Counted from the first letter of the stretch, positions 1 through 64,000 are shown. The stretch: DNA of 64,000 nt from Methylicorpusculum sp. (GCF_030651835.1 NZ_JAUSBX010000050.1:1-64000), one strand, 5' to 3'. Notes: generated from the letters alone by a model not told the origin. Translations and numbers: made by a program.

Positions 1-13
1 CGCTTTGAATTAA

Positions 14-140
14 GGGTGTAGGTGCTTGATTTCAAAGGACGCGTAAATGCGTCCCTGTAGCTCTCTGCAACATCCCTGTTGCAGAAGCCTTTTCAATCAA
101 CCACCTACACCCACTATAATTGGAGGGGGTGAGCAGATAC
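14..140 (+). repeat. Dispersed nested-palindrome repeat, family R1 copy 1
   Basis: The outer 11-bp inverted repeat GGGTGTAGGTG (14-24) / CACCTACACCC (102-112) is perfect. Inside are two hairpins: GGACGC/GCGTCC, and a longer one with arms CTGCAACA/TGTTGCAG. A conserved tail ending GGTGAGCAGATAC (to 140) follows. The same layout and tail recur at about 4306-4411, and parts recur at 24808-24850, 29113-29212, 32105-32186 and 42733-42858. It is intergenic and carries no ORF. Confidence 0.75.
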
Positions 141-162
141 ATTTCTTTTTTGATTTCATGAA

Positions 163-666
163 TTAAAAACCGCCTGCCGCAGGCAGGATGAAGTCGGAAC
201 CTACGCTTGAAGCATCACAAAACCCTGGAAATTCTCCACGGCAATAAGCGTCATAGGTCCTGACCATGATTTCCTGTAGTCCGGGCACCAACTCAAAATC
301 ATCTAATTGCTGCATACTGACCCAGCGAGCTTCAGAAACATCGGTCTGGGCAACAGGTATTGAGGAGCAAGCCTCTTCAAGTTCAGCCAAAAAATCAACG
401 ATGACATAGTGAAACTGATCAATCCTTCTTTCAACAACGGCGACCATCGACACTACCCGAACATCCATGCCTGTTTCTTCCTTGACCTCGCGACGGCAAG
501 CTTCGACCAACGTTTCTCCCGCCTCCAGTTTGCCTCCTGGAATTGACCAGAGCCCGAAAGCCGGAGGCTGATTACGCTTGATCAGCAACACGTTATGCTG
601 AGCGTTAAATACGATGCCACTGACACCAATAGCAGGAATGGGAGGGTTATTTATAGGGATGATCAT
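163..666 (-). CDS. Nudix hydrolase (ADP-ribose/NTP-type)
   Basis: This 167-residue protein has a complete Nudix box near residues 44-66: G-x5-E-x7-REV-x-EE-x-G-M, with the glycine in GGKLEAGE and the metal-binding REVKEE. The N-terminal strand (IGVSGIVFNAQHNVLLIKR) and PPAFGLWSIPGG resemble Nudix enzymes that hydrolyse nucleoside diphosphates linked to another moiety; the exact substrate cannot be read from sequence. The ATG lies about 150 bp from the divergent cytochrome c4 gene, so the two share an upstream region. Fold assignment is firm, function generic. Confidence 0.9.
   Translation of the reverse strand: MIIPINNPPIPAIGVSGIVFNAQHNVLLIKRNQPPAFGLWSIPGGKLEAGETLVEACRREVKEETGMDVRVVSMVAVVERRIDQFHYVIVDFLAELEEACSSIPVAQTDVSEARWVSMQQLDDFELVPGLQEIMVRTYDAYCRGEFPGFCDASSVGSDFILPAAGGF
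165..187 (-). terminator. Rho-independent-like terminator of the Nudix gene
   Basis: Read on the minus strand, a CCTGCC/GGCAGG hairpin (173-187, 3-nt loop) is followed by CGG and a run of five T. The hairpin lies inside the last codons of the Nudix gene, and its stop codon falls in the T tract. Confidence 0.45.
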
Positions 667-813
667 GACACTGAATTGATGAATAATATTTTACTGACAT
701 GAGAGCTAAACTGGGTTTATAGTGAGGACAGGTAATCAGGTTACATCCATTGAAAAAATAAACCTGTCATCACAATGCCCACCTTCCCTCTTATTTCAAA
801 ACGGGAGACTGTC

Positions 814-1380
814 ATGCTAAACCACAAATCTTCATGGCTGTTATGCGCGTCAATCATTGGTTTGCTTGCCTTACCCTGCTCCGCAGCAGAAACTTCATCC
901 GGAGAAAAACTGGCCACCACTTGCACAGGGTGTCACGGCGCTCAGGGCAATAGCGGCTCTCCCGATTTTCCCAACCTGGCTGGCCAACAAGCCGCCTATC
1001 TGGTTGCTCAGCTCAAAGCCTTTAAAGAAGGCCGCAGGAAAAATTCAATCATGAACACTCAGGCCGCAAACCTGAGTCAATCCGACATGGAACAGCTCGC
1101 CGCCTATTTCAACAGCCAGCAAACCCAAAGCGCAGGTGGCGACGCGGCCTTGTCAAAACAAGGATCGACGCTGGTTAGTCAATGCATGGGATGCCATGGC
1201 GAAGCTTTAAAAGGCAATCTTCATATCCCCCGCTTAGCCGGTCAACAGCCTGATTATCTGATCAGACAATTAACCGCTTTCAAGAAAGGCGACCGTAAAG
1301 GCGGACCTATGCCGACCGTAGCCGCACAATTTTCTGAAGCCGAGATACAGGCAATAGCCGCCTATCTGGGCTCATTATAA
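814..1380 (+). CDS. Cytochrome c4, dihaem periplasmic electron carrier
   Basis: The 188-residue product begins with a signal peptide (hydrophobic to about residue 24, ending CSAA). Two class I c-type haem domains follow: CTGCH (Cys37, Cys40, His41) and CMGCH (Cys124, Cys127, His128). Likely axial methionines are in NSIMNTQ and GGPMPTV. This duplicated architecture is cytochrome c4, which passes electrons to terminal oxidases or other periplasmic acceptors. An in-frame ATG at 775 would add 13 residues, but the ATG at 814 follows a GGGAG ribosome site and directly starts the signal peptide. The next gene begins 16 bp downstream, so co-transcription is likely. Confidence 0.93.
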   Translation: MLNHKSSWLLCASIIGLLALPCSAAETSSGEKLATTCTGCHGAQGNSGSPDFPNLAGQQAAYLVAQLKAFKEGRRKNSIMNTQAANLSQSDMEQLAAYFNSQQTQSAGGDAALSKQGSTLVSQCMGCHGEALKGNLHIPRLAGQQPDYLIRQLTAFKKGDRKGGPMPTVAAQFSEAEIQAIAAYLGSL

Positions 1381-1396
1381 TGTTAAGAGAGTATCC

Positions 1397-1792
1397 ATGA
1401 TTAAAAAATTATTTTTATTGTTCGCTGGTTTGACTGGACTGTTTTTTTCAGTTCAGGGACTGACAGAACAAACAAAACAAAGCCCTGAAAGCCAAAAGTC
1501 GATGAATGCAAAACAAGCCATCTTCGCGGAGAAACATAAACGCTATCTTGATAAAGAAGCCCAAAAAGAGGAACTCCAAAAAAAGGTCTGGACTAAAGAG
1601 ATGGAAAGCACAGTGCCCAAAGACAGCTTTGAGGCATTTGAGCAAAAACGAAACCGCCATCAGGTGTTGCTGGAACAATTGACTAAAGATGACGAAATGG
1701 CAGAGAAAATTGAGAGCAATGCTAATGCGATAAAAAAGGCAATCGAGGAACGTGAAATGGCAACCTCGCCGAAACCGCATCAACCTCTCTAA
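1397..1792 (+). CDS. Small secreted coiled-coil protein
   Basis: I do not recognise this 131-residue protein. It begins MIKKLFLLFAGLTGLFF, a clear signal peptide cleaved perhaps after QGL. The mature part is highly charged, rich in Lys, Glu and Gln, and probably forms one long helix or coiled coil (roughly residues 35-120). It has no cysteine and no recognisable catalytic motif. It follows the cytochrome c4 gene by 16 bp and is probably translated from the same message, which suggests a periplasmic accessory role, but nothing more specific can be supported. Confidence 0.75.
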   Translation: MIKKLFLLFAGLTGLFFSVQGLTEQTKQSPESQKSMNAKQAIFAEKHKRYLDKEAQKEELQKKVWTKEMESTVPKDSFEAFEQKRNRHQVLLEQLTKDDEMAEKIESNANAIKKAIEEREMATSPKPHQPL

Positions 1793-1883
1793 CCACCCGA
1801 ACCAACAATACCAAAAGCCTCAAATTGGATCATCAATCGGCAAGGGATTGCCATTAAGGCAAAAGACTTAAGATCAAACCTTC

Positions 1884-2384
1884 TCATCCTAATTCGGCAA
1901 GAAAGCGATCAAATTCAGCGGCCAATTCCGGCAGAACGCTCATCAACCGATGATCGGCGTCATAAAGATTCAAACGAATCCGATGGGTCTGACAAAATCG
2001 CCAGACATGCTCAGGCGGAACAATATCGTCTTGCCACCCATGAAAAACAGCTATCGCCTCAGCCATAGGCGTAAAACCGGTTATTTGGTAACCGGGCAGA
2101 TAAAATGCAGGTGCCAGCAAAAACAGTCCCTTAGGTTTAATAACGGGTGAGGCCACCGTCGATATATAACCACCCATACTGGACCCCACCAGCACCACGC
2201 TGTCATATTCCTGCCAATCTGTTGCCAATAACTGCTTAACCCGTTCATCCGGATCCGGTTGTGTCCGATAATCAGGACTTTCGACCTCATATCCATGACG
2301 CTTGGCCACATCTGCAAAAGCCCGGGTTTTCTCACCCCAGGGCACACTATCCTTGCCGTGACTATAAATAACTTTCTTTTTCAT
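1884..2384 (-). CDS. Small alpha/beta hydrolase
   Basis: The 166-residue product is a minimal alpha/beta hydrolase. The nucleophile elbow is GSSMGG (Ser69), the acid is in HGWQDDIVP (Asp119 or Asp120) and the histidine is in DADHRL (His145). The N-terminal YSHGKDS carries the oxyanion-region HG. Size and layout resemble YqiA/YcfP-type esterases; the substrate is unknown. A GTG two codons upstream (2390) is possible, but the ATG at 2384 is better spaced from an AGG motif. The neighbouring genes are unrelated. Confidence 0.85.
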   Translation of the reverse strand: MKKKVIYSHGKDSVPWGEKTRAFADVAKRHGYEVESPDYRTQPDPDERVKQLLATDWQEYDSVVLVGSSMGGYISTVASPVIKPKGLFLLAPAFYLPGYQITGFTPMAEAIAVFHGWQDDIVPPEHVWRFCQTHRIRLNLYDADHRLMSVLPELAAEFDRFLAELG

Positions 2385-2459
2385 GAGCACCTATTAAAAG
2401 AATCGTCTGTAAAATAGCCTCAATTTTGGGGCAGTCAGAATGGCGCATCTCACTGCTTG

Positions 2460-2680
2460 TGCAGCAATTCTCAATTTGAAGGGAAAAAAGGGCTGAGGGA
2501 AGCTTTTTGAGGATGTCGGCAGCAGGGGGGAAGATTTTTATTCAGGACAAAATCTGCATTTCCACCGTTCTTGGCGGTCAGATGCTGCTGTCAAGCCCCC
2601 ATGGAAGGTTTACGACGCTCCTCAAAAGGCTTTTCCCAGCCCAAAATGACGCCGAAAAGATCAAACTGAGAATTGCTGCT
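2460..2680. mobile_element. MITE-like element with 19-bp terminal inverted repeats
   Basis: The terminal repeats GCAGCAATTCTCAATTTGA (2461-2479) and TCAAACTGAGAATTGCTGC (2661-2679) are inverted copies with one mismatch. A GCTTG pentamer lies immediately outside on both sides (2455-2459 and 2681-2685), as expected of a target duplication. The 219-bp interior has no ORF of note. A related element lies at 24853-25017. It is non-autonomous by appearance, and no matching transposase is in the window. Confidence 0.6.
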
Positions 2681-2856
2681 GCTTGAGTAACTTATCGTGT
2701 TTTCAAATAAACCGCATGCTTTTTAATCCATTATGCACTGCAATATGAGCAAACATTCACGATCTGATTGCTTTATCTTCGTAGAACTCAAACAACAAAA
2801 CAAGCAAGCAGGGCCCGCTCGATAGAGCTAAACCCGGCTGCACTAACGACATCATT

Positions 2857-3843
2857 TTATTCGCCTTGCAGGTTCATGAATCGCATTCTGATCTCACGTT
2901 CGGCCTCCACCCAATCCTTGAATGTATCGCCCGTTGAAAACCCCCGTTTTAAGGCTTTGTAATAAGCAGCCTCAGCCACCATGGTCTGGATACTTTCAGT
3001 GCTTGCAACAGGCAACTGACTTTTTGCATTTTTTGCCGTATTGATGAAGCCGAATTTTAGCTGAGCCCAAAAGCCGGGCGATGACTTATCTTTTAAGCCA
3101 ATTTCTAATGGCTCGGCTTCTGCCGCAGTGCCCAACACCCTGTCCCAAAGTGAAAAAACCGCACCAAAATTGCGATCATGCTCGGCTCTTTCTTTGGAAT
3201 GATGAAGTCGGTGTAAAAATGGCACAATAAAGATCCTTCCCATAACCCGCTCAAAGGGAAAGGCAATGTTGGCATGATGAAACATTACAAATAATGTTGT
3301 CACTGCCTCGATCAACAATACAGTCGACTTATCAACACCTAACAATAAAACTGATCCGCATTTCAAAAGATTGGTCAGTAACAGCTCTATGGAATGCACC
3401 CGAAATGCAGTCGAGGTGTTGAGATGAGCATCACTGTGATGGACCTTATGAAACAGCCATAGCCCTTCAAAATGGTGACAGGCTCGGTGCCAGAGGTAAA
3501 ACAGCAGATCGAACCATAAAAACGCCAGGAGCCCTTTAAGCAGAGGGCTTTCAATAAATGACAGCAAACCTTTGCCATCAGCCAAATCGGCTGAAAATAA
3601 CAACAGCCCGGCCGAGAAAAACGATAACACCACACTGTTAAATAAAAATAATGAGGCATTTGTCCGGCAGGATTGACGCCACTCCTTGAATGTCCACTTT
3701 TTATAAGGCGAATGCGCTTCCAGGGACAACAGTATCGAAAAAAACATCAGCAGTGCCGCCGATGCTAAGCGGCCGGTACTGATATCACTCCAATCCAGTA
3801 AAGCGCCCAAAACATCAGAGGATAAATTAACAGGGTTTAACAT
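2857..3843 (-). CDS. Sterol desaturase / fatty acid hydroxylase family membrane protein
   Basis: This 328-residue integral membrane protein has the histidine clusters of the di-iron FA_hydroxylase superfamily: HRACHH (119-124), HKVHH (132-136), a lone His150, FHH (189-190), HRLHH (211-215) and His222. Hydrophobic segments lie near residues 25-42, 65-85, 100-118 and 155-188. Members hydroxylate or desaturate lipid chains and sterols with oxygen at the inner membrane. The substrate here is unknown; in an environmental gammaproteobacterium it could modify hopanoids, sterols or fatty acids. It stands alone, with a long upstream region. Confidence 0.9.
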   Translation of the reverse strand: MLNPVNLSSDVLGALLDWSDISTGRLASAALLMFFSILLSLEAHSPYKKWTFKEWRQSCRTNASLFLFNSVVLSFFSAGLLLFSADLADGKGLLSFIESPLLKGLLAFLWFDLLFYLWHRACHHFEGLWLFHKVHHSDAHLNTSTAFRVHSIELLLTNLLKCGSVLLLGVDKSTVLLIEAVTTLFVMFHHANIAFPFERVMGRIFIVPFLHRLHHSKERAEHDRNFGAVFSLWDRVLGTAAEAEPLEIGLKDKSSPGFWAQLKFGFINTAKNAKSQLPVASTESIQTMVAEAAYYKALKRGFSTGDTFKDWVEAEREIRMRFMNLQGE

Positions 3844-4230
3844 AGCATTTCTCCCATTATAGAAACCATCAAACCGTTGTCTTCAGCGTCCTCTGCTTAG
3901 ATAAAAATCATGAAAAATCTATCCTATCCAAGTCTGGAAAAAAACAACTGGTGCTTGTCAATATATAACAACAAAAGCTAATATTGTGCCAGACTCACTG
4001 TTTTCAACAAATCTCATTGATATTACAGTACATTTATTATATTAAATTAATATGACAGCTTTTAAGTCGCTTGATTTTGTTGTTTTTTGCACTCATTTGG
4101 TTCGCTTTGATTCCTTGAATTCCCGGAATTTAGACTTAAGCATTAATTGGCATTGCTATAAAGACCGTCAGCCCTTAAAAGGCTTTACATAAACCACTGT
4201 ATAAAAACAGGTGAGCGGAATCGGCAAATA

Positions 4231-4269
4231 AAAAAAGCGACATATTTTAAAAAGATGTGCCGCTTTTTT
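4231..4269. terminator. Bidirectional terminator hairpin
   Basis: The arms AAAAAAGCG (4231-4239) and CGCTTTTTT (4261-4269) are perfect, with an inner ACAT/ATGT pairing. The T tract works on either strand. On the minus strand it would end transcripts of the MepK-like gene, about 165 bp past its stop. Confidence 0.5.
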
Positions 4270-4305
4270 AAGATGAATGGTAACTACTTGCCCGCTTTCA
4301 ATTGA

Positions 4306-4411
4306 GGATGTAGATGCTTGATTTCAAAGTACGCGTGAATACGTCCCTGTTGCAGAAACGCTTTCAATCAACCAACTACACCCAATAAAATTGTAGGAGG
4401 TGAGCAGATAC
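4306..4411 (+). repeat. Dispersed repeat family R1, copy 2
   Basis: It shares TGCTTGATTTCAAAG, ACGCGT..ACGTCCCTGT, TGCAGAA, TTTCAATCAACCA, CTACACCC and the tail GGTGAGCAGATAC with copy 1 at 14-140. The first hairpin arm is shortened, giving a compact version. Confidence 0.75.
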
Positions 4412-4433
4412 GATGAATGAATTATTGAACAAT

Positions 4434-5024
4434 CTACCAGGTTCTGAAATCCCCGGTATCAATGTGCACGAAATCAGAATGGCCATAGTAGCCTACCCCA
4501 CCTTGTCGCATAGCCAAAGCTGCATTACGAATTTTTCTTGTGTCCACACCGGGCAAACGAATGTCAACGGCTTTTCCCTGCATATGCAAGCTGTGCTTTG
4601 CTACGCCGTGGGTTTGTTTTCTCAAGATGGCGTTCGTAGATGGAGACCGATAAGCCGACAAGATATTGAAAGGTTTATTGACGCCTAACATCATCCGAAG
4701 ATCATACAACTGATCAAGTAAAGCAGGATCAATAGGATGCACATCTCCCGAACGATAATCGCGAAGCAAATAATTGATCTCCTGCAATGCCTCGCTGATA
4801 TAACGGCCTTGCTCGAAATAAGTCAATTTTAACTTGTCGCCGGTGTGCATGTTTTGAAAGGCCAACGTTTTATAAACCGGAAAACGTCTTACCGATGCGT
4901 TAGCAATGACAGGTGTTCCAATCGTCAGCAGCGTGCCATAAGCCATGTTTTTCAAGAACCGCCGCCTTGACGCAACCACACTATCCTCGTCGTGACCATG
5001 GTTTTCTAAAATATGCTTTGTCAT
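4434..5024 (-). CDS. MepK-like murein endopeptidase (YcbK/DUF882), Tat-exported
   Basis: The 196-residue protein carries a twin-arginine leader, RRRFLKNMAYG at residues 20-30, with the hydrophobic stretch to about residue 43. The C-terminal half is an M15-like zinc peptidase: SAYRSPSTN (123-131), HxxGxAxD with His147 and Asp154, and FVHIDTG with His187. This set matches E. coli MepK/YcbK, which cleaves peptidoglycan cross-links in the periplasm. Export in folded form by Tat is inferred from the leader. It is followed downstream by the 4231-4269 hairpin. Confidence 0.9.
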   Translation of the reverse strand: MTKHILENHGHDEDSVVASRRRFLKNMAYGTLLTIGTPVIANASVRRFPVYKTLAFQNMHTGDKLKLTYFEQGRYISEALQEINYLLRDYRSGDVHPIDPALLDQLYDLRMMLGVNKPFNILSAYRSPSTNAILRKQTHGVAKHSLHMQGKAVDIRLPGVDTRKIRNAALAMRQGGVGYYGHSDFVHIDTGDFRTW

Positions 5025-5336
5025 AGTTGATACTTCTGTTTGTTAATCAATTTAATGCAGACTCATTCTTAACAGTCTGCCTTAAATTTAGCTTAAATGA
5101 AAAATATTGCGATCTTGTTTTCATTTTTTCAAAATAAAACAAGCTATTCTACTGTCCTTTTTTGAAAACAAAAATCGGCCGTTTGGTCTTGCTGTTTGCC
5201 GCCTGACGCATGGGATCTGTTTATAACTCTGCCAAATAAGGCATGGATTAATTTACAGCTCTCAGGCTTTATAAAGTATTATTTTCCGGCACGCAGGGCC
5301 TTCTTTAACAGCAAATTGGCAAGAACAAAATCAGAC
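5025..5336. other. Gene-free stretch between RND and MepK-like genes
   Basis: These 312 bp separate the end of the RND transporter gene from the start of the peptidase gene, both on the minus strand. The part nearest the peptidase is AT-rich and must contain its promoter. No convincing hairpin, repeat or small ORF was seen. Confidence 0.4.
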
Positions 5337-8300
5337 TTAGACGATAGGTAACGTTTTTTTAACCTCCAGACTACGATCTCGCGCAATCAATAAATAAAAT
5401 GCGGGCACGACAAACAAAGTAAACAATGTCCCGACGCCCAATCCACTGGCAATAACCAAGCCAATATCAAACCGGCTGGCAGCTCCAGGTCCTGATGCCA
5501 TTAACAGAGGCACCATCGCCACTATCATTGAAACCGTCGTCATCAATACTGGTCGCAGCCTGATTTTTGAGGATTCTTCAATCGCATCGCGCTTGGACAT
5601 GCCTTCCGTAAGCTGCAGCTGATTGGCAAACTCAACAATCAATATGCCGTTTTTTGCTATCAAGCCGACTAAGGTAATCAGTCCAACCTGGGTATAGATA
5701 TTGATTGTGGCAAACCCTAGCATGATAAAGGCCAATGCACTCGCTATCGACAATGGCACCGAGATCAAAATAATCAGGGGATCGCGCCAGCTCTCAAATT
5801 GCGCGGCCAGCATCAGATAAATAACCAATAAAGACATGAAGAAAGTCAAGATCAAGGCGCTCCCTTGCTGGGCGTATTGCCTTGAGCTTCCGGTATAATC
5901 GTGACTAAAACCACGCGGAAAAACGGCTTCAGCCTCCTGCTCAAGATAGGCCATCGCATCGCCTAATGACACACCCGGCGCCATCATGCCGTTCAACGTC
6001 AAACTGTTCAGCTGCTGAAACTGCGTCCGTTTACTGGGCTCAACCGAATGTTCGATACGCACCAGCGAGGAGAGCGGCACCTGCCCTCCTGACGCCGTTC
6101 TCAGGTAATAATTATCGAATTTACTGATATCCAATCGCGCCAAATCATCAACCTGAGGAATGACTTTGTAGCTTCGGCCTTGCAGACTGAACCGGTTGAC
6201 ATACTGCCCGCCTAACAACGTAGCCAGATTTTTACCGATTTCCTGCATCGTAAGACCCAAATCCGCCGCTCTGTCTCTATCAATCACTAACGTTGCTTTG
6301 GGCCGGTTAAATTCGACGTCCTTCATTAAAAAAGAAAACCGTCCGCTCTGCATCGCGTTGCTAACGATTTGATCCGCGACCTTATCCAGGGTTTGATAAT
6401 CAGCATCCGTGATCATGACGAATTGCAAAGGCAACCCACCGCCCGAACCGGGCAAGCTGGGCCTCGGAATAATAGCCGTTTGAAATCCGGCAATATCGTT
6501 CACCTTGGCCTGCAAATCCGGCTGAATCGCCATTTGAGAGCGCTCACGATCAAAAGCTGAAGGCATTTTGAAGCCGCCGAAAACCGCATTGTTATCACCC
6601 CCAAATCCCAGTAACAAGAAACTTTCCTTATATTCAGGAAATGTTTCAAAAACTTTGATCAATTCACGTGTATAGGTTTCGTTGTAGTTGAGTGTCGCTG
6701 TTTGCGGACCCGTCGCCATAAAAAACAGAATGCTCTGGTCTTCTGTCGGCGCCAATTCCTTTTGCGAAAAATTAAACATGAAATAAATGCTGATCATGAC
6801 CAACGCAGCAAATACGGCAATTGCTGACGGAACGTCCAACAAGGGCCGCAAAGTTCGCTGGTAACCCTCAGACAAGCGAGTAAATGCATGTTCCACAAAA
6901 ATTTCAAAGCGGCTTGCCTGGCCTTTCTCCTTCAGTACTTTCGAACTGAGCATAGGTGCCAAGGTGAGCGCCACGATACTGGAAATAATTACGGCTCCGA
7001 CCAATGAAAAGGCAAACTCGGTGAATAACGTACCAACCAGTCCTCCCATGAAGCCGATAGGCAGATAAACGGCGATGATCGCCACTGTGGTTGCAACAAC
7101 AGGTAGCACCAACTCTCGAGTACCGACTATTGCCGCATCAATCCGGGACTCGCCCATTTCAATATGCCTGTGGATATTTTCCACGACAATAATAGCGTCA
7201 TCAACTACCAGGCCTATCGCCAGCACCATGGCCAGCATAGTCAGCAAGTTAATCGAATAGCCCAATGAGAGCATCAAAATTGCGCCGCCAATCAGCGACA
7301 AGGGCACGGTTACCGAAGGTACCAAAGCCGCCCGAACGGACCCCAGCGTCAAATAGATGATCAATAAAACGATGATGACTGCTTCAAACAAGGTCCGAAA
7401 CACTTCATCAATCGAATCCTGAATGAACTGGCTGGCATCGTAAGGCAGCAAGACATTCAATGATTCCGGTAAATCTTTTTCAATCTCCGTCAACTGGGCC
7501 CTGACCGCATTAGCAACCGTCAGGGGATTGGCACCGGGCGCTTGTTCAACGCCCATAAAAATAGCTATTTTGCCTTTATACCAGTTGACCGATTCATAAT
7601 CTTCACTGCCCATTTCGGTATCGGCAATATCTCTTAATCTGACCAATGTTCCGTTCCGGTTACCCACCACCAGATCGTTGAATCCGGTTTCATCGATCAC
7701 ATCCGTTGTTGCACTCAAATCTATTTTGACGAAGTTTCCTTTGGTTTGTCCGGCTCCGGAGAGGTAATTATTGTCTTTAAGCACATCGGAGACATCTTCT
7801 GCCGTTATGCCTAACGCCGCCATACGTTCAGGCTTCAACCATATCCGCATGGCAAAAGTTTTGTTACCTAACAGCTTGGCTTTTCCAACGCCAGGCACAG
7901 CCTGAATTTTAGGCTGTACAACTCGAAGCATATAATCGCTGATCTGAGAGGCAGACATCGTATCGCTGTACAAGGCAATATACATCAAGGCAGTGGTATC
8001 GCCGGTTTGCGAGGTTATGACCGGATCTTCTGATTCAGAAGGCAAAACATTGCGCTGACTGGCGACTTTGGCCTGTATTTCGGATACGGCTGCATTCGGA
8101 TCATAATTGAGCCGCATGTGCGCCTCAATGGTCGAAATCCCCTGACGACTGCTCGATGACAGATAATCAATCCCATCGGCCTCCGCTATCGCCTGTTGCA
8201 AAGGTGTGGTGATAAAGCCCTGAACCAGATCGCTGCTCGCGCCCGGATAAGAAGTGGTTACCGTCACTACGGTATTTTCTGTCTCGGGATACTGACGCAA

Positions 8301-8399
8301 TTCTAACGCTGTCAACGACCTTAAGCCGATAACCAGGATCAGTAAGCTGATTACGCTGGACAGTACCGGTCGTTCAATGAACAAGTCTGTAAATTTCAC
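5337..8399 (-). CDS. RND multidrug efflux transporter, inner-membrane pump (AcrB/MexB-like, HAE1)
   Basis: At 1020 residues this is full length for the HAE1 family. It starts MKFTDLFIERPVLSSVISLLIL (first membrane helix), has two large periplasmic loops, and keeps the TM4 proton-relay pair in GLVVDDAIIVVEN. The second half repeats the fold and contains GLITLVGLIAKNGILIVEFAN. It exports hydrophobic drugs or metabolites using the proton gradient, as a trimer coupled to a membrane fusion protein and an outer-membrane channel. The start overlaps the end of the upstream fusion-protein gene by 4 bp, so they are translationally coupled. No TolC-like gene is adjacent; one lies at 58553, in another operon. 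Confidence 0.95.
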   Translation of the reverse strand: MKFTDLFIERPVLSSVISLLILVIGLRSLTALELRQYPETENTVVTVTTSYPGASSDLVQGFITTPLQQAIAEADGIDYLSSSSRQGISTIEAHMRLNYDPNAAVSEIQAKVASQRNVLPSESEDPVITSQTGDTTALMYIALYSDTMSASQISDYMLRVVQPKIQAVPGVGKAKLLGNKTFAMRIWLKPERMAALGITAEDVSDVLKDNNYLSGAGQTKGNFVKIDLSATTDVIDETGFNDLVVGNRNGTLVRLRDIADTEMGSEDYESVNWYKGKIAIFMGVEQAPGANPLTVANAVRAQLTEIEKDLPESLNVLLPYDASQFIQDSIDEVFRTLFEAVIIVLLIIYLTLGSVRAALVPSVTVPLSLIGGAILMLSLGYSINLLTMLAMVLAIGLVVDDAIIVVENIHRHIEMGESRIDAAIVGTRELVLPVVATTVAIIAVYLPIGFMGGLVGTLFTEFAFSLVGAVIISSIVALTLAPMLSSKVLKEKGQASRFEIFVEHAFTRLSEGYQRTLRPLLDVPSAIAVFAALVMISIYFMFNFSQKELAPTEDQSILFFMATGPQTATLNYNETYTRELIKVFETFPEYKESFLLLGFGGDNNAVFGGFKMPSAFDRERSQMAIQPDLQAKVNDIAGFQTAIIPRPSLPGSGGGLPLQFVMITDADYQTLDKVADQIVSNAMQSGRFSFLMKDVEFNRPKATLVIDRDRAADLGLTMQEIGKNLATLLGGQYVNRFSLQGRSYKVIPQVDDLARLDISKFDNYYLRTASGGQVPLSSLVRIEHSVEPSKRTQFQQLNSLTLNGMMAPGVSLGDAMAYLEQEAEAVFPRGFSHDYTGSSRQYAQQGSALILTFFMSLLVIYLMLAAQFESWRDPLIILISVPLSIASALAFIMLGFATINIYTQVGLITLVGLIAKNGILIVEFANQLQLTEGMSKRDAIEESSKIRLRPVLMTTVSMIVAMVPLLMASGPGAASRFDIGLVIASGLGVGTLFTLFVVPAFYLLIARDRSLEVKKTLPIV

Positions 8400-9490
8400 G
8401 GCTGCCCCTCTCTTTCTCCGGGAGCAGGTTTGTCATCCAGCGTCACCGGCATACCGTTACGTAATTTAACCTGTCCGGCACTGACGACTTTTTCTCCCTG
8501 ATTTAAGCCTTTCACAATCTGAACACGGCCAGCTTTGGTTAACCCTGTTTCGACTTGTCTATTTTGAACTGTCAGTCCTTGCTCACCGGAGACGACAACA
8601 AAGGCAGTACTGCCATAGGGATTATAGGTAATGGCCGTATCCGGCAAGGTCAGCACTTTAAGTGGCTGTTGCGATAAGATATTGACCTGAGCGAACATTC
8701 CCGGACGTAAATAACGCATCTTATTGCCCAGTACCGCACGAATTTTGACCGAGCGGGAATCCTGATCCATGGCCGGACTGACGGCACTGATTTTTCCTGT
8801 AAAAACCTGCTCGGGATACGCCTGAATAGTGGCGGTAATCTGTTGATTTATCTTTACTCCACTTAAATCGCGCTCAGGAACAGTAAAGTCGATATAAATA
8901 GGATCCAGTTTTTGCAGCGATACAATTGCCGAACCGGGCGCAAGATACTGACCTAAATTGACCTGACGAATCCCAATTTCACCGTCAAACGGTGCTCTAA
9001 TCAACTTTTTGTCGATCAGCGTTTTCTTGGTGTGCACGGCGGCAATCGCTTCTTCCAGCAAAGCTTTGTTCTGATCATAAACAGACTTTGCAACAAACTT
9101 TTTATCAATCAGCTGAGCGCTTCGATCGAACCTTACCTGAGCAAACCTCAATTCGGCCTGCAATCCATCGAGTTCAGCGCGATCTGTAGAGGCATCGAGT
9201 TCAAGAAGCAGCTGCCCTTTTTTTACTGTTTGTCCCGATTCGAAATGAATGGCTTTGACAATTCCGGTCACCTCGTTGCTCACATCAATACCCGCCACTG
9301 CGACAAATGAACCGACTGCAGAAATGGTCGACGGCCAATCCTCCTGTATGACCTCAGTAACCGCCACAATGGGCGGTGGCGGCGGATTAAACGCTTGAGC
9401 CGATTGACTTATTTGATGGAATTTCAATCCGAATAAGCCACCAAAAATCAATAGCGTAATCAGCAGGATAATTAAAGATCGTTTAAGCAT
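8396..9490 (-). CDS. RND efflux membrane fusion protein (AcrA/MexA-like)
   Basis: The 364-residue product is a periplasmic adaptor. An N-terminal membrane anchor (LIILLITLLIFGGLFGL) is followed by a proline run. A split biotinyl-lipoyl domain (VTGIVKAIHFESGQTVKKGQ and IRAPFDGEIGIRQV) surrounds a short helical hairpin, and beta-barrel and membrane-proximal domains follow. There is no lipobox, so it is anchored by the uncleaved helix rather than by lipid. It joins the RND pump encoded 4 bp into its own end to an outer-membrane channel. Confidence 0.93.
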   Translation of the reverse strand: MLKRSLIILLITLLIFGGLFGLKFHQISQSAQAFNPPPPPIVAVTEVIQEDWPSTISAVGSFVAVAGIDVSNEVTGIVKAIHFESGQTVKKGQLLLELDASTDRAELDGLQAELRFAQVRFDRSAQLIDKKFVAKSVYDQNKALLEEAIAAVHTKKTLIDKKLIRAPFDGEIGIRQVNLGQYLAPGSAIVSLQKLDPIYIDFTVPERDLSGVKINQQITATIQAYPEQVFTGKISAVSPAMDQDSRSVKIRAVLGNKMRYLRPGMFAQVNILSQQPLKVLTLPDTAITYNPYGSTAFVVVSGEQGLTVQNRQVETGLTKAGRVQIVKGLNQGEKVVSAGQVKLRNGMPVTLDDKPAPGEREGQP

Positions 9491-9882
9491 AGTGTGTTTG
9501 CGCCGGATATGACGCCTGATTTAATGAAGATGGAAGTAATGAAATTGGCCAGAACCTTAGGCGCATTAAAAACAGAAGAGTTGTTCAGTCCATTAGTAGA
9601 AAAATATAAATAATGAATGCAGTTTAACAGACTCTAGCAGATTTCAACTGCTCTCTTCTGATTATCAGTTGGGTAATGATGAAGAATCTTTCTGACCCCG
9701 AAGCGAACAAGATGGTTCATTTAGAGAACCATCCAGACAAAGCTTGTTGATAAAGCTATTGAGAGGATTTAAGCGGCAATCAAGTCAGCAACTTGATAAA
9801 ACCAGTTATTTAGGGATATGAGGTAGGTTCAAATGCGAAGTTAAAAGCGTCATGAGCGCGTTTTACCCTTGTTTATTGCTGG
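9491..9882. other. Gene-free stretch upstream of the efflux operon
   Basis: These 392 bp contain the promoter region of the efflux pair. A short rightward ORF, ATG 9509 or 9524 to TAA 9611-9613, would encode a 34- or 29-residue peptide ending LFSPLVEKYK. It has no clear ribosome site and I do not call it a gene. The rest shows nothing recognisable. Confidence 0.35.
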
Positions 9883-10167
9883 TTAAATGAGGCTTCCTTT
9901 TCCATTATTTTTGCGGCTAAGTTCAGAAAATAATGGGGATACACCTTGCAAATCGGGGCTGGATTCAGCCAGATCAACAAGACCGAAATTTAAATCGAAG
10001 AGTAAATCCAGACATCCATCATATTCACTGTCATGCTGATTTTGAGCTTCTTCTGGCCCATTATGCAATTGCGATTCCCTGATAAGCTCATTTCGGATTT
10101 GAGCAAAATGCGCTCTAAGTTGAGCCGCAAATTCTTCTTTTTCCAACGTGTTGAGCAAGGTAGGCAT
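9883..10167 (-). CDS. Hypothetical 94-residue acidic protein
   Basis: I do not recognise this protein. It is acidic, has no signal peptide or membrane segment, and looks helical, with an N-terminal charged helix (LEKEEFAAQLRAHFAQIRNEL) and the motif EYDGCLDLLFDLNFGLVDLA near residues 49-68. The ATG has a GAGG site 9 bases upstream, which supports translation. It lies between the LysR gene and the efflux operon on the same strand, 189 bp from the former; membership of either unit is uncertain. Confidence 0.6.
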   Translation of the reverse strand: MPTLLNTLEKEEFAAQLRAHFAQIRNELIRESQLHNGPEEAQNQHDSEYDGCLDLLFDLNFGLVDLAESSPDLQGVSPLFSELSRKNNGKGSLI

Positions 10168-10356
10168 AGTGGGTTACCTCAGTTTAAGTTGTGACGGTGC
10201 AGCTTGAAATTCAGAGTTAACCTAATTGGGTTAGCTCTCTTACCCTAGTTTTTTTTAAACAAAGGTGTGACTCCATTTTAGCTGATTAGTTCTGGCCGCT
10301 TATCAAATCGGGTGATTTTGATGTAATTTTGAGTTTTATTTGAGATTCCACTTTCA

Positions 10357-11268
10357 CTAAAACTTTTGAATACTCTCAAAATGTTGTTTATCAAAAAAAT
10401 GACTCAGGAAATTTACAAAAGTGGTTATTTTGGCGGGGATAAATCGTCTTTGCATGTAGGTCGCATAAATAGACAGTGCAGGTATCCGGTAATCCTGCAG
10501 AATTTCGATCAGGCGGCCTTGTTCCAGATAATTCGCCACCGATAGTTCCGGCGCTTGCGTAATTCCCATCCCCAAAGAAGCCGCCTGACAAAGCGCTCTC
10601 CCGTTATTGGAAGCAAAATGCCAGGTCGTTCTGAGTTTTTTCTCTTCACCGGCCACATTAAAAACCCAAAAATCTTCATGGGGCGTATCGATATAATGCA
10701 GGCATAAGTGTTGATTCAGTTCATCGATATCGCGCGGCTCGCCGTATTTTGCAATATAAGCGGGTGATGCATAAGTACATAACTTCGTTTCGGCAATTTT
10801 TCGCGCAACCACCCCTAAATCAACCGAATTGGAAACAACAATTGAAACATCGTAAATTCCCTCACTCAGATTGATATGGCTGTTCTGTAAAGACATCATG
10901 ATTTTTACATTCGGATGCTGGTTTTGGTAAGCCTCAATCGCTGGCACCACATAGATGCCGCCAAAATCGATGGGCGCTGTTACCTTCAATATGCCTTTGA
11001 CATTTTTGCCTAGTTCAGAAATATCCTCATCCAGTTCGGCCAATTCCTCTAACAAAGGTTTACTGCGGGCATAGTAACTTTCTCCGGCCTCGGTCAGACT
11101 GATACGGCGCGTAGTCCTGTTTAACAAAGCAACGCCCAGAGACTCTTCCAACTGCGCAATGTATTTACTCACCATCATCGCCGATACATTGATCTCTCTG
11201 GCAACCGCCACAAAAGTACCCAGCTCTACAATCCGGCAAAAAACCCTGATGTTATTTAATTTATCCAT
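10357..11268 (-). CDS. LysR-family transcriptional regulator, CrgA-like clade
   Basis: The 303-residue product has an N-terminal winged helix-turn-helix (residues 1-60: LGTFVAVAREINVSAMMVSKYIAQLE, then LLNRTTRRISLTEAG) and a two-lobed effector domain. LKVTAPIDFG after the linker and the overall length fit the CrgA/PBP2 clade of LysR regulators. The effector is unknown. The ATG has an AGGGG site. Immediately upstream is a perfect 27-bp palindrome (11287-11313), a likely autoregulatory operator. The divergent Nudix gene starts 266 bp away and the efflux pump lies downstream on the same strand; either could be a target. Confidence 0.9.
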   Translation of the reverse strand: MDKLNNIRVFCRIVELGTFVAVAREINVSAMMVSKYIAQLEESLGVALLNRTTRRISLTEAGESYYARSKPLLEELAELDEDISELGKNVKGILKVTAPIDFGGIYVVPAIEAYQNQHPNVKIMMSLQNSHINLSEGIYDVSIVVSNSVDLGVVARKIAETKLCTYASPAYIAKYGEPRDIDELNQHLCLHYIDTPHEDFWVFNVAGEEKKLRTTWHFASNNGRALCQAASLGMGITQAPELSVANYLEQGRLIEILQDYRIPALSIYATYMQRRFIPAKITTFVNFLSHFFDKQHFESIQKF

Positions 11269-11286
11269 GGCACCCCTAATATAAAC

Positions 11287-11313
11287 AATAGGTTTATATT
11301 TTATAAACCTATT
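11287..11313. promoter_or_regulatory. Perfect 27-bp palindrome, candidate operator of the LysR gene
   Basis: AATAGGTTTATA (11287-11298), loop TTT, TATAAACCTATT (11302-11313): 12-bp arms without mismatch, 18 bp upstream of the LysR start codon. A possible TATATT -10 box on the minus strand (11278-11283) touches it. Position and symmetry suggest a regulator-binding site, most simply for the adjacent LysR protein. Confidence 0.55.
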
Positions 11314-11366
11314 TGCCTATTTGAAATTTAATTCACACTGATACACTGTTTAACGGAGATAGTAAT

Positions 11367-11408
11367 AACCGCCTTTATTCAATGACTCGTCATTGAGTTT
11401 AGGCGGTT
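11367..11408. promoter_or_regulatory. Large imperfect palindrome between LysR and Nudix genes
   Basis: AACCGCCT (11367-11374) and AGGCGGTT (11401-11408) pair perfectly, and TCAATGA/TCATTGA pair inside, with a four-base mismatched section between. There is no T tract, so a terminator is unlikely. It could be a second operator or an RNA hairpin in a longer transcript. Confidence 0.35.
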
Positions 11409-11485
11409 GTAATCACAAACATCTGCTCCATCCGCGTTACCTTCTTGTTTTATCCCCCTACTTTTCTTGCTTACCCCGGTTACTA

Positions 11486-11514
11486 TTGACCTATAATTCC
11501 GTATGCGATTATAA
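11486..11514 (+). promoter_or_regulatory. Sigma70-like promoter of the Nudix gene
   Basis: TTGACC (11486-11491), a 17-bp spacer, and TTATAA (11509-11514) lie 20 bp upstream of the ATG at 11534. Its position inside a longer open frame supports the shorter start. Confidence 0.6.
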
Positions 11515-11533
11515 ACAATATCTCAGGATTCGA

Positions 11534-12022
11534 ATGCTAACAGAATGGCTTAACGTGGTCGATGATAACGACCACATAATAGGTGTAGATTCAAGACAGC
11601 GAATCCATGCTGAGGGATTAAAACATCGGGCCGTTCATATCCTGCTGTTTAATGATGATCATTCCCTTTTTTTACAGAAACGATCACTATCAAAGGATAT
11701 CAATCCGGGACTTTGGGATAGTTCGGCTGCAGGACATGTAGATGCGGGCGAAACGTATGAGCAATGTGCTTATCGGGAACTTCAGGAAGAATTGGGGCTA
11801 ATTAGCTGCCCTCTTGAATTTTTATTTAAAATTCCTGCTGCAGCGGTTACCGGCAAGGAATTTATTCAGGTTTATAAAGGCATAGCAAACGGCCCGTTTT
11901 GTCTAAACGCAGATGAAATTGAAACTGGTGCCTGGTTTTCTTTTGAACAAATGTCCACCTACATCAACAACAATGACATGATGTTAACGGATATTATCAA
12001 AATGATTTGGAGCAGGATTTAA
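11534..12022 (+). CDS. Nudix hydrolase, YfcD/IDI-like
   Basis: The 162-residue product has a full Nudix box, GHVDAGE then RELQEELGL (about residues 67-89). The N-terminal WLNVVDDNDHIIG and LKHRAVHILLFN resemble the YfcD subgroup, which looks like isopentenyl-diphosphate isomerase but lacks confirmed activity of that kind. The frame is open 47 codons further upstream, but the promoter at 11486-11514 lies inside that extension, so the ATG at 11534 is chosen. Function is a diphosphate hydrolase of unknown substrate. Confidence 0.88.
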   Translation: MLTEWLNVVDDNDHIIGVDSRQRIHAEGLKHRAVHILLFNDDHSLFLQKRSLSKDINPGLWDSSAAGHVDAGETYEQCAYRELQEELGLISCPLEFLFKIPAAAVTGKEFIQVYKGIANGPFCLNADEIETGAWFSFEQMSTYINNNDMMLTDIIKMIWSRI

Positions 12023-12081
12023 GCTAAAAGCGAATGAATATTCGAGCTTTGGGTGTTCTTGGAATACTTGCAAAAATACTT

Positions 12082-12158
12082 TGGCGGAGCGGACGGGGCT
12101 CGAACCCGCGACCCCCGGCGTGACAGGCCGGTATTCTAACCAACTGAACTACCGCTCC
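12082..12158 (-). tRNA. tRNA-Asp (GTC)
   Basis: The minus strand reads as a 77-nt tRNA with an encoded 3' CCA. The acceptor arms GGAGCGG/CCGCTCC pair, the D loop contains AGTTGGTTAGA, the anticodon loop is CTGTCAC (GTC at 12122-12124), and the T arm is GCGGG-TTCGAGC-CCCGT. All four stems pair, and the GTC anticodon assigns it to aspartate. Confidence 0.97.
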
Positions 12159-12172
12159 GCAAAAGAGGGCGT

Positions 12173-12200
12173 ATTCTAACTTAATCAAACCTTTCGTCAA
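12173..12200 (-). promoter_or_regulatory. Promoter of tRNA-Asp
   Basis: On the minus strand TTGACG (12195-12200), a 16-bp spacer and TAGAAT (12173-12178) precede the tRNA by 14 bp. A GC-rich stretch (GCCCTC) follows the -10 box, as in stringently controlled stable-RNA promoters. Confidence 0.6.
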
Positions 12201-12262
12201 GCGTTTTAAGAACAATATCAGTTCAATTAAATTTTCAGAGCCTACAGACCGGTATCAAGATC

Positions 12263-12298
12263 GCCAGCAGGGAAAGGTCTTGGCCTTTCACTGCTGGC
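12263..12298. terminator. Strong hairpin downstream of the small secreted protein gene
   Basis: GCCAGCAGGGAAAGG and CCTTTCACTGCTGGC form a 15-bp stem with one mismatch and a 6-nt loop. It lies 42 bp beyond the stop of the gene at 12341-12730. A T tract is absent, so it may stabilise the 3' end rather than terminate. Confidence 0.4.
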
Positions 12299-12340
12299 CA
12301 TGCTTATTTGGCAATCTCTATTTAGATAATAGGAGTTCGT

Positions 12341-12730
12341 TTATTTTTTAATAAAATGATAAATATCGCCGTATTTACCTTTTAACGTCATGCTTTTATC
12401 GTCTCTTTCAACCAAAGAAAACGTATCATATTTATCAGACCGGCCCAAAAGAGATATTTTTAATTTTCCATCTTCAATCAGATAGCTGACAGGCGTTTGA
12501 TCGTAATAAATACCTTCTCTGGGAATATGAGTAATGGTGACTTTATCGCCACTGAATGCCCATGAGTCTTCTCTTGCGATTTTTTCTGTGGAGCTTACTG
12601 TTTTTTTAGTGTATTCAAGCTTCCAGGCACCCTGAACATCTTGATTCGACTGAAATGCCATTTCGGCGCTGACTATCCCTGTAAAAGCCGACAAAACCAC
12701 CAGAATTGCGGCCAAATTAATTTTTTTCAT
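12341..12730 (-). CDS. Small secreted protein, lipocalin-like layout
   Basis: This 129-residue protein starts MKKINLAAILVVLSAFTGIVSA, a standard signal peptide. The mature part begins with QGAWKLEYTKK and ends KSMTLKGKYGDIYHFIKK, an alternating beta pattern seen in small lipocalin-like periplasmic proteins. I do not assign a family. A longer in-frame start 15 codons upstream is possible, but the ATG at 12730 has an AAGGGG ribosome site. A palindrome sits in its putative promoter (12801-12816). Confidence 0.75.
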   Translation of the reverse strand: MKKINLAAILVVLSAFTGIVSAEMAFQSNQDVQGAWKLEYTKKTVSSTEKIAREDSWAFSGDKVTITHIPREGIYYDQTPVSYLIEDGKLKISLLGRSDKYDTFSLVERDDKSMTLKGKYGDIYHFIKK

Positions 12731-13097
12731 AATTTTCCCCTTGTTGTTAGTACTGAATCGACATTTTACGCCCACCTTTGCGTAAATGTATTGTTATATT
12801 ATTAGTAATTACTAATACTCACAAATTTATTAACCTATCACTCGGTTAAACCCTTGTAATCTGGAGGTTTATAAGCACCTCAACCGGTCGAATCAAGCTA
12901 CCCGATAACCCTTTTTAAGATACCCGCCCCGCCAAATGCTCTTTCAGCAAAAATAAACTCACCTAGTTAAATCATTCCTTTATATTAAGCCCAACTCGGC
13001 GACCCTCATTACATTAAGGATTTTTTCCTATAGGGATCATGAAAAATGCTCACTAGAATGGCCCTCTTTTTAAATAAATGGCTAATGAGCGTATACC
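12731..13097. other. Gene-free divergent promoter region
   Basis: These 367 bp separate the small secreted protein gene (minus) from the TonB-dependent receptor gene (plus). The left part holds the promoter-palindrome at 12796-12824. The right part is where promoter and any Fur-type control of the receptor should lie; I could not identify a convincing Fur box by eye. Confidence 0.4.
12796..12824 (-). promoter_or_regulatory. Candidate promoter with 16-bp palindrome in its spacer
   Basis: On the minus strand TTGTGA (12819-12824), a 17-bp spacer and TAATAT (12796-12801) form a plausible promoter for the gene starting at 12730. The perfect palindrome ATTAGTAATTACTAAT (12801-12816) fills the spacer, where a bound repressor would block RNA polymerase. 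Confidence 0.35.
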
Positions 13098-15326
13098 ATG
13101 TCCTTAACCCAACCCGATAGCAATACGAGCTTACTAAACGCCGGAAATAATCTTGGCTTGCCTTTTGAACCTGACATTGCCCGCAAAAAACAGGCCTTAA
13201 TTACTGCAGCCGTGTTGACGGCTCTGAATATACCGGTAGCCATGGCCGAAAGGTTCGATGATGCGCCACCGGCCCTACAATTGCCTAGTCTGGAAATTAT
13301 CGGTGAAGAGCCTACGCAACTGGAACACATCCCAGGCTCTGCCTTCGTAATCGACAAAACCACACTCGATCGTCAAGGCCCCTTATCCAATAAAGACGCT
13401 TTACGTACCGTGCCAGGTATTCATATCGTCGACGAAGACGTGCTGGGACGCCGGATTAATATTGGCATTCGCGGCCTGGATCCGAGACGCTCAACCCGGA
13501 CCCAGTTATTGGAAGACGGTGCACCCATTCAGTTGGCACCTTACGGCGACCCCAGCAACCATTACCTGCCGTCCAGCAAACGTGTCGATCATATCGAGGT
13601 TTTAAAGGGCTCAGGTCAAATCATGTACGGACCACAAACCGTAGGGGGTGCCATCAACTTTGTCAGCGCGCCTATTCCTGAAGAATTTGCCGGATCGATT
13701 TCGGCCGCGGGCGGCAATAACGGTTATTACGACACCCATCTAAGAATGGGCGGTACCATCGATAATGTCGGGCTTTCCTTGGACTATATCCGGCAAGAGG
13801 CTGACGGCAATCGTAGCGGCCAGCATCAGGAAGTTGATGACTTGGCGTTGAAAAGCTTGATTAAATTCAATGACCGGCACCGCCTCATGCTGAAAGGCAC
13901 ATTGACTCACGAAGACGCAGACATGGGCGAAGCAGGTCTCACCAGTGCAATGTACCGCAACAACCCGCGCACGAATTTTTTGCGGAACGATACCTTCGAA
14001 GTGCGCCGCTATTCGGGGCAAGCCTTATATGAATTCGACGTGTCCGATTCGATGCAATTCAGCACGAATATCTACGGCAACCATATGTTCCGAGAATCGA
14101 TACGCCAGGCGAATGATTCATCAGGGATGAACAATTGCGCAGTCCGAGGTGAACCTATTTCCGCTGGCGTGGCACCCAGCTGCGGCAATGAGCAACGCCC
14201 CAGAACCTACAATGTGTTCGGAATAGAACCCAAACTGGTATTCACGCACAATTTATTCGGCGTTCAAAGCGAGACCACCACGGGAATTCGTGGCCACTTC
14301 GAATGGGCGGATAGAGAGCGCTATGTAGGCAATGACGGCCCCAGAGATACCACACAAGGCACCGGACGAAATAATCATAACCGAAATCGTTACCAAGACA
14401 ATTCATTGGATACGCAAGCCATGTCTTTCTTTGCTCAGAACCGCTTTTTCCTGGGTGATTTTACCGTCACGCCCGGCATACGTATTGAACACTATGAACA
14501 AGACAATACTAACCACATCAACAAGGCTTCTGAATCCTATTCTCGAACTGAAGCCTTGCCAGGAATCGGCGCCACCTACAACGGCATTGACAACATGACG
14601 CTGTTTGCAGGCGTACACCGTGGCTTTGCCCCCGCACGAATCGATGATGTGTTGAACCCAATTAACGGCGTACTGAGTCAGGTTGAACCGGAAATGAGTT
14701 TGAATTACGAAGCCGGTGTGCGAACTTCTCCTATCCCCGGCATCACCGCCGAATTAACCTATTTCAGAATCGATTTCCAAGATCAAATTGTCAATGTGCC
14801 CGTGCCTGATGATGACGATTTTTTCAAGAACGTGGGGGAAAGCGTTCATCAGGGGGTAGAAACAGGATTCCGTCTGGATTCGGATAAACTCTTCGGTACC
14901 GAATACAATTATTACCTGACTACCTCGTATACCTATACCGATGCATTTTTCGACAGAAATGTATCGGATGCAGAACCAGCGATTGTAAAGGGAAACCGCC
15001 TGCCCTATACACCTGAACATTTAATTAACGCAAACATCGGCGTTGAAACACCTTGGGGACTGGATCTGCGCTTTGGCGTACAAGGCGTAAGCGAACAATT
15101 CAGCGACGTAGAAAACACGGCTGCCGAAGATGAAGACGGTCAACTGGGCATCATTCCCGGTTATACGACCTATAATGTCTCGGCTAATTACCAAGTCATC
15201 AAAGATGTGAATATCTTCATGAACGGCTACAACTTGAGCAATAAAAAATACATAGCCAGCCGAATAGACGGCATTCAACCAGGTCAAGGCTTCCAAATGA
15301 TGGGCGGCGTGAAATGGAGCTTCTGA
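13098..15326 (+). CDS. TonB-dependent outer-membrane receptor, FecA-like
   Basis: The 742-residue product has a plug domain (about residues 75-190; DALRTVPGIHIVD, INIGIRGLDPRRS, IEVLKGSGQIMYGPQTVGGAINFVS) and a 22-strand barrel ending in a terminal Phe. The order and motifs resemble receptors for ferric dicitrate or similar iron chelates; the ligand is inferred only from this resemblance. The signal sequence is unusual: about 29 polar residues precede the KK-hydrophobic core that ends PVAMA. No better internal start exists. No FecI/FecR signalling pair is adjacent. A hairpin follows the stop. Confidence 0.92.
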   Translation: MSLTQPDSNTSLLNAGNNLGLPFEPDIARKKQALITAAVLTALNIPVAMAERFDDAPPALQLPSLEIIGEEPTQLEHIPGSAFVIDKTTLDRQGPLSNKDALRTVPGIHIVDEDVLGRRINIGIRGLDPRRSTRTQLLEDGAPIQLAPYGDPSNHYLPSSKRVDHIEVLKGSGQIMYGPQTVGGAINFVSAPIPEEFAGSISAAGGNNGYYDTHLRMGGTIDNVGLSLDYIRQEADGNRSGQHQEVDDLALKSLIKFNDRHRLMLKGTLTHEDADMGEAGLTSAMYRNNPRTNFLRNDTFEVRRYSGQALYEFDVSDSMQFSTNIYGNHMFRESIRQANDSSGMNNCAVRGEPISAGVAPSCGNEQRPRTYNVFGIEPKLVFTHNLFGVQSETTTGIRGHFEWADRERYVGNDGPRDTTQGTGRNNHNRNRYQDNSLDTQAMSFFAQNRFFLGDFTVTPGIRIEHYEQDNTNHINKASESYSRTEALPGIGATYNGIDNMTLFAGVHRGFAPARIDDVLNPINGVLSQVEPEMSLNYEAGVRTSPIPGITAELTYFRIDFQDQIVNVPVPDDDDFFKNVGESVHQGVETGFRLDSDKLFGTEYNYYLTTSYTYTDAFFDRNVSDAEPAIVKGNRLPYTPEHLINANIGVETPWGLDLRFGVQGVSEQFSDVENTAAEDEDGQLGIIPGYTTYNVSANYQVIKDVNIFMNGYNLSNKKYIASRIDGIQPGQGFQMMGGVKWSF

Positions 15327-15377
15327 TTTGGATTCTTTTATTTTTAGCTTAATAATGAGTCATTGATTAACTCAAAA

Positions 15378-15415
15378 TACCGTTCTCCCTGAACTTCATA
15401 AAAGGGTGAACGGTA
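15378..15415 (+). terminator. Terminator-like hairpin after the receptor gene
   Basis: TACCGTTC-t-CCCT pairs with AGGG-t-GAACGGTA around a 12-nt loop, 51 bp past the receptor stop. It is followed by AATCTCATTTT, a weak T-rich tail. Confidence 0.5.
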
Positions 15416-15610
15416 ATCTCATTTTAAATCGTCCCTGCTTCGACTCGGCTCAGCACGAACAATCTACATTTTTACAATGAAAGCTTTCATGAACGACAAT
15501 ATTATGAACATTGGCTGGTTCTGAGTGCGTATGGCCCCTTATACCTTCTCTCAGAATAACGGGTTACTATTAGCGCTCAAACCCAGCTTTTTTTAAAAGG
15601 AGAAATACTG

Positions 15611-16090
15611 ATGAACATCCGATACTGTTTGACAGGACTGTTAACTGTAATCGCATCCAGCGCTCTAGCGCAGGAAAACAGTCCATTAGACGTGTGCCGC
15701 AATGCCGCTAATCAGCTCGCCCAAGGCGAAATTGTCAAAATCGAGCTGGAAAAAGAAAAAGGCATGGAAGTCTATGAAATCGCGATTAAATCACCCGACG
15801 GCAGTAAATGGGAATTCAAGTGCGATAAGACCAGCGGTAAAATCATCGAAACAGAACAGGAATTAACTAGCGCTGATCACCCTGCGTTTTCAGCATTAAA
15901 AAAAATCGATGAAACTGAAGCCCGTAAAATTGCCTTAGAAGCTCATCCCGGCACGATCACCGAAGTGGAATATGAAATAGAAAACGGAATCGCTATCTAC
16001 GAGTTCGAAATCAAAATGGCGGATGGGAGCAAAATGGAAGTCGAAGTCGATGCCGCTACCGGTAAAATTGTAAAAGCGGAAAAAGATTGA
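15611..16090 (+). CDS. Periplasmic PepSY-domain protein
   Basis: This 159-residue secreted protein (signal peptide ending SSALA) contains two PepSY-like units, about residues 28-84 and 93-158. Each ends in a G(S/G)K-x-E-x(V/F)(E/K)-D-x-x-(S/T)GK pattern, namely WEFKCDKTSGKI and MEVEVDAATGKIV. PepSY domains bind or inhibit peptidases or act as extracytoplasmic sensors. It is acidic. An RBS AAGGAG lies 9 bp before the ATG. It follows the iron-type receptor by 285 bp; a joint role is not shown by sequence. Confidence 0.85.
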   Translation: MNIRYCLTGLLTVIASSALAQENSPLDVCRNAANQLAQGEIVKIELEKEKGMEVYEIAIKSPDGSKWEFKCDKTSGKIIETEQELTSADHPAFSALKKIDETEARKIALEAHPGTITEVEYEIENGIAIYEFEIKMADGSKMEVEVDAATGKIVKAEKD

Positions 16091-16107
16091 ATGTCTTGAT
16101 GACCTGA

Positions 16108-16181
16108 AATAACTTCCCGCTTATTAATTTTCTTGAAGGGGCGATTGAGATCGATCCTAAAGATCAATCCGGGAAGTTATT
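16108..16181. repeat. Short element with 12-bp terminal inverted repeats, family R4
   Basis: AATAACTTCCCG (16108-16119) and CGGGAAGTTATT (16170-16181) are perfect inverted copies 50 bp apart. The right end and its flank (TCCGGGAAGTTATT, then AATTCTTAAC) recur at 19776-19810, where a matching ATAACTTCCC lies 117 bp to the left. It is located between two gene ends and may be a tiny MITE. Confidence 0.5.
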
Positions 16182-16229
16182 GCCGTCTAAATTCTTAACG
16201 ATAGTCAGAGCTTGCGATCTTTAATCAAT

Positions 16230-16985
16230 TTACAAATCCACTCTCATTTTTTTGACCGCAACTTTATCCAGAGCGGGTAAACCGGCAATTGCCTCGCGGA
16301 GTTTATTTTCCCAGCTTCTTCTGAGTTGCAATAAGTAATCATCGTCATCGTCAAAACAATAATATTCATCCAATCTAAAGCTGTTTTTACGGTAAATCAG
16401 CATTTCTATCGGCGGCCCTACACTGGCATTACTGCGGATGGTTGAATCCATAGACACCAAACAGCACCGGGCTGCTTCGTCTATAGAGGTGCCCAATTTA
16501 AGAAATCGATCCAGTATCGGTTTACCGTATTTGCTCTCGCCGATTTGTAAAAAAGGGGTCGTAGCTGAGCTGGTTATACTGTTGCCTTCCGCGTAAATCA
16601 TATAAGCCCCTTGCGGCTCACTACCTATCTGACCTGCCAGTATAAAGCTAGCAGAAGGGTTAAAAACCGATTGACCCTTGGAGCTTAAATGCTGCTTTTG
16701 TTTTTCAACACTGACATAACCCAGGTAATCAGCCGCCTCTGATAAACATTCCACAGAATTGATGTTAACTTCGGCTTTCTTGATTTTATCCCGGTGTAAT
16801 TGCTCCAGAACCGCTTGAGTCGTTGCCAGGTTACCTGCGCACAGTAAAATAATTGTCCTATCACTGTGGGTATCGAATGCATGCATTTTGCCATGCGTGC
16901 TGACATTATCGATACCGGCATTGGTCCTTGAATCGGAAAGCAAAATAAGTCCTTCGTCTATGGAAGCCGCAATACAATAGGTCAT
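16230..16985 (-). CDS. Anbu-type proteasome homologue (proteasome-type protease)
   Basis: The 251-residue protein begins MTYCIAASIDEGLILLSDSRTNAG. Removal of Met would expose Thr as the N-terminal nucleophile, as in the ancestral beta-subunit family Anbu (COG3484). Later motifs SDRTIILLCAGNLATTQ and FLQIGESKYGKPILDR are typical of Anbu. The family forms open helical rings and is thought to act on peptides. In many bacteria Anbu is encoded with a transglutaminase, an ATP-grasp protein and an alpha-E protein; here only the transglutaminase (197 bp upstream) is present, preceded by a ParA-like gene. Confidence 0.92.
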   Translation of the reverse strand: MTYCIAASIDEGLILLSDSRTNAGIDNVSTHGKMHAFDTHSDRTIILLCAGNLATTQAVLEQLHRDKIKKAEVNINSVECLSEAADYLGYVSVEKQKQHLSSKGQSVFNPSASFILAGQIGSEPQGAYMIYAEGNSITSSATTPFLQIGESKYGKPILDRFLKLGTSIDEAARCCLVSMDSTIRSNASVGPPIEMLIYRKNSFRLDEYYCFDDDDDYLLQLRRSWENKLREAIAGLPALDKVAVKKMRVDL

Positions 16986-17182
16986 AAATAAAATTCGAAA
17001 TTAAGCAGAAACAACTGTCAGTTTATCCTAGGTGTTGTTTGTTATCTAGTTACTATCATCCTAACTATTCAGGGTATCTTATATTTAAGACACAGGCTAT
17101 TGATTTATAGGGCTATCTGACTCTGGGCTTTGCCGTCCGAACTTAACAGGATGTATTCAAGCAGCTCCCAGCATAATCCTTA

Positions 17183-17992
17183 TCAAACCTTAGAGAGATG
17201 GCCATCTAACTGTTCTACCTTGACAACCATTGCACTCAAAATACACCCCAGACCAAACTGGTGAAACACCGGCACATCCGCCGCATCACGTCCAAATGCG
17301 ACCACCACCCTGCCTCCGCTCAAATCTGCCTGGGTTGGATCAAAGGTATACCAGCGCCCACCCACATAGACCTCAAACCAGGCATGCAAATCCATGGGCT
17401 CAAGCCCCTGCAGATAACCTGCTACGAAACGCGCCGGGATACTGATACTACGGCATAATGCGATGCCCACGTGGGCAAGATCGCGACAAACACCGAAGCG
17501 GCGGCTGTATATTTCCATTGCAGAGAGAGGGATATCACTGGAACCCGGCAGGTACTGGATTGATGCTCTTATCCAATAAACAATAAGACTGACTTGATCG
17601 TACCCCGGCAGCGCATCGGCCACTATGTCTCTGGCCAGTTCACCAAAGCGGTCAGACTCGCAATAACGGCTTGGCAACAAAAACGGCAACACATCATTGG
17701 GAAGAAATTGAATTTCCACAAAGTCCAAGCCGGATGCAAAATCGGCATGGGCAGCAGTGATGACTTCAGCGGAACTATGGATGACTAAATTACCTTTGGG
17801 AGCGACTAAGCGCTGACAGGAATTGCCGTAGCTGTCCGTACTTTCAATAACCGGAACAGAGGGCTTGATGGTATACATTTCGCGCATAATCCATTGATTG
17901 ATACCCCTGAACGGGCGCAACTTGAATATCAATGCGCTGGCATCTTCTATCTTGAAACGGAGATTACAACTGACTCTGAGTTTTATGCTCAT
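17183..17992 (-). CDS. Transglutaminase-like protein of the Anbu cluster
   Basis: The 269-residue product has a transglutaminase core with the full triad: Cys169 in RRFGVCRDLAH, His203 in DLHAWFEVYV and Asp218 in TFDPTQ. The N-terminal domain (about residues 1-105) matches the bacterial transglutaminase N-terminal region. Relatives occur beside Anbu, ATP-grasp and alpha-E genes, where they may make or break amide bonds. A TTG at 18013 is open, but the ATG at 17992 better fits the N-terminal strand. An 11-bp perfect hairpin sits 31 bp before this start. Confidence 0.88.
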   Translation of the reverse strand: MSIKLRVSCNLRFKIEDASALIFKLRPFRGINQWIMREMYTIKPSVPVIESTDSYGNSCQRLVAPKGNLVIHSSAEVITAAHADFASGLDFVEIQFLPNDVLPFLLPSRYCESDRFGELARDIVADALPGYDQVSLIVYWIRASIQYLPGSSDIPLSAMEIYSRRFGVCRDLAHVGIALCRSISIPARFVAGYLQGLEPMDLHAWFEVYVGGRWYTFDPTQADLSGGRVVVAFGRDAADVPVFHQFGLGCILSAMVVKVEQLDGHLSKV

Positions 17993-18023
17993 ATAAAATG
18001 ATGGTCGTAACAAAAACGCAGAC

Positions 18024-18053
18024 TGACGGCATTGCCAAAAAACAATGCCGTCA
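18024..18053 (-). terminator. Terminator hairpin after the ParA-like gene
   Basis: TGACGGCATTG (18024-18034) and CAATGCCGTCA (18043-18053) form a perfect 11-bp stem with an 8-nt loop. On the minus strand it is followed seven bases later by TTTTTG. It lies 64 bp past the ParA-like stop and 31 bp before the transglutaminase ATG, separating the two genes or attenuating the second. Confidence 0.5.
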
Positions 18054-18116
18054 TGATGTTAAATTAAAATCGGCTGTGTCCATGTAATGGGGTTCAGCCA
18101 ATTAACATTCAGTCCA

Positions 18117-18812
18117 TTAAATACCAACCGATTTCAGTTCGTTGTAAGCATGTCTCAACCACATTTTGACCCTTTGCCTTTCCAGCAAACCCAAGGCATT
18201 AGCATTCTCGCCATCCTTGTTTTGCGCGGCCCAAAAACTGGAGCTGTTGCCGTCAATCTTGGTCATGACCGGCGCGTGCAGTTTTTTCAACGTGATGACT
18301 TTGGCATTCAAATCCAACGCACGATCTTTTACACCCGAGTGTTCCAAAATAGAAAAATCGTCATCGCGCAATTGATTCTGCACCAGTACATAGTTAAGTT
18401 TTGAACCGAATTGATCCAGTAATTTGGCGAGAAGCTCGACCGAATCTTTACCGGAATCCATCACGTTCCAGTAACATAAATTGACTCCCATTTCTTCGGC
18501 CAATTCCAGCACGCCCGATTCATCGATCCATCTCGCCAGCGGAAAATGGGTTTGAGCAGCAAGATCAACCAAAATGCGTGTTCCCGGATTCTCCACAGCG
18601 GTTTCTATGATGGCATCAAGACTTTGATAATCATCAATTACCGTAGGTGATGCATAATCGGTATAAAAGCGCAGCAAAGCGCCATGCGAGCGGTCGGTAT
18701 CGAATCCGACAAACGGAATATCGCTATCGATCATATATTGCGCCAGCAAGCGCGCAACCACAGATTTACCCACACCGCCTTTTTCTCCACCAATCAGATG
18801 AATAGTACTCAT
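18117..18812 (-). CDS. ParA/MinD-family ATPase
   Basis: The 231-residue protein has a deviant Walker A, GGEKGGVGKS (residues 8-17), followed by FDTDRSHG and LVDLAAQ (Walker B region). It is a SIMIBI-class P-loop ATPase of the CobQ/ParA group, of the kind with a shortened switch region that is often found on plasmids or beside mobilization genes. No ParB or centromere-like repeat is adjacent, so a partition role is not supported here. The N-terminus contains KGG with the signature Lys11. Cellular role unknown. Confidence 0.85.
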   Translation of the reverse strand: MSTIHLIGGEKGGVGKSVVARLLAQYMIDSDIPFVGFDTDRSHGALLRFYTDYASPTVIDDYQSLDAIIETAVENPGTRILVDLAAQTHFPLARWIDESGVLELAEEMGVNLCYWNVMDSGKDSVELLAKLLDQFGSKLNYVLVQNQLRDDDFSILEHSGVKDRALDLNAKVITLKKLHAPVMTKIDGNSSSFWAAQNKDGENANALGLLERQRVKMWLRHAYNELKSVGI

Positions 18813-19137
18813 GTTTTCCCCGTAAAATTAATGCAGATAAGTTGTTGAAGTTAAGAGATAAAGCCGGTTAATTTGAACGGCAGTTAATCGTATCACATTC
18901 AAATCAACAAAATCTGGCCTATTCGAAGTCCGGTCATGTATATCAAAGCCAAAGCGTTCACTCCGCTTTTCTTACTTTTACTGTGAACTGCTATAATCGC
19001 TTTCAATTGAGCCCAAAGGCACTTTAGATTTCGGTTTTATGCAGACCCTTTACTTATCTTCGCTCAAAAAGGGAAGAATTTCAGGTGTCGAAATAAAATG
19101 CGATGAATTCATTTTTTTGATCATCCAGGAGAAAATC
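18813..19137. other. Gene-free divergent region between ParA-like and lipoprotein genes
   Basis: These 325 bp hold the promoters of both flanking genes. A TATAAT at 18992-18997 is the clearest -10 box for the lipoprotein gene; its -35 is weak. No repeat was seen. Confidence 0.4.
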
Positions 19138-19602
19138 ATGCATTTATGTTCGCACCGTTCCCTGTCAAAACGAATAAACCTAGCGCTTGTCTGTTTGCCA
19201 CTCGTGCTTGGAGCATGCTCATTTTCAACAAGCTCGGAGAGCTCATCAGACAGCTCCGGCAGTATTTCGGATTCGGCAAGTTCGGTCATCAGCAGTCCTT
19301 CATCGGCATCGAATAAGGAAAAAAGATACCAAAAAGATGTCGCCGACTACACCATGGCCTACGTAAAATCATCCGATCCTGATGCTGATTACAACAGCTA
19401 TCTAAAAGGTGTCAGCGACATAGCCGAGAAAATCGGAATTGCCAACTGGGACCAAAACCCTAAAACCTATATCGCTATCGGCAAAGGCCTTAAAAAAGCC
19501 GGGGTAGAGGGTATTGCTTACGAAACCTACAAAAAGAATTTTGCTCATTACAGCCAGGAAAACATGGGCCACATTCAAGACGGTTATGACTCAGAGAAGT
19601 AA
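19138..19602 (+). CDS. Putative outer-membrane or periplasmic lipoprotein
   Basis: The 154-residue product has a signal peptide ending in a lipobox, LVLGACS, with the lipidated cysteine at about residue 26. A serine-rich linker (residues 29-58) precedes a compact helical domain with YTMAYVKSSDPDADYNSYLKG. Relatives are small proteins annotated only as putative lipoproteins. The ATG at 19138 follows CAGGAGAAAATC, a strong ribosome site, so a longer in-frame extension upstream is rejected. No function can be assigned. Confidence 0.8.
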   Translation: MHLCSHRSLSKRINLALVCLPLVLGACSFSTSSESSSDSSGSISDSASSVISSPSSASNKEKRYQKDVADYTMAYVKSSDPDADYNSYLKGVSDIAEKIGIANWDQNPKTYIAIGKGLKKAGVEGIAYETYKKNFAHYSQENMGHIQDGYDSEK

Positions 19603-19663
19603 GCGGCATTTCAACAGATTAATAGGCCCGCTCCTACAAACGACGCTCAGGATATCGCTGCAG

Positions 19664-19790
19664 ATAACTTCCCCCTTTGAAAAAGGGGGATCGAGGGGGA
19701 TTTATTAATAAAAACTCTCCCCCAGCCTCTCTTTTTCAAAGAGGGAGAATAATGGTACGGTTCGACATAATCCGAATTCCGGGAAGTTAT
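19664..19790. repeat. Repeat with ATAACTTCCC ends and nested CCCCCTTT palindromes (families R3/R4)
   Basis: ATAACTTCCC (19664-19673) and GGGAAGTTAT (19781-19790) are inverted copies. Inside are CCCCCTTT/AAAGGGGG (19671-19689), a copy of the sequence TCGAGGGGGATTT, and a second palindrome around CTCTTT/AAAGAG. The right end matches the element at 16108-16181. Confidence 0.55.
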
Positions 19791-19849
19791 TTATGACGGA
19801 ATTCTTAACAAAACTTTCCAGCTACTGTTGCAAAGCCAGGAACCGGAGC

Positions 19850-21733
19850 ATGAAAATCATCAACACTTTTACGATTTTTATGCTCTGGTGTTTTGTATCA
19901 GCCACCACTTCGGCGGCCACCTTCAACTATTTGTATATAGAAGCAAACGAAGGCAATTCCAGCGGCGGACACAGCGCGATACAATTTGGCGAATACATTT
20001 ACCATTATCAATACATCGACCCGGGTCTGATTCGTTTATTCAGACAAGATCCCAACGATTTTCACTTTTCCTACCGCTATTTGCAGAACCGGCCTATCCA
20101 TCTCAGCGAAATTGACGTCTCTGAAGCAACATTCAACACCCTGAACGATTATTTTCAGTGGCAGTTTTTAGACCAGGAACAGCATTACAAACATCTGGAA
20201 GCGGTCAATAAAGAATATCAATTGATTCAACAGCTGTTAGATAAGCCGGAAACTGATTCAACGCTGCGTCTTAAAGGCGCCGGTTTATTTTACCCAAGCA
20301 GTCAAACTAAGAGCCGGACTCCGGATGCCGATTTGGCAACCCGGCAATCCGGCATGATGATTGAGCTGCGAAATAAAATCGAACAACACCATGGCCGTGA
20401 TTTTTTAACTCATACGCGTCTTGCCCTTGAAGCAGAGATCAACGCATTAAAACCGCTAGACTGGTCGGCCGCTTATCCATTGCCGATCGAGAGCCAACGG
20501 CCCGCACCCCCCTATTCTTTTGCCGATCACTATAACGATGCTTTAACCGGCTTGTTTGCCATCAAAGTCTTGCAAGAGGCAAAGTCCTTGCAACCTGACG
20601 CTTTCTTCATGCTGGACCCGCAAACACAGCCATTGACTGACACCGAAAAAAAGCAGCTGGTCGTTTTGCGCCAGCAACTGGAAGCCACCCTGTTGCGATC
20701 ATTGAACTCGGGACGTCCGGATTGGGGCTACGCGGCAATCATCAATATGGCCCGCTACATTGCCGTTGATACGTCTCTGCAACAGGGGCAATGGGTTTTC
20801 CTCGATGGTTTTAGCGAAACAGCGCAATGGATAGAGCCTGCAGAATTTATAAATGACCCGCAACACATGGAACAACTGATTAGCGAGGCAAAATTGAGCC
20901 TGGATAATCTTCAGTCAACGCTGGTTCAATCCGATGCTTATTCTGAAAGCGAATACAGTGAACTGGAATTTGCAGCCAATCGATACGCTGAACTAGTGAA
21001 AGGGCAGCACCTGATGCCCCTCCGGTTTTACGGACAAAAGGCTCTCCCCAGTCTGGGCATCGATTTACCAAAAGACCCCAAACCCGATTTGTCCGAACAA
21101 CAACTGAAGGCAGCCTTAGTTGAACTGGACACTTATCGAAAGCAATGGATGGGCCAGTTAAAACAGCGCTACCAGTACGATCTGATCACGCGTAATTGCG
21201 TCACTGAAATTTTCCGCAGCATCGATAATGCACTGCTACAAAAAGCACCTCAGACCGAGTCCATCAAGGCACTCTCCAAGCAACATCTGGGTGGTTATGT
21301 CAAAGCTTCTTATAACTTCATACCGTTTGTGTCTTACCAATCAGTGCTTGATCAATACCGCATCAACCGCAGCGAAACCATGCCGTCATACCGGCAGCAG
21401 GAAATGACCAAGCGCTATCAAAATGGACAGCAACTACTTATCCGCCTGCAGGAATCCAATATCCTCAGCAGCACCTTGTATCGCTATAACCCGGAGGATG
21501 CCTTATTTATTTTTTTTACCGACGACAACACCCCGCTCAGACCCTTATTCGGTGCGATCAATACCACAACCGGTATCGGACAGAGCTTACTCGGCTTGTT
21601 GAGTTGGCCGTTTGATTCGGGAAAGAATTTAAAATCAGGCGCAACAGGTGTTTTAATGAGTCTGCCCGAACTGGTCTTTTTTAATATGCGCAAGGGCAGT
21701 TACAACTATCTACCCTACAAGAAAATGCAGTAA
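19850..21733 (+). CDS. DUF4105 protein, possible permuted papain-like enzyme
   Basis: The 627-residue product has a signal peptide (MKIINTFTIFMLWCFVSATTSAA) and a long DUF4105 region. Conserved marks are NSSGGHSAIQFG near the start (residues 35-45) and RNCVTEIF near residue 450. His-before-Cys order would fit a circularly permuted NlpC/P60-like thiol fold, but this is inference. The family is periplasmic or surface-associated, of unknown substrate. The frame extends upstream to 19793, but the ATG at 19850 precisely starts the signal peptide and has an AGGA site. Confidence 0.82.
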   Translation: MKIINTFTIFMLWCFVSATTSAATFNYLYIEANEGNSSGGHSAIQFGEYIYHYQYIDPGLIRLFRQDPNDFHFSYRYLQNRPIHLSEIDVSEATFNTLNDYFQWQFLDQEQHYKHLEAVNKEYQLIQQLLDKPETDSTLRLKGAGLFYPSSQTKSRTPDADLATRQSGMMIELRNKIEQHHGRDFLTHTRLALEAEINALKPLDWSAAYPLPIESQRPAPPYSFADHYNDALTGLFAIKVLQEAKSLQPDAFFMLDPQTQPLTDTEKKQLVVLRQQLEATLLRSLNSGRPDWGYAAIINMARYIAVDTSLQQGQWVFLDGFSETAQWIEPAEFINDPQHMEQLISEAKLSLDNLQSTLVQSDAYSESEYSELEFAANRYAELVKGQHLMPLRFYGQKALPSLGIDLPKDPKPDLSEQQLKAALVELDTYRKQWMGQLKQRYQYDLITRNCVTEIFRSIDNALLQKAPQTESIKALSKQHLGGYVKASYNFIPFVSYQSVLDQYRINRSETMPSYRQQEMTKRYQNGQQLLIRLQESNILSSTLYRYNPEDALFIFFTDDNTPLRPLFGAINTTTGIGQSLLGLLSWPFDSGKNLKSGATGVLMSLPELVFFNMRKGSYNYLPYKKMQ

Positions 21734-21810
21734 ACTCTCAAAAAAGTGAAATTAGTTTGCATAATTTGAAATTTTATTTCACATTCCTTTTTTCTATAAA
21801 AAATAACTCC

Positions 21811-21839
21811 TTGATATTTATCGATATTGTAAATATTAA
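21811..21839 (+). promoter_or_regulatory. Promoter of the DUF938-SDR-DUF1326-DUF2182 operon
   Basis: TTGATA (21811-21816), a 17-bp spacer and TATTAA (21834-21839) lie in an AT-rich stretch about 97 bp before the first start codon. Confidence 0.4.
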
Positions 21840-21935
21840 TAGTTGGCCTATTGTTTGCTTTGTCTCTGGCTAGACAGGCAGTACGTACTTGTTTTGTCTT
21901 ATAACTATAAATTAAACCCTAATGAGGAGACACAG

Positions 21936-22589
21936 ATGAGCACCGATAAACCACCTTTAAACCCGCATCCGTTAAGTGAATATGTGGCCTGGGCCGGCAA
22001 CCGCAACCGCGAACCCATTCTTGGCGTATTGAAAGAAAAACTGCCCAAAGAATCAGGGCGCGTATTGGAAATGGCCAGCGGTAGCGGCATGCATATCAAT
22101 TATTTTGCCCCCCACTTCGATCACTTGCATTTTCATCCCTCTGATAGAGACGTTGAAGTCTTTGACAACATCAAAAATCTGACCAGCGAACACGGCAACG
22201 ACAATATTGCCGATCCCGTTCATCTTGATCTGACCGATCCCGAAACCTGGTTTAATCCGGGCGAAAAAAATTCTTTTGACGCCATTTTTTGTATCAATAT
22301 TTTTCAGGTTGCTCCCATTTCGATTGCTGACGGCATGATGGAATGCGCTTCACATCTGTTGAGCGATAATGGCGTTTTATTGATTTACGGCCCGTTTAAA
22401 ATGGAAGGCGGATTCACCACCGATTCAAACGAAGAATTCCATAAAACCTTGGCGTCTTATGAAGTGCCTGAATGGGGATTGAAAGATGTAGCCGATTTGA
22501 AAAAAGCGGCCGCTGCTCACGGCATGGAATTAAAAGAGATCATTGATATGCCTGCCAATAATTTTTCACTTATTTTCGGCCTCAAATAA
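21936..22589 (+). CDS. DUF938 SAM-dependent methyltransferase (UPF0585, METTL26-like)
   Basis: The 217-residue product is a class I methyltransferase fold of the DUF938 family. Motif I is VLEMASGSGMHINYFA (residues 44-59), the acidic loop is FHPSDRD, and DAIFCINIFQVAP is motif IV. The ending DMPANNFSLIF is conserved in the family. The substrate is unknown. The ATG has a strong GAGGAG site; in-frame upstream codons are rejected. It is the first gene of a compact four-gene unit with an SDR-like protein, DUF1326 and DUF2182. Confidence 0.9.
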   Translation: MSTDKPPLNPHPLSEYVAWAGNRNREPILGVLKEKLPKESGRVLEMASGSGMHINYFAPHFDHLHFHPSDRDVEVFDNIKNLTSEHGNDNIADPVHLDLTDPETWFNPGEKNSFDAIFCINIFQVAPISIADGMMECASHLLSDNGVLLIYGPFKMEGGFTTDSNEEFHKTLASYEVPEWGLKDVADLKKAAAAHGMELKEIIDMPANNFSLIFGLK

Positions 22590-22606
22590 AGCCTAAGGAA
22601 AGCGTC

Positions 22607-22696
22607 ATGTACCTGCTTCTCAACGAAATGTCAGATGCCGGCCGAAATAAAAGCGCTATTCCCGGCCTCTTAACTCAAACCAAACGGGATAACTGA
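22607..22696 (+). CDS. Possible 29-residue coupled peptide
   Basis: ATG at 22607 (AAGGA six bases upstream) opens a 29-codon frame, MYLLLNEMSDAGRNKSAIPG and nine more residues, whose TGA overlaps the next start (TGATG). It fills the only gap in the operon and would couple translation of the SDR gene to that of DUF938. The peptide itself matches nothing I know; it may be only a ribosome bridge. Confidence 0.3.
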   Translation: MYLLLNEMSDAGRNKSAIPGLLTQTKRDN

Positions 22697-23430
22697 TGAC
22701 ATCAACAAAGGCAGCTTTGGTTTTGGGCGTAGGCCCTGAGCGCGGTTTAGGTGCGGCGTTGGCAAGGCGTTTTGCTGCAGAAGGATTGCATGTTTTCATT
22801 GCCGGCCGCAGCCTGTCAAAATTGACTGCCGTTGCGGCCGGCATCAATGAATCAGGCTACTCAGCAACGCCCGTCGTTGCCGATGCTACCGTAGAGGCTG
22901 ATATTGTTAATCTGTTTAAAACTATTGGCCAAAGCCAATGCGAACTGGAAATTGCCGCTTATAACGTTGACAGTAATATTCCGGCACCACTGCTGGAAAC
23001 CGATGCGGCACTGTTTACATTACTCTGGCAGCAGAATGCGTTGGGCGCTTTCTTATTTGGAAAAGAGACGATCAAACACCTGCTGCCTCTACAGAGGGGA
23101 ACTTTGATTTTTAACGGCGCCACTGCCTCATTACGTGCAAAACCACCCTTCACGGCCTTCGCCGCAGCCAAGGCCGGTGTGCGGGCGTTGGCGCAAGGTA
23201 TGGCCAGAGAATTCGGGCCGCAGGGCATTCATGTGATTCATGCCGTTATCGATGGCGTCATCGACGGCGACCGGGCACGCGCACAATTTCCCCAATTCGT
23301 CAGCGCAAAAGGTCAGGACGGCTTATTACAGCCCGATGCGATTGCCGACACTTATTGGCAGCTACACAAACAACACCCAAGTGCTTGGACGCACGAAATT
23401 GATCTGCGTCCCTTCAAGGAGATATTCTAA
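22696..23430 (+). CDS. SDR-family oxidoreductase with altered active site
   Basis: The 244-residue product has a Rossmann nucleotide motif GVGPERGLGAAL (residues 11-22) and the order of a short-chain dehydrogenase. The usual YxxxK is FAAAK (Phe155, Lys159), and the position 13 residues before it, normally the catalytic Ser, is Ala142. The enzyme may therefore lack classic dehydrogenase chemistry, though nucleotide binding is likely kept. Its start overlaps an upstream stop and its TAA overlaps the DUF1326 ATG, so it is tightly coupled to both. Confidence 0.88.
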   Translation: MTSTKAALVLGVGPERGLGAALARRFAAEGLHVFIAGRSLSKLTAVAAGINESGYSATPVVADATVEADIVNLFKTIGQSQCELEIAAYNVDSNIPAPLLETDAALFTLLWQQNALGAFLFGKETIKHLLPLQRGTLIFNGATASLRAKPPFTAFAAAKAGVRALAQGMAREFGPQGIHVIHAVIDGVIDGDRARAQFPQFVSAKGQDGLLQPDAIADTYWQLHKQHPSAWTHEIDLRPFKEIF

Positions 23431-24041
23431 TGAACAACAACCACCCTGACTGGCGACTGGAAGGCCACTATTTTGAAACGTGTAATTGTGAATTGGCCTG
23501 TCCCTGTATTTGGTTACAGCCCCCTTCTGAAGGTAATTGTAAATTATTGGCAGCCTGGCATATCGATAAAGGCCATTTGGAAGATGTGGGCCTTGATAAC
23601 TTGAGCGTGGCTTTAGCGTGTTATGCGCCCGGCACCATGATTGATGGTAATTGGGGAGCTGCGTTGTATATTGATGAATTGGCGGATACGGAGCAAACCG
23701 AAGCCATTATTCAGATTTTCAGCGGCCAGGCAGGCGGCCACTTAAGCGTTCTGATGGGCTTCGTCAGTGAAGTCTGGGGCGTAAAATCGGTAACCATGGA
23801 CTATCAGCACTCCGGCGATATTCACCGGCTCATCATACCGGGTATTGCTGAAGCTGAAATTCAAAGCATCCAGGGCATAGCCGATGGTGATGCTACCATA
23901 AAAAACCCGCCCTTGTGCGTGGTGCCCAGTCATGCATCGGTGGTCTCCAAATCCAACTATTTCCGCTATCAGGATAATGATCAAGCCTGGAACTTTTCTC
24001 ATCGCAACGGATTTCACTCCCCGTTTATCTATCAACCCTGA
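23430..24041 (+). CDS. DUF1326 protein with CxCxxxCxC motif
   Basis: The 203-residue product begins with the family signature HYFETCNCELACPC: Cys18, Cys20, Cys24 and Cys26. Four closely spaced cysteines suggest a metal or redox site, though none is proven. The rest is a beta-rich DUF1326 fold with GNWGAALYID and FSGQAGG. There is no signal peptide. It overlaps the SDR stop by one base (TAATG) and is followed by a DUF2182 membrane protein, its usual partner in many genomes. Confidence 0.9.
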   Translation: MNNNHPDWRLEGHYFETCNCELACPCIWLQPPSEGNCKLLAAWHIDKGHLEDVGLDNLSVALACYAPGTMIDGNWGAALYIDELADTEQTEAIIQIFSGQAGGHLSVLMGFVSEVWGVKSVTMDYQHSGDIHRLIIPGIAEAEIQSIQGIADGDATIKNPPLCVVPSHASVVSKSNYFRYQDNDQAWNFSHRNGFHSPFIYQP

Positions 24042-24051
24042 TTAACTTTTC

Positions 24052-24798
24052 GTGCCGATTAAAACATTGATGGGCGTTGTCGCTCTTGTTTGTGCCGCCT
24101 GGGGTTATTTGTTTTATCACGCATGGCAAATGAGCCATATGCCCATGACAGCAATGTGGATGCCTCCCGCATCCTTGACACTCTGGCCGTTAACCGGCTT
24201 AATCTGGGTGTACAGCATGTGGGCGGTCATGATGGCGGCCATGATGCTACCAACCGCATTACCGATGATAGGGGCATTTTCCCGCTATGCCAAAAGCCGG
24301 CGGTTATCAACCGAGAACCTCTCCCACTGGTTTATCAGTGGATATTTAGTGGTATGGTTTGGCTTCAGCCTGGTACTGACCGGTTTGCAATGGTTGTTTC
24401 ACGGCATTGCCTGGTTGTCGCCGATGATGGAAAATCGTCATCCTTTCCTGGCTGCCGCTATTTTAATTGCCGCAGGCCTTTACCAATTCACTCCCATAAA
24501 AAACGCCTGTCTGCAACATTGCCGCACCCCTTTTGGATTTTTGATCAATGAATGGCGTCCCGGTCAATCCGGTGCCGTTCAAATGGGTATAAAGCATGGC
24601 ATCGATTGTCTGGGCTGTTGCTGGGTGCAAATGCTGCTGATGTTCGTTATCGGCGTAATGAACCTGTGGGGCATGATTTTTATCACCTTGCTGGTGATAG
24701 TTGAAAAATGGCTGCCGGGCAAAACAAAGGTAATCAGCCATTCTATCGGTATCTTTTTTCTGGCCTGGGCAGCTTATTGCCTTTCAATAGTCGGGTAA
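24052..24798 (+). CDS. DUF2182 integral membrane protein, predicted metal-binding
   Basis: The 248-residue product has about six hydrophobic segments. Family motifs are MWAVMMAAMMLPTALPM (residues 59-75), TPIKNACLQHC near 150, and HGIDCLGCCWVQM near 185, the last followed by VIGVMNLWGM. The paired Cys and His residues underlie the family label of predicted metal-binding membrane protein. The start is GTG at 24052 or ATG at 24070; the GTG is 11 bp after the DUF1326 stop. It likely works with DUF1326. Confidence 0.9.
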   Translation: MPIKTLMGVVALVCAAWGYLFYHAWQMSHMPMTAMWMPPASLTLWPLTGLIWVYSMWAVMMAAMMLPTALPMIGAFSRYAKSRRLSTENLSHWFISGYLVVWFGFSLVLTGLQWLFHGIAWLSPMMENRHPFLAAAILIAAGLYQFTPIKNACLQHCRTPFGFLINEWRPGQSGAVQMGIKHGIDCLGCCWVQMLLMFVIGVMNLWGMIFITLLVIVEKWLPGKTKVISHSIGIFFLAWAAYCLSIVG

Positions 24799-24807
24799 CA
24801 ACTTTCA

Positions 24808-24850
24808 TCATGGGCACCTGCTCACCTCCTCCTATTTTTATAGGGTGTAG
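24808..24850 (-). repeat. Dispersed repeat R1, partial copy 3
   Basis: On the minus strand CCTACACCC, TATAAAAATAGGAGGAGGTGAGCAG matches the right end and tail of the copies at 14-140 and 4306-4411. The left half is replaced by the MITE-like element. Confidence 0.65.
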
Positions 24851-24852
24851 GA

Positions 24853-25017
24853 CAGTAATTCCCAGTTTGAGCTTTTTAGCGTTAATTAGGGGCAAGGTAA
24901 GTCTGGCGAGGCACGCCGTGAACCCATCCATGGGAGCTTGACGATAGTGATCCTGCTTTCGACATCCTCGCAAAACTCACCTTACCCCCTTCTTTGGTGT
25001 CAAGTTGGGAATTGCTG
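24853..25017. mobile_element. MITE-like element, second copy
   Basis: The ends CAGTAATTCCCAGTTTGA (24853-24870) and TCAAGTTGGGAATTGCTG (25000-25017) are inverted repeats with 15 of 18 matches, and match the ends of the element at 2460-2680. Interior blocks CCATGGGAGCTTGAC and CGACATCCTC are shared with that element. Confidence 0.55.
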
Positions 25018-25175
25018 GGATGCAGGCGGTTGATTGAAAAGGCTTTTCCCAATCCAAAATGACGCTGAAAATATCAAACTCGGAAGAGTAGATCTCGCCT
25101 TAATCTCTATCCCATCCATACCCTGCTAGCTGTACAATGATACCGTTTAAATTGCATTAGTCTGCGGCCCAAAAA

Positions 25176-28100
25176 ATGTTTGATTACGCAAAATTAGCTC
25201 AACTCAGCCGCAGTCGCATTCTGTTCTACGCGATAACATCGGCTATGGTTGCCACCAGCCTGATTGTCGCGGCCATGGACCATTTGCTGAATGGTGAAGT
25301 ATCGGTTAATTATCTGATTACCGGCTTAGTCGCCTCATTTTGCGTCAGCGCCATTGTCAGCACGCTGTTGATCCAGTTGGCTAAGATACAATCGAACTTA
25401 ATCAAGAGTCAGTCTGAAACCCTTGAAAAACAGGGCATTATAAAAGAACTACAGACAACCCAGCACCTGTTGCAAACGATTATTGAAACCTTGCCGATCA
25501 GGGTATCGTGGAAAGATAAAGACCTGCGTTATGTGGGTTGTAACCAGCTGTTTGCAAAAAACGCAGGCTTGGACCACTCCGATGAGATAACGGCTAAAGA
25601 CGATTTTCAATTAAGCTGGAAAAAGAACGCTGAACGCTATCATGCCGATGAACAACAGGTCATATCGACCCATTGCCCACAACTGGGTGTTGAGGAACAT
25701 CAAACCACACCGGACGGCCGAGAAATTTGCCTTCGTACCTCTAAAATTCCACTTCTCAATAACGATGGAACCGTCCTGGGTTTACTGAGCATTTACGAAG
25801 ACATCACACCGCTGCAAAAAATCATGCAGGAACTCTGGCTGACTCAAACGGCCATTGCCAAAAGCAGAAGCTCGTTTTACCGGATAGACAGCCATGGCAC
25901 GATACTTTATGCGAATGATCATGTCTGTGAGGCCTTGGGTTATTCCCGCGAAGAAATTATCGGGCAGCCCGTGTGGCAATTTGACCCGGACTTCGCTGCA
26001 CAGGACTGGCCGCCGATGTGGGAAAACCTGAAACAACAAGGCTACATCAATATAGAAACCCGCCATCGCCGCAAAGACGGTTCTATCTTTCCAGTCGAAG
26101 TTGTCGGAAATTACATCGTCCATAACGGAGAGGAATATACATTCACGTTTGTTCAGGATATCAGCGATAGAAAAGAGATTGAGCAAAGTTTACGACTGAC
26201 TCAGTTTGCGATGGACAATGCCAGTATCGGCATCTACTGGATCGATCAACGCACCCGGATTTGCTATGCCAATAAACGCGCCTGCGAAATGCTGGGCTAT
26301 AGCGAAGAACAATTATTGAAGCTGTCATTAACCGATATAGATCCTGTATTTCCGTTTCAAAACTGGCAAAGCGCTTGGCAAGAACTGAAAAAAAATAAAA
26401 CGCGTATTATCGAAACCCTGCACCAACACCGTGACAGCCATTTACTAACCGTTGAAATCATTGCCAACCACGTCCAATTCGGCGAAACCGAGTACAGCGT
26501 CGCGTTTGTCAGCGATATCACCGAACGTAAATTAGCGGAGGAAAAGCTGCAACTGGCGGCTCGCGTATTCGGCGAGGCTCATGAAGGCATTATCATCACC
26601 GACGCCTTGGGAAACATGATTGATGTCAACCCTACTTTCTGCGAGATAACCGGCTATAGCCGTGAGCAAGTGATCGGCAAAAATCCAAGGATTTTGAATT
26701 CAGGCAAGCATTCCGATCTGTTTTTTGCCGATATCTGGCTAACCCTGGCAAAACAAAATTACTGGCAGGGTGAAGTCTGGAACCGCAAGAAAAACGGTGA
26801 ACTGTATGCGGAACTGCTATCCATTTCCGTCCTTCGCGACACGCAAGGCCGGGTCGTCAATTATATCGGCCTGTTTTCCGACATTACGGAAAGCAAGCAT
26901 CAACAGCTGGCACTGGAACGTCTCGCCCATTTTGATCCCTTGACCCAACTTCCCAATCGCACACTGTTCGGTGACCGGTTTAATCAGGCCATATCCCACA
27001 GCAAACGCAATCACTCCCTGCTGGCGATTTGCTTTGTCGACCTGGATGGTTTTAAACCAGTCAATGACAAATTCGGTCATGAGACGGGTGATCAGGTGTT
27101 GATTCAGGTTGCCGAAAGAATCAAAACACACTTGCGCGAAGAAGATACGGTATCGCGTTTGGGCGGCGACGAGTTTGCCCTGCTCATCGGAGAAATGGAC
27201 TCGATAGACCATTGCTGTCAAACAATGATCCGCATCCACAAGGCCATTTCTGAAGCTTATTATATTAATCACCAGGTCATTACTATTTCCGCATCCAGCG
27301 GCATTACGCTATACCCATTGGACGACTCGGCACCTGACACCTTGATACGCCATGCCGATCATGCGATGTATCAGGCCAAACTGGCCGGGAAAAATCGTTT
27401 TCATCTATTCGATAATGCCAATAAGAAAGATATTATCAGACTGCACAGCCAGCTAGACGAAATTGCTGACGCTTTTCAACAAGGTCAATTTTGTCTTTAT
27501 TACCAACCCAAAGTGAATATGCAGACGGGGCATATCTTCGGCATGGAATCGCTGCTGCGCTGGCAGCACCCATCAAGCGGGCTCACCACCCCGGAGGATT
27601 TTTTATCCCTTGTCCAGTGTTCGCAACTCGAGATAGATATCGGTAACTGGGTCATTGAACAAGCGCTTGATCAATTGGATCACTGGTTAAAACAAGGCTT
27701 GAATCTGGAATTGAGCATCAACATTTCTTATTATCAATTACTCAACAGCGATTTCATTAGTCACCTGACTGAAACACTCGCCAAACACCCGGCGATAGCT
27801 CCGAAAAATCTTCAGCTGGAACTACTAGAAAGCACTGCTTTAGGTGATCTGAATGCCGTTGCCGGCATCCTTAATATCTGCAGCAGCCAGCTAGGGGTCA
27901 AGATTGCTCTGGACGACTTTGGTGCCGGCTATTCGTCGCTAACCCACATGCGCCATTTACCTGCCGACACCATTAAATTAGACTACAGCTTCGTGCGCAA
28001 CATGCTGACCAATACTCGTGATGATGCGATCATCAAGGGTGTTATTGCCTTGTCCCATGCTTTCAAGCGGCAAGTGATCGCCGAGGGCGTGGAAACCGTT

Positions 28101-28250
28101 GAGCAGGGTTTGCACTTGTTGGCATTGGATTGCCAGCTCGCGCAAGGCTTTACTATCGCGGCGCCCATGCCACCTGAGTCCATAATCAACTGGATAGCCA
28201 GTTACCGGGTTTGCCCGGAATGGCATGACTTTAACCCGGATAAAAATTAG
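25176..28250 (+). CDS. PAS4-GGDEF-EAL membrane signalling protein
   Basis: The 1024-residue product has two membrane helices (about 13-35 and 45-68), four PAS domains (about 93-212, 222-333, 338-452, 458-573), a GGDEF domain and an EAL domain. GGDEF is intact at 663-667 with an inhibitory I-site RxxD (654-657) five residues before it. The EAL signature is ESL (791-793), with DDFGAGYS and EGVET kept. It can therefore probably both make and degrade cyclic di-GMP, or one domain may regulate the other. PAS domains would sense redox, light or small ligands. A small secreted protein gene follows by 34 bp. Confidence 0.95.
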   Translation: MFDYAKLAQLSRSRILFYAITSAMVATSLIVAAMDHLLNGEVSVNYLITGLVASFCVSAIVSTLLIQLAKIQSNLIKSQSETLEKQGIIKELQTTQHLLQTIIETLPIRVSWKDKDLRYVGCNQLFAKNAGLDHSDEITAKDDFQLSWKKNAERYHADEQQVISTHCPQLGVEEHQTTPDGREICLRTSKIPLLNNDGTVLGLLSIYEDITPLQKIMQELWLTQTAIAKSRSSFYRIDSHGTILYANDHVCEALGYSREEIIGQPVWQFDPDFAAQDWPPMWENLKQQGYINIETRHRRKDGSIFPVEVVGNYIVHNGEEYTFTFVQDISDRKEIEQSLRLTQFAMDNASIGIYWIDQRTRICYANKRACEMLGYSEEQLLKLSLTDIDPVFPFQNWQSAWQELKKNKTRIIETLHQHRDSHLLTVEIIANHVQFGETEYSVAFVSDITERKLAEEKLQLAARVFGEAHEGIIITDALGNMIDVNPTFCEITGYSREQVIGKNPRILNSGKHSDLFFADIWLTLAKQNYWQGEVWNRKKNGELYAELLSISVLRDTQGRVVNYIGLFSDITESKHQQLALERLAHFDPLTQLPNRTLFGDRFNQAISHSKRNHSLLAICFVDLDGFKPVNDKFGHETGDQVLIQVAERIKTHLREEDTVSRLGGDEFALLIGEMDSIDHCCQTMIRIHKAISEAYYINHQVITISASSGITLYPLDDSAPDTLIRHADHAMYQAKLAGKNRFHLFDNANKKDIIRLHSQLDEIADAFQQGQFCLYYQPKVNMQTGHIFGMESLLRWQHPSSGLTTPEDFLSLVQCSQLEIDIGNWVIEQALDQLDHWLKQGLNLELSINISYYQLLNSDFISHLTETLAKHPAIAPKNLQLELLESTALGDLNAVAGILNICSSQLGVKIALDDFGAGYSSLTHMRHLPADTIKLDYSFVRNMLTNTRDDAIIKGVIALSHAFKRQVIAEGVETVEQGLHLLALDCQLAQGFTIAAPMPPESIINWIASYRVCPEWHDFNPDKN

Positions 28251-28284
28251 TTTATCGTATACCGACTCTTTTCAGGGGATAATC

Positions 28285-28737
28285 ATGAAACCACTCTCAT
28301 TCAATAAGTTGCTGCCGATTGCAGGACTGACCTGCGCTTCATTATTTTCATCGGCAACAATAGCCATCGAGGTCAATAATTTAAATGATTTCAAGGCCAT
28401 TTTCGGACGCTACGCACCCTCCGGTGACTGCAAAAAACAACCCCAGATCGTTGTTGACAGCACAGGATTTACTTTTGAAGTCAGCGGAAAATCAGAGAAA
28501 GCAACCCATCCGGAATATGCCGCCAGCTATGGCGGGAATTTTTACGAAGGCATAAGTCTCTGGTTTTTTCCCTATTACGATCCCAATAAAGACAGACCGC
28601 TACTACTGACCTTCAACGCGGGAGAAAAACAAGGTGTGTTGTCGGTAGATACTGAATTTAACTATGCTGGCGGTCCTAAACTGGAAGCCAAATACCAGGC
28701 CTTGGTCGACGGCTCGCCTTATAAAGCGTGCCAATAG
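28285..28737 (+). CDS. Small secreted protein of unknown function
   Basis: The 150-residue product has a signal peptide (MKPLSFNKLLPIAGLTCASLFSSA, cleavage near TIA). The mature chain has two cysteines, in GDCKKQP and at the very end KACQ, that could form a disulfide. The middle reads YGGNFYEGISLWFFPYYDP. I recognise no family. The ATG follows CAGGGGATAATC, so a longer frame from 28225 is rejected. It is 34 bp after the GGDEF-EAL gene and may share its transcript. Confidence 0.72.
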   Translation: MKPLSFNKLLPIAGLTCASLFSSATIAIEVNNLNDFKAIFGRYAPSGDCKKQPQIVVDSTGFTFEVSGKSEKATHPEYAASYGGNFYEGISLWFFPYYDPNKDRPLLLTFNAGEKQGVLSVDTEFNYAGGPKLEAKYQALVDGSPYKACQ

Positions 28738-28750
28738 AGGAAAACTGTTT

Positions 28751-29100
28751 CTATCCACCGGCAACGCTTTCCAGCATATATCTCAAGCCACGGACAGCCC
28801 GTATATTGGCATCATAAGGCTTGATTCGCTTACGCAACCGGTGGATATAAACCTCGATGGCATTATCGCCCAACTCTTTTTGGTCGGTTGACAAGCATTG
28901 TGCGATTTTATCCTTGCTGACTACCCGCCCCACTTGCAGCATGAGTACTTCAAGCAAACCGAACTCAGGCGGAAACAAAATCAAAGGCCTTCTGCGTAAT
29001 TACCGGTCATGGCACAGGTGACAACATACCCGGACAAGCTGAAGGTATAATTTAAGCCGTCCGACAGAACCGGATCATCTTCTACAAGTAAAATTTTCAT
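28751..29100 (-). pseudogene. Broken OmpR/PhoB-type response regulator
   Basis: The minus strand starts with a receiver N-terminus (MKILLVEDDPVLSDGLNYTF, from 29100), which has the acidic DD pair but runs only 39 codons before a stop. One frame away, from about 28984, the winged-helix DNA-binding domain continues: LFPPEFGLLEVLMLQ, RVVSKDKIAQCL, NAIEVYIHRLRKRI. About 100 residues, including the phospho-Asp site and the linker, are missing. A single deletion plus frame change explains it. No sensor kinase gene is adjacent. Confidence 0.88.
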
Positions 29101-29442
29101 CTTCAAATTTTTGGGTGTAGTGAATTATTATCCTGACTCAGGTCGCTTTTGCTTTTCTCCCCAGCCAGAATTCGAAAGAATTTTCACCGTTTCCGATCAA
29201 TCACCTACACCCTCTATTCCAAGCGGGCGAGTAGTAGTTAGATTAAATCATTGAAAATGTCAAAAATACGGCAGCTTCCCTGCAAGCGTCAGTATTAACC
29301 TCCTATTAAAATCAAATGGATGGATTGCTCAGGCTGGTTATAAAACAGCCGACCTGGACAAACATGTGTCCGGCGGGCGTAAAAGGGTCAGCCAACGCTA
29401 AAATGAGGACACACAACATTGGCCGAACACTCAATCAGGATA
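29101..29442. other. Gene-free stretch with a divergent R1 repeat
   Basis: These 342 bp hold an R1-like element (29113-29212) and then 230 bp without recognisable features up to the SulP gene end. Confidence 0.45.
29113..29212 (+). repeat. Dispersed repeat R1, divergent copy 4
   Basis: The outer arms GGGTGTAG (29113-29120) and CACCTACACCC (29202-29212) and the start of the tail (CTATTCC.AGCGGGCGAGTA) are those of family R1, but the interior hairpins are replaced by other sequence. Confidence 0.55.
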
Positions 29443-31911
29443 TCAGTTAGTTTTAGGATCAGAACGCTCCCAGAAACGGCTGGCCAGCAAGGTCTTCATA
29501 ATTGACAATTGATCGCCGTAATGTTTGATCGCCAAAACCGGTATTTTTGATTCCGCCATGACTTGAGATGTTGCGCTCCCCAACAGCATGGTGGCAGCAC
29601 GACTATGACCGCGCGTACTGATCACAATCAAGTCAGCTTGATATTCTTCTGCTCTGCGAAGTACCGCATGAGCGACATTAAAGCTTTCCTCGAATACCGG
29701 CTTGACAGTGATGCCATGCGTATCGATACGCGTCATAAATTTGGCAAAAGCAGCCTCTTCTTCGCCGCGCACAATGTCTTCGTGCTCATCGTAGCGAATG
29801 ACAGATTCGTCAAAAAACACATGCAATGCCATACACTCGGAAACATTATTGACTCTAGCCAGCGCTGTTGCTTGCGATAAGCTGTCAGCAGAGGGATCAG
29901 AGAAATCGACCGGAGCGACAATACGCTTAATCTCGGGACCGCAGTCCTCCGGAACCATCCACACCGAACAATGGGTGATCATCGCCAAACGCCTGGACAA
30001 AGAGCGTTGACCTGTCCTGTTTTTGCGATGCCCCAGCAATATCAGATCGGATTTGGCGGCCAGTGTGAACTTGACCAACTCATCCATACGACTGGAGCCA
30101 TCTATCGTTTGGTAATCAACTTTTACCTGTTCCAGGGCGCCGTCAAAATACTGCATGACTTCTTCAGCCATGCCTTTTTTCAAATGACTGGCTGAAGCTG
30201 GATTGCGTGATTTTTCATGCGGGGTAACCACATGGACAAAGTGAAACTCTTTAGCGACACCCAGTTTTGCCAGACGTGCTGCGTAACGTAAAAGTCCAAC
30301 ATCTTCAGCTGTCAGAGCCAAAGGAATAGTGACACTGTTGAAATTGCCGGGTGTTGAAAGCACCGCTAGAGGTTTGACCGATACCGCTTTTTTAGTAACT
30401 TTTTCCTGTTCAGTGGCCGGCTTATCAAGAAAGCGGTAAGCCACGAAATAGATAACCAAAGCAGATAATACCCCGGTTAAAAAGTCGGTCACCGGCACCA
30501 TTACGGCGGTAAACACCATCAAGCCGGCGTGAAACTTATTGTGATTAAACACTTCCTTTATTTCAGAAATCTTGATCATATTTGACGCAACCCATAACAG
30601 GATGCCGCCAATACAGGCCATGGGCACCATTTCCAGATAAGCGGCAATGTAATAAGCCAATGAGAGCTTGAAGATGGCTTTAAAATAACCTGCCAGAGGA
30701 GTGACAGCACCGGCTTTTATACTGGTCGCCGTCCGGGCCAAAGCACCGGTGCAGGGAAAGCCATTAACCAAAGGTGTAATAATCTGGACCAGACCCTGCC
30801 CCCAAAACTCTTTGTCCGGGTTAAATGGTGTTTTACGGTTATTGGCCATACGATCAGCCATAGACGAGCACAGCAGGCTTTCTACCGCGGAAACAAAAAC
30901 GATCGCGGCGACGAAATAGAGAATATCGATGACCACGCCACCGCTGATAGCAGGCATGACGGGTGGGGTAAACACAAAGAAATTATTGGGAATAGAGCCA
31001 TAAATATCTTTCACCAGAATAACGCCTTTACCAGACATGACGGTAGCAGCCAGTATCGTACTGGTAGCGATGGCCAGTAATGGGGCCGGGATAAAAATGG
31101 AGATTCGTAACAAGCCCTTGGTCAAAACAAACGTGGCCAGACCAAGAGAAACCGACCACAGATTGATTTTGTCGATGTTCTCGTAAGCCATGGCGAGGTT
31201 ATGCCATAAACCTCCGGTGAGGTCTTCGTCCTCACCCAATAAATCAGCAAAGCTCTCAATCCCCAGAATTGACTCAAAGTTACTCAGGGCGATTGCGACA
31301 GCAATCCCAACGGTAAATCCCACAATAATGGAATTGGGCACCAGCTTGGCATACTTACCTAGCCCAAAAATCCCCATCAGCATCAGTATGACGCCGGAGA
31401 TCACCGAAACAAAAACCAGAAAACCATGCGCCTCGGCAAAGGTGCCGCCGCCTGCCTCGCCGTATTTAGCCATCAGTGCTGCAATGATGGGAATAAATGC
31501 AGCGGTGGGACCGTAAACCTGATATTTTGATCCGCCCCATGTACGCCCGATCACACAAGCCAAAGCACCGGCAATAATGCCTTGCTCAGGTCTTAGGCCC
31601 ATAGCCATAGCGAACCCCATGGCCATCGGGATTGCGGTTAACGCGACAATCAGTCCTGCACTCATATCGCGATAAGTCGTTTTGACCCAGGTTTCCCGGG
31701 TCAAATCTTCAAATCGACTGTCCAAAAGGGTATTAAAAATTTTCAGCCGCTGTAAAATTACCCGCCCTAAGCTCTCGTCAGGCTTTTGGGATGGGCTCGA
31801 TCTCATGCTGTCGATATCAGATCGATCGCTTAAAGTTTTTTCGATCGTTTTCATAATCTTATTTTTTAGGTCAATTATTTCATTAAATAGTCCATTCAGG
31901 TACCCAGGCAC
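29443..31911 (-). CDS. SulP-family anion transporter fused to two universal-stress (Usp) domains
   Basis: The product is 822 residues from a GTG start, or 803 from the ATG at 31854. Residues about 75-495 are a SulP/SLC26 transporter core, with QVYGPTAAFIPIIAAL, SIIVGFTVGIAVAIAL and the NGFPCTGALARTATS stretch. No STAS domain follows. Instead two UspA-like domains lie at about 525-655 and 660-797, the second ending VISTRGHS..LLGSATSQVM with the G-x9-G-(S/T) nucleotide motif. Substrate may be bicarbonate or sulfate; Usp domains likely couple transport to ATP or stress signals. Both readings are inference. Confidence 0.92.
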   Translation of the reverse strand: MPGYLNGLFNEIIDLKNKIMKTIEKTLSDRSDIDSMRSSPSQKPDESLGRVILQRLKIFNTLLDSRFEDLTRETWVKTTYRDMSAGLIVALTAIPMAMGFAMAMGLRPEQGIIAGALACVIGRTWGGSKYQVYGPTAAFIPIIAALMAKYGEAGGGTFAEAHGFLVFVSVISGVILMLMGIFGLGKYAKLVPNSIIVGFTVGIAVAIALSNFESILGIESFADLLGEDEDLTGGLWHNLAMAYENIDKINLWSVSLGLATFVLTKGLLRISIFIPAPLLAIATSTILAATVMSGKGVILVKDIYGSIPNNFFVFTPPVMPAISGGVVIDILYFVAAIVFVSAVESLLCSSMADRMANNRKTPFNPDKEFWGQGLVQIITPLVNGFPCTGALARTATSIKAGAVTPLAGYFKAIFKLSLAYYIAAYLEMVPMACIGGILLWVASNMIKISEIKEVFNHNKFHAGLMVFTAVMVPVTDFLTGVLSALVIYFVAYRFLDKPATEQEKVTKKAVSVKPLAVLSTPGNFNSVTIPLALTAEDVGLLRYAARLAKLGVAKEFHFVHVVTPHEKSRNPASASHLKKGMAEEVMQYFDGALEQVKVDYQTIDGSSRMDELVKFTLAAKSDLILLGHRKNRTGQRSLSRRLAMITHCSVWMVPEDCGPEIKRIVAPVDFSDPSADSLSQATALARVNNVSECMALHVFFDESVIRYDEHEDIVRGEEEAAFAKFMTRIDTHGITVKPVFEESFNVAHAVLRRAEEYQADLIVISTRGHSRAATMLLGSATSQVMAESKIPVLAIKHYGDQLSIMKTLLASRFWERSDPKTN

Positions 31912-32104
31912 CTATTGAAGCTATTAGCCAGTAACACTCTATTTTTTGCGTTGAGTAAGGTTTATCTAGCACATTAAACAACATTGGTTGTAAGCCGGTT
32001 TTTTATGATCACAACTAAGCCGACTGGTTAAAATAAGGTCAATAAAAATCAAGTGCTTTTTATTGGTATGTTGTAACTATGACCCTCCAGCCATATTGGA
32101 TCAA

Positions 32105-32186
32105 GGTGGTTGATTAAAAAGGCTTCTGCAACAGGCGTGCTGCAGAATGCTGCAGGTCTATATTCAGATGTGCTTGAAATCCACCC
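32105..32186 (-). repeat. Dispersed repeat R1, copy 5
   Basis: Read on the minus strand it runs GGGTGGATTTCAAGCAC, then TGCAGCA.., CCTGTTGCAGAAGCCTTTTT, AATCAACCACC. This is the R1 order with the outer arms partly lost and an extra CTGCAG palindrome. Confidence 0.55.
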
Positions 32187-32482
32187 TCAATACAACACAG
32201 TCGAGTAGTTATCCCCGTTTTAGTTTGTTTCGCGTAATTCAAAAAACAGTCGGTATCAAGAATGTTCGGTTCATAATAACACTCCTGATTAATGTAGCGA
32301 ATCAATACTAATACAAAATGCTTTCAAGAACCTTACACCAAGCTTTCATATCTATCTGAAGTTTCCCCATAACTTTAAAAACAGGCCCTCATTATGCTTG
32401 GGCTGAAGGCTTATCGACAGGACCAGCGTAAACAGTTACAAACTCATTAAATAAAGCACTTTTAGGGTATGGAAAGAGACGT

Positions 32483-32606
32483 GTTCCCGGAATGGGTTTC
32501 CGGATTCGTTAGACCGCGTAAGCGAATCCAGAACACAAGGACATGCACCAGCCTTTGCCATTCATGGCTTCCGGGTTCCGGTAATAGCAGCCGGAATAAC
32601 GGCAAC
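32483..32606. repeat. Dispersed repeat R2, copy 1
   Basis: It shares AATCCAG..CACAAGGA, GCCATTCATGGCTTC and GGTTCCGG..AAT..GCCGG with the element at 52273-52380. Both carry short hairpins based on CCGG. Confidence 0.55.
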
Positions 32607-32750
32607 TATTAACGCAAATATAACCTTAACAAATACCACTATAAGCCTGGACATCTCTATCAAAAAACTGGGAAACTTCAGTTCTGTAATAAGATCGACC
32701 CTAAGCAACCTGAAACTCATGCTTTCAACTCTATCAATCCTAAATATCCA

Positions 32751-35700
32751 ATGACTGAAACAACTCCCAGCACGCCTCTAGAAAACGGCATTGCGATCAT
32801 CCATTCCAATCAATTGGAAACGTTGCGGGATGTGGTCGAACACTGGCTGCAAGAGCATCCCTTGACACCACTGGAAAATGAGGTTTTTTTAGTCCAAAGT
32901 AACGGCATGGGACAATGGTTGAAGCAAAGCCTGGCGCAAAACAGTTCGCTGGGTATCGCTGCAGGAATGACGGTGCAATTGCCCTCGCTGTTCATCTGGA
33001 GCGTTTACCGTGCGGTATTGGGACAGCTGATTCCCAAGCAACAATTGCTCGCCAAAGCACCCCTGACTTGGCGCTTATACCGTTTGCTGCCGTCGCTGGT
33101 TTCACAACCGGAATTTGAAACGCTGGCTACCTTTCTGGCCGAAGACTCCAGCCGCCGCAAACGTTACCAACTGGCAGAACAACTAGCCGATCTGTTCGAT
33201 CAATACCAGGTTTATCGTTCGGACTGGATTGCAGATTGGGCGGAAGGTCATGATTTTTTGCGCAGCGCACATGGGGAACCTTTAGCGCTTGCCGGCCAAC
33301 ACCATTGGCAAGCCGCCTTATGGCGGGCCGTCATGGCTGATTTGCATGAAGCCGATACCGCGTTTGCGAGCCGGGCGTTGGTGCATGACCGGTTCATGCA
33401 TGACATCGACGAAATAGACACAAGGCCGGAGGGACTGCCGCGAAGAGTGATATTATTCGGCTTGTCGTCCTTACCGCAACAGTCTTTGGAAGTCATGGCC
33501 AAACTGGGAAAATTTTGCCAGATTGTGCTGTTTGTTCCAAACCCGTGCCGGCATTACTGGGCGGATATCATAGAAGACAAAGAACTGTTGAAAGCCGAAC
33601 GGCGCAGGCAAAGCTATAAATCCGGCATGACCACCGCACTCACCGATGACGAACTGCATCTTCATGCCAATCCTTTACTGGCCGCATGGGGTAAACAGGG
33701 TCGAGACTATATCCGTTTGCTGGATCACTTTGACGAAACCCAGACCTACGAAAACTGGCATTGGCCGGATAACAAAATCGACTTGTTCAACGACTTTGGG
33801 GAACCCGGCCAACGCAGTTTGCTGAACCACCTGCAGCAATCGATTCTGGATCTGGAGCCCGTCCCCGCCGAACCCGTCCAAATTAACGCAGCGGATGCTT
33901 CACTGGCGTTTCATATTGCTCACAGCCCGCAGCGCGAAGTCGAAATTCTGCACGACCAGTTATTGGCCCGGTTCAATAACGCAGAGCAAACCGACACCCC
34001 CTTATACCCGCGCGACATCATTGTCATGGTGCCCGACATCAACAAATATGCGCCGCATATTCTTGCCGTCTTCGGACAGGTCAAACCTGATGATCCGCGC
34101 TACATACCCTTCAGTTTGGCCGATCAGCAACAAAGAGGGCTTAACCCGCTGCTGGTCGCTGTCGAAGCGTTGCTCAAGTTGCCGGAATCGCGTTTCACGG
34201 TCAGTGAGTTTCTCGCATTGTTGGAGGTACCCGCGTTTAGAGCGCGTTTTGCTATCGATGAAACCGCCGTTCCCAAATTGCATCAATGGATAGAGGAGTC
34301 CGGCATACGCTGGGGGCTCAATGCGGAACAACGCACGCAAACGGTCGCCATGCCCGACCATCTGGACGCCAATACCTGGCAATTCGGCTTGCGAAGAATG
34401 CTGCTGGGTTATGCGGTAGGAGCCGGAGAAGCCTTCAACGGCATAGAACCTTATGAAGAAATCGGCGGACTGGATGCGAAGTGGCTGGGTAGTTTGTCTG
34501 TTTGCCTGGAAACGCTTGAAAAATATACCCGCCTCCTGCGCCATGAACAAAATGTCGAAACCTGGCAACAGACCTTATCGGGCTTATTGGACGATTTTTT
34601 TACTGCCAGCAATGAACGGGATAGAAAAATACTGGAAACGCTCAGTCGTGCATTAATCGACTGGGGGCACATCTGCGAGCAAGCCGGATTAACGTCTACC
34701 GATACCTTGCCGTTGGTTGTGGTCCGGGAAGCCTGGCTGAATGAAGTGGATGAGCCGACCCTGCACCGCCGGTTTCTCAGCGGCCGGGTCAATTTCTGCA
34801 CGCTGATGCCGATGCGCGCAATTCCTTTCCGGTTGATCTGCCTGCTGGGCATGAATGACGGTGATTATCCCCGGACTCAGCATGGTCACAGCTTCGACCT
34901 GATGAGTCAGCGGGGCCAGTACCGTCCCGGCGACCGCTCGCGCAGACAGGATGATCAATACCTGTTTCTGGAAGCGCTGCTGTCGGCCAGAGATCAACTT
35001 TATATCAGCTGGGTGGGCCGCAGTATTCGTGATAACAGTGAGCGGCCTCCGTCAGTCTTGGTGAGTCAATTACGTGATGTCCTGGCTCAAGGCTGGAAAC
35101 TGGCAGAAACAGATCCTCCCTTGCTTGAAGTATTAACGGTTGAGCACCCGCTACAACCTTTTAGCCTCCATTATGTGGCCAAAAGCCGAGATCCCCGCCT
35201 GTTCACTTATGCACAGGAATGGTATGAGCAAACCCAGGAAAAGTTGACCTTGACGTTAACCAGGGTGGCTGATGAAAAAGCATTTTCGTTAACCCTCGAG
35301 TCTCTGGCCCGTTTTATGAGAGCGCCGGTAAAAGCGTTCTGCCTTCATACGCTTAAGTTCGGTTTTGATGAAGAGACCGTAACCAGCGAAGATAATGAAC
35401 CTTTCGGCTTTAACGCATTGGAAGCGTATCTTCTGGCTAATAATTTGCTGTCATCCTTGCAGAGCGAAAAACCTGCGAATCCGCAGCGCTTTTTTGAGTC
35501 TCAGCGCATGGCCATGTCTCAAAAAGGCCAGCTGCCTTATGGCGGCTTTGCTACACCCGCCTATAATGCGATTGCAGAACCCGTCAAACAAGCCTGGCTA
35601 CACTATCAAACGATTGAATCCTGCTGGCCTGTTGAAATGGCACCGCAATCGGTAGAGTTTCATTTTGAATTGGATGCCGGCATCCATATAAGCTTGCAGG

Positions 35701-36218
35701 GAGACCTCGATCATTTGCGGCAAAGCGGCAATGATTTATCACTCAGCATGATTCATTTGACCGCACAGAAACTGATGAACGGTGACAAGATCAAATACCC
35801 TAATCTTTTGCACTACTGGGTACAGCATTTGGCGGCTTGTGCAAGCGGCATGGCTGTCCAATCGATAGTGGTAGGCGCCGATACGGTGCTTGAAATAGCC
35901 CCACTGCCCCAAGCCGACGCACTGACACTGCTCAATACGCTAGCCGAAGTCTGGTACCAAAGCATGCAAGCCCCCCTCCCGATTGCCTGTCGAACTGCGT
36001 TTACCTGGTTAGATGCCCAGCCTGAATCCGCCATGGCAACGGCCCAAGAGCAATACGATGGCGACGACTGGAAACCGGGCGAAGTCGACTATGACCCTTA
36101 TCTGGCGCGGTTTTTCCCAAGTTTCATCAGCTTGAACCCGGACATTTTTGGAACCTGGGCCGCACTGCTTTACCAGCCCGTTTTTCAGCAGTTTCAGCAA
36201 CAGGGAGGTCCGGTATGA
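32751..36218 (+). CDS. recC: Exodeoxyribonuclease V subunit gamma (RecC)
   Basis: The 1155-residue product begins a recCBD operon. N-terminal NGMGQWLKQSLA and AGMTVQLPSLFIWSVYRAVLG, and the later LMPMRAIPFRLICLLGMNDGDYPR, are typical of RecC, the Chi-scanning subunit built on inactive helicase and nuclease folds. RecBCD unwinds and resects double-strand breaks and loads RecA at Chi. Its end overlaps recB by 4 bp (ATGA), so translation is coupled. Length is close to E. coli RecC (1122). Confidence 0.97.
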   Translation: MTETTPSTPLENGIAIIHSNQLETLRDVVEHWLQEHPLTPLENEVFLVQSNGMGQWLKQSLAQNSSLGIAAGMTVQLPSLFIWSVYRAVLGQLIPKQQLLAKAPLTWRLYRLLPSLVSQPEFETLATFLAEDSSRRKRYQLAEQLADLFDQYQVYRSDWIADWAEGHDFLRSAHGEPLALAGQHHWQAALWRAVMADLHEADTAFASRALVHDRFMHDIDEIDTRPEGLPRRVILFGLSSLPQQSLEVMAKLGKFCQIVLFVPNPCRHYWADIIEDKELLKAERRRQSYKSGMTTALTDDELHLHANPLLAAWGKQGRDYIRLLDHFDETQTYENWHWPDNKIDLFNDFGEPGQRSLLNHLQQSILDLEPVPAEPVQINAADASLAFHIAHSPQREVEILHDQLLARFNNAEQTDTPLYPRDIIVMVPDINKYAPHILAVFGQVKPDDPRYIPFSLADQQQRGLNPLLVAVEALLKLPESRFTVSEFLALLEVPAFRARFAIDETAVPKLHQWIEESGIRWGLNAEQRTQTVAMPDHLDANTWQFGLRRMLLGYAVGAGEAFNGIEPYEEIGGLDAKWLGSLSVCLETLEKYTRLLRHEQNVETWQQTLSGLLDDFFTASNERDRKILETLSRALIDWGHICEQAGLTSTDTLPLVVVREAWLNEVDEPTLHRRFLSGRVNFCTLMPMRAIPFRLICLLGMNDGDYPRTQHGHSFDLMSQRGQYRPGDRSRRQDDQYLFLEALLSARDQLYISWVGRSIRDNSERPPSVLVSQLRDVLAQGWKLAETDPPLLEVLTVEHPLQPFSLHYVAKSRDPRLFTYAQEWYEQTQEKLTLTLTRVADEKAFSLTLESLARFMRAPVKAFCLHTLKFGFDEETVTSEDNEPFGFNALEAYLLANNLLSSLQSEKPANPQRFFESQRMAMSQKGQLPYGGFATPAYNAIAEPVKQAWLHYQTIESCWPVEMAPQSVEFHFELDAGIHISLQGDLDHLRQSGNDLSLSMIHLTAQKLMNGDKIKYPNLLHYWVQHLAACASGMAVQSIVVGADTVLEIAPLPQADALTLLNTLAEVWYQSMQAPLPIACRTAFTWLDAQPESAMATAQEQYDGDDWKPGEVDYDPYLARFFPSFISLNPDIFGTWAALLYQPVFQQFQQQGGPV

Positions 36219-39200
36219 CAGGCGTCAACACGGTAAACCCGCTTGATTTTCCCTTGCATGGCACCCGGCTGATCGAGGCCAGTGCCGGTACCGGTAAAAC
36301 CTATACCATTGCAGCTCTCTATGTCCGCTTGATTCTGGGCGCAACAGACAACAGCTCGCTACCGGAACGGGATTTACTGCCGCCGGACATTCTGGTTGTT
36401 ACGTTTACAGATGCCGCCACCAAAGAGCTGCGCGAACGCATTCGTGCTCGCCTGACCCAGGCAGCCGCGTATTTTCGTCAACAAAGCACTGCCTCTGATG
36501 AGTTTCTGACCGAATTAAGGACCCGCTATAAGCCTGACCTTTGGCCTGCTTGCGCACGTCGTCTGGAACTGGCCGCCAACTGGATGGATGAAGCCGCGGT
36601 CTATACCATTCACGGCTGGTGTAATCGCATGCTGCAGCAACACGCGTTTGACAGCGGCAGTCTGTTTCGTCAGGAGGTTGATAATAACGATACCGAACTT
36701 TTGAATGAAACGGTCAGGGATTATTGGCGGACTTTTTTTTACCCGCTTACCGAAACTCAGTGTCAAGCCGTATTCAAACTGGCCCGTTCCCCGGATGACC
36801 TGATTCGGCTTCTTAAACCATTACTCACGGAAACCGAAGCACAAGGATTGGCGTGCGTCGATGATGACTTGGCCGCGGTATTTAACCGATGGGAACTATG
36901 GGAATTACAGCGGCAAGACCTGGATAACCAGGCGCGCAGGCTTTGGTCCGGCGATCAGATGACCATCGAAGCCTTGCTCAACAAGGCATCTCAGGAGGGA
37001 TGGCTGAACGGCAATCTTTACCGTAAAGCCGGATTTACCGGCAAACTGGCTGAATTGGACGCATGGGCTCAACACGGTTACACGCTGGCTATTGATGCCT
37101 TGGCAAAATTCGGTCGGCAAAAATTAGCGGCAGGACTGGTCAAAGCCCATCAACAAGCAGATCCTTTACAGCACGCCGCGTTTGAAGCGATAGACCGCTT
37201 AGTCATCCATACCGGACAAGAAGAAGACATCGCAGAAAAACTCACTTTACATGCCATCCACTGGATTAGAAACCGTTACGATTCAGAAAAGCAACGCATC
37301 GCCAGCATGACGTTTGACGACATGCTGACGCGTCTGGATAAAGCCTTGTCCGGACTTAACGGCGAGCGCCTGAAATCAGTCATTCTGCAGCAATACCCTA
37401 TTGCATTGATCGATGAATTTCAGGATACGGACCCGGTACAGTACCGGATTTTTGCGCGTGTTTATTCCGATGAAACAGGGCTGGGCTGCTTTATGATCGG
37501 CGATCCCAAACAGGCGATCTATTCCTTTCGGGGCGGTGATATCTATACCTATCTTAAAGCTCATCATGCTACGGCAGGCAAACATTACACATTGGGCACC
37601 AACTACCGCTCCACTAAAGCCCTGGTCGATGCCGTCAATCAGGTCTTTGTCTTTGCCGATCAACAGGAAGAAGGTGCGTTTCGATTCAAAAACGGCGAGG
37701 TCAATCCCTTACCGTTTATTCCGGTTGCAGCCAAAGGCCGCGATGATGCCTGGCTGATCAACGGAAAATCAGAGGTTCCAGCGTTGACGCTTTGGCATTG
37801 GGAGAGTTCGGAGGGCATCGGTTTGCCCGTTTATAGAACGCAAATGGCCGAGGTCACAGCCAGTGAAATCGTCCGCTTACTGAATTCGGCGCAGCCTATG
37901 CAAACCGGATTTAAAGCGACATCAGGTCCATTAAGATCCGTTCAACCTGCTGATATTGCGATTTTAGTACGTACCGGAATGGAAGCTAAAATCATGCGTG
38001 CCGCTTTGGCGAGGCGGCAATTACGCAGTGTTTACCTCTCAGAACGTGACTCTATATATGACAGCCGCGAAGCCAGCGATCTACTGATCTGGTTGAAAGC
38101 AATGGCCGAACCCCACAACGAGCGTAAAGTGCGCGCCGCCTTAAGCACCGCGACGTTGGACTGGTCCTACCAAACGCTGCATCAGCTCACGTTGGATGAA
38201 CCGGCCTGGGAAATACAATTGGAACGTTTTCTCGGCTACCAGCTACGGTGGCAGCAAGACGGCATTTTGCCAACGATACGGCAACTGCTCAGTGACTATG
38301 CTGTCCACGCCAGATTGTCCGAAAACAACGAAGGCGAACGCTGCATCACCAACCTGCTCCATCTGGCCGAACTGTTGCAGCAAGCCAGCGGGCAGCTTGA
38401 AGGCGAACAAGCACTGATCAGGCACTTGGCCGAGGCTATCGCCGACAGAGAGAACGCTAACGGCAGCGAAGAAAGCGTTATCCGCCTGGAAAGTGATGCC
38501 AATCTGATCAAGATCATTACCATCCATAAATCAAAAGGCCTTGAATACCCGCTGGTATTCCTGCCGTTCATCTGCAGTTTCAGAGAAATCAACAGTCAGC
38601 GCACCCGTTATTACCGCTTCCACGATGAACATCAGGCCTTAACTATCGATTTGAGCAAGCGCGATGAAAACAAGCTACTGAACGAGAAAGAACGGCTGCA
38701 GGAAGATTTACGCCTGCTGTATGTAGCGATCACGCGAGCGCAATATGCCTGCTGGCTGGGAATTGCACCCGTCAAAACCGGCAATACCAAAAACTGCCAG
38801 CTGGAAAAAAGTGCCATCGGCTATTTGCTGGGCTGGCAAGCCAAAATGGCGGCTGGCGAATTAGGCCAGCAACTGGGACTGCTTAAAGGCGATTGCAAGG
38901 CCATTACTATTGAGGTATTGCCCGAGCCAAGTCCTGACCTGTACCAGCCTTTGCAACAGCAACCTGCTACAGAATCACCCAGAACCTCAACCGCGCCTAT
39001 TGCCGACAACTGGTGGATAGCCAGTTACAGTTCATTGAAAACAGAGGATCAGGGTTTTATCCAGAGCGAAGTCTATACGCCCGAAGCGCCGGAAAACTTT
39101 CTGGACGACAAACAAAGCGATGAAGCCGATAGTCCGTCAGATTTGTCAATGACCGTGCAAGGCATCCACAGCTTGCCGCGAGGCGCAGGACCCGGCGTAT

Positions 39201-39907
39201 TGATTCACGAATTGATGGAGCAATGCGCTCAACAAGATTTTCAAAACGTCCATGCCGATGAACAACTGCGCAAGCAACTCATTGAATCCATCTTTCATCA
39301 CAATGACTGGATTGATCAACATGATCTCATCAGTGAAGGTTTAAGCCATTGGCTAACCCTGCCTTTGCTGAAGGACCAAGGCATCAGCTTGGCCTCGCTG
39401 AGCAAAGGCCATTATCAGGCTGAGCCCGAATTTTTGATCGGCGCCGATGCGGTCAATATTCAGGCGCTGGACCACTTGGTCACCCGACACACATTCGGCG
39501 GCAAACCTCGGCCACGCTTACTCCCCAATCATCTTAACGGCTTATTGAAAGGCTTTATTGATCTGCTGTTCGAGCATCAGGGGCACTATTACGTCATCGA
39601 TTACAAATTCAATGCGCTGGGCAATAACGATGAGGCTTACACGCTGGAGGCAATGGAATCGGCGATGCTGGCCAAACGTTATGACCTGCAATATGCACTG
39701 TATCTGCTGGCCTTGCATCGGCTATTAAAAACCAGAATGGGCGAGCGTTATGATTACGATCAACACTTGGGCGGCGGTCTTTATCTGTTTCTGCGGGGCA
39801 GTCAACATCCATCCGGGGGGCGGATGTTCGAGAAACCGCCCGAAATCCTGATTGACGGCATGGACAAACTGTTTTCCGGCACAAACCGTCATGGAGCCGG
39901 CTCATGA
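36215..39907 (+). CDS. recB: Exodeoxyribonuclease V subunit beta (RecB), helicase-nuclease
   Basis: The 1230-residue product is a UvrD-like 3'-5' helicase with a C-terminal nuclease. Walker A is SAGTGKT (residues 23-29), the DExx box is in LIDEFQDTDPVQY, and the later IITIHKSKGLEYPLVF and LLYVAITRAQ are helicase motifs V and VI. The nuclease has GFIDLLFEH..YYVIDYKFN, with the metal-binding Asp pair and Lys kept; the usual YKSN reads YKFN. It works with RecC and RecD. Both ends overlap the neighbours by 4 bp. Confidence 0.97.
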   Translation: MTGVNTVNPLDFPLHGTRLIEASAGTGKTYTIAALYVRLILGATDNSSLPERDLLPPDILVVTFTDAATKELRERIRARLTQAAAYFRQQSTASDEFLTELRTRYKPDLWPACARRLELAANWMDEAAVYTIHGWCNRMLQQHAFDSGSLFRQEVDNNDTELLNETVRDYWRTFFYPLTETQCQAVFKLARSPDDLIRLLKPLLTETEAQGLACVDDDLAAVFNRWELWELQRQDLDNQARRLWSGDQMTIEALLNKASQEGWLNGNLYRKAGFTGKLAELDAWAQHGYTLAIDALAKFGRQKLAAGLVKAHQQADPLQHAAFEAIDRLVIHTGQEEDIAEKLTLHAIHWIRNRYDSEKQRIASMTFDDMLTRLDKALSGLNGERLKSVILQQYPIALIDEFQDTDPVQYRIFARVYSDETGLGCFMIGDPKQAIYSFRGGDIYTYLKAHHATAGKHYTLGTNYRSTKALVDAVNQVFVFADQQEEGAFRFKNGEVNPLPFIPVAAKGRDDAWLINGKSEVPALTLWHWESSEGIGLPVYRTQMAEVTASEIVRLLNSAQPMQTGFKATSGPLRSVQPADIAILVRTGMEAKIMRAALARRQLRSVYLSERDSIYDSREASDLLIWLKAMAEPHNERKVRAALSTATLDWSYQTLHQLTLDEPAWEIQLERFLGYQLRWQQDGILPTIRQLLSDYAVHARLSENNEGERCITNLLHLAELLQQASGQLEGEQALIRHLAEAIADRENANGSEESVIRLESDANLIKIITIHKSKGLEYPLVFLPFICSFREINSQRTRYYRFHDEHQALTIDLSKRDENKLLNEKERLQEDLRLLYVAITRAQYACWLGIAPVKTGNTKNCQLEKSAIGYLLGWQAKMAAGELGQQLGLLKGDCKAITIEVLPEPSPDLYQPLQQQPATESPRTSTAPIADNWWIASYSSLKTEDQGFIQSEVYTPEAPENFLDDKQSDEADSPSDLSMTVQGIHSLPRGAGPGVLIHELMEQCAQQDFQNVHADEQLRKQLIESIFHHNDWIDQHDLISEGLSHWLTLPLLKDQGISLASLSKGHYQAEPEFLIGADAVNIQALDHLVTRHTFGGKPRPRLLPNHLNGLLKGFIDLLFEHQGHYYVIDYKFNALGNNDEAYTLEAMESAMLAKRYDLQYALYLLALHRLLKTRMGERYDYDQHLGGGLYLFLRGSQHPSGGRMFEKPPEILIDGMDKLFSGTNRHGAGS

Positions 39908-41898
39908 ATCACCAAGACTCCGCATTGAAACACATTGACCAATGGCTTGTTCGCGGCTGGTTGAGTCAATTAGACCGGGCTTTTGCTCACTTTCTGCTGA
40001 CTCAGGATGCACAGGCAAACGAAGCCGTGCTATGGGCCGGAGCGTTACTGAGCCATCAGCTCGAACAAGGCGAGGTGTTTCTGGATCTGGAAAAACTCAG
40101 CCGTCAACCCGGGTTGACCCTCGCCATTCCCGGTCAGGAAGTCCGGCGCTCCGGTAACGAAACGGTGTTTGCCGAAGTCGCTATTCTGCAAGCCTACACT
40201 CTGCAGCACTGGAAACAAGCGCTTGCCGACTCGCCATTGATCTCTTCGGGGGACGGCAATACGCCGCTGGTTTTAGACGGCCATCGCCTGTATCTGCGCC
40301 GTTACTGGCAGTATCAACAAATTTTAAATGCGTCGATTCAATCACGTCTGCAACCGATAAGAAGCAAACTTCCCGATGATTTGATCTTGCAGCTCAACGG
40401 CTTGTTTAAGGACAACGCGGAACAACCGGATTGGCAAAAAATTGCCTGTGCCCTGGCGCTAAGATCCCGGTTCGCAATTATTACCGGAGGGCCTGGAACC
40501 GGTAAAACCACAACGCTGACCAAGCTTTTAGCCTTGCTGATTCAATTGTCTGAAAGCAATACCGGTTCGACGCGCAAGCTCAAAGTGCTGCTGGCGGCAC
40601 CCACCGGCAAAGCCGCAGCGAGAGTCAGCGAATCGATCAGTCAGGCGTTGGCCAAACTGACTGTTGATGACGCCATCAAACAACTGATTCCCAAATCAGC
40701 GAGCACCTTGCACCGGCTGTTGGGCAGTCGGCAAGGCACCCGGCAATTCATTCATCATCGCAATAATCCCTTGGTCGCAGATATCGTCATTATTGATGAA
40801 GCCTCAATGATTGATCTTGAAATGATGGCGGCGTTACTCGATGCCTTGCCGGAGACGGCTCAATTGATATTGCTGGGCGACAAGGACCAGCTGGCATCGG
40901 TAGAAGCCGGAGCGGTGATGGGCGATTTATGCCGAGGGGCCGATAATCAGGCCTATGACCCGCCAACCCTGAACTGGATAGCACAAACTGCGGGCGTGGC
41001 ACTGGCAGAATCCGACTTAAAAGGTTCAGCGATCAATCAACAAACCGTCATGCTTCGCTTTAGCCATCGGTTCGGCGAGCACAGCGGCATAGGCCAATTG
41101 GCCAGAGCGGTTAATGCGGGCGAGGCTCTCAAGGCGCAGGCTATCTTGAATGATACGGCGACTTATCAAGACCTGAACCGTTTATTACTTGACGATCCAG
41201 GCGACAGCCGCTTAAAACAACTGATCACGGCCAATGGCAATCCTCATCAACGCCAAGGTTACCGCTATTTTCTTGATGTAATCTTGCAACAACGCCCTGA
41301 TGCCGGCGAACAGTTCAATCAATGGGCCAAACGGGTTCTGGATGCTTTTGATACGTTTCAGGTTCTATGCGCCGTTCGAATGGGCCCGTGGGGGGTAGAA
41401 GGTTTAAATCAGCGTATCGAGCAGTGGCTGTTTAGCGATTACAAACTTGCTCCAACGGCTCTTTCCGGTTTAAAACAGGGGGAACGTGATGATCCATTTG
41501 CGCGATCTCATCGTCTTGACCGCTGGTATGAGGGGCGACCGGTCATGGTCACTCGTAACGATTACAACCTGGGCTTGATGAATGGCGATATCGGCATCAC
41601 ACTTTATGACTTTAACGGAAAATTGAGAGTGGCATTCCCTGACACCGGCGACGAGATGGCTATCCGCTGGATATCACCCATGCGTTTACCCGATGTGGAA
41701 ACCGCGTTCGCGATGACGGTGCATAAATCACAAGGTTCCGAATTTAACCATGTTGCTTTGATCCTGCCTGAAACCCTAAGTCCTGTTCTGACCCGTGAAC
41801 TGGTCTATACGGGCATTACCCGGGCCAAAGCCCATTTCACCTTATTGGAAAGTCAGGCCGATGTGTTTAATCAAGCCGTTTTGGCTACCTGCAAATAA
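39904..41898 (+). CDS. recD: Exodeoxyribonuclease V subunit alpha (RecD), 5'-3' helicase
   Basis: The 664-residue product has Walker A GGPGTGKTTT (about 195-204), the helicase motif VIIDEASMIDLEMM, and FAMTVHKSQGSEFNHV and LVYTGITRAKAHF near the C-terminus. These are RecD, the fast 5'-3' motor of RecBCD. It is the last gene of the recC-recB-recD operon, joined by a 4-bp overlap. A short GCAGCG/CGCTGC stem (41901-41924) follows the stop, without a T tract. Confidence 0.97.
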   Translation: MNHQDSALKHIDQWLVRGWLSQLDRAFAHFLLTQDAQANEAVLWAGALLSHQLEQGEVFLDLEKLSRQPGLTLAIPGQEVRRSGNETVFAEVAILQAYTLQHWKQALADSPLISSGDGNTPLVLDGHRLYLRRYWQYQQILNASIQSRLQPIRSKLPDDLILQLNGLFKDNAEQPDWQKIACALALRSRFAIITGGPGTGKTTTLTKLLALLIQLSESNTGSTRKLKVLLAAPTGKAAARVSESISQALAKLTVDDAIKQLIPKSASTLHRLLGSRQGTRQFIHHRNNPLVADIVIIDEASMIDLEMMAALLDALPETAQLILLGDKDQLASVEAGAVMGDLCRGADNQAYDPPTLNWIAQTAGVALAESDLKGSAINQQTVMLRFSHRFGEHSGIGQLARAVNAGEALKAQAILNDTATYQDLNRLLLDDPGDSRLKQLITANGNPHQRQGYRYFLDVILQQRPDAGEQFNQWAKRVLDAFDTFQVLCAVRMGPWGVEGLNQRIEQWLFSDYKLAPTALSGLKQGERDDPFARSHRLDRWYEGRPVMVTRNDYNLGLMNGDIGITLYDFNGKLRVAFPDTGDEMAIRWISPMRLPDVETAFAMTVHKSQGSEFNHVALILPETLSPVLTRELVYTGITRAKAHFTLLESQADVFNQAVLATCK

Positions 41899-41999
41899 TG
41901 CAGCGCTTTATTAGTAACGCTGCGTGGATTGGACCTACCCCAAAATCAACGGTTTGAGCATATTGTTACATGCCGCAAATATAAAGAAATGAGTCACCC

Positions 42000-42569
42000 A
42001 TGTACTGTGTGAAGGCCGGACAAACGGTTGAAGAAACGCTAAAAAAATCACGCTTTATCGGTATTGTGTCGCCCTGCGCGAATGAACATGAAGCTTTACG
42101 CATTATCAAAGGTCTTCATGAGGCGCATCCTGATGCCAGCCATATTGTTTTTGCCTACCGAATTTTGACGCCGGAAGGATTGGTTTGCCGGTTTTTCGAT
42201 GCGGGCGAACCTTCAGGAACGGCGGGAAAACCGGTCTTTCAGCATTTACAGGGAAAAGATCTGGTCAATGTGGTGGTTGCCGTCATCCGCTACTTTGGCG
42301 GCGTGAAATTAGGCGCAGGCGGATTGACGCGCACCTATGGCAATGTTGCCAAAAAAGCCATCGAAGCAACCGAGATTATTGATTATGTTGTCTTTGAGAG
42401 GGTAAAACTCACCCTGGATTATAATCAGCTGCAACAGTTTGAATATCAGCTCAATAAACTGAAGGGCAGAATTGTCGATCAACAATTTTCAGGGCAGATT
42501 GTCTTGTTGGCTGAACTGCCTGTAGACAATAAATCGCTGTTGATTGAACTCTATCCTCAGTGTGATTGA
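42000..42569 (+). CDS. yigZ: YigZ/IMPACT family protein (UPF0029)
   Basis: The 189-residue product has the family signature in DAGEPSGTAGKP (about 64-75) and VVVAVIRYFGGVKLGAGGLTRTYG (about 87-110). An N-terminal UPF0029 domain is followed by a small DUF1949 ferredoxin-like domain. The biochemical role is unsettled; relatives in eukaryotes (IMPACT) regulate translation through Gcn1, and bacterial ones bind nucleic acid or act in stress. It stands alone after recD. Confidence 0.93.
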   Translation: MYCVKAGQTVEETLKKSRFIGIVSPCANEHEALRIIKGLHEAHPDASHIVFAYRILTPEGLVCRFFDAGEPSGTAGKPVFQHLQGKDLVNVVVAVIRYFGGVKLGAGGLTRTYGNVAKKAIEATEIIDYVVFERVKLTLDYNQLQQFEYQLNKLKGRIVDQQFSGQIVLLAELPVDNKSLLIELYPQCD

Positions 42570-42619
42570 GCCGAATCTCACTGAGAACTTGATGAGATTA
42601 GTTAACAATTGTGTCACTA

Positions 42620-42644
42620 CCCCCCTCTTTTTCAAAGAGGGGGG
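42620..42644. repeat. Perfect CCCCCCTCTTT palindrome (family R3)
   Basis: CCCCCCTCTTT (42620-42630), loop TTC, AAAGAGGGGGG (42634-42644): 11-bp arms without mismatch. Related palindromes occur at 19671-19752 and 52206-52235. It could also act as a transcript end for the two convergent genes. Confidence 0.6.
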
Positions 42645-42732
42645 ACTGATAATTACTTTCAAGGCCATGGCCTTGATTATTGGGTTATGAAAAGCGTGCA
42701 AACCAACCTACATATGTACCCATCGTAGATCG

Positions 42733-42858
42733 AAATTCGGCGCCGGGGTGGCCGTCAAAGGACGCCGTAAATACATCCATGTAGGCTCTATGCCAGCATC
42801 CATGCTGGCAAAGCCTTTGCCGAACAACCCGTTGCCTCCTTAGGCACTACCGAAATTT
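42733..42858 (+). repeat. Dispersed repeat R1-like, copy 6
   Basis: It has GGACGCCGTAAATACATCCATGTAGGCTCT followed by the perfect hairpin GCCAGCAT/ATGCTGGC, then AAAGCC. This aligns with GGACGCGTAAATGCGTCC, CTGTAG, a different hairpin, then AGAAGCC in copy 1. Outer AAATTCGG/CCGAAATTT replaces the CCTACACCC arms. Confidence 0.6.
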
Positions 42859-42880
42859 GAAGTGCGAACGGTATAGTAAG

Positions 42881-43894
42881 TTAAGCGGTGATTTTCGAAA
42901 TGCCTACGGCTTTTCGCAACTCTTTCATGAAGGGTACAGAGACGGCCCTTGCTTTTTCAGCACCTTCCTGAAGTTGTTCTTCAATGTGATGCGGCGCCTG
43001 TAACAAGGCTTCGTAGCGTTCGCGCGAAGGTGCAATATGTTCGTTGATATACTCGAACAACACCGATTTCATTTCCCCCCAACCTATGCCCTCAGCATAG
43101 CGCTGGCGAATCTCCGCAACTTCAGGTGCGGTAGCAAAAGCCTGATAGATGCCGAACAGGGTGCAGGTATCGGGATCTTTAGGTTCGCCGGGCTCCAGAG
43201 AATTCGTTTTGATTTTATTGATTAATTTTTTTAACTTTTTTTCAGGTTCAAACAGCGGAATCGTATTGTTGTAACTTTTACTCATCTTGCGGCCGTCCAT
43301 GCCGGCCAGAGTCGCTGCATTTTCGCTGGTGACCGCTTCCGGAATCACGAAATGTTCGCCATAAATATGATTGAAACGTCCGGCAATATCCCGGGCCATT
43401 TCAATATGCTGAATCTGATCTTTTCCGACCGGAACCTTGTGCGCATTAAACATTAAAATGTCGGCGGCCATTAAAATCGGGTAGCTGAACAGGCCCATCG
43501 TGATGCCTTTATCCGGATCGTTTTCACCGCTTTGCTCGTTTTCGGCGACAGCCGCCTTGTAGGCATGGGCACGGTTCATAAGCCCTTTGGACGTAACGCA
43601 CGTCAGCAACCAGGTCAACTCCATGATTTCCGGCACATCGGACTGGCGATAAAACACGGCATTTGAGGTATCCAGCCCTAACGCCAGCCATGTCGCTGCA
43701 ATTTCCAGACTGGACTGCCTGACACGTTCAGGCTCCTGACATTTAATCAGCGCGTGATAATCGGCAAGAAAATAAAACGGGCTAACATTCGGATCTTTAC
43801 TGGCTGAAATTGCAGGCCTGATCGCACCCACATAGTTTCCCAGGTGGGGTGTACCGGTGGTGGTAATGCCGGTCAATACTGTCGCTTTAGTCAT
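42881..43894 (-). CDS. trpS: Tryptophanyl-tRNA synthetase
   Basis: The 337-residue product is a class I aminoacyl-tRNA synthetase that charges tRNA-Trp. The HIGH-equivalent is TPHLGNYVG (about 15-23) and the KMSKS loop is [12 protein letters not shown] near residues 200-211. Tryptophan-pocket residues lie in [13 protein letters not shown] and [17 protein letters not shown]. Length and motifs match bacterial TrpS. It stands divergent from the PilZ gene. Confidence 0.97.
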
Positions 43895-44136
43895 TCTTTT
43901 AACCTAATCATACGGAGAAAGGCAGGATTCAGGGGGCTAGATATTACATCATTTTTTATCAATTGCCAGAGCTAAGTCTGTTTTGCCCTGATATTGATGT
44001 AATACCGCCATTATCAATTCCCAAAAGTCATTATATTTCATCATTACCACCATTTTTTATAGTAAACTTTGGATCTATGGTCTATAAAATGCTTTGGAAT
44101 AAGCCGCAAGCCAGGCAAAAATTAAAGAGGATTTCT

Positions 44137-44436
44137 ATGCTGGAATATGATGAAAAACGAAATTACATCCGCATGAACGTCGATTGCGAGTTGAGCTATA
44201 GACTCGCCGATTCGGCTGAAATAAAAACGGGTAACTGCACTTCAATCAGTGGCTCGGGCGTTTCTTTTATTGCCGACGCTGCATTTGAACCCGGTAAGGC
44301 GATGGAAGTTAACATCATGCCCAAAAATTCTGTAACGCCGCCAATGACGGCATTTATTGAGGTGGTCAGAAATACACTTCAAGACGATGGCCGTTTTGAA
44401 ATAGCCGCAACGATCAAAAGCATCAAAGGCACTTGA
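44137..44436 (+). CDS. PilZ-domain protein, probable c-di-GMP binding
   Basis: The 99-residue product opens EYDEKRNYIRMNVDCELSY: the (R)KxxRxxx-type arginine region near residues 6-10, followed by a beta barrel with SISGSGVSF in place of the D/NxSxxG motif. It is a stand-alone PilZ domain of the receptor kind for cyclic di-GMP. The frame is open 58 codons upstream, but the ATG at 44137 has an AGAGG site and is in line with other small PilZ proteins. The 6-pyruvoyl-tetrahydropterin-synthase gene follows 42 bp later. Confidence 0.85.
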   Translation: MLEYDEKRNYIRMNVDCELSYRLADSAEIKTGNCTSISGSGVSFIADAAFEPGKAMEVNIMPKNSVTPPMTAFIEVVRNTLQDDGRFEIAATIKSIKGT

Positions 44437-44478
44437 TCACATTATCTTTCTTAAAAACGGACAGTGTACCCATCGAAT

Positions 44479-44883
44479 ATGCACATCATTACCAAAGAAG
44501 TTTATTTTTGTTACGGTCACCGTCTGATGAATCATCCCGGAAAATGCCGTAATCTTCATGGCCATAGTGTCAAAGCTTCCATATCGATCAAACGCGATCA
44601 GCTCAACGATCAAGGAATGGTGTGCGATTTCTCTGATATAAGAGACTGTGTCGAGTCCTTTATTGATGAGCATCTCGATCATAATTTTCTGCTTCATAAA
44701 GATGATCCCATCATTCCGCTTCTTGAACAAAACCAGGAAAGGTTTCTCGCCTTAGACGAACACCCCACCGCCGAAATACTCAGTAAAATGATTTATCAAT
44801 ACATTAAAAGTGCAGGTTTTGATATTGATCAGGTGGTGTTGTGGGAAACTGCCAGTGCTTATGCGTGTTACCGGGAAGATTAA
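44479..44883 (+). CDS. 6-pyruvoyl-tetrahydropterin synthase / QueD family protein
   Basis: The 134-residue product has the family metal site: His14, then CRNLHGH (Cys23, His27, His29), with Asp50, His68 (LDHNFLL) and Glu113 (VLWETASAYA) completing the active site. The CxxxHGH motif is that of QueD and related enzymes that turn dihydroneopterin triphosphate into 6-carboxytetrahydropterin for queuosine. The insertion KDDPIIPLLEQNQERF is like that of the QueD clade. No queC, queE or queF is in the window. GTG 44464 is possible, but ATG 44479 starts the conserved strand. Confidence 0.88.
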   Translation: MHIITKEVYFCYGHRLMNHPGKCRNLHGHSVKASISIKRDQLNDQGMVCDFSDIRDCVESFIDEHLDHNFLLHKDDPIIPLLEQNQERFLALDEHPTAEILSKMIYQYIKSAGFDIDQVVLWETASAYACYRED

Positions 44884-44892
44884 TAGAAAATC

Positions 44893-45348
44893 ATGGGCTA
44901 CGTTAACCCTATCAACAAAGCGGCTTGTCTGGAGCTATTATGCGAATCGAATTATAAGAAACTGATAAGACTTATACCCGAGCTGCTCAAAATTAACGTA
45001 ACTGCCGTTGGCATTTCACCTGAAAGACCTGATTTAACTTTGTCTATTATCGAACGATCCCACTACACGTTGACGATAAAACTGAGCCATCGTTTCAGTT
45101 ATGCGACGGACTACCCGATCACACCGGACGTGACCATTCGAATGTATAAAGACGCCCAACTCGCCGAAGTACTGAACGATTGCGATCGATCCGAGGTTTA
45201 CCGGGTTTTTAAAGACCCGGCTCAAATCAACGAGATACTTCATTACAAATGGCGCTTGAATTATTTTTTGGAAAAATGGTTGGATCACTGCTTGACAACC
45301 GATTACACGTTTAACGATGAGAACCAAGCCAGCAGTGCGCTAAGTTAA
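44893..45348 (+). CDS. DUF1249 family protein (YqiB-like)
   Basis: The 151-residue cytoplasmic protein matches DUF1249 (E. coli YqiB): FSYATDYPITPDVTIRMYKDAQLAEVL in the centre and LNYFLEKWLDHCL near the end. Family members are found mostly in Gammaproteobacteria and have no known activity; in E. coli yqiB sits beside cpdA and nudF. Here it starts 9 bp after the QueD-like gene and is probably in the same operon. Confidence 0.9.
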   Translation: MGYVNPINKAACLELLCESNYKKLIRLIPELLKINVTAVGISPERPDLTLSIIERSHYTLTIKLSHRFSYATDYPITPDVTIRMYKDAQLAEVLNDCDRSEVYRVFKDPAQINEILHYKWRLNYFLEKWLDHCLTTDYTFNDENQASSALS

Positions 45349-45356
45349 ACAAAATC

Positions 45357-47483
45357 CTAACCGGTTTTAAAATAAAATGCCGCCCGAATGCAGCGTAAAA
45401 CGCCATAGCTGTATTGCCCCTCGAAGAAATCAAATACCGGTTTTAACGCATTTTTTTGCTCTTCCGGTAAACTCATGATGACGTCCTCAATGCTTTGAAT
45501 CTGGGTTTGCGATAATTCGACAACCTCCGCCAACTCGGCCAGACCCAATTCAAGCGCTCTAGAAAGATGGCTGTATATCGTATCCATCGTCAATGAACGC
45601 TGCTCGGCAATCTGCTGAACCTTAAATCCAAGCCGGAATAAATCCAGCGTTTTTGCCACAGTTTCGCTGTCTTGCGAAGCAGAACTCCAGGTTTTAATAA
45701 CCGCAATAAATTTGTCACCGTATAAATCCAGTTTTCTCTGCCCTACGCCCGATATGCTTATAAATTGATCGTGAGTCAGCGGCTTTTTTTCCAGCATTTC
45801 ATTTAAGGTAGCATCGCCAAAGATCATATAAGGCGGAACATCCTGGGCCTCGGCAAGTTCCCGCCGTTTAGCCCGCAGCGCTTCCCATAATGAAGAACTC
45901 TTCTGTTTCTCTTTACTCAGACTATCAAGACGGCCCGCTCGCTTCTTTTTGGTGAACAGCACATCTTTTCTTAACATCAGATTCTGTTCTCCACGCAGAA
46001 TCGGCCGGCATGCCTCGGTTAATTTGAGCGCCCCGTGAGCCGTAAAATCAACAGCAACCAAACCTCTCGCCACCAATTGCCTGAATACCGATCGCCACTG
46101 CTTTTCGTCAATGGTTTTACCTATACCAAAAGTCGACTGTTTGTCATGACCGAAGCTTTTTAAGCGTTCGGAAGAGCGCCCCATCAGCACATCAATTAAA
46201 TAATTGACGCCAAACCGTTGCCCGGTCCGGTAAATACAGGACAACGCCTGCTGAGCTACCAGCGATCCATCCCAGGTTTCAACCGGCTCCAGGCACGTAT
46301 CACAATTGCCGCAGGCCGTTTCCATGCGTTCGCCAAAATACCCTAACAAGGCCTGTCTGCGGCAACTGACCTGCTCGCACAGCGCCAGCATGGCGTCCAA
46401 TTTGTGATATTCGATGCGCTTATGGCTTTCATCGGCATTTGAACCGGCCAGCAATTGCTGCAACATGATGACATCCTGCAAACCATAGGCCATCCAGGCA
46501 TTTGCGGGCAGACCGTCCCGGCCCGCCCGCCCCGTTTCCTGATAATAGGCTTCAATACTCTTTGGCAAATCCAGATGGGCGACAAAACGGACATTCGGTT
46601 TGTCTATCCCCATGCCAAACGCAATCGTTGCAACAATCACCAGGCCTTCCTCCATCAAGAACCGATGTTGATGTTTTTTTCTGATCGCGTTATCCAGACC
46701 CGCATGATAGGGCAATGCGGTGATGCCTCTTTCCTGAAGCCAATGTGCCGTCTCTTCGACTTTCTTGCGCGACAAGCAATAGACGATACCGGCATCGCCC
46801 GGATGTTCGGTTTGAATGAAATCGAATAACTGCTCTTTGGGACTTTGTTTCTGGATAATGCGATAGCGGATATTAGGCCGGTCAAACCCGCTAATATAAA
46901 TATTGGCCTGCTCCAGGCCCAGACGGTGAATAATTTCCTGCCGGGTTTTCTCATCGGCAGTGGCTGTCAGCGCAATGCGCGGCACACGCGGAAAGTTTTC
47001 CTGCAAAATGGAAAGCTGAAGATAATCCGCCCGGAAATCATGTCCCCATTGAGAAACGCAGTGCGCTTCGTCAATCGCAAACAAGGCAATTTCAAGCTGA
47101 TTCAACAAAGACAGGGTTCTTGGCGAATTCAACCGTTCCGGTGCGATATACAGCAGATCCAACTGGCCTTTGCGCAATTGCTGCTCGGTTGAATTGACTT
47201 CATCAGCCGTCATTGACGAATTAAGATAAGCCGCTTTGACGCCGAGTTGATGCATCGCACTCACCTGGTCCTGCATCAGCGCAATCAGGGGCGATATCAC
47301 GATACCGACACCGGACTTGACGATGGCGGGAACCTGGAAACACAGCGACTTGCCGCCCCCGGTCGGCATCAAAACCAATACGTCTTTTCCCAGCAATACA
47401 TCTTCTATGATGGCCTGTTGATGCCCTCTATAGCTACTGTAGCCAAAAACAGTTTTTAATACTTCTAGGGCTTTGCCCGGCAT
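45357..47483 (-). CDS. recQ: ATP-dependent DNA helicase RecQ
   Basis: The 708-residue product has Walker [12 protein letters not shown] (about 40-50), DEAH in [16 protein letters not shown] (about 137-152), and motif VI with [10 protein letters not shown]. The RQC zinc site is [19 protein letters not shown]. An HRDC domain lies at about 535-600 ([16 protein letters not shown]). A C-terminal HTH_40-type helix-turn-helix follows ([17 protein letters not shown]). RecQ unwinds DNA 3'-5' in recombination and fork repair. It is divergent from gshA. Confidence 0.96.
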
Positions 47484-47534
47484 AATAGAAACATCCTGAT
47501 TTTCGATAATATTTCTTCAATCTGGTTAAACCTT

Positions 47535-47540
47535 TATAAT
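47535..47540 (+). promoter_or_regulatory. Candidate -10 box of gshA
   Basis: TATAAT, 42 bp before the gshA ATG; the -35 region (TTTCTT, 17 bp upstream) is poor. Confidence 0.35.
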
Positions 47541-47582
47541 GCACCGATTATATCAGGACTGAAGGGCCTCATCGCCCACCTT

Positions 47583-49169
47583 ATGACCAATTTAAACTAT
47601 AAACTACCTAAACGGCTTGAACTGCTTCTTGACAATAATGGCCAGGACTTAATCAGCGGCGGCCTGAAAGGGATAGAAAAAGAAAGCTTACGAATTTCCG
47701 CCGACGGCGTCATTGCCCATACCGCTCATCCGAAAGCGCTGGGAGCCGCCCTGACGCATCCGCATATCACGACCGATTATTCCGAAGCGCTGCTTGAGTT
47801 TATTACGCCGCCTTTTGCTGATACCAAAGATACGCTGGATTATCTGAATAACATACACCAGTTCGTCTATGACCAGGTCAAAGGCGAAATGCTGCTGGCG
47901 GCAAGCATGCCCTGCGGCATTGACGGCGATGAAAGTGTCCCGATAGCCGAATATGGGTCGTCCAACATCGGTAAAATGAAACATATTTACCGCACCGGTC
48001 TTTGGCATCGATACGGACGGACCATGCAGGCCATTGCAGGCATCCATTTCAATTATTCATTGCCCACCGCTCTGCTTAAAAAACTGCACAAGCTGGAAAA
48101 AAGTTCGTTATCGCTGGAAGATTACACCGCGTCGGCCTATTTTGACCTGATCCGTAACATCCAGCGGCAAGGCTGGTTGATTTTATACCTGTTCGGCGCG
48201 TCACCGGCTATTTGTAAAAAATTCTTTAAAAGCCGTCCGCATCTGATGGATCAATTTGAAGAATTTGATAAACACACGCTTTATCATCCTTATGCCACCT
48301 CGCTTCGAATGAGCGATATCGGTTACAAAAGTAAAAACCAGGCAAACCTGCACATCGATTACAACTCGTTATCCGGTTATGTCGAAAGCTTAAGCCAGGC
48401 CATATCGACACCGTTTTCTGATTACGAAAAAATCGGGGTAAAAGTTGACGGCCAATACCGGCAGTTGAACAGCAATCTGCTGCAAATTGAAAATGAGTTT
48501 TACAGCATCGTCCGACCCAAACAAATTGCGTTTTCCGGCGAAAAGCCGACGCTTGCGTTAAAACGCCGTGGCGTTCGCTACATTGAACTCAGATCGCTGG
48601 ATCTTGATTTATTCAGCCCGATAGGGATAAAACCGGAAACCGCCTATTTCGTTGAAGCGTTTCTTATTACCTGCTTCTTCCAGAAAAGCCCGCCGTTATC
48701 TCAGGAAGATCACCGCACCAACAACATGAATCAGTTAAAAGTTGCCAATCAAGGCCGCAAACGAGGCCTTGAACTGGAACAGGATGGCGAGGAAATGCCG
48801 CTGGACGACTGGGCAGACCAAATATTTGCCGCCATGGAACCCATCTGTCAACTGCTGGATGCCGACCAAAAAGCATCGCCTTACAGCGATGCGTTAAAAA
48901 TGTTGCAGGAAACCGTTCAGGACCAGGAATTGACGCCCTCTGCCAAAATTCTGGAGAAAATGACCGATCATAAAGAACCCTTTGCCTGTTTTGCGCTTCG
49001 CACCTCGGCGGAACATGAAAAAAACTTCCGCAAGCATCATCTTGATCCCAAACTGACGAATACCTTCAATGAAATGGCCAGCCAATCATTGACCAAGCAA
49101 AAAGAACTGGAACAAGAAGATCAAATGCCTTTCGATGATTTTCTTGCTCAGTATTTTGCCCAAAAATAA
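47583..49169 (+). CDS. gshA: Glutamate-cysteine ligase GshA
   Basis: The 528-residue product is the gamma-proteobacterial class of glutamate-cysteine ligase, first step of glutathione synthesis. GGLKGIEKESLRISADG near residues 21-39 and AGIHFNYS (about 152-159) are conserved ATP/glutamate residues, and RGVRYIELRSLDLDLFSP (about 330-347) is the central signature. It lies 37 bp from cysH, joining thiol synthesis and sulfate reduction. gshB is not in the window. Confidence 0.97.
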   Translation: MTNLNYKLPKRLELLLDNNGQDLISGGLKGIEKESLRISADGVIAHTAHPKALGAALTHPHITTDYSEALLEFITPPFADTKDTLDYLNNIHQFVYDQVKGEMLLAASMPCGIDGDESVPIAEYGSSNIGKMKHIYRTGLWHRYGRTMQAIAGIHFNYSLPTALLKKLHKLEKSSLSLEDYTASAYFDLIRNIQRQGWLILYLFGASPAICKKFFKSRPHLMDQFEEFDKHTLYHPYATSLRMSDIGYKSKNQANLHIDYNSLSGYVESLSQAISTPFSDYEKIGVKVDGQYRQLNSNLLQIENEFYSIVRPKQIAFSGEKPTLALKRRGVRYIELRSLDLDLFSPIGIKPETAYFVEAFLITCFFQKSPPLSQEDHRTNNMNQLKVANQGRKRGLELEQDGEEMPLDDWADQIFAAMEPICQLLDADQKASPYSDALKMLQETVQDQELTPSAKILEKMTDHKEPFACFALRTSAEHEKNFRKHHLDPKLTNTFNEMASQSLTKQKELEQEDQMPFDDFLAQYFAQK

Positions 49170-49206
49170 AGCCATCCACTCTAACTCACCGTTTATTTAA
49201 TAAAGC

Positions 49207-49929
49207 ATGACCGCATTCGACATTGAACAGGCCCAATCAGAACTTCATCAGGCCAATCCGCGTAAAATTCTTAAAAAGGCGCTAGAAAGCTTTGACACTA
49301 TTGCCATTTCATTCAGCGGAGCCGAAGACGTGGTGCTGATCGATATGGCCAAGCGAATCAGAGACGATATCAAAGTATTCAGCCTGGACACGGGGCGCCT
49401 GCACCCTGAAACTTACCGGTTTATCGAAAAAGTGCGACTGCACTACGGCATTGAAATTGAACTGATAACACCTGATTACACTGTTTTGGATCCCTTCGTC
49501 AAAAGCAAAGGCTTGTTCAGCTTTTATGAAGACGGCCATAAGGAATGTTGCGGCATCAGAAAAGTTGACCCCTTAAGAAAAAAACTGGCACACCTGGATG
49601 CCTGGATAACCGGCCAGCGTAAGGATCAAAGCACGGATACCCGGCAAGATCTACCGGAAGTTCAAATCGACAGCGCCTTTTCGACGCCGGATCATCAGCT
49701 GATCAAGTTTAATCCGCTGTCAAATTGGACTTCAGCTAAAGTGTGGGATCACATAGAAGCTTATGACGTGCCTTATAACTCCCTGCATGAACGCGGATTT
49801 ACCAGTATCGGCTGCGAACCCTGCACTCGCTCTGTCCTGCCGAACCAACACGAACGGGAAGGTCGCTGGTGGTGGGAAGCCTCGCACAAAAAAGAATGCG
49901 GACTGCATGTTGATAATATAAAAAGCTGA
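49207..49929 (+). CDS. cysH: Phosphoadenylyl/adenylyl-sulfate reductase, 4Fe-4S type
   Basis: The 240-residue product has SFSGAEDVV (P-loop-like, 35-43), the paired cysteines CC at 114-115 and CxxC at 203-206, plus Cys231 in ECGLH, the catalytic nucleophile. The CC...CxxC set binds a [4Fe-4S] cluster, which marks the APS reductase type of assimilatory enzyme. Classic enteric CysH lacks these four cysteines. It reduces APS to sulfite with thioredoxin. Its last codons form part of a repeated segment, see 50726-50947. Confidence 0.95.
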
Positions 49930-50086
49930 GGAACCGCAGGTTGGGCTTGAATATTGGGGGCGTAAATTCGCAGGAAGAAATTTTCCGTCGTTAAAATAAT
50001 CTCTAAGATTCAAGCCGTATTGGTTTTGGTGCAGTACTTTGTAAATACGGTAGGCTTCGCCCTTTGAATCAACACAAGCAGGATCA
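49904..50086. repeat. Direct repeat copy A: cysH end joined to HD-GYP 3' fragment
   Basis: This segment runs from the cysH C-terminal codons through the intergenic GGTTGGGCT to the last 40 codons of the HD-GYP gene. It recurs as 50726-50947, with a 41-bp insertion there. On the minus strand it still reads DPACVDSKGEAYRIYKVLHQ, a dead copy of the HD-GYP C-terminus. Confidence 0.85.
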
Positions 50087-50105
50087 ACACGATAAGATAT
50101 GCTGA

Positions 50106-50118
50106 TAGGAGGCGCATC
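50106..50118. repeat. Left inverted repeat flanking the RAYT gene
   Basis: TAGGAGGCGCATC at 50106-50118 is a perfect inverted copy of GATGCGCCTCCTA at 50677-50689. The pair brackets the transposase gene, as REP-type sequences bracket RAYT genes. Confidence 0.65.
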
Positions 50119-50125
50119 GTTCGCG

Positions 50126-50656
50126 TTACTCAATACTATTAATTTCCGTTTCCTCATAATTGCCCCAATTTTCCAAATAACTACCTTGTTCAACATAACG
50201 GTGAAAACTTGAATAAGGCCAATCGATTGCTCGTTTAACGTGGCCGTGTTTCACTGGATTCCAATGAATATAATCGACATGACGATTGTAATCCTCTTGA
50301 TCTTCGATCAAATGCGCCCAAAATCGGCGCTACCAAATACCCCGCTCGCGGCGTTTTTGACGGCTTTTTGAAACTCTTTCGCCTACATCAATTGACCGAG
50401 AAAACCGCCCTTTCAACATATTCCAGCGTATCGAAAAATCGCCATCGTCTGACGGCATTGTCCAAATACAATGCAAATGATCCGGCATAATCACTACCGC
50501 ATTCATATAAAAAGGTCTTTGTTGTTTTACAAATCGAAAGGCATCTCGCAATACATCAATCTTTTCGATCAACAAACGATTATTTCTTCGCTCGGCAAGA
50601 TTGACTGTAAAAAACCACATGGCTTTCGGTATATAAAATCGACGGTATTCGGTCAT
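50126..50656 (-). pseudogene. RAYT (REP-associated Y1 transposase) with one amber codon
   Basis: The minus-strand frame encodes a 176-residue Y1-type transposase. The HUH site is PDHLHCIW and the catalytic tyrosine is in YIHWNPVKHGHV; PYSSFHRYV is a RAYT signature. It is broken by one in-frame TAG at 50330-50332, in RERGIW-stop-RRFWAH, where relatives usually have Gln (CAG). One C-to-T change explains this, so decay is recent. Inverted repeats TAGGAGGCGCATC flank it. RAYTs mobilise or maintain short palindromic repeats. Confidence 0.9.
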
Positions 50657-50676
50657 GTTGTTTTGATTACGCGATT

Positions 50677-50689
50677 GATGCGCCTCCTA
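50677..50689. repeat. Right inverted repeat flanking the RAYT gene
   Basis: GATGCGCCTCCTA, perfect inverted copy of the left arm at 50106-50118. A related GGCGCATCGTATCG follows at about 50709-50722. Confidence 0.65.
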
Positions 50690-50725
50690 ACGTCGGCACA
50701 TCCTATTTGGCGCATCGTATCGTGG

Positions 50726-50947
50726 TGCATGTTGATAGTATAAAAAGATGAGGTGCCGTAGGTTGGGCTGTGCGCTTTTCACAACCCAACAGTTAACGCC
50801 ATGGCTTTGAAATATTGGGGGTATCAAGTCGCCGAAAGAAATTTCCCATCATTAAAATAATCTCTAAGATTCAAGCCGTATTGGTTTTGGTGCAGCACTT
50901 TGTAAATACGGTAGGCTTCGCCCTTTGAATCAACACAAGCAGGATCA
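50726..50947. repeat. Direct repeat copy B, with 41-bp hairpin insertion
   Basis: TGCATGTTGATA..TATAAAAAG..TGAGG repeats the end of cysH, then the intergenic GGTTGGGCT and the HD-GYP 3' end. A 41-bp insert carries GTTGGGCTGTG/CACAACCCAAC (50762-50790), a hairpin with one mismatch. Copy A is at 49904-50086. Confidence 0.85.
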
Positions 50948-52032
50948 GCAAGATCAATGATCAGCGCTTCGCGTTCTGTTTTTTCTGAGTTCAGCAACAT
51001 CATGACTTTCGGCTTGGTTTTTTGCTTGCTGTTGCCGGCAATGACAACACCCACTTCCCCATTAGTCATCTCTACCGGATTACCCACCGGATAAATACCG
51101 ATACAATCGATAAACTTGATGACCAGATCCCCGTCAAAATGCGTCTTTCTGTTATGCGTCAACGTGTTGATCGCTTCAAGATGGAGCCGTCCTTTTTGGT
51201 AAACCCTATCGCTGGTGATGGCATCATAGACATCGGCTATTGCTACTATCCTGACAAATTGCGAGATTCCTGTATCTCTAATCCCTCTGGGATAGCCTGT
51301 GCCATCAAGCTTTTCATGATGCATGTAGGCGACATCAATTGCACCGGGGTAAATATCTCTGGCTGACATCAAAATATCCCGGCCAAGCATGGCATGGGTT
51401 CTCATCACTTTAAATTCATCGGGAGTTAAATTTCCCTCTTTATTAAGAATCTCCAGTGGAATTTTCATTTTACCCATGTCGTGAAGCAGCCCGCTCAACC
51501 CCAGCTTGTTAAGGTCTTCAACCGAATAGTTTAAATGCCGCCCCAACAGTATTGACATGATGCTGACATTAAGACTGTGTTGCGAGGTGTATTCATCTTT
51601 ATTTTTCAGTTGCGTCAACAACATCATGGCATCGGGATTTTCCAGTACACGGTCGACACAATCACTCACCAGTGATTTAACGGCATTGACATTAAGCTGA
51701 TTTCCAAAGCGAATATCATCCATGACAGATTTGACCAGATTACTGGTGCTTTGATAGGTGTTTCTTGCCGCGCCGAATGCGCCTTCAAAAGACTGATTGA
51801 ACTTGGCGCTCAATTCATCCGAAACAGCCCCATGGGTATCTTTTTGTCTTGATGTATCGATGTACACATAATCGCAGACCTGCTGAACTGCACTGATGTC
51901 AGCAGGCGATTTGATATCAAAACCTTGTAGTAGAAAAGGAGACTTTTCCCAAGGAATATCAAGCTGGGCAACGAACATGCCTATTTTCAGTTCGTAAACA
52001 TGAATTTTCAGTAAGTGTTTTTCTCTATTCAT
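50824..52032 (-). CDS. HD-GYP phosphodiesterase with DUF3391 N-terminus
   Basis: From ATG 52032 the product is 402 residues; starts at 52038 or a GTG at 52122 are also open. An N-terminal DUF3391 domain (VYELKIGMFVAQLDIPW..) precedes the HD-GYP domain: HSLNVSIMSILLG, LLHDMGKMKIP (about 180-190), HHEKLDGTGYPRG (about 235-248) and IADVYDAITSDRVY. The metal and GYP residues are intact, so cyclic di-GMP breakdown is likely. The 45-residue C-terminal tail after IIDL, VDSKGEAYRIYKVLHQNQYG, is the part duplicated at 49904-50086. Confidence 0.9.
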   Translation of the reverse strand: MNREKHLLKIHVYELKIGMFVAQLDIPWEKSPFLLQGFDIKSPADISAVQQVCDYVYIDTSRQKDTHGAVSDELSAKFNQSFEGAFGAARNTYQSTSNLVKSVMDDIRFGNQLNVNAVKSLVSDCVDRVLENPDAMMLLTQLKNKDEYTSQHSLNVSIMSILLGRHLNYSVEDLNKLGLSGLLHDMGKMKIPLEILNKEGNLTPDEFKVMRTHAMLGRDILMSARDIYPGAIDVAYMHHEKLDGTGYPRGIRDTGISQFVRIVAIADVYDAITSDRVYQKGRLHLEAINTLTHNRKTHFDGDLVIKFIDCIGIYPVGNPVEMTNGEVGVVIAGNSKQKTKPKVMMLLNSEKTEREALIIDLADPACVDSKGEAYRIYKVLHQNQYGLNLRDYFNDGKFLSAT

Positions 52033-52205
52033 TAACATGCCAATCAACAATCCACTTAAATCCCTGCCCGCATTGATCAATCCTTGCCCCTCTAATATAG
52101 ACTGACTTTTACGAATCGACACGATCGAGTCGGGTTACTTTGAGCTAACAACGGCATTTGCAAAGGCTGGAACAGTTGCAGAGGGTAGTAAGACACGTTA
52201 TTTAA

Positions 52206-52235
52206 CAACCCCCCTCGATCCCCCCTTTTCAAAGG
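52206..52235. repeat. R3 fragment
   Basis: CCCCCCTCGATCCCCCCTTTTC matches the GAAAAAGGGGGATCGAGGGG block at 19679-19698 in reverse orientation. Only part of the palindrome is kept. Confidence 0.5.
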
Positions 52236-52272
52236 CTATGTTCGCATTAGTAGTTGAAAGTAAATCAACACC

Positions 52273-52380
52273 GTCATTCCGGCATGGATTGCCGGAATCC
52301 AGGTCACAAGGATGTGAAAGCACAACGCCATCCATGGCTTCTGGACCCCGGCAATCCCTGCCGGGGCGACAGCAACTTTT
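52273..52380. repeat. Dispersed repeat R2, copy 2
   Basis: ATTCCGGCA/TGCCGGAAT and CCCCGGCA/TGCCGGGG are two perfect hairpins separated by about 60 bp that include AATCCAGGTCACAAGGATGTG and CCATCCATGGCTTC. The same blocks occur at 32483-32606. GTCATTCCGGCATGG..AATCCAG is a common bacterial intergenic repeat motif. Confidence 0.65.
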
Positions 52381-52510
52381 AGCGCAAACGGAGACTTTTC
52401 AAGGTGGGAGATTATTTTTAACGAGATCTTTAGTCACTATTCAGCGAACAGATTAAAGAGAAATTACCGGAAGAACTCTGCTGTTTTGGTGTAGTTAGTG
52501 AGATTAGCGG

Positions 52511-52516
52511 TATAAT
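52511..52516 (+). promoter_or_regulatory. Candidate -10 box of argH
   Basis: TATAAT, 31 bp before the argH ATG. No good -35 hexamer was found at 16-18 bp. Confidence 0.35.
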
Positions 52517-52547
52517 TTGCGTTTTTAAGTTTCCTTGCCAAGAAGAC

Positions 52548-53942
52548 ATGACCAACGTTAATAACGAGAAACTATCCAGCGCCCGTTTTGCTGAAGCCAC
52601 TGACGCTTTTGTCGAAGTATTTACCGCGTCCGTCGATTTCGACAAACGGATGGCGCAACAAGACATACAAGGCTCTTTGGCTCACGCCAAGATGCTTTGC
52701 AAGATTGGCGTCTTGACCGATAAAGAACGTGACGACATCATCTGCGGCCTGGAAAAAATCAGCACCGAGATAACCGAAGGTCGATTCACATGGTCCGTCA
52801 AGCAGGAAGATGTGCACATGAACATCGAAGCCCGGTTGACCGATCTGATCGGAATTGCCGGAAAAAAACTGCATACCGGCCGCTCCCGGAATGATCAGGT
52901 CGCAACCGATATCCGTTTATATCTTCGCAGCGAAGTTGAACACATAGCCAAAGAAATGACCCGCTTGCAGACGGCGTTGTTAAATCTGGCAGAACAGGAA
53001 GCCGATACCATCATGCCCGGCTTTACTCACTTGCAAGTTGCCCAACCGATCACTTTCGGGCACCACCTGATGGCCTGGTTTGAAATGCTCTGCCGTGATC
53101 AGGAAAGACTTCAGGACTGTTACAAACGAATCAACGTAATGCCCCTGGGTGCTGCAGCATTGGCCGGCACCAGCTACCCTATCGACCGGCACATGACGGC
53201 CGAGTTGCTGCATTTTTCAAGACCCTCAGCCAACTCTCTTGATTCGGTCAGCGATAGAGATTTTGCGATTGAGTTTTGCGCGGCAGGCAGCCTGATCATG
53301 ATGCATTTATCGCGTTTTTCCGAGGAATTGATACTGTGGACCAGCGCCCAATTTGATTTTATTGACATGCCTGATGCTTTTTGCACCGGATCGTCCATCA
53401 TGCCGCAAAAGAAAAATCCCGATGTGCCCGAACTGGTTCGCGGCAAATCCGGCCGTGTGACCGGTCATTTGATATCACTGCTCATGCTGATGAAAAGTCA
53501 GCCGCTGGCCTATAACAAAGACAATCAGGAAGACAAGGAACCGCTGTTTGACACAGTAGACACGCTGATCAATTGCCTGCGCGCATTTGCTGACATGGTG
53601 CCGCATATCAAGCCCAAAAAAGCCAGCATGTATAAAGCCGCCAAACAGGGGTTTGCCACCGCCACCGATCTGGCCGATTATCTGGTTAGAAAAGGTATGG
53701 CTTTCCGCGATGCTCATGAAGTTGTCGGTCAGGCGGTTCGGCTGGGCATCACTACCCAGCGTGATTTGTCGGAACTTGATTTGGCCGAGCTGCAGAAATT
53801 CTCACCCGATATTGGCGAAGATGTCTTTGCCGTGTTGTCGCTGGAAGGCTCCGTGGCTTCCCGTAAGCACATCGGAGGAACGGCCCCCGATACGGTAAGA
53901 GAAGCCGTTTTTACCGCAAGAAAATCGCTTGAAACACCTTGA
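52548..53942 (+). CDS. argH: Argininosuccinate lyase
   Basis: The 464-residue product converts argininosuccinate to arginine and fumarate, the last step of arginine synthesis. The fumarase-superfamily signature is [12 protein letters not shown] (about 281-292), with the catalytic Ser in [17 protein letters not shown] and TPGF-type THLQVAQP near residues 105 and 160 complete the site. It overlaps the downstream phosphatase gene by 4 bp and then cyaA follows. Confidence 0.97.
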
Positions 53943-54544
53943 TTCTGACCAAGATTGATTTATTACGTCATGGTGAAGCCTCAGGAGGCCGCTACTACCG
54001 AGGCTCTACAGACGACCTGTTAACCCCGGCAGGCTGGCTGGACATGCGCAAAGCCGTTATGGGACTCGAAGACTGGGACCTTATCGTCTGTTCTCCGCTT
54101 CGCCGGTGCTTTAATTTTGCCGAACGCCTGGCGAGCGATCTTGACCTACCGCTGCAGGTTGAACCGGCCATCAGGGAATATCATTTCGGTGAATGGGAAG
54201 GACAGTTTGCCGATGACATTGAACAATGCTGGCCGGGTGCACTGGATCAATTTTACCGGGACCCCGATCAATTCCCGCCGCCAAAGGGAGAGGTTTTTGC
54301 AGAGTTCAGGCACCGCATCGTCACCGCATGGCAGCAATTAATCGCCCAACATCAAGGCAAGCATCTTCTGATCATCACGCATGCGGGGGTCATCAGAGCC
54401 TTATTTCAAGAACTGCTGGACCTGCCTTCCAGCAGCGCTTACCGGATTAAAATAGACCATGCCTGCCTGAGTCGATTCCAGATAAGTCACCTTGAGGGCC
54501 AGCAATTTGTCCAACTGATTGCTCACGGTCAGCGTCAAAACTGA
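53939..54544 (+). CDS. Histidine phosphatase (phosphoglycerate-mutase superfamily)
   Basis: The 201-residue product has RHG at [11 protein letters not shown] (about 8-18), the second Arg region in [14 protein letters not shown], Glu in FGEWEGQF, and the second His in [12 protein letters not shown]. These form a branch-1 histidine phosphatase resembling alpha-ribazole phosphatase (CobC). The start is a TTG at 53939, overlapping the argH stop (TTGA); no ATG fits before the RHG motif. Substrate is unknown, since no cobalamin genes are near. Confidence 0.87.
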
Positions 54545-54587
54545 GCCTGTTCTATAATTGTCAGCATCCAGACTGGCAACCAGCGTC

Positions 54588-57428
54588 ATGTTTACTCAAC
54601 TCAACTTAAAGGCCATCACCCTCGGGTCACCCGGCGAAGATATCAGCAAAAAAGATTTGCTGACGGTTATTCAGCGCTTTAAAAATCTGCACCTCCATCA
54701 ACTAAAGCGCATACAAAGTTTTCTGCAGCCCCGGCAAAGTTGTTTCTTAAATCTGCTGCCGCTTTTATTTCACCAGAATACGCCTTTGTTGCCCGGCTTT
54801 ATAAGCAAGGAGACCCCGTCAGGTATTTCTGATTACACGCCTTCCAGACAAGCCCTTAAAGATGCCGCGCAGTTATCGAAAAATTTTAAACTCAACAATA
54901 AATTAAGAAGTCGCTACGCCATCTGGAGTATTTTTCTGATGGGCAGCGTCAGCAGTATCGCCTTTTCCAAAACCAGTGACATGGATATCTGGCTGTGCCA
55001 TGACCCGGAGTTAAGCCATGACGAATTGGAAGAACTTCAACAAAAATGCCTGGCTATTGAGGAATGGGCTACCTCGCTGGGGCTGGAAGTACACTTTTTT
55101 TTGATCGACAGCGTTAAGTTCAAAGCCGGTCAGGACACACCGATCTCATCTGAAAGCAGCGGAACAACCCAACATTATTTGCTGCTGGAAGAGTTTTACC
55201 GAACAGCACTCTATATTGCCGGAAGATCCCCGGCCTGGTGGCTGGTTCCGCCCCATCAGGAGCATCAATCAGGCTATTACACACAACATCTGATTGAAAA
55301 CCGTTTCATTTCAGGCCATGAACTGATCGATTTTGGTTCTCTGGAAGCGGTTCCTGCGGAAGAGTTTATAACCGTGACGTTGTGGCACATTTACAAAGCC
55401 ATCAATTCACCGCACAAGTCCTTCTTGAAATTATTGCTGATGGAATGTTACGCCAGCGAATATCCGAAAACACAATGGCTTTGTTCGGATATGAAAAAAA
55501 TGATTTATCAGGGAAACTTCAGAATCGGAGATCTGGATCCTTACCTGTTGATTTATGAAAAACTTGAAACCTATCTGGGCAAGGCACAAAGCGTTGAACG
55601 GCTGGAACTGGCCAGACAAAGTCTTTATATCAAAATCATGGGCTTGGGCGAACGAGAAAAGGACACTCAAAAAAGACTGCATCGCGTTGAATTTATCAAG
55701 TCTATTGCTGCTCGCTGGCACTGGCCGCCAAACTTGATCACCAGTTTAAGCCATCAACAGAGCTGGAATATTCAAAAAGCCGTGCGCGAACATGGGATGA
55801 TCATTCGTCATTTGTCAGAATGTTACCGGATGACGGTAGGCTTTGCCGGTCACTATGTTCGGGCCGATTACCAGCATCATGACGACTTGAAACTGATAGG
55901 CCGGAAATTACACGCCTTTCTGGATAAAAAACCGGGAAAAATTGAATACCTGACAACCCGGTCGGCGCTACAGGTCAGAGAAAATGAACTGAGTCTGCTT
56001 GAAACTTCATTTGCAGATAACCAGAGCGGCTGGGCACTCCATGTCGAGCGAATCAGTAACGACTCAAAACCCAAAAATCCGCCCATCAAAAAGAGTTACA
56101 GCTTACTGGAAATGCTGGCCTGGATTATCGTCAACGGGCTCTACGAAAAAAAAATCCAGCTGCACGTCCAGTCGCAGACGCTCATGCTGCAAAATCGGGA
56201 ACTGGAAACACTGACTGCTCAAATTCACAGTTTTATTTCCAGCGTTCAAGCACCTGAACTGGACAACTACAAAGCACCCGACAAAATTATAAAATCATTG
56301 TTGGTCGTTAATTTGGGCATAGACCCTGAACGGCTTAGAGACGACGGAAAATTAATTTTAAGCGAACACTCCGACCCCCTGTGTTACGGAACAGAAAAAC
56401 TCTGTTTTGTTCATTCCATCGATCAGTTATCCATCTCGAGCTGGGGAGAAATGACCACCCAGCATTGGTATGGCATGGACGGATTACTGTTTTCCTTTTT
56501 GGATATTTTCAATAATCATCAACTTCCGCTTAAAGAAAAAGATCTCACCGTCATTTGTTCAGGTTCGATCAGAGCCAAAAGCATCGTACAACGACTGCAG
56601 AACATCTTTACGCGCTTGCTGTCACTTCAGCAAAATCATCATGCCGATTACTCGCCCCGCCTGATTATTGCAGGCAGTGAACAGTTCTTCATTTTTCAAT
56701 TCGACAATCAGCTGCTTAATTTTCGCACCGCCATTTCCAGGCAAGCGTTACTCAGCGAATTTTCCGCTCCCCAACGCAGCTACAGCCCTGTTGAAATAGA
56801 TTGTGAAGCGCTGGAAAACACGGCTTTTCCATTAATTTTTGAACAAAACAAACCCGGATTCATCCAGATTTTTTTTGAATCGGACAAAAACGGGATTCAA
56901 ATTTATGTGCTCGACGAAAGAGGCTCGCTCTTCATGCAGCATCATCCCCAGGCGAATAGGGATGGGCTGTTAAACAAATATCAAACGTTCATACAAACGG
57001 TGCTTAGCCGTCATTTTTTTGAAGCCTCTATTCCGGTCGAATTTTTCGAAATCACGTCTAAGCCTTATCAGATCAACCGTTACCTGCCGAAACCCTTTGA
57101 TCTGTCGTCATCTGACAAGGTGCTTAATATCAGGGTCTCCGGAGAGATGACCGGCTATAATGCCCGGTATACGATCTACTGCAATGACAGGGAATTTTCC
57201 ACCCTCAACTACGGCAAGCAGGTCATCAATGAAGCGGTAAACTATATTTTGGAATTCCGCAAATCAGGACAAAGTTATCCGATCCATATCTCTGATATTG
57301 AAGTCCCGCTTGCCACATTGGGCATAACCAACCCCGGCGTGTTGCAAACTCTGCATTTTTTGAAATACAAGCAAAAGATAGAAGACAGGATTAATGGCGC
57401 GAACCTTTTACAAGCCATCAATCAGTAA
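54588..57428 (+). CDS. cyaA: Class I adenylate cyclase
   Basis: The 946-residue product makes cAMP from ATP. The N-terminal nucleotidyltransferase-like catalytic site is GSVSSIAFSKTSDMDIWLCHD (about 118-139), and LKLLLMECYASEYP is typical of class I. The remaining 500 residues are the regulatory region found in enteric CyaA, which responds to PTS state. It is about 100 residues longer than E. coli CyaA (848). ATG 54588 is preferred over a TTG at 54558. No crp gene is in the window. Confidence 0.95.
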   Translation: MFTQLNLKAITLGSPGEDISKKDLLTVIQRFKNLHLHQLKRIQSFLQPRQSCFLNLLPLLFHQNTPLLPGFISKETPSGISDYTPSRQALKDAAQLSKNFKLNNKLRSRYAIWSIFLMGSVSSIAFSKTSDMDIWLCHDPELSHDELEELQQKCLAIEEWATSLGLEVHFFLIDSVKFKAGQDTPISSESSGTTQHYLLLEEFYRTALYIAGRSPAWWLVPPHQEHQSGYYTQHLIENRFISGHELIDFGSLEAVPAEEFITVTLWHIYKAINSPHKSFLKLLLMECYASEYPKTQWLCSDMKKMIYQGNFRIGDLDPYLLIYEKLETYLGKAQSVERLELARQSLYIKIMGLGEREKDTQKRLHRVEFIKSIAARWHWPPNLITSLSHQQSWNIQKAVREHGMIIRHLSECYRMTVGFAGHYVRADYQHHDDLKLIGRKLHAFLDKKPGKIEYLTTRSALQVRENELSLLETSFADNQSGWALHVERISNDSKPKNPPIKKSYSLLEMLAWIIVNGLYEKKIQLHVQSQTLMLQNRELETLTAQIHSFISSVQAPELDNYKAPDKIIKSLLVVNLGIDPERLRDDGKLILSEHSDPLCYGTEKLCFVHSIDQLSISSWGEMTTQHWYGMDGLLFSFLDIFNNHQLPLKEKDLTVICSGSIRAKSIVQRLQNIFTRLLSLQQNHHADYSPRLIIAGSEQFFIFQFDNQLLNFRTAISRQALLSEFSAPQRSYSPVEIDCEALENTAFPLIFEQNKPGFIQIFFESDKNGIQIYVLDERGSLFMQHHPQANRDGLLNKYQTFIQTVLSRHFFEASIPVEFFEITSKPYQINRYLPKPFDLSSSDKVLNIRVSGEMTGYNARYTIYCNDREFSTLNYGKQVINEAVNYILEFRKSGQSYPIHISDIEVPLATLGITNPGVLQTLHFLKYKQKIEDRINGANLLQAINQ

Positions 57429-57451
57429 CGCTATAGTCCGGCTTTAAATGT

Positions 57452-57496
57452 CCCTTATCTTAACGCTCTTCCTGAGAACGAAGGTTAGGATAAGGG
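57452..57496 (+). terminator. Hairpin downstream of cyaA
   Basis: CCCTTATCTTAAC (57452-57464) and GTTAGGATAAGGG (57484-57496) form a 13-bp stem with one mismatch. Only TTATTAATT follows, so it may be a weak terminator. Confidence 0.4.
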
Positions 57497-57655
57497 TTAT
57501 TAATTGAGTAGATGGCTGAAGTATTTCGGAAGAGAATGAGTTTAACTCCGACACTTCGAAGTCCGACTGTAGATGCAAATCCATTCGCATCTACAGCAAT
57601 ACTTCTTTAAGCAGCTTTAAAACTTAACCGGTTATTAGTCAGTTTTTCTCACTAT

Positions 57656-58204
57656 TTAAGCTGCTTTTTTACGACGGCTTACTGCCATCAAACCCATTAA
57701 ACCGGTACCCAAAAACCAGGCAGCCGCAGGTAAAGGCACTGGAGCACCCGCTTCTGAAGAGATGATGTCAACAGCAAAAAGCGATTTAACGTTATTGATG
57801 GCCAGTGTTGGATCAATAAAGAATAATTGGTAAGAAGTTCCGCCTAACGAACTAATCTCGTTATTTCCCGCTTCACCAACCCATCCTGCTCCGGAAAGAT
57901 ACCCTATTTGAAAATTGCTTGATTCAGATAGCGTGCCCGTTCCGCTACCGGAAGTGAGGTCCCAATTGATCCCATTTTGCGTAAAACCAAGTTTGGTTCC
58001 GCCGTTAAACGATATGATCGGCACAGCAGTCGTAACATCGACATTGTCTTCGAAGATGCCAAACTGAGAAGCCGTGGGAAGACCCATCAAAGTCTCAAGA
58101 TTAAAGAAATTACTGTCAGCATTGGTTGGCGCCCAAACATTGGCAGAAGCCATGTTGGAAACCAGCAACAGCAACGGCATAAGCGCTATGTGTTTATTTT
58201 TCAA
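57656..58204 (-). CDS. Secreted protein with VPLPA-type C-terminal sorting signal
   Basis: The 182-residue product has an N-terminal signal peptide (MKNKHIALMPLLLLVSNMASA) and a C-terminus of PVPLPAAAWFLGTGLMGL followed by RRKK. That order, VPLPA motif, hydrophobic helix and basic end, is the PEP-CTERM-like (VPLPA) tag that exosortase-type systems recognise. The middle is a low-charge beta-type domain of unknown family. No exosortase or companion genes are in the window, so the processing enzyme must be encoded elsewhere. Confidence 0.87.
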   Translation of the reverse strand: MKNKHIALMPLLLLVSNMASANVWAPTNADSNFFNLETLMGLPTASQFGIFEDNVDVTTAVPIISFNGGTKLGFTQNGINWDLTSGSGTGTLSESSNFQIGYLSGAGWVGEAGNNEISSLGGTSYQLFFIDPTLAINNVKSLFAVDIISSEAGAPVPLPAAAWFLGTGLMGLMAVSRRKKAA

Positions 58205-58552
58205 AATGATTCTCCATAAGAAATCAGATCCGATTAAGCCATCCCTGAATAAGTGTCCTTTTTAACGCAGTAACAGGGCCATTGAACATATAACCCATGC
58301 GCTAACAAGGATAATAAGCTGACCCTCCCCTTTTCTCGGTACGTTTGCGCACACAGAAATAAAGAGGCCGTACTAACTCATTTAATTCCGTTCCTATTGC
58401 TGAATTGAAGTTAGTTCGATAGCGCACAGACCAACGCCAATCTTCTCTATACAGTCTATGACTGACGTGCTGCGCCACTTTGCATCGTTTTCAGATCTTG
58501 CACCGGACTAGAAACCGGATGATCTCGTCATTCATTACATTTCAGGTGTCCT
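58205..58552. other. Gene-free divergent region
   Basis: These 348 bp separate the minus-strand VPLPA protein gene from the plus-strand TolC-like gene. Promoters for both must lie here; I found no repeat, RNA gene or strong hairpin. Confidence 0.35.
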
Positions 58553-59842
58553 ATGCTGAGTTCAAAACCCGGTCTGAGAATCAGTCTGCTAGGCGGGTTA
58601 TTGCTTATCCCTGTAGCGAGCACCTCAGCAGAAACACTGGAAGAAGCCTGGGATATTGCAATCGAAAACAACCATCAAATTAAAGCGGCACAAGCCGATA
58701 CCACTGCAACGGAACAAAACCTTTTTTCGGCACAGGGGCAACGGCTTCCGGAACTCAATATAGGTACCGGATATACCCAACTTAACGAAACTCCGGCGGC
58801 AAAAGCCAATTTTGCCGGTCAGTCAGCCGAATTCAATACCTCACAAGCCGGCAGTATGAATGCACATGCGATTGCTTCTGTACCGGTTTTCACCAGCGGC
58901 CGCATCAGTCATAACATCAAAGCTGCCGAGGCAACCTTTCAAGCCGCACAACATAACGAAATCAGTTCCGTACTGACCATCAAAATGCAGGTATCGGCCG
59001 CTTATATTGCAGTGTTGCGTCTAGACGGCGCGGTGCAGGTTGCTCAAGAACATCTCAGCAGTTTGGTCGAACATCAAAGGGATGTTAAAAATCTGTTCGA
59101 CCAGGACATGGTGGCGAAGAACGATTTATTAGCGGCGAATGTCGAGTTGGCCAATGCTCAGCAACTGTTGCTACAGGCCAATAATCAGCTTGATATTGCC
59201 CAAGCCCAATATAACCAGTTACTCGACCGTAGCCTGACGGATCCTGTGGTTGTCACCCCGCAGTTTCCGCAAATACCCGTGGGCAGTTTAAACGAACTGA
59301 GCACTAACGCCTTGTCGCAGCGTCCTGAACTGCTGGTACTCGACAAACAAATACAAGCCCTGGAGCAGCAAGCACAAAGTGTGGCGGCGGATTCTTTGCC
59401 CCAAGTCGCAGTCAACGGCGGCTATCAATACCAGGAAAACCGTTATCAGTCTTACGAGGGCTTATGGATGGTCAATGTCGGTATGCAATGGAAATTGTTC
59501 GACGGCAGCACCCGGCATACCCGGGATGCCATTTTTCGTCGGGCGGTTTCTCTAAAAGAGCAACGCGACGATTTAAGCAGCACGATCGGTTTGCAGGTGC
59601 GCAAAACCTGGCTGGCTATTCAGGAAGCCCAGCAACGAACCGAGGTCACCCGACTCGCCATTACAGAAGCGGATGAAAACCTTAAAGTGACAACTAACCG
59701 CTATAAAAATGGCTTGGCCACCAATACCGAAGTCCTGAGAGCAGAAGAACTGCGCGCCAGAACGTATGATAATTTCAATAACTCAAATTACGACACCGCC
59801 TTGTCAACCCTGCAATTGCGTTATGCAATGGGGGTTTTGTAA
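58553..59842 (+). CDS. TolC-family outer-membrane efflux protein
   Basis: The 429-residue product has a signal peptide (to TSA near residue 26) and two homologous halves of long helices with beta strands, as in TolC-type channels. LEEAWDIAIENNHQIKAA opens the first half; QIPVGSLNELSTNALSQRPELLVLDKQI opens the second. It is the outer-membrane channel of the export system encoded by the next three genes, whose first gene starts at the base after its stop codon. Confidence 0.92.
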   Translation: MLSSKPGLRISLLGGLLLIPVASTSAETLEEAWDIAIENNHQIKAAQADTTATEQNLFSAQGQRLPELNIGTGYTQLNETPAAKANFAGQSAEFNTSQAGSMNAHAIASVPVFTSGRISHNIKAAEATFQAAQHNEISSVLTIKMQVSAAYIAVLRLDGAVQVAQEHLSSLVEHQRDVKNLFDQDMVAKNDLLAANVELANAQQLLLQANNQLDIAQAQYNQLLDRSLTDPVVVTPQFPQIPVGSLNELSTNALSQRPELLVLDKQIQALEQQAQSVAADSLPQVAVNGGYQYQENRYQSYEGLWMVNVGMQWKLFDGSTRHTRDAIFRRAVSLKEQRDDLSSTIGLQVRKTWLAIQEAQQRTEVTRLAITEADENLKVTTNRYKNGLATNTEVLRAEELRARTYDNFNNSNYDTALSTLQLRYAMGVL

Positions 59843-60952
59843 ATGGAAAAACGAACCCGGCTACTCGCAATCGTCGGAATAATTACCGGCATTTTGCTTG
59901 TTTCTCTAGCAGTATGGTGGTTTTGGTTGCGCGAACCACCCTTCCCTGAGGGTCTGGTACAGGCGAATGGCCGTATCGAGGGCGATCATTACACTGTATC
60001 GGGCAAGTGGCCCGGTCGTATCATTGAGATGCTGGTAAGGGAAGGTGATTTTGTTGTAACAGGACAAGTGATGATCAAACTGGATGATGCCCAGACACTA
60101 GCCAAACTCAATCAAGCCAAATCGGCTGTGGACGTCATTGCCGCCCAACTCAGGGCAGCTGAAACTTCGCTGAGCGTATTCAAGAAAAATGTGCCTTTAA
60201 AAATAGCAACGGCCAAAGCCGGGCTAAATCATGCCGATGCCGAGCTGATTTCCAGCCACGCTACTGAACAGCAAATGTTCAAGGATGCAGAACGATTTCA
60301 AGCCTTGTTGTTAACAGAGACCGTAGAAAAGCACCGCAGCGAACTGGCTGATTTAAGCTGGAAAGTTGCCCAAGCCCAGCACCGCACTGCCCGTGCAGCA
60401 AGAATCCAGGCTGAAAAACTACTGGCAGAAACTGAACTGGGCTGGGATCAGATCGAAGCGAACACTAATGAAGTGGCTGCAATAGCCGCACAACTGAAAC
60501 AAGGTCAAGCCGCCCTGGCGGAAGCCCAAAGCGTGATGAATGACTTGATCATTCGGGCTCCGGCCTCGGGAATGGTGACTACCCGTATCGCCGATAACGG
60601 CGAAATGGTAGCCGCCGGCAGTCCATTATTTGATATTGTCGATCTGGACAGCCTGTATTTAAAAGTCTATGTTCCACAAAAAGAAATAGGCAAGGTTCGC
60701 CTGGGCTTGCCCGCACAAATTTTTACCGATGCCTTTCCGGATAAACCGTTTCCTGCGGTGATTCGCTATATCGCTTCCCAGGCAGAGTTTACCCCCAAAG
60801 AAGTTCAGACGCAGGATGAACGGGTCAAACTGGTCTACGCCGTCAAACTTTATCTGGCTGAAAATCCTCAGCATCAGCTGACGCCGGGACTGCCCGCAGA
60901 CGCGGTAATCCGCTGGCAAGAGGAAAGCCCATGGGCGAAGCCGCGCTGGTGA
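59843..60952 (+). CDS. HlyD-family membrane fusion protein (YbhG-like)
   Basis: The 369-residue product has one N-terminal membrane helix (about 8-27), a biotinyl-lipoyl domain split by a long coiled coil (AKLNQAKSAVDVIAAQLRAAE.., about 90-220), and IIRAPASGMVTTRIADNGEMV closing the lipoyl part. It resembles YbhG, which serves an ABC exporter rather than an RND pump. It overlaps the ATPase gene by up to 22 bp, or 4 bp if GTG 60949 is used there. Confidence 0.92.
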   Translation: MEKRTRLLAIVGIITGILLVSLAVWWFWLREPPFPEGLVQANGRIEGDHYTVSGKWPGRIIEMLVREGDFVVTGQVMIKLDDAQTLAKLNQAKSAVDVIAAQLRAAETSLSVFKKNVPLKIATAKAGLNHADAELISSHATEQQMFKDAERFQALLLTETVEKHRSELADLSWKVAQAQHRTARAARIQAEKLLAETELGWDQIEANTNEVAAIAAQLKQGQAALAEAQSVMNDLIIRAPASGMVTTRIADNGEMVAAGSPLFDIVDLDSLYLKVYVPQKEIGKVRLGLPAQIFTDAFPDKPFPAVIRYIASQAEFTPKEVQTQDERVKLVYAVKLYLAENPQHQLTPGLPADAVIRWQEESPWAKPRW

Positions 60953-62895
60953 ACGAAAACCCGGTTATCGATATTCGCGGACTCCGTAAAAGTTACAAAA
61001 AAAAGCTGGCTGTCGATGGGGTGGCCTTAACCGTCAAGCAAGGCGAAATTTATGGATTAATCGGCCCTGACGGTGCCGGCAAAAGCAGTCTGATGAAAGC
61101 TATTGCCGGCGTCCTGTCGTTTGAACAAGGTTCATTAACCGTATTTGAAGTCAACATCGATTCGGAAGCGGCGGCGGAAAAGGTCAAAGGCAGGCTGGGC
61201 TTCATGCCTCAAGGCCTGGGACTGAATCTTTACGGCGATTTGTCGGTTGAGGAAAACATCGATTTTTTTGCGCAACTGCGGCAAGTATCTCTCCAGCAAC
61301 TGAGCGAACGTAAAGAAAAGCTGTTGACGATGACCCGACTCGACAAGTTTCGTGACCGGCCAATGAAAAATCTCTCCGGCGGCATGAAACAAAAACTGGG
61401 CTTGGTTTGCACACTGATCCATAACCCCGAACTGGTCATTCTTGATGAGCCAACCACTGGCGTGGACCCGGTTTCCAGGCGGGACTTTTGGGCCATACTC
61501 GCCGAGTTGCTGCGCGAACAGGGCACCACCGCGCTGGTGTCCACGGCGTATATGGATGAAGCGGCACGTTTTCACCGCTTGTCTCTCATGTATAACGGCC
61601 AAGTGCTGGCCGATGGCGAACCGGATGCCATTTGTCAGCAAGCGCAAGGTTGCATGGTTGAGCTGACGAGCGAGTCACAGACAGAAGCGCTTGGCAAACT
61701 GAAATCCCATTATCCGCAACTGGAAGCCATTGGCACCAAAATCAGGGTATTTGTCGATAACCTGGCATTAGATGAAGCGGCCAGCACCGTTTCCGGCCAT
61801 CTTGACGGCTTGCAGATCAAATCGATCAAAGCCTTTGATGCTGAATTGGAAGACGCCTTTATCGCCTTGTTACGCCAGGGTCCGTTAGCCCCGAAAACCG
61901 GCAAAGATGAAAGCATTCCGCGCTTTGACAAGACCTTACCCGACGATAAAGCCATCGCCATAGAAGCCAGGCAATTATGCAAGGATTTTGATCAATTCCG
62001 GTCGGTCGATAAAATCAGTTTCAAGGTCAGACAAGGCGAAATATTTGGATTGCTGGGCGCCAACGGCGCCGGTAAGACGACCGCGATCAAAATGCTGACC
62101 GGAATACTGCCGCCCAGTGACGGTGAAGGTCAGGTTGCAGGCGCCGACATGCGTAATGCCGCTCAGGCGATCAAGGAACGCATAGGCTATATGTCCCAGG
62201 CATTTTCGCTGTATCTGGATTTGACCGTCATCGAAAATATTCATCTCTACGCCAGCATCTACGGCGTTAGCCGGAGCATCCTCAAACAGCGCCTGGACTG
62301 GGTAATACAAATTGCCGGATTGGAAGAGGTCACGGCACAATTGGCGGGCAGCCTGCCTATGGGCGTCAGGCAAAGGCTCGCTTTGGGCTGCGCACTGGTA
62401 CACCAACCCGGCGTCTTGTTTCTGGATGAACCCACGTCGGGTGTCGATCCTATCGGACGGCGGCATTTCTGGGAAATCCTGATGCATCTGGCCAACGTCG
62501 AGCAGGTGGCTATTTTAGTGACCACCCATTACATGAGCGAAGCCGAACACTGCGACCATCTGGCATTAATGTATGCCGGACGAGTAATTGCCGACGATAC
62601 GCCCGGCAATATGATTCAGGCGCTGCAAGATGAGGCCGGCCAACTGCTGAATATAACTACCGATCAGCCATTACAAGCGCTGGCCTTATTTGAAAAAAGC
62701 GATTTCAAAGGCGTAGCGTTATTCGGCCGGCATATTCATTTGCTGGCACAGGATAGAGACACCGCCGAAAAAAAGATTCGCGAACTGCTGGATAAAGAGT
62801 CTATCAAATTGCTCAACTTATCAGCCGACGCACCGTCATTGGAGGACGTATTTGTGTACAGGGTGTTGGCCCTGGAAAATCAGGAGCCCGAATGA
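60931..62895 (+). CDS. Double ABC ATPase of an ABC-2 exporter (YbhF-like)
   Basis: The 654-residue product contains two nucleotide-binding domains. The first has Walker A GPDGAGKSSLM (about 46-56), signature LSGGMKQKL and Walker B LVILDEPTTGVDP. The second has GANGAGKTTAI (about 373-383), a degenerate signature LPMGVRQRL and LFLDEPTSGVDP. Fused pairs of this type (YbhF) power exporters with YbhS/YbhR permeases. The GTG at 60949 overlaps the upstream stop as GTGA and is a possible alternative start. The permease gene overlaps its end. Confidence 0.93.
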   Translation: MGEAALVNENPVIDIRGLRKSYKKKLAVDGVALTVKQGEIYGLIGPDGAGKSSLMKAIAGVLSFEQGSLTVFEVNIDSEAAAEKVKGRLGFMPQGLGLNLYGDLSVEENIDFFAQLRQVSLQQLSERKEKLLTMTRLDKFRDRPMKNLSGGMKQKLGLVCTLIHNPELVILDEPTTGVDPVSRRDFWAILAELLREQGTTALVSTAYMDEAARFHRLSLMYNGQVLADGEPDAICQQAQGCMVELTSESQTEALGKLKSHYPQLEAIGTKIRVFVDNLALDEAASTVSGHLDGLQIKSIKAFDAELEDAFIALLRQGPLAPKTGKDESIPRFDKTLPDDKAIAIEARQLCKDFDQFRSVDKISFKVRQGEIFGLLGANGAGKTTAIKMLTGILPPSDGEGQVAGADMRNAAQAIKERIGYMSQAFSLYLDLTVIENIHLYASIYGVSRSILKQRLDWVIQIAGLEEVTAQLAGSLPMGVRQRLALGCALVHQPGVLFLDEPTSGVDPIGRRHFWEILMHLANVEQVAILVTTHYMSEAEHCDHLALMYAGRVIADDTPGNMIQALQDEAGQLLNITTDQPLQALALFEKSDFKGVALFGRHIHLLAQDRDTAEKKIRELLDKESIKLLNLSADAPSLEDVFVYRVLALENQEPE

Positions 62896-64000
62896 ATCTT
62901 ACCCGGGTCTGGGCAGTTACTTACAAGGAATGGCGCGAAATTTTGCGCGACCGGCTGTTCTTTGCGATGGCCTTCCTGCTGCCGGTCGGTATCTTCATGG
63001 TGTTGGGTTATGGCATTTCCTTCGATGTCGAAAAAATTCCGTTTGCAGTGCTGGATCTGGATCGCAGCGCAATGAGCCGTGACTTCCTGCACCGGTTTAT
63101 GGATTCACGTTACTTCGATTACCAAGGCCATGTCACCAGTGAGCGCGAGCTTGACCCTCTGCTGGCCAACAGCGATATACGCTTTGCCATTATCATACCG
63201 CCCCGTTTTCAGGAGCAGCTGCTGGCCGGACAAGCCACGTCGGTGCAAAGCCTGATCGATGGCGTATTTCCTTATCGCGCCGAAGTGGCAAAAGGCTATG
63301 TTTCGGCGATTATCGCCAATTTCAATGCTCAATCACTGGTCAATCATTTAGCCGGTACGCAGGGAAAGTCTCAAGAACAAGCGCGCGCTCAGGTGGCGCC
63401 GCTGCGTCTGGAATCGCGCTATTTGTATAACCAGGCCTTGCGCAGTCAATGGTCCATCTCATCCGGCCTGATGATGCTGGTGTTGATGGTGACGCCTCCG
63501 TTTCTGACGGCGCTGGGCGTGGTTCGTGAAAAAGAAAACGGCTCTATTTATAATATCTATGCCTCAACCATCAGCCGCAGTGAATTTATTCTGGGCAAGT
63601 TCCTGCCCTATTTGTTGATATCCAGCCTGAATATTCTGATTTTGTGGTGGGTGGTAATGAACGTATTCGGCACGCCGTTTAAGGGCCATCCGTTTTTTTA
63701 TTATGCCGCGTCAGTGATCTATGTGATCTGTACCGCCGGAGTGGGATTGCTGATCTCGCTACTGGTAAGAACCCAGGTTGCGGCAGTGATGCTGACCATG
63801 GTGGTCTCCTTTGTCCCTGCCATGTTGTATTCAGGTTTGCTGGTGCCTATCGAATCGATGGCCGCCGCCACTCAATTTGAGTCGCATTTATTTCCGACAC
63901 TATATTATCTTAGAATTACCTGGGGCAGCTTTCTTAAAGGTCTGGGTTGGGAAGAGCTGTGGTTCGATGTGTTGGCGCTGATGCTATACGCGGTTATCCT
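62892..64000 (+). CDS. ABC-2 type permease (YbhS/YbhR-like), partial at window end
   Basis: This frame begins at ATG 62892, overlapping the ATPase stop (ATGA), and stays open to the window end, so at least 369 residues are seen. It opens MNLTRVWAVTYKEWREILRD with a first membrane helix near 24-42, then a large periplasmic domain (about 45-185), then four or more helices: MMLVLMVTPPFLTALGVV, YLLISSLNILILWWVV, VICTAGVGLLISLLV and LTMVVSFVPAMLYSG. GVVREKENGSI is the ABC-2 coupling signature. The C-terminal part is outside. Confidence 0.9.
   Translation, partial: MNLTRVWAVTYKEWREILRDRLFFAMAFLLPVGIFMVLGYGISFDVEKIPFAVLDLDRSAMSRDFLHRFMDSRYFDYQGHVTSERELDPLLANSDIRFAIIIPPRFQEQLLAGQATSVQSLIDGVFPYRAEVAKGYVSAIIANFNAQSLVNHLAGTQGKSQEQARAQVAPLRLESRYLYNQALRSQWSISSGLMMLVLMVTPPFLTALGVVREKENGSIYNIYASTISRSEFILGKFLPYLLISSLNILILWWVVMNVFGTPFKGHPFFYYAASVIYVICTAGVGLLISLLVRTQVAAVMLTMVVSFVPAMLYSGLLVPIESMAAATQFESHLFPTLYYLRITWGSFLKGLGWEELWFDVLALMLYAVI

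Follow-up and report, generated by a model that had tools for sequence, protein, structure and literature searches.

The membrane protein family PF09948, formerly DUF2182, is now named PpoB2 and described as 'Copper chaperone'. The Marinomonas PpoB2 takes part in transferring copper to a tyrosinase, and transfer of copper to a cuproenzyme by this family has been shown for that member alone (PMC2855505). Other described systems bear on the locus studied here: the SBP56 family is a Cu-dependent methanethiol oxidase (PMC5739008), and the MetOD1 domain has been reported as a relative of the phenol-sensing V4R domains of PoxR/MopR and of ATC hydrolase, with a shared Cys cluster (PMC5847659). The original prediction had included DUF2182 among the uncharacterised families of a four-gene operon in Methylicorpusculum sp.; this description does not hold, since the PpoB2 family has a studied member in Marinomonas (PMC2855505).

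The window, that is, the whole stretch of 64,000 nucleotides that was analysed, carries on its + strand the collinear genes for DUF938, SDR-like, DUF1326 and DUF2182/PpoB2 proteins (Table 1). ORF positions and matches to the profiles PF06080, PF00106, PF07040 and PF09948 placed the four genes exactly where they had been predicted. The junctions proposed for them were correct in part. The stop codon of the SDR gene and the start codon of DUF1326 have one base in common (TAATG), as described, but the TGATG assigned to DUF938 and the SDR belongs to the junction of a mini-ORF with the SDR gene, DUF938 and SDR being separated by 106 bp, and the gap between DUF1326 and PpoB2, whose start is a GTG codon at 24052, is 10 bp instead of 11 bp. 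The mini-ORF is probably not a gene, because its frame is disrupted in both same-genus relatives, with an in-frame stop in one of them and no stop ahead of the SDR start in the other. Sigma-70-type promoter counts across the operon region were at chance level. Upstream of the operon, positions 19793-21733 code for a 646-aa protein with a signal-like N-terminus and no Pfam match above the cut-off, which adjoins the operon in the same genus only. The region directly downstream (25176-28250) codes for a PAS-GGDEF-EAL protein, and only short fragments of it were present in the same-genus relative L037.

Table 1. Coordinates of the genes, motifs and predicted control elements of the operon in the window
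Feature	Position	Strand	Evidence
Upstream activator dyad 1, TGAAATTAGTTTGCA, 10/12 consensus positions, 96 bp before the -24 element (predicted)	21747..21761	+	Paired dyads are a conserved feature of REG-lineage promoters
Upstream activator dyad 2, TGAAATTTTATTTCA, 12/12 consensus positions, 76 bp before the -24 element (predicted)	21767..21781	+	Paired-dyad architecture
Sigma-54 -24/-12 element, TTGGC-N7-TTGCT (predicted)	21843..21859	+	Element scores as high at 24/31 DUF938 upstream regions vs 3/411 controls
DUF938 SAM-dependent methyltransferase-like protein, 217 aa	21936..22589	+	PF06080 5.6e-58
Mini-ORF, 29 codons, probably not a gene	22607..22696	+	Frame broken in same-genus relatives
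SDR-fold protein, 244 aa, Phe155-x3-Lys159 replacing Tyr-x3-Lys	22696..23430	+	PF00106 3.1e-25
DUF1326 protein, 203 aa, predicted acetoacetate-decarboxylase-like fold	23430..24041	+	PF07040 5.8e-54; model pLDDT 93.6
DUF1326 codons C18 to C37, CxCx3CxCx10C	23481..23540	+	Invariant in 27 sequences
PpoB2-family (formerly DUF2182) membrane protein, 248 aa	24052..24798	+	PF09948 3.2e-68; conserved Cys/Met; helical model pLDDT 93.7

A gene-neighbourhood survey, for which lack of linkage in relatives had been fixed in advance as the refuting outcome, showed that the four genes are linked in Methylococcales and in other lineages. DUF1326 was found in 17 of 61 relatives and PpoB2 above the cut-off in 17/61, both lying side by side in 16/61, and all four genes were collinear in 12 of the 17 Methylococcales genomes having DUF1326. 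The other five comprised two genomes whose assembly is broken inside the cassette (the other half was at a contig end), one without DUF938, one with the pair only and one with a decayed cassette. Gene order is also kept in Nitrosomonas (three Nitrosomonas-titled records of one species set and a fourth, L021-L024), in another gammaproteobacterial MAG (L025) and in two genomes of a phylum sample (L081, L090); one alphaproteobacterium is among the carriers of this order. At L042 8129-9116 (G009) a decaying cassette was observed, in which DUF1326 is cut to about 74 codons and PpoB2 is gone, with the genes for the SDR, DUF938 and a beta-carbonic-anhydrase-like protein (BCA, see below) intact. In the phylum sample, PpoB2 was beside DUF1326 at 36 of the 40 DUF1326 loci, with DUF938 and the SDR only at L081 and L090. 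These data indicate that the four-gene linkage is far beyond chance and bear out the co-occurrence of DUF1326 and DUF2182 in both the relatives and the phylum sample; DUF1326-PpoB2 is a widespread unit, and the four-gene cassette is a rare extension of it.

When neighbouring genes were clustered, 12 loci had a divergent gene, REG, coding for about 520 aa, and 8 loci had the BCA gene. Where relatives lack DUF1326-PpoB2, REG is transcribed divergently from DUF938-BCA-SDR or DUF938-BCA. The 'four-gene operon' thus stood as a set of linked genes but not in its extent, as the unit is larger in most relatives, with a divergent sigma-54 activator and a beta-CA-like gene. It is better read as two modules, each also found apart: module A, DUF938-SDR, usually with BCA, and module B, DUF1326-PpoB2. 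Altogether, the four genes form a genuine operon that is conserved and regulated and that combines its parts in an undescribed way, and its proposed status as a single transcription unit is supported. In the literature searched, no description of the four-gene set was found, in agreement with the original claim that no function had been described for it; DUF1326, DUF2182 and DUF938 were not found there, and COG5486 appeared only in the Marinomonas review. The closest named record was a Methylomicrobium MAG with a 93% identical DUF1326.

Analysis of module B showed a DUF1326 match to PF07040 of 183.3 bits (cut-off 25). Residues C18, C20, C24, C26 and C37 are invariant in 27 aligned sequences, the most distant of them 22% identical to the window protein, which confirms the predicted CxCxxxCxC motif and adds C37 as a fifth invariant cysteine. 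Loss of these cysteines among DUF1326 orthologues was the other refuting outcome set beforehand; with their invariance in the 27 sequences, the proposal of conserved metal-type cysteines is supported. PpoB2 matched PF09948 with 229.8 bits (cut-off 28.7) and is a polytopic membrane protein with a helical model, whose residues M60, M65, C157, C186 and C190 are invariant in 29 sequences. Of the paired Cys/His motifs predicted for this protein, the cysteines were confirmed and the histidines were not, the conserved ligand-type residues being Cys and Met.

The DUF1326 model is similar in fold to members of the acetoacetate decarboxylase superfamily (Foldseek probability 1.00, E 5e-6, TM only 0.3-0.5), and VIA-align gave Z 10-11 over 150-163 of 203 residues with rmsd 3.2-5.1, the next group reaching Z of about 8. 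No invariant or nearly invariant Lys, the Schiff-base residue of decarboxylases, was found in the DUF1326 alignment, so decarboxylase chemistry is unlikely; judged by its model, DUF1326 is a fold relative only of the acetoacetate decarboxylase enzymes. For the PpoB2 model, Foldseek gave no match in the PDB with E under 0.001, and sequence searches for solved relatives of DUF1326, PpoB2, DUF938 and the REG sensor gave none. Family evidence and conserved residues indicate that DUF1326-PpoB2 is probably a copper-chaperone pair; the fold match of DUF1326 to decarboxylases, and not to a known chaperone, speaks against this reading.

With regard to module A, DUF938 matched PF06080 (196.5 bits, cut-off 27) more strongly than it matched general methyltransferase profiles, and its counterparts in cassettes outside the genus are 65-84% identical to it. 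The prediction of an SDR-like protein without the catalytic Tyr was borne out, since this residue is replaced by Phe155 in 21/21 orthologues and in 28 wider relatives, with Lys159 kept. The protein has an SDR fold and is not filed as a classical SDR oxidoreductase, the Tyr-x3-Lys pair being absent; its nearest solved relative is 3h7a, and it presumably fits the Tyr-less SDR subgroup called SDR_c10 in CDD. No plasmid copy of the cassette SDR was found. BCA, a Pro_CA protein, is absent from the window operon. It matches class D (Rv1284-type) beta-carbonic anhydrases, and also COS and CS2 hydrolases; a role as COS/CS2 hydrolase was rejected, since plain beta-CAs (5ztp, 3las, 1ylk) are closer to it. 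The possibility that the DUF938-SDR gap, with its mini-ORF, is a remnant of BCA was also discarded, since the alignment was no better than those of shuffles.

REG is a sigma-54 activator composed of an N-terminal MetOD1 sensor, an AAA+ domain with a GAFTGA loop and a Fis-type HTH. Domain searches of the sensor, in which three cysteines are invariant, gave MetOD1 only, with XylR_N and V4R absent. REG is divergent to DUF938 at most loci; in the window genome and its congeners, REG is paired divergently with BCA instead, both away from the operon, and the intact REG gene (515 aa) is located on a contig other than that of the window (G000:C76:16614-18161). REG-type long frames were present in 26 of 61 relatives, cassette genomes included, with only a fragment in G009. 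The genome G028 has two REG-type genes 15 kb apart (G028:C1:3909173 and G028:C1:3924554), of which the cassette-adjoining one is truncated to about 200 codons. Contig C76 also carries, some 2.5 kb away from BCA, a locus (L121 11738-13970) comprising an MNIO RiPP-maturase gene (HvfB family 435 bits, BufB 272 bits), its DUF2063 partner and a small, Cys-rich ORF resembling a precursor; both same-genus relatives conserve it. Bufferin-type systems are linked to copper.

The region upstream of DUF938 contains the only exact TTGGC-N7-TTGCW occurrence in the window. When start codons were set by alignment, a high-scoring -24/-12 element was found before DUF938 far more often than before other ORFs (24/31 loci vs 3/411; rank test p 3e-14, with independence overstated by the relatedness of the loci). 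A palindrome search revealed that the sequence TGAAAT-N3-ATTTCA recurs across DUF938 upstream regions; among shuffled regions, no five-base dyad was shared by more than two. The dyads are paired with a spacing of 20 bp. Relative to the -24 element, a pair lies at about -97/-77 or at about -87/-67; the two placements differ by ten bases and keep the same helical face. Dyad pairs with a score of at least 18 were present in 19 of 25 REG-lineage DUF938 promoters, in 0/6 from lineages without adjacent REG and in 0/378 controls. The REG-BCA spacer on C76 also contains this dyad pair, accompanied by a weaker -24/-12 match, and this coincidence ties the window operon to the non-adjoining REG, which would bind the dyads at 21747-21781. 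With promoter and dyads at conserved spacing and a cognate activator in the genome, the window operon is predicted to belong to a sigma-54/enhancer-binding-protein regulon. The cassettes of Nitrosomonas and of the alphaproteobacterium have neither dyads nor an adjoining REG, which limits the evidence for REG/dyad control to the Methylococcales lineage and L025.

The distribution of the cassette was compared with that of copper membrane monooxygenases (CuMMO). In the phylum sample (299 genomes), PF02461 was present only in G000, G162 and G247, and these are also the three genomes with the cassette SDR and its neighbours. The class sample (369 genomes) was searched with one profile joining SDR and PmoA, scoring the best four candidates per genome; PmoA/AmoA was detected in 11 genomes and the cassette SDR in three (G000, G011, G162), all among the 11. 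Taking both samples together, 4/4 genomes with the cassette SDR also have a CuMMO. When G000, present in the samples by construction, was left out, the chance of such coincidence was about 2e-5 in the phylum sample and 7e-4 in the class sample, values that ignore kinship and come from samples sharing G162. The L025 and L022 genomes also carry a CuMMO gene, and the search gave no match in the cassette genomes G040 and G361 (Nitrosomonas MAG). Carriers of the cassette are almost exclusively bacteria that have a copper methane or ammonia monooxygenase. Most CuMMO genomes lack it, which indicates an accessory of CuMMO bacteria and not a general part of enzyme biogenesis; likewise, DUF1326-PpoB2 cannot be a general need of pMMO, because the pair is in only 16/61 relatives. 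No cuproenzyme gene adjoins the operon within the window.

Module B also occurs in a different context. At eight loci of one alphaproteobacterial family, DUF1326-PpoB2 adjoins the DMSP demethylase DmdA, identified with 697 and 667 bits in the two loci tested (cut-off 410), and an AcuI-family reductase. In Marinovum algicola pMaD9, the pair precedes an acyl-CoA synthetase, DmdA, an alcohol dehydrogenase-type gene and SBP56. Taken together with the Marinomonas tyrosinase case (PMC2855505), these DMSP loci, with SBP56 at the Marinovum one, suggest that DUF1326-PpoB2 is a copper-delivery pair that joins different copper enzymes. Roseobacter plasmids (L238, L239) carry the pair within DMSP demethylation operons, and the papers found describe no copper pair for this pathway. 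SBP56/MtoX was rejected as the specific client in Methylococcales, since it is present in 49/61 relatives whether or not the pair is.

We favour, with about an even chance of being right, an inducible two-module operon under REG, whose sensing of a small ligand would lead DUF1326-PpoB2 to provide a cuproenzyme with copper. This proposal builds on the gene order and its conservation, the invariant residues, the promoter architecture, the intact split-off REG and the association with CuMMO genomes. REG, acting in trans from another contig in this genus, would detect the ligand through its three-cysteine MetOD1 sensor, bind the dyads and open the -24/-12 promoter ahead of DUF938. Copper would be the metal, held as copper(I) by the five invariant cysteines of DUF1326 and handed on by PpoB2 in the membrane, via its Cys/Met residues, to a client that may be a CuMMO or other copper oxidase of C1 or sulfur metabolism. 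Module A (DUF938, SDR and usually BCA) would act on the compound sensed by REG.

A possible, if doubtful, alternative is an inducible pathway whose substrate is a small organic compound (an aromatic, an organosulfur compound or another product of monooxygenase co-oxidation), sensed by REG and converted by the methyltransferase, SDR and BCA, with DUF1326-PpoB2 only feeding copper or redox power to a pathway oxidase and copper being incidental. It fits a regulon core of REG and DUF938-BCA-SDR, often without DUF1326-PpoB2, the reported kinship of MetOD1 with V4R phenol sensors and ATC hydrolase (PMC5847659), and the location of the pair in alphaproteobacterial DMSP demethylation operons. However, no substrate or further pathway gene is conserved beside the regulon, plain beta-CAs are closer to BCA than COS or CS2 hydrolase is, and the SDR lacks the classical catalytic Tyr. 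The cysteines of DUF1326 and of the REG sensor, and the Cys/Met residues of PpoB2, would also suit a metal-stress operon, with DUF1326 and PpoB2 binding or exporting excess copper or another soft metal and the REG cysteines sensing the metal directly. We consider this unlikely: Marinomonas PpoB2 serves supply and not resistance (PMC2855505), no efflux pump, CopC-type or P-type ATPase families were seen in the cassettes, and module A has no obvious place in such an operon. The fold match of the DUF1326 model raises the further idea that this protein, with an acetoacetate-decarboxylase fold, works through its cysteines as an enzyme or redox protein and that PpoB2 is its redox partner instead of a copper carrier; the missing invariant lysine and the PpoB2 family evidence, which favours copper, make this very improbable.

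Beyond the preferred reading of an inducible copper-supply operon, a regulon specific to CuMMO bacteria may be envisaged, in which REG, through its three-cysteine sensor, detects a monooxygenase-linked compound and induces the enzyme set together with DUF1326-PpoB2, which would load or repair the monooxygenase's own copper site. We regard this as rather unlikely; if true, it would be an unseen route of pMMO/AMO maturation or stress common to methanotrophs and ammonia oxidisers. Little is established about how methane and ammonia oxidisers deliver copper to pMMO/AMO and their other copper oxidases, and the operon offers a concrete candidate for this route, with a probable chaperone pair, a predicted inducible promoter, a nameable regulator and readable sites within one genome, and a near-exclusive link to CuMMO. 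In addition, DUF1326 gains a predicted fold, and DUF938 and the Tyr-less SDR are placed in a defined regulon.

Regarding its likeness to known systems, the regulon shares with class D (Rv1284-type) beta-carbonic anhydrases and with COS and CS2 hydrolases a BCA that matches them; it differs from COS hydrolase 3vqj in that BCA, lying outside the window operon, is closer to plain beta-CAs. REG works like DmpR/XylR activators and is not filed as one. It has in common with DmpR/MopR/PoxR-type activators the sensor-AAA+-Fis HTH layout, a sensor Cys cluster, upstream dyads and a -24/-12 promoter, whereas those activators, devoted to aromatic catabolism, have an XylR_N plus V4R sensor in place of MetOD1, and the predicted target of REG is a methyltransferase/SDR/copper operon. 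The alphaproteobacterial DMSP operons (Marinovum pMaD9, L238; Antarctobacter, L239) also have adjacent PpoB2 and DUF1326 genes, but the order of the pair is reversed, the regulator is of GntR type, DmdA and an AcuI-like gene lie downstream, with a DmdB-like gene and SBP56 further present in Marinovum, and DUF938 and SDR are missing. Finally, the ppoB1-ppoB2 tyrosinase operon of Marinomonas mediterranea contains the same PpoB2 membrane family (COG5486, PF09948; PMC2855505); in contrast to that operon, PpoB2 of the window has no adjoining tyrosinase, is partnered with DUF1326 and module A, and has a predicted sigma-54 promoter ahead.
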